Assembly (NCBI GenBank): GCA_016928995.1
Contig: JAFGJS010000107.1
Location: forward strand, 1-11,901
Origin: Candidatus Sumerlaeota bacterium
GTDB lineage: Bacteria > Sumerlaeota > Sumerlaeia > JAFGJS01
Direction of reading: 5' to 3'
Length of the DNA stretch: 11,901 nucleotides
Positions 1 through 11,901 of this stretch are shown here, in pieces; the first letter of the stretch is position 1; every line of letters starts with the position of its first letter. The notes beneath the pieces are model-generated. The model was not told the origin of the DNA and ran no database searches. It was given only the letters and a program-made list of their open reading frames with translations. The translations under genes and the position numbers were made by a program.

Positions 1-72
1 CTGTTGCTGCTCGAACTCGCGCGAAGAAACGACGACTGGGACGAAATCTGGAGCGAACGCTTGGTAGCTTGA
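1..72 (+). CDS. 3' end of an unidentified gene
   Basis: Frame 1 is open from the left edge for 23 codons and ends in TGA at 70-72. The visible tail contains LLLLELARRNDDWDEI and ends ERLVA. It is rich in Leu and in acidic and basic residues, so it is probably a soluble helical C-terminus. No family can be recognised from so short a piece. The composition changes just downstream to more A/T-rich DNA, which fits a gene ending here. That it is coding at all is an inference from the open frame and the protein-like composition. Confidence 0.45.
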   Translation: MLLLELARRNDDWDEIWSERLVA

Positions 73-278
73 TCAAGATGCGCCCTGTGTGACAGGATGC
101 GGTTTATTGCTTTGACATGGAAACGCCCATATGGTTATGTGCTATCTTGACAAAAAGTCGCATTCATCTCCATGTCATAGCCATTAGGCCGGCTTATTTC
201 GGAACTTGGAGAAAGCGATGTATGATGAAGCGAAGACATCGAATTCAATTGAAAGATGGATCATACCCAGGAGAAAGA

Positions 279-845
279 ATGAAACAGGTATACGTGAAAA
301 ATCGGAGTGAATGGAGAGACTGGCTCGATCAAAATCATGACAAGTGCAGCGGCATCTGGCTGGTTTTCTACAAGAAACATACTGGCAAACCAACGCTTGA
401 GTATGACGATGCGGTTGAAGAGGCTTTGTGCTTCGGTTGGATCGACAGCATTATCAAGAAAATTGATGACGAGAAATACGCGAGAAAGCTCACGCCGCGC
501 AAAGCCGATAGTCGATGGTCGGAATTAAACAAAAGGCGAATCGCGAAGCTTCAGCAGCAAGGTCTCTTGACTGAAATTGGCAAGATGAAGGTCAAGGAGG
601 CTAAGGCGTCTGGCCAATGGGATCAACCGGATCGTCCGCAAATATCTTATGAGCTGCCCATTGAATTGAAGAGAGCATTGGCAAAAAACAAAAAAGCACG
701 AGAGTTTTTTGAGCAATTGGCCCCAACTTATAAAAAACAGTTCATTGGCTGGATCGCATTCGCCAAACGGCCAGAGACAAAGGATAAGCGGCTGAAAGAG
801 TCGATTGCTTTGCTTGAAAAAGGCGAAAAGTTAGGTATGAAATAA
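279..845 (+). CDS. YdeI/OmpD-associated (OmdA) family protein
   Basis: Predicted 188-residue cytoplasmic protein of the YdeI/OmdA family (bacteriocin-protection, YdeI or OmpD-associated), whose biochemical activity is not established. Family hallmarks are visible: an N-terminal block with WRDWLDQNH, IWLVFYKKHTGKP and EALCFGWIDS (about residues 8-58), a basic middle (KLTPRKADSRWSELN), and the C-terminal helical YdeI/OmdA segment around KKQFIGWIAFAKRPETK. The frame is open upstream to 117. I chose the ATG at 279 because AGGAGA (269-274) precedes it at good spacing and family similarity begins right there; ATGs at 222 and 225 would add an unmatched basic extension. There is no signal peptide or membrane segment. 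The gene and the 200 bp before it are visibly more A/T-rich than the surrounding genes, which suggests acquisition by transfer. A -35-like TTGACA sits at 112-117 but lacks a convincing -10. It appears monocistronic. Confidence 0.9.
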   Translation: MKQVYVKNRSEWRDWLDQNHDKCSGIWLVFYKKHTGKPTLEYDDAVEEALCFGWIDSIIKKIDDEKYARKLTPRKADSRWSELNKRRIAKLQQQGLLTEIGKMKVKEAKASGQWDQPDRPQISYELPIELKRALAKNKKAREFFEQLAPTYKKQFIGWIAFAKRPETKDKRLKESIALLEKGEKLGMK

Positions 846-965
846 ACGTAGAATATGCCATCGTGGAAGACTGGGCACGTCCTCGCCCTCAGGATTTATC
901 CATGGGCGCTTCGAACTTCAGGAAAGAGCAAAGATCGCTTTCGCAGCTAAAAGGAGAATCGTCAA

Positions 966-1391
966 ATGAATTATACCGCCGAACGTGTGGATGTTTGGGC
1001 CGCGAGCATTAACGACGAACCCGGAGCCTTATCTAAGTTGCTGGCCGGTTTGGAAGAGGCTGGCGCGAACCTTGAATGCGTCATCGCCCGGCGTTCGCCC
1101 GGCAAGTCCGGCTCCGGTGACGTGTTTCTCACCCCATTGCGCGGGTATGCGCAGGTCGCCGCCGCTGCGGAGTTAGGCGTCAAAGCCACCAGCAGCGTTT
1201 TCACGGTGCGCGTTGAAGGCATGAATGCGCCTGGCGTTGGCGCCGCGTTGACCGCCAAACTCGCGGAGACTGGTATCAATCTCCATGGGCTTTCCGCAGC
1301 GGTGATCGGGATGAAGTTCGTCCTGTATCTCGGCCTGGACAGCGAGGCGGACGCGGACAAAGCCATCACTATCCTTCGGCAGGATGATTAA
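966..1391 (+). CDS. Tandem ACT-domain protein
   Basis: A 141-residue soluble protein made of two ACT-type ligand-binding domains and nothing else. ACT-1 spans about residues 8-75, with the turn NDEPGALSKLLAGLEEAGAN (residues 16-35). ACT-2 spans about residues 78-140, with the matching turn at MNAPGVGAALTAKLAETGIN (86-105). In this fold the loop before the first helix of each repeat (DEPG, NAPG) lines the amino-acid-binding site. Stand-alone ACT pairs usually sense amino acids or regulate a partner enzyme; the ligand here cannot be read from sequence. The start is supported by AAGGAG at 951-956, nine bases before the ATG. It follows the YdeI-family gene by 120 bp with no obvious terminator between them, so joint transcription is possible. 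Its base composition matches the GC-rich majority, unlike the gene before it. The stop is followed by stem-loops at 1427-1457 and beyond. Confidence 0.88.
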   Translation: MNYTAERVDVWAASINDEPGALSKLLAGLEEAGANLECVIARRSPGKSGSGDVFLTPLRGYAQVAAAAELGVKATSSVFTVRVEGMNAPGVGAALTAKLAETGINLHGLSAAVIGMKFVLYLGLDSEADADKAITILRQDD

Positions 1392-1426
1392 CCTGCGATT
1401 CAGAGATTGTGATGTGTCGAGTCTTT

Positions 1427-1457
1427 GATGCGTAATTATTAAATGATGTTACGCATC
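1427..1457 (+). terminator. Stem-loop after the ACT gene, possible terminator
   Basis: GATGCGTAA (1427-1435) is perfectly complementary to TTACGCATC (1449-1457) around a 13-base A/T-rich loop and is followed by TTT. It lies 36 bases after the stop of the ACT gene. The stem is only moderately G/C-rich and the T-run is short, so termination is uncertain. The right arm also takes part in a larger inverted repeat with 1584-1595, so this may be an end of the neighbouring repeat element instead. Confidence 0.35.
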
Positions 1458-1595
1458 TTTAATGCTTTGGACTGAGGCGGCCATGCCGCCGCCTTGGTGA
1501 AGGGATTGGATACTGGGCTATTACGCACAATTTTCTGCGAATAAGGCGCAGGCATGGCCTGCGCACTCCGAAGATACATCATCTGCGTAACATCA
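1444..1595. repeat. REPIN-like element: inverted hairpin pair between convergent genes
   Basis: Two 27-base segments, 1469-1495 and 1543-1569, are inverted copies of each other (21 of 27 positions agree). Each folds into a hairpin around a GGCCATGCC-type core: stem 1476-1481/1485-1490 with a three-base loop on the left, and stem 1546-1553/1557-1564 on the right. The pair is bounded by a perfect 12-base inverted repeat, TGATGTTACGCA (1444-1455) and TGCGTAACATCA (1584-1595). TTACGCA also recurs at 1521-1527. This layout matches REP doublets (REPINs), which are non-autonomous elements mobilised in trans by REP-associated tyrosine transposases; no such gene is in the window. The element fills the gap between the ends of two convergent genes, where it may also act as a bidirectional terminator. 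The structure is read directly from sequence; the REPIN label is an inference. Confidence 0.65.
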
Positions 1596-1600
1596 ATTAT

Positions 1601-3571
1601 TTAGATTTCCACGCCGAGTTCCTGGAATTTCGCGGCCACGGTGAGGAAGTGGGCGGTCATCCAGAAGACAGTCCAGCCTTCGGAGTATGTCCCGCGCATT
1701 TCGTAAACGCTGCTCGCCATGTTTTGATGCTGCACGTAATTCGTCTGGTTGACTTGCTCGCCCTGGCTGCCGAAGGGATCGATCAGCTGGCCGCAACTGC
1801 GATACATCACGAGCGCGAGCCGCTTCAGGTCGCCGCGCTGAAGCAGTTCGCCCATGCGATGCACCTCTGGCGCGAAGATGATGCCGAACACATCGAGGTG
1901 ATGGTTCTGCACGGACACGGCGGACCAGCCGCGCGTTTTGAGCGCATGATCGGCCAGCCGTCCGGGCGGCTGCACGATGTTCCAGACCACTGTGTAACTC
2001 AGCGCGACGTCCATCGCATGTCCGGCCCAGTCGAGATGCCGCGCCTCGCCGGTCATTTCGTAAACCGCGAGAAAGCCCTGGAACGCGGCCCAGGCGCCTT
2101 CCTTGTCTTCGCAGCTGGCGTCGAGCGTCCCGCCCCAGTACGGCTCGGTCATGTCCAGATGCCGCGCGGCGTAATGCTCCGCCGCTTTCAGCGCGGCCTT
2201 GCGATAACGATCCTCGCCGAAGAGCGCATAAGCCGCGCAGAGTGGTTCGATGTAAAAGCCTTCATTGGTCGATACCGGGCGCCAATCCTCGCGCATGATA
2301 CGCTCCGCGTGCAGATCGCAAGCCTGGCGCAGGAACGCCTCCCATCGCTCCGTATTGATCTCAGGCATACCGCGCCCCACGCGAATCGCGCGCGCAAAAA
2401 TGCCCATCGCCTGACCCTGCGACACGTTGTCCTGATCTTTCCACTCGTTCGTGTCGGGAATGTACTTGAGATGAAAGCCCTTTTCGTTAAACGGCGAAGA
2501 GGCTAGGTGGTCCATCGCCTGTTGAGCCTTGCTGAGCGCTTCGGGATCGCCCAGCCGCGAATGCAGCAGCAGCTGCGCATAACCCGGCGCTTCGGCCTGA
2601 CCGCACCAGCCCATCACGAAGTCCTTGCGGTCGCCGGGGAACATGCGATATCCCGCAGCGTTCTCCGTTTCATACCAGCGCGACATGGCGAAGCGATATT
2701 TGCCTTCCAGGATTTGATCCACAGCCGGCAGACCCTCCAGGCTGAGCGGCTGGAAGAGCTCCACCGACGTGCGGATGGGCGTGCGGAAACCGTCGCCCTG
2801 GCGCGCGACGGGATAAGCCTCAATGAAAAAAGTTTTCTCGATGACATGACCAGGCGGAACGTTGAGCCACGCGTCGAGATACTCCGAGACGTATCCCTGG
2901 CCGCCCTTGACCACGCTGTCTTGTCCGTTCATCGCGCACGGCCCAGAGAGCAACGCCATTTCAGTCGCTCCGTCCAGCGCGCTGACGCCAAGCGACCACC
3001 ATTGATCGCGGATCTTCGCATGCGGCGCGGGCGAGGGGAGCGAGTGCAGCGCCGCGCCGAACCAGCCGCTGTCCGCGCTCCATTCAAGGCTGGCGAACGG
3101 CATGGGGCAGCGATGCTCCTCGATGAACAGCCGCGCGCCGGGCTGGCCGTCGAACTGCGGCACAACGCCGCGCCTGGTCCGCACGCCGGACGGGTTGCCG
3201 TAATAGCAATTCCCCGGAATCAGGGTTGTAGCGCCGCTTTGCGGAATCTGCCAGCGCACGGCGAGCGTGGTTTTGTCCGCCGCCTGCTCGCCGGTCCAGG
3301 TCCATCGCCGCACGCAACGAATCGCCGGGCCTTCGGCGCGATAAGCGTCGCGCAGAATCCATGCCCCACCATCGGTTTCGAGACGTCCGCGCACAATCGT
3401 CCATGGGCCTTGCGCTTCGATGCTTTCCGGATCGGCATGGCGCCAGTTCGACGGCCAGCCGTCCTTCCAATCCGTGGCGATCGACCATAAACCTTCTTCT
3501 GGTGAATTGAGCAGAACGCGACCGTCCTGCTCGAGTTGCATTCGGCGTTTATCGGCGATAGTCAGTTGCAT
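1601..3571 (-). CDS. Putative cytoplasmic six-hairpin glycosidase-like protein
   Basis: A 656-residue protein with no signal peptide or membrane segment, so cytoplasmic. I do not recognise the exact family. Residues about 1-260 are rich in beta-strand-type sequence and Trp (WTIVRGRLETDGGAWILRDA, GWFGAALHSLPSP), suggesting a beta-sandwich domain. Residues about 275-655 are repeated helices with aromatic and acidic loops (DFVMGWCGQAEAPGYAQLLL, NEGFYIEPLCAAYALFGEDR, YWGGTLDASCEDKEGAWAAF, WSAVSVQNHHLDVFGI, YSEGWTVFWMTAHFLT). That is the look of an (alpha/alpha)6 toroid as in several glycoside hydrolase and polysaccharide lyase families. Candidate acid residues lie in these loops (Asp484, Glu488), but none can be assigned. 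The ATG at 3571 has GGAG (complement of 3580-3583) eight bases upstream. The gene is divergent from the exported glycosidase unit across 508 bp, so it may handle imported sugars; that link is only proximity. Confidence 0.8.
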   Translation of the reverse strand: MQLTIADKRRMQLEQDGRVLLNSPEEGLWSIATDWKDGWPSNWRHADPESIEAQGPWTIVRGRLETDGGAWILRDAYRAEGPAIRCVRRWTWTGEQAADKTTLAVRWQIPQSGATTLIPGNCYYGNPSGVRTRRGVVPQFDGQPGARLFIEEHRCPMPFASLEWSADSGWFGAALHSLPSPAPHAKIRDQWWSLGVSALDGATEMALLSGPCAMNGQDSVVKGGQGYVSEYLDAWLNVPPGHVIEKTFFIEAYPVARQGDGFRTPIRTSVELFQPLSLEGLPAVDQILEGKYRFAMSRWYETENAAGYRMFPGDRKDFVMGWCGQAEAPGYAQLLLHSRLGDPEALSKAQQAMDHLASSPFNEKGFHLKYIPDTNEWKDQDNVSQGQAMGIFARAIRVGRGMPEINTERWEAFLRQACDLHAERIMREDWRPVSTNEGFYIEPLCAAYALFGEDRYRKAALKAAEHYAARHLDMTEPYWGGTLDASCEDKEGAWAAFQGFLAVYEMTGEARHLDWAGHAMDVALSYTVVWNIVQPPGRLADHALKTRGWSAVSVQNHHLDVFGIIFAPEVHRMGELLQRGDLKRLALVMYRSCGQLIDPFGSQGEQVNQTNYVQHQNMASSVYEMRGTYSEGWTVFWMTAHFLTVAAKFQELGVEI

Positions 3572-3752
3572 GTTTATGGCTCCATTTTAATCGGCGTTGC
3601 TTCGTGCTCAATGGGATTGACGCGATTGAGGCCGCCACGGAAGGATGGGTCAAGGGAAAAAGCATTTTTTTGATGTATAGGCATTCAAATTTGACTGATT
3701 TGGGCAACAGGCGTCGTTGCTGTTTTAAATTCAAACCAGAAGTCCACGAATG

Positions 3753-3766
3753 CAGTCAATTGACTG
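3753..3766. promoter_or_regulatory. 14-bp perfect palindrome, candidate operator
   Basis: CAGTCAATTGACTG is perfectly self-complementary over 14 bases, and CCAC/GTGG partly flank it (3744-3747 and 3767-3770). It sits between the two divergent gene starts, about 180 bp from the minus-strand start and 310 bp from the plus-strand start. A dimeric regulator site is the natural reading, but no regulator gene is in the window to pair it with. Confidence 0.4.
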
Positions 3767-3908
3767 GTGGAAGTCGTCTGCTTAGGGAAATTGGCCGTTT
3801 TGTTTGTTTTTTTGTGTTTTTTGCTTTTTTTCATCTTGCGTTTCAGCTTGCCTGAACTTTAGACCAGCCGGGGCGCAGATTATTGCTGCATGTGTCTTGG
3901 GGGATCAA

Positions 3909-3914
3909 TATAAT
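3909..3914 (+). promoter_or_regulatory. Candidate -10 box for the exported glycosidase operon
   Basis: An exact TATAAT lies 166 bases before the ATG at 4080. The best upstream hexamers are CTGCAT (3886-3891, 17-base spacing, poor match) and TTGCTG (3883-3888, 20-base spacing, too long), so the promoter may need an activator. T-runs just upstream could aid polymerase binding. If used, it gives a long leader that contains the three GARTGCYGA repeats. A TATAAC at 4026-4031 is an alternative. Confidence 0.3.
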
Positions 3915-3920
3915 CGTCCT

Positions 3921-3997
3921 ATATAAAGAATGCTGATTTGAGCATTCAGATATAAAGAGTGCCGATTGAATCATCCTAATATATTGAGGAATGCTGA
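3921..3997 (+). repeat. Three related direct repeats upstream of the operon
   Basis: ATATAAAGAATGCTGAT (3921-3937) is repeated with two changes at 3950-3966, and a third, weaker copy (ATATTGAGGAATGCTGA) lies at 3981-3997. The shared core GARTGCYGA starts at 3928, 3957 and 3989, spacings of 29 and 32 bases, close to three helical turns. The first copy is also the left half of a perfect dyad, GAATGCTgatttgAGCATTC (3928-3947). Face-phased repeats suggest cooperative protein binding; the dyad could also fold in the leader RNA. Confidence 0.5.
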
Positions 3998-4079
3998 AAG
4001 CGGTTTCATGATTTTGTGAATTGATTATAACGCCTGCGAGATGCATCTGCGTTGAAATTTGTTTTAAAGAGGAAAGAAG

Positions 4080-7000
4080 ATGAAAATGCTGGGAAACACA
4101 CGGGTGAAGAGTCTATTGGCGATATTGTTTCTGGTGATGTCGCCGATTATTGCGCTGGGACAAACAACTCTGAATATCACCGATGATGTCATCACTTACA
4201 GCAGTTTGACCGACACGACCGTGAACATGAGCGGCCGTTCGGAACTGCATATCACCGCGGCCGCCACTCCGCTTACCAGCTGCGAAGTCAATCTTGATTC
4301 GCTGAATTCATGGCTGTTTCTGGAGCAGATCAAGCCATCGGTGGCCGTTTCCACTTATTTAAGCCAGGTCAATGTCAGCGGCGCCGCGGCGGCGCTGAAC
4401 ACCAACGTGCGCGTTGTGCAATACGCCGATGGCGCCGTGGTCATCCCTCAAGCGTCCACCTATCAGCCTCTGCAAGTGTTCACCGAGGAGAACTTCATGG
4501 GCGATTCCGCGTCTCTGAGCCAATACACCGAATACGACTCGGATGCACTGGGAGCGATGGCATCGGAGATCAGTTCTTTCATCTTGAAACGAGGATACAC
4601 CGCGACGTTCGCCCAGAACGAAAACGGCAGCGGCTACAGCATGAACTATGTGGCGCAGGATTGCGATCTGGAAATCGGCGTGCTTCCAAGCAAACTGGAT
4701 AACAAAATCAATTTTGTTCGAGTTTTTCCCTGGCGCTGGATCAGCAAAAAAGGCTCTTGTGACGCTTCACCCACGGATCTGGAGGCCTATTGGTGGTACA
4801 ATTGGAATATCAATCAGAATTCCACGCTGGATTTGGAGTACGTTGCAATCCACCAACAGCCCTATTGGCCCGGCCTCAGTCAGGATTGGCAAGCCAGGGG
4901 AGTCAATCATTTGTCTGGCTTCAATGAACCCGACAATCCCGTTGAAGATGCCTATAAAAATCTAAATAACGGTTCAGTGGATTCGGCGATCTACCACTGG
5001 CCGCCGCATTTAGCGACTGGCCTGCGAGTCGGAGCTCCGGCCGTCACCGATGGAGGACGGGATTGGCTTTATCAGTTCATCGATGCCGCGGACGCCGCCG
5101 GCTTGCGTGTCGATTACGTTCCGATTCATTATTATTGGTGCTACAGCAATAATGATTATCCGGCGGGCGCGGCGACTCAACTTTATAACTTTTTAAAGGC
5201 TGTGCATGACGAGGTTCAGCGGCCGATTTGGCTGACGGAATTCAACAATGGGGCCAACTGGACGGGCTGCACCGATCCGAGCTATGCGCAAAACAGCGCT
5301 GTGATCGAGGCGATGATCGATATGCTGGATAGCACTCCATGGGTTGAGCGTTATGCGATCTACAGCCGTGTGGAGTACATGCGTCAAACGCATTACGACG
5401 AGGGCGGCTTGACGCCGATGGGCGTGATGTATCGTGATCATGTCGCGCCGATCGGCTACCAGCAGGCGGTTCCAGGCTCCGGGAAGAGCCCGAACGCCAT
5501 TTATCATTTCGATGCAGATTTCCGGGACAGCTCCGGCAACGGCAACCACCCGCTGCAATACGGCGCGCCGAAACTGCCCGCCGGACAGCAGGGCAACGCC
5601 CTGAATCTCGACGGCGTTGACGATTATCTCGTGCTTCCGACCAATATGGGCGAGGGCGATGACTTCACTTTCGCCGCGTGGGTCTATTGGAACGGCGGCG
5701 ATATGAATCAGCGCATTTTCGATTTCGGCAACGGCACATCGGAGTATATGTTCCTCACGCCGCGCTCCGGCACGGAAAATTTACGCTTTGGATTCAGGAC
5801 GTCCGCGGTCTATGAAAACCTGTACGGCTCAACGGCATTGGCCACGGGAACATGGACGCATGTCGCGGTCACCCTGGACGGAGACGTGGGCACGCTTTAT
5901 GTGAACGGAACAGCCGTGGACACTCAGACGGTCACCAACGATCCATCGGACATGCTTCCGCAAAACAATTTCCTTGGCGACAGCCAGTGGTCCGCCGATC
6001 CGCTGTTCAGCGGCATGCTGGACGAGGTTGTCATAGCGGATTACGCCATGAGCGCCGCGCAGATTACCGACCTGCTCGACAATCAACCGCCCCAATTCAA
6101 CACGGATCCCATCGATGGCGGGAACGCCATGCAGAGAGTGGATTACAGCGGCAGCATCGCCAGTTACGCGACCGATCCCGACGCCGGCGACACGCTGACC
6201 TTCAGCAAACTCTCCGGCCCGGACTGGCTGACGGTGGCGGCGGACGGCTCGCTTTCCGGCACGCCCTACATCAATGACGGCGGAGAGAATGTGTTCGTCG
6301 TCTGCGTGAGCGACGGTCTCAGCGGCAGCGATCAGGCGTTGCTCAACATCACCGTCGAGGATACGGCGCAGATCGCGGTTCATTATAAATTCGACGGCGA
6401 CACCAATGACTGCATCGGAATTTTCGACGGCGTGCCGGCTGGCAGTCCGGTGTATGCGACCGGCCAGCTCGATCAAGCCATCGACCTGGATGGCTCCAAT
6501 GATCTCGTGACATTGCCCGAGGGCGTGGCCGAGTTTGACGACATCACCATCGCCGCCTGGGTCAATTGGGACGGCGGCGGCTCCTGGCAGCGTATCTTCG
6601 ACTTCGGCAACGGCACCTCGGAGTATATGTTCCTCACGCCGTCCAGCGGCACTGGGATTTTGCGCTTCGCGATGTTGACCGGCAGCGGCGAGCAGCAGCT
6701 GAACGCCTCGTCGGCGTTGTCCACCAGCGCATGGAGGCATGTCGCCGTGACGATCAGCGGAAACACGGGCCGGATGTATGTCAACGGTTCGCAAGTCGCG
6801 TACAATCTCTCTATGACCATCAATCCCTCCGACATCAATCAGGCGATCAACTATATCGGCGACAGCCAGTGGTCCTCCGATCCTTTCTTCAACGGACGGA
6901 TCGACGACTTCCGTATTTATAACTACGCGCTGAGCGTCGCGGAGATCGCCGATGTGATGTCCGGCGGGCATGCTCCGTATTTCGCGAGCAATTCAATCCA

Positions 7001-8009
7001 TAAACCAAACGCAACGCCGGGCGAGGTGTACAGCAGTTCGCTGGATATTCCGGACGACGCTGATGACGCCGACAATTATATCAATCCGAACGACAATGCG
7101 CTCGACACGACTGGTGGAGACGCCGCCGCTGCGCTTGCTGCATCGGCGGTCGTGAGCAATTTCACCGGTTCCAGCGGAGCGTTTACCTTCGAGGCCATCG
7201 TTTGTCCGCAGGTGAACATTGGAGCGATCCCCAATGAAATGCAGATCATCTCCGGCGATAGTCCCAGCGACCGTTCATGGCACTTCCGCGTCACGACCGC
7301 CGGCGCCCTTGAATTCAACAACATCGACGGCGCCCTTTGTTCCGCCACGATTCCAACGACGGGCAATCATGCCTGGGCTGCCGGCGAATGGTTCCATGTC
7401 GCGGCCACGTACACCGGAACTCCGAGCGTCGCGGGCAATATGAAACTGTATTGGACGCGGCTCGATTCCGGAGTCGCCTCGGCTGTGCAGCTGGGTTCGT
7501 TCACCCAAACCGCCGATCTCACCTCGACCGATAACATAGTCTTTGGCGTCGGCAATGAAGGACGATCGCCCAGTGAAAATTTCGAAGGCCTGATCGACGA
7601 AGTTCGCATCAGCGATACCGCGCGGGCGACGCTGGATCTTTCCACGCCGTTCAGCGCGGATTCCAGCACGATCCACCTTTATCATTTGAACGGCAACGGC
7701 AGCGATGCGGTCGCCGCCAGCGCGATTGACTTGACTTTTTCAGGCGGCGCCGTCGCCACGGCGGATTCGTATTTCCCGTCCGGCGCGGGTGAAACGCTGA
7801 CATTCAGCAAGATTTCCGGACCGGGCTGGTTAGGCGTGGCCGCTGACGGCACGCTTGCCGGCGCGCCGTCCAGTGAGGATGCCGGCCTCAACAGCTTCAC
7901 GGTGCGCGTGACCGACGCCGGTGGGCTGTATGACGAAGCGATCTTGAATATCACCGTCTTCAACGGCGTTATTCCAGACACATCTGCAGCGATTTGGATG
8001 TTATACTAA
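4080..8009 (+). CDS. Secreted multidomain GH128-like glycosidase with beta-gamma-crystallin-like, LamG and Ig-like modules
   Basis: 1309 residues. Signal peptide 1-27 (hydrophobic core LLAILFLVM, cleavage after ALG), so exported. Residues about 30-130 are beta-rich. About 131-217 resemble a beta-gamma-crystallin module: F134-x4-F139-x-G141 fits the Greek-key signature, while the calcium motifs (ASEISS, DNKINF) are degenerate. About 218-460 form a TIM-barrel domain of the GH128/Asl1-like type (beta-1,3-glucanases): the acid/base is probably Glu283 in GFNEPD and the nucleophile Glu387 in WLTEFN, with His350 in VPIHYYW. Then come LamG-1 (about 470-668), an Ig-like He_PIG module (670-760), LamG-2 (764-960), and a second Ig-like module split by a LamG-3 block (see findings). 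The C-terminus has no membrane anchor or sorting tail. The start is supported by GAGG (4069-4072); an in-frame ATG at 4086 is an alternative. The next gene starts one base after the stop. Substrate is inferred only from the family. Confidence 0.85.
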   Translation: MKMLGNTRVKSLLAILFLVMSPIIALGQTTLNITDDVITYSSLTDTTVNMSGRSELHITAAATPLTSCEVNLDSLNSWLFLEQIKPSVAVSTYLSQVNVSGAAAALNTNVRVVQYADGAVVIPQASTYQPLQVFTEENFMGDSASLSQYTEYDSDALGAMASEISSFILKRGYTATFAQNENGSGYSMNYVAQDCDLEIGVLPSKLDNKINFVRVFPWRWISKKGSCDASPTDLEAYWWYNWNINQNSTLDLEYVAIHQQPYWPGLSQDWQARGVNHLSGFNEPDNPVEDAYKNLNNGSVDSAIYHWPPHLATGLRVGAPAVTDGGRDWLYQFIDAADAAGLRVDYVPIHYYWCYSNNDYPAGAATQLYNFLKAVHDEVQRPIWLTEFNNGANWTGCTDPSYAQNSAVIEAMIDMLDSTPWVERYAIYSRVEYMRQTHYDEGGLTPMGVMYRDHVAPIGYQQAVPGSGKSPNAIYHFDADFRDSSGNGNHPLQYGAPKLPAGQQGNALNLDGVDDYLVLPTNMGEGDDFTFAAWVYWNGGDMNQRIFDFGNGTSEYMFLTPRSGTENLRFGFRTSAVYENLYGSTALATGTWTHVAVTLDGDVGTLYVNGTAVDTQTVTNDPSDMLPQNNFLGDSQWSADPLFSGMLDEVVIADYAMSAAQITDLLDNQPPQFNTDPIDGGNAMQRVDYSGSIASYATDPDAGDTLTFSKLSGPDWLTVAADGSLSGTPYINDGGENVFVVCVSDGLSGSDQALLNITVEDTAQIAVHYKFDGDTNDCIGIFDGVPAGSPVYATGQLDQAIDLDGSNDLVTLPEGVAEFDDITIAAWVNWDGGGSWQRIFDFGNGTSEYMFLTPSSGTGILRFAMLTGSGEQQLNASSALSTSAWRHVAVTISGNTGRMYVNGSQVAYNLSMTINPSDINQAINYIGDSQWSSDPFFNGRIDDFRIYNYALSVAEIADVMSGGHAPYFASNSIHKPNATPGEVYSSSLDIPDDADDADNYINPNDNALDTTGGDAAAALAASAVVSNFTGSSGAFTFEAIVCPQVNIGAIPNEMQIISGDSPSDRSWHFRVTTAGALEFNNIDGALCSATIPTTGNHAWAAGEWFHVAATYTGTPSVAGNMKLYWTRLDSGVASAVQLGSFTQTADLTSTDNIVFGVGNEGRSPSENFEGLIDEVRISDTARATLDLSTPFSADSSTIHLYHLNGNGSDAVAASAIDLTFSGGAVATADSYFPSGAGETLTFSKISGPGWLGVAADGTLAGAPSSEDAGLNSFTVRVTDAGGLYDEAILNITVFNGVIPDTSAAIWMLY
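5487..6959 (+). repeat. Internal duplication: LamG-1 and LamG-2 coding units
   Basis: Two LamG-encoding stretches (about 5487-6083 and 6369-6959) are recent-looking duplicates. The protein stretch RIFDFGNGTSEYMFLTP is identical at residues 545 and 838, which are 293 residues (879 bp) apart, and GDSQWS recurs near residues 633 and 927. DNA identity is also high in these blocks, for example GGAGTATATGTTCCTCACGC in both. An Ig-like module separates the copies, so the duplicated unit was probably LamG plus Ig-like. Confidence 0.7.
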
Positions 8010-8010
8010 A

Positions 8011-9798
8011 ATGATGAACACGATTCGCCCAAAGACGATTTCATTATGGATGATCACGGGAGCGGCTCTGCTGTGCATGCGCCCGCTTCATGCGCAGACG
8101 GACGCCTTCTATGAATGGCCGGCGTATAATCCCACCGTCGCCTATGATTACGTCGATGAATTCGGACAGATCGATCCGCCCACGAAGATGCTGGATGACG
8201 TCACTGGCGTGGCCGGCTCTTATATCGACGGATGGTGGTGCTTTCGCTACGGCGCCAGGAAAAATGACCTGGCGACCTCGGATTCCTGGATTCCGATGCT
8301 CGAGCGCCTTAACAAGGACTTCGCGTACATTACCGACGTGATGCGCTGGCCGCGAGACTTGCGCGCCCGTGAAGGATATTACAGCGCGGTCTATCTCTTC
8401 GGCTCCGGACTCAGCACCGACGACGCTCCCAACACGGCCTTGGGCGGATGGCAGGGGACGACGTATTACCAGGACCGGCATTGGCCGATGATCCTCGCTT
8501 CGTATTACCCGGTGCATTGCTTCGATCCAGCGTACACCGGCGACGACAAAGCTTTTCAGACGGGCGCCATGGTGCATGAAGGCATCCATTGCATCCTTTC
8601 GAGCATGCCGGGATGCAAGAACGCCCCGTGGTTTCATGAAGGCGGAAACACCTGGCTGCAAGGCACGATGGAGGCGCAGCGTTCGGGCGATTTCAGCAGC
8701 ATCGGGTGGCTCAGCGCCGGCGCGATGATCGCCCCGTTCATGCCGATCGAGTGCTACTCCGGGTGGCTGCAGGACGATTCCTTCGGCGGTCCCGCCGCCG
8801 AAGGCGTGAATATGTTTAAGGACGAAAAACAAATCTGCACCTGGCGCAAGCTGCTGGGCGGCGCGCAATACGGGGAGTGTTTTCCGCATGCGATGGAAGT
8901 CATCCTCGGCCCGCAAAGCGTCGCCTGGGTTTGGCGCTATTCAACGCAAAGCGGCCGCGTGTTGCAGGACCTGGCCGAAGCGCCCGGTGGATTGGGCGAA
9001 ATCCAAACCCGCCGTTTGATTCAGGAATATCGCGCCCGGCAGGCCTTTTGCGATTTCGGTTCCTGGTCCTATGCGTTTATGCAACTGCTGAACAACAATT
9101 GGAAGATGGCCATCGGCGCCGAATGGAAACCGAACTGGATCGATTGCGACGTCTGGAACGTGACCTGTTACGCGGTCACGACGCAGAACGGAAAAGAACT
9201 GACTCCGGAAACTCGCACACTGCCCGGCTGGTCCGGCGCCAATCAAATTCCATTGACCGTCGATCCCGGCGCCAAGCAGGCCACGGTCGTCTTCAATCCC
9301 ATCGGAAAAAGTATGAGTTGCCAGTTGGTCTATCGCGACACGAGCGGCAAAGTTCGCTATGGCGATCCGGTGTTCAGCGGTGAGTGCGGTATTCCCTTGG
9401 CCGACGTGCGGAACAATGTTATCGTCGCCGTGATCTGCAACACGGATTACGTTTATGAAGGCGAAAGCACCCGCAAGGCGAAATTCGATTACCGGCTGAC
9501 AATGGGCGAGGGCGTCACGGGCCCCGCTGACATTTATACGAAGTGGTACGACTACTCCGCCGCCAGTTACACTGTCACGGCGTCCGCCAGCGGCAACGGC
9601 GCAATCAGCCCCTCCGGCAGCGTCTCCGTTGACGCCGGGGCCAGCAGCGCGTTCACCATCACGCCGCAACCGGGCTATCAGGTCTCCAGCGTCGCCATCG
9701 ACGGCGTGAAGATCGGCAAAGTGACGGCATACACCTTCGTCAACGTGCGAGGCGATCACGCCATCTCCGCGACGTTCGCTCCGGCCGGAGCGAACTAG
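8011..9798 (+). CDS. Putative secreted zincin metallopeptidase with C-terminal InlB-type repeat domain
   Basis: 595 residues. Signal peptide 1-28 (ISLWMITGAALLCM core, cleavage after LHA), so exported. HEGIH (189-193) followed by WFHEGGNTW, with Glu210 seventeen residues on, fits a gluzincin-type site (HExxH plus a downstream Glu as third zinc ligand). Trp- and Cys-rich surroundings suggest disulphides in an extracellular enzyme. The main domain (about 30-510) is, to my recollection, like an uncharacterised secreted family (possibly DUF6055); peptidase activity is inferred from the motif only. Residues about 519-591 (YTVTASASGNGAISPSG, PGYQVSSVAIDG, HAISATFAP) are a divergent InlB B-repeat (Flg_new_2-type) module, common on cell-surface proteins. 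The start is ATGATG one base after the preceding TAA, with only a weak upstream GGA, so translation probably depends on coupling. The stop is followed directly by a hairpin-pair element. Confidence 0.82.
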   Translation: MMNTIRPKTISLWMITGAALLCMRPLHAQTDAFYEWPAYNPTVAYDYVDEFGQIDPPTKMLDDVTGVAGSYIDGWWCFRYGARKNDLATSDSWIPMLERLNKDFAYITDVMRWPRDLRAREGYYSAVYLFGSGLSTDDAPNTALGGWQGTTYYQDRHWPMILASYYPVHCFDPAYTGDDKAFQTGAMVHEGIHCILSSMPGCKNAPWFHEGGNTWLQGTMEAQRSGDFSSIGWLSAGAMIAPFMPIECYSGWLQDDSFGGPAAEGVNMFKDEKQICTWRKLLGGAQYGECFPHAMEVILGPQSVAWVWRYSTQSGRVLQDLAEAPGGLGEIQTRRLIQEYRARQAFCDFGSWSYAFMQLLNNNWKMAIGAEWKPNWIDCDVWNVTCYAVTTQNGKELTPETRTLPGWSGANQIPLTVDPGAKQATVVFNPIGKSMSCQLVYRDTSGKVRYGDPVFSGECGIPLADVRNNVIVAVICNTDYVYEGESTRKAKFDYRLTMGEGVTGPADIYTKWYDYSAASYTVTASASGNGAISPSGSVSVDAGASSAFTITPQPGYQVSSVAIDGVKIGKVTAYTFVNVRGDHAISATFAPAGAN

Positions 9799-9804
9799 CA
9801 GCCC

Positions 9805-9920
9805 GTTGGAAAATGCGTAGCGCCAGCGTCCCGCTGGCTTTGGGGAAATGCAGAGCATTGTATTGATGGATGCCGGCGAGACGCCGGCGCTACAATTCTG
9901 GTCCGCAAAACATTTTCAAT
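9805..9920. repeat. Second REPIN-like element between convergent genes
   Basis: Two inverted 22-base arms, 9817-9838 and 9872-9893, agree at 19 of 22 positions and both read GTAGCGCC from the outside. Each folds into a seven-base-pair hairpin with a three-base loop (9822-9828/9832-9838 and 9872-9878/9882-9888). Outer flanks also match: TTGGAAAATG at 9806-9815 and its near complement CATTTTCAA at 9911-9919. The element fills the 136-bp gap between the ends of the metallopeptidase and umuC genes. It may serve as a terminator for both. It is unrelated in sequence to the element at 1444-1595, so the genome carries at least two such families. The REP/REPIN label is inferred from architecture. Confidence 0.65.
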
Positions 9921-9934
9921 GGATCGTTAGCCGT

Positions 9935-11209
9935 TTATTGTGTACAGGCTTTCGCGCAGGGAAGATCGTTCCAGCGCGTGGTGTAATGCGGCGTCAGGCG
10001 GCTGCGGCGCATGTGCCAGGCTCGCTGAACGCCTTGCGCGGCCGAGTAGATCGTGTCGCGGCCCCAGCGCGTGTTCAGCGTGTCCAGCGCGCGCATGATA
10101 TTTTGCTTTTCCTGAATGCGTCCATCCGGCGAGATGAAGTCCTGTTGCACGGCGTCCGCCTCGGCCAGATCAAGCAACAGCACCCCCGCCTTGTGATAGC
10201 GATAGCCGGATTTGTAAATGCGGCGCAGCAATTCCTCCGCGGCGGCGATCAAATCCGGATTGTGATTGGTCTTCACGGCGAACTGCGTCAGCGCTGAATT
10301 CGAATATTGCGCGCCGGGCATGTGCGGACTGGTTTGCAGCCAAACCTGGATCATGCCCGCCGCGCTTTTTTGCTTGCGGAGTTTTTCGCCCGCCCGTGCG
10401 GCGTAATTGGCGACCGCCTCGCGGATCGGTTCGAAGGCGGAGAGCTTGCGTCCGAACATCCGCGAGCAGCTCACGGCATCCTTCGCCGCGTGAAAGTTTT
10501 TCAGTTCGATGCACGACTCGCCGCGCAGCTCGCGCAAGGTGCGCTCGCCCACGACGCTCAGCGTCTTGTTGGCCCAGCGCGGATCGGCGCGCTTCAAGTC
10601 GAGCGCCGTGTGAATTTTGGCTCTGTGCAGTTTGAGCGCCTGGCGTGAGGCGATCCCCCAGATGTCCTCAATCGCCACTCCCGCCAGCAGCGCGTCCGCG
10701 TCCGTCTCGCTCAGCAGTTCGTAGTTGAACACGCCGTAGTTCTGCTTGGCTTGCCGCGCCGCGATTTTCGCCAGCGTCATCGACGGCGCCACGCCGATGG
10801 AAACCGGAATGCCCGTCCATTGCAGCACCGTGCTACGCAGCTCGTTGGCGAACGCCGACCGCTCGCGCGCCGGGATCGCGGTCAGATCGAGGAACGCCTC
10901 GTCAATCGAATAGATTTCCGTCTTCGGGCAGAACTGCTCCAGGATGCTCATCACGCGGCGCGACATGTCGGCGTAGAGCGTATAGTTCGACGAGAGCATC
11001 ACCACGCCATGGCGCTCCAGCAGCGCGCGCTGCTCGATCACGCCCGACGCCATCGGAATGCCCAGCGCCTTGGCCTCGCGCGAGCGCGCCACGATGAAGC
11101 AGTCGTTGTTCGACAGCACCACGACCGGCCGTCCGCGCAAGGACGGATCGAACACCCGCTCGCACGAGCAATAAAAACTGTCGCAATCGACCAGCGCCCA
11201 GGATTTCAT
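9935..11209 (-). CDS. umuC: Y-family DNA polymerase V catalytic subunit UmuC
   Basis: 424 residues, normal length for UmuC. This error-prone polymerase copies past damaged bases as the UmuD'2C complex with RecA and the sliding clamp. Palm-domain metal ligands are visible: Asp8 in VDCDSFY and Asp103/Glu104 in [11 protein letters not shown]; Tyr13 is the expected steric-gate residue. Further conserved blocks are [14 protein letters not shown] (74-87) and [20 protein letters not shown] (134-153). A helix-hairpin-helix thumb region follows ([12 protein letters not shown]), then the little-finger domain (about 245-350). The tail [18 protein letters not shown] (381-398) and [11 protein letters not shown] is the DUF4113-type C-terminus typical of UmuC. 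The ATG lies one base beyond the umuD stop (TGA-A-ATG), indicating translational coupling. The gene appears intact. Confidence 0.96.
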
Positions 11210-11210
11210 T

Positions 11211-11585
11211 TCACTTCGCCTTGTGAATCGCGTATGTCACCACACCGAAAATCGCGTCGTCGCCGCTCAGCGCAATGGGTTGATAGTTGATGTTCTCCGG
11301 CACGAGCAGCGGCCGGCCGTTGCGATGCCGCAGCCGCTTCACTGTGAACTCGCCGTCGTGCGAGGCGATCACGATGCTGCCGTCCGCCGGCGTGATCGAG
11401 CGATCCACGATCAGCAGATCGCCGTCATGGATCCCCGCGCCGGTCATCGAATCGCCCGACACGCGCACGAAGTACGTCGCCGCCGCATTCTTGATCAGGT
11501 GCTCGTTCAGATCGAGCGTCCCCTCGACGTAATCATCCGCCGGACTCGGAAATCCCGCCGACACCGCGCAATTAAACAACTGCAT
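11211..11585 (-). CDS. umuD: UmuD, S24 (LexA-like) self-cleaving subunit of DNA polymerase V
   Basis: With the ATG at 11585 it is 124 residues. RecA-stimulated self-cleavage makes UmuD', the active partner of UmuC. The cleavage site is Ala-Gly in [17 protein letters not shown]. The catalytic Ser lies in [19 protein letters not shown] and the general-base Lys in GEFTVKRLR; the end [12 protein letters not shown] is typical. I prefer this ATG because AAGG and AGGAG lie just upstream and the best promoter (11624-11652) would start RNA near 11617, downstream of the alternative TTG codon at 11621. The TTG start would give 136 residues, closer to the E. coli length, with a basic N-terminus (NSKRASGAKAK). 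With the ATG only ten residues precede the scissile bond, unusually few. Damage-inducible control is expected from the family; I found no clear LexA palindrome. Confidence 0.93.
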
Positions 11586-11623
11586 TTTCGCCTTTGCTCC
11601 TGACGCACGCTTTGAATTCAAAT

Positions 11624-11652
11624 ATTCTACAAGCCGCCGGCGCCGTAAGCAA
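11624..11652 (-). promoter_or_regulatory. Probable promoter of umuDC
   Basis: On the minus strand, TTGCTT (complement of 11647-11652) and TAGAAT (complement of 11624-11629) are separated by exactly 17 bases; the -10 matches consensus at five of six positions and the -35 at three. Transcription would begin about 30 bases before the umuD ATG at 11585. GTAA/TTAC half-sites (11645-11648 and 11656-11659) overlap the -35 and might be a repressor site, but the dyad is too short to assign to LexA. Confidence 0.45.
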
Positions 11653-11838
11653 ATGTTACTGGAATCCTGCGAAATAAAAACCTGCTCGACTCAGCCCGAA
11701 GATTGCCGGCGATACTGAAGAACATGCGGAAAGCAAGTCCGAAAAAGGCAGGGAGGGATGTATATGTCAAATAAAATCAATAAAACAGGAAATCAAAATA
11801 TTTTTTGTGAATATTGAGAGCCAATTTAAAAATACACT
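11653..11838. other. Non-coding gap upstream of umuDC
   Basis: No family-recognisable gene lies between the umuDC promoter and the right-edge fragment; with the umuD leader the gap is over 250 bases. The right half (from about 11760) is strongly A/T-rich and includes AATATT on either side of a T-run (about 11798-11815), which could form a weak stem. A GGAGG (11752-11756) precedes an 18-codon plus-strand frame at 11764-11817 (see findings). Nothing else stands out. Confidence 0.4.
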
Positions 11839-11901
11839 CTACTTTTGCTCATCCCAATCTCTGCTGAATGCAATTCCGCCGTCCCCCCGTTTTTTCAAGG
11901 C
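11839..11901 (-). CDS. Possible 3' end of a minus-strand gene at the right edge
   Basis: Reading leftward from the edge, one frame is open for 20 codons and ends in TAG (complement of 11839-11841). Its product ends KKRGDGGIAFSRDWDEQK, a soluble, charged tail that looks protein-like. The DNA becomes A/T-rich and stop-dense just after the stop, as at a gene end. No family can be named from this length, and a 20-codon open frame can occur by chance. Confidence 0.35.
   Translation of the reverse strand, partial: ALKKRGDGGIAFSRDWDEQK

Follow-up and report, generated by a model that had tools for sequence, protein, structure and literature searches.

The loop of the second Ig module in a glucanase-like protein of a Candidatus Sumerlaeota bacterium holds, with a probability that we put at about 0.8, a complete and circularly permuted LamG domain of another subfamily, lodged between the segments ...DDAD and AGETLTF... 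(residues 998/1236). The protein is encoded in the window, by which we mean the whole stretch of 11,901 nt that was analysed and that makes up all of contig C153 (JAFGJS010000107.1) of assembly GCA_016928995.1. The source genome (G000) is a draft of 4.55 Mb in 161 contigs and is rich in long paralogs built from LamG and Ig modules.

The product of the 4080-8009 reading frame is predicted to be a secreted GH128-type enzyme, beta-1,3-glucanase-like, whose tail consists of LamG modules of carbohydrate-binding type and Ig spacers (Table 1). Its N-terminal stretch was judged by eye to be signal-peptide-like. The catalytic domain is identified by its match to the GH128 (Glyco_hydro_cc) profile PF11790, which stands against a cut-off of 21 bits, and its solved relatives (6uaq/6ufl/6uat) were recovered at E about 1e-23. 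It carries GFNEPD and WLTEFN, whose NEP and TEF motifs, read from sequence only, provide the candidate catalytic glutamates. The second LamG shows the usual order, its first strand (765-775) preceding the body.

Table 1. Features of the glucanase-like gene and its modules, in window coordinates.
Feature	Residues	Coordinates	Strand	Basis or content
ORF, 1309 aa		4080..8009	+	signal-peptide-like N-terminus, GH128-type glycoside hydrolase, LamG, Ig, LamG, split Ig with nested permuted LamG
Glyco_hydro_cc (GH128-like) catalytic domain	232-451	4773..5432	+	Pfam PF11790, 95.3 bits
First Ig (He_PIG) module, intact	668-762	6081..6365	+	Pfam PF05345 at 688-759; 137 bits with the genome's own Ig HMM
Second LamG (Laminin_G_3), usual order	765-957	6372..6950	+	Pfam PF13385 at 804-957; sequence
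Split Ig, N-half (model 9-42)	963-998	6966..7073	+	Ig HMM; collinear with intact Ig of paralog C82
Nested LamG, body (model 48-244)	999-1186	7074..7637	+	219 bits; AlphaFold pLDDT mostly 74-97
Nested LamG, displaced first-strand block (model 2-47)	1187-1235	7638..7784	+	27.7 bits with full model; 39.7-47.9 bits with block model
Split Ig, C-half (model 43-102)	1236-1295	7785..7964	+	82 bits alone; 116.8 bits joined to N-half
Short C-terminal tail, ...AAIWMLY and stop		7965..8009	+	sequence

Several other features lie around this gene. Two imperfect 29-nt tandem copies (3921-3978) occupy a position about 100 nt upstream of it, and a 595-aa gene (8011-9798, plus strand) starts directly after it; the product of the latter contains HEGIH and HEGGN, is zinc-metallopeptidase-like and has Flg_new_2 as its sole Pfam match. 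On the minus strand are a 656-aa ORF with no Pfam match (1601-3571) and a pair consisting of a UmuC-like polymerase with DUF4113 and a UmuD-like S24 peptidase (9935-11621). The gene itself ends in a short W-x-[LIF]-Y motif (7986-8009) that recurs at the ends of many secreted proteins of the source genome, LamG/Ig proteins among them (C57, C136, C130, C119, C41 and C67), the set of tails being AAIWMLY, ASMWILY, SDRWLLY, SGHWVLY, SSRWQIY, PMRWFFY and TSNWMLY. Such tails may serve as a signal for sorting or anchoring at the C-terminus; when C-terminal W-x-L-Y was searched as a DNA pattern across the genome, 7 matches were obtained against 6 in the control, and so no enrichment.

The host Ig module was analysed with a profile (Ig HMM) built from 20 intact Ig modules of same-genome paralogs and the protein's own first Ig, 21 in all. 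Residues 963-998 align with model positions 9-42 at 10.5 bits, a weak match when taken alone, and residues 1229-1295 with positions 36-102 at 82.1 bits. A profile of the N-half only gave the 963-998 stretch 22.9 bits, the maximum in 5000 shuffles being 12.9. Joined, the two halves yield one match across model 9-102 at 116.8 bits and thereby match the full-length Ig profile. The initial annotation, drawn from nt 6969 to nt 7961 (residues 964 and 1294 of the ORF, a correspondence that holds), took residues 964-998 and 1234-1294 for the halves of an Ig (He_PIG) module, and the complementary model ranges of the two (9-42 and 43-102) bear this out. Over a grid of 23 x 18 join points the best join led from residue 998 to residue 1236, with shifts of 1-2 residues scoring nearly as high; it reads DDADDAD-AGETLTFSK and resembles DDASDVDAGDTLTFSK of a paralog. 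The insert thus spans about residues 999-1235 (nt 7074-7784), that is, 237 residues or 711 bp in frame at both junctions. As judged by this sequence comparison the junctions are placed to within a few residues, and nothing is lost at either one. At the edges of the insert stand ADNY (997-1000) and ADSY (1227-1230), which would be expected from overlapping breakpoints and are too short to serve as proof. Among the loci examined, the split Ig is unique to the window.

The insert was compared with a second profile (LamG HMM) built from 13 relatives, of which 9 come from loci of Phycisphaerae, Sedimentisphaerales and Haloferula and 4 from the same genome (C57, C136, C83 and C23). Residues 1002-1186 match model positions 48-244 at 219 bits and residues 1189-1241 match positions 2-55 at 27.7 bits (E 1.2e-10); the nested LamG is therefore complete, with its order rotated, and all positions 2-244 of the subfamily profile are covered. 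When the domain was rotated back by script the two matches of the unrotated sequence (223 and 29 bits) merged into a single one (model 2-242, 265.0 bits). A profile of the first-strand block gave 47.9 bits for residues 1187-1240, where 5000 shuffles reached at most 11.1. Furthermore, the nested domain keeps 24 of the 25 residues that are invariant in 18 relatives. Members of this subfamily are expected to have the first-strand block before the body; here the body (1002-1186) comes first and the block (1189-1235) after. The domain is consequently a circular permutant by the usual definition, having the same fold, a rotated order and no missing part. The original C-terminus runs straight on into the original N-terminus (VRISDTARATLD-LSTPFSADSSTIHLYH), and the new termini lie at the old loop between first strand and body. 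The initial annotation had described a body at about 1000-1195 followed by a displaced strand; the order was right, the body ends near 1186 instead, and the block occupies 1187-1235. Its label for the body, LamG-3, is correct as to the domain and fails insofar as it implies a simple third copy of the upstream LamGs: with the HMM of the nested domain these two score only 8-11 bits, and by profile score the nested LamG is of a subfamily distinct from both. The idea that the displaced block is the start of a further LamG was dropped, since no body follows the block.

Structure models support a permuted LamG that folds as one jelly roll with pentraxin/laminin-G strand order. The AlphaFold model of the window region has a pLDDT of 76.1 overall, and the nested LamG, mostly at 74-97, has the same strands in rotated order as the model of the usual-order paralog C57 (pLDDT 91.9); a strand is modelled at 1197-1202, inside the displaced block. 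Residues 958-1004, which include the Ig N-half, fall below 50. The model alignment contained no N-half Ig rows, these having been omitted from the input because MAFFT alignments misplaced the N-half fragments. Model residues 46-278 (1003-1235 of the protein) align with PAPP-A, pentraxins and laminin LG domains, with Z of 17-20 for pentraxins and PAPP-A and about 14 for laminin LG domains; the top match is 8d8o (Z 19.6), and C-reactive protein (CRP, 1gnh) follows the model from 48..275 to 6..206 at Z 17.5. Residues 8-247 of the C57 model align with domain 4 of AbnA (Z 20.0) and with CBM40 (Z 16.0), proteins that start with the strand in question. Since both LamG domains align over their full length, the displaced block (1187-1235) completes the LamG, as had been suspected for a strand at about 1196-1232. 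The window model has the pentraxin/laminin order and C57 the AbnA/CBM40 order, so the domain has moved between two natural strand orders. The likeness to pentraxins and laminin LG, in which the last strand block also lies at the C-terminus, is one of strand order and fold, at just 10-19% identity with the nested LamG, and does not by itself imply equivalent calcium or ligand sites.

The reference states on both sides of this arrangement are present among relatives. An insert-free homologue, proposed at the outset as the natural comparison, exists in the same genome: the full-length paralog C82 has the order GH-LamG-Ig-LamG-Ig, with an intact Ig at the same place. With the insert removed, the window protein is 49% identical to C82 over 412 columns, and the alignment runs straight across the join. 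On these sequences the simplest history would be that a C82-like ancestor gained the insert. For the insert itself, the LamG HMM was scanned over all fetched loci, including matches from 298 genomes of the class to which locus L045 belongs and from 40 of the window's own phylum. Every complete member of the subfamily that was gathered has the first-strand block first, and the order 48-244 then 2-55 occurs only in copies of the window. The statement that there is no other permuted member is based on the unfiltered match list, in which the other partial matches were weak, cut by the end of a locus or outside the subfamily; a separate set of 39 distinct LamG domains had been filtered for near-full-length matches. 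The usual-order relatives are the Laminin_G_3-type LamGs of secreted proteins of Phycisphaerae, Haloferula and the same genome (L045-L053, C57, C136, C83 and C23), which belong to the subfamily of the nested LamG (up to 58% identity, 24/25 invariants) and differ from it in having the first-strand block before the body and in not being nested.

Within the window's phylum, the subfamily was found at E 1e-5 only in the source genome, which has five copies (C57, C136, C83, C23 and C153), and in none of the 39 others; together with the close relatives in Phycisphaerae, this distribution suggests lateral transfer. The tree of LamG bodies did not resolve the donor of the insert, and direct tandem LamG-LamG arrays of the subfamily, looked for as a donor, were not seen among the gathered loci; its sole multi-copy protein (L106) has spacers of about 110 aa between copies. 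A plasmid search gave no match, and a match on a viral contig (L140) was to a terminase-like protein and was rejected as due to chance. No relative with the same nested and permuted arrangement was found in the genomes searched, and the arrangement is known from one genome.

The initial annotation had offered two readings, a circularly permuted LamG nested in an Ig loop and a recombination scar joining partial modules. According to the latter, pieces of an Ig and of one or two LamG modules were joined and the C-terminal third of the protein is a degenerate patchwork instead of two folded domains. The occurrence in a single genome fits such a scar, as does the Ig N-half, which is the weakest match and is unfolded in the model. 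However, both modules are complete without loss at either breakpoint, both junctions are in frame, nearly all LamG invariants are kept and the LamG is modelled with good confidence, all of which makes the scar improbable and leaves the nested permutant, with a best rejoining at 998/1236, as the supported reading. An artefact of assembly, in which two misjoins put LamG pieces inside an Ig gene, might be feared in a repeat-rich gene family prone to misassembly and in a contig of 11.9 kb from a draft of this fragmentation. The longest exact match to another contig within 6960-8010 is, however, 19 nt and lies inside the Ig C-half, no repeat crosses either junction, and the GC3 of the individual pieces (0.61-0.76) falls inside or near the values for the remainder of the gene (0.62-0.82). 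A chimera would moreover require two misjoins that each kept the reading frame and between them yielded complementary parts of two domains, and it is hardly credible. The Ig halves might also pair with those of a neighbouring molecule and not with each other, given that long inserts can promote strand swapping. The adjacent termini of a permuted insert should nevertheless make closure within a single chain easy, and inserted domains typically have close termini (PMC13114784); we regard swapping as very unlikely.

A further alternative concerns origin only and leaves the anatomy unchanged: permutation and nesting may have been separate events, a body-first LamG of the nested subfamily having existed before it was inserted into the Ig. 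We consider this a serious candidate, if somewhat short of an even chance. LamGs with the body before the first strand are common in Planctomycetota, including the short proteins L117 and L118, and their linkers resemble the C-to-N linker of the window LamG; on the other side, no permuted member of the nested subfamily appeared in the other gathered loci. These Planctomycetota domains (for example L114, L117 and L118) carry, like the window LamG, the block (DTLALYHFDEG...) after the body with the same breakpoint region, and differ in being free-standing or in rows, of another subfamily and outside any Ig. They apparently make up a whole lineage of permuted LamGs: a hand-written consensus probe for the body-first order matched 30 of 246 Planctomycetota genomes. 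The body-first LamG of L114 is located on a kinase-like protein.

Returning to the nested permutant, the Ig would close around the insert, and the LamG would form a side branch on it, adding a putative glycan-binding site next to the catalytic chain. We infer that one phase-shifted LamG unit, derived from a tandem array or a circle, was inserted in frame and in a single event into the Ig loop of an ancestor resembling C82. Whether permutation and nesting arose in the same step is a more speculative matter. It is conceivable, and on balance doubtful, that one crossover, located at the loop between first strand and body, brought a circular or tandem LamG unit into the Ig loop, in which case the permutation would record how the insertion took place.

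Insertion of domains and their circular permutation, two rearrangements that are mostly met separately, are explicitly distinguished in the literature (PMC13114784). BoPDA of Bacteroides ovatus has a natural domain inserted in a beta-sandwich module of carbohydrate-binding type (PMC11713874); unlike the window LamG, what is inserted there is a catalytic domain (CE4), for which no permutation is described. RG13, in which a circularly permuted TEM-1 was inserted in maltose-binding protein (PMC3375305), is like the window protein in nesting a permuted domain in another domain, and differs as a laboratory construct of unrelated folds built for allostery. A limited literature search found no publication in which a naturally permuted LamG lies nested within an Ig.

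Insertion and permutation here coincide in one domain with near-residue precision, and the reference states are available as an insert-free paralog and as usual-order relatives of the insert. The protein is consequently well suited to testing cleanly whether a permutation can result from an insertion. Note also that domain callers split or miss such modules. A LamG can switch between two natural strand orders of the fold, AbnA/CBM40-like and pentraxin/laminin-like, and keep its sequence family. If the one-step origin were true, the same route may also have left behind the body-first LamGs seen elsewhere, and the nested LamG may, by analogy with engineered permuted-insert switches, couple ligand binding to the Ig spacer.
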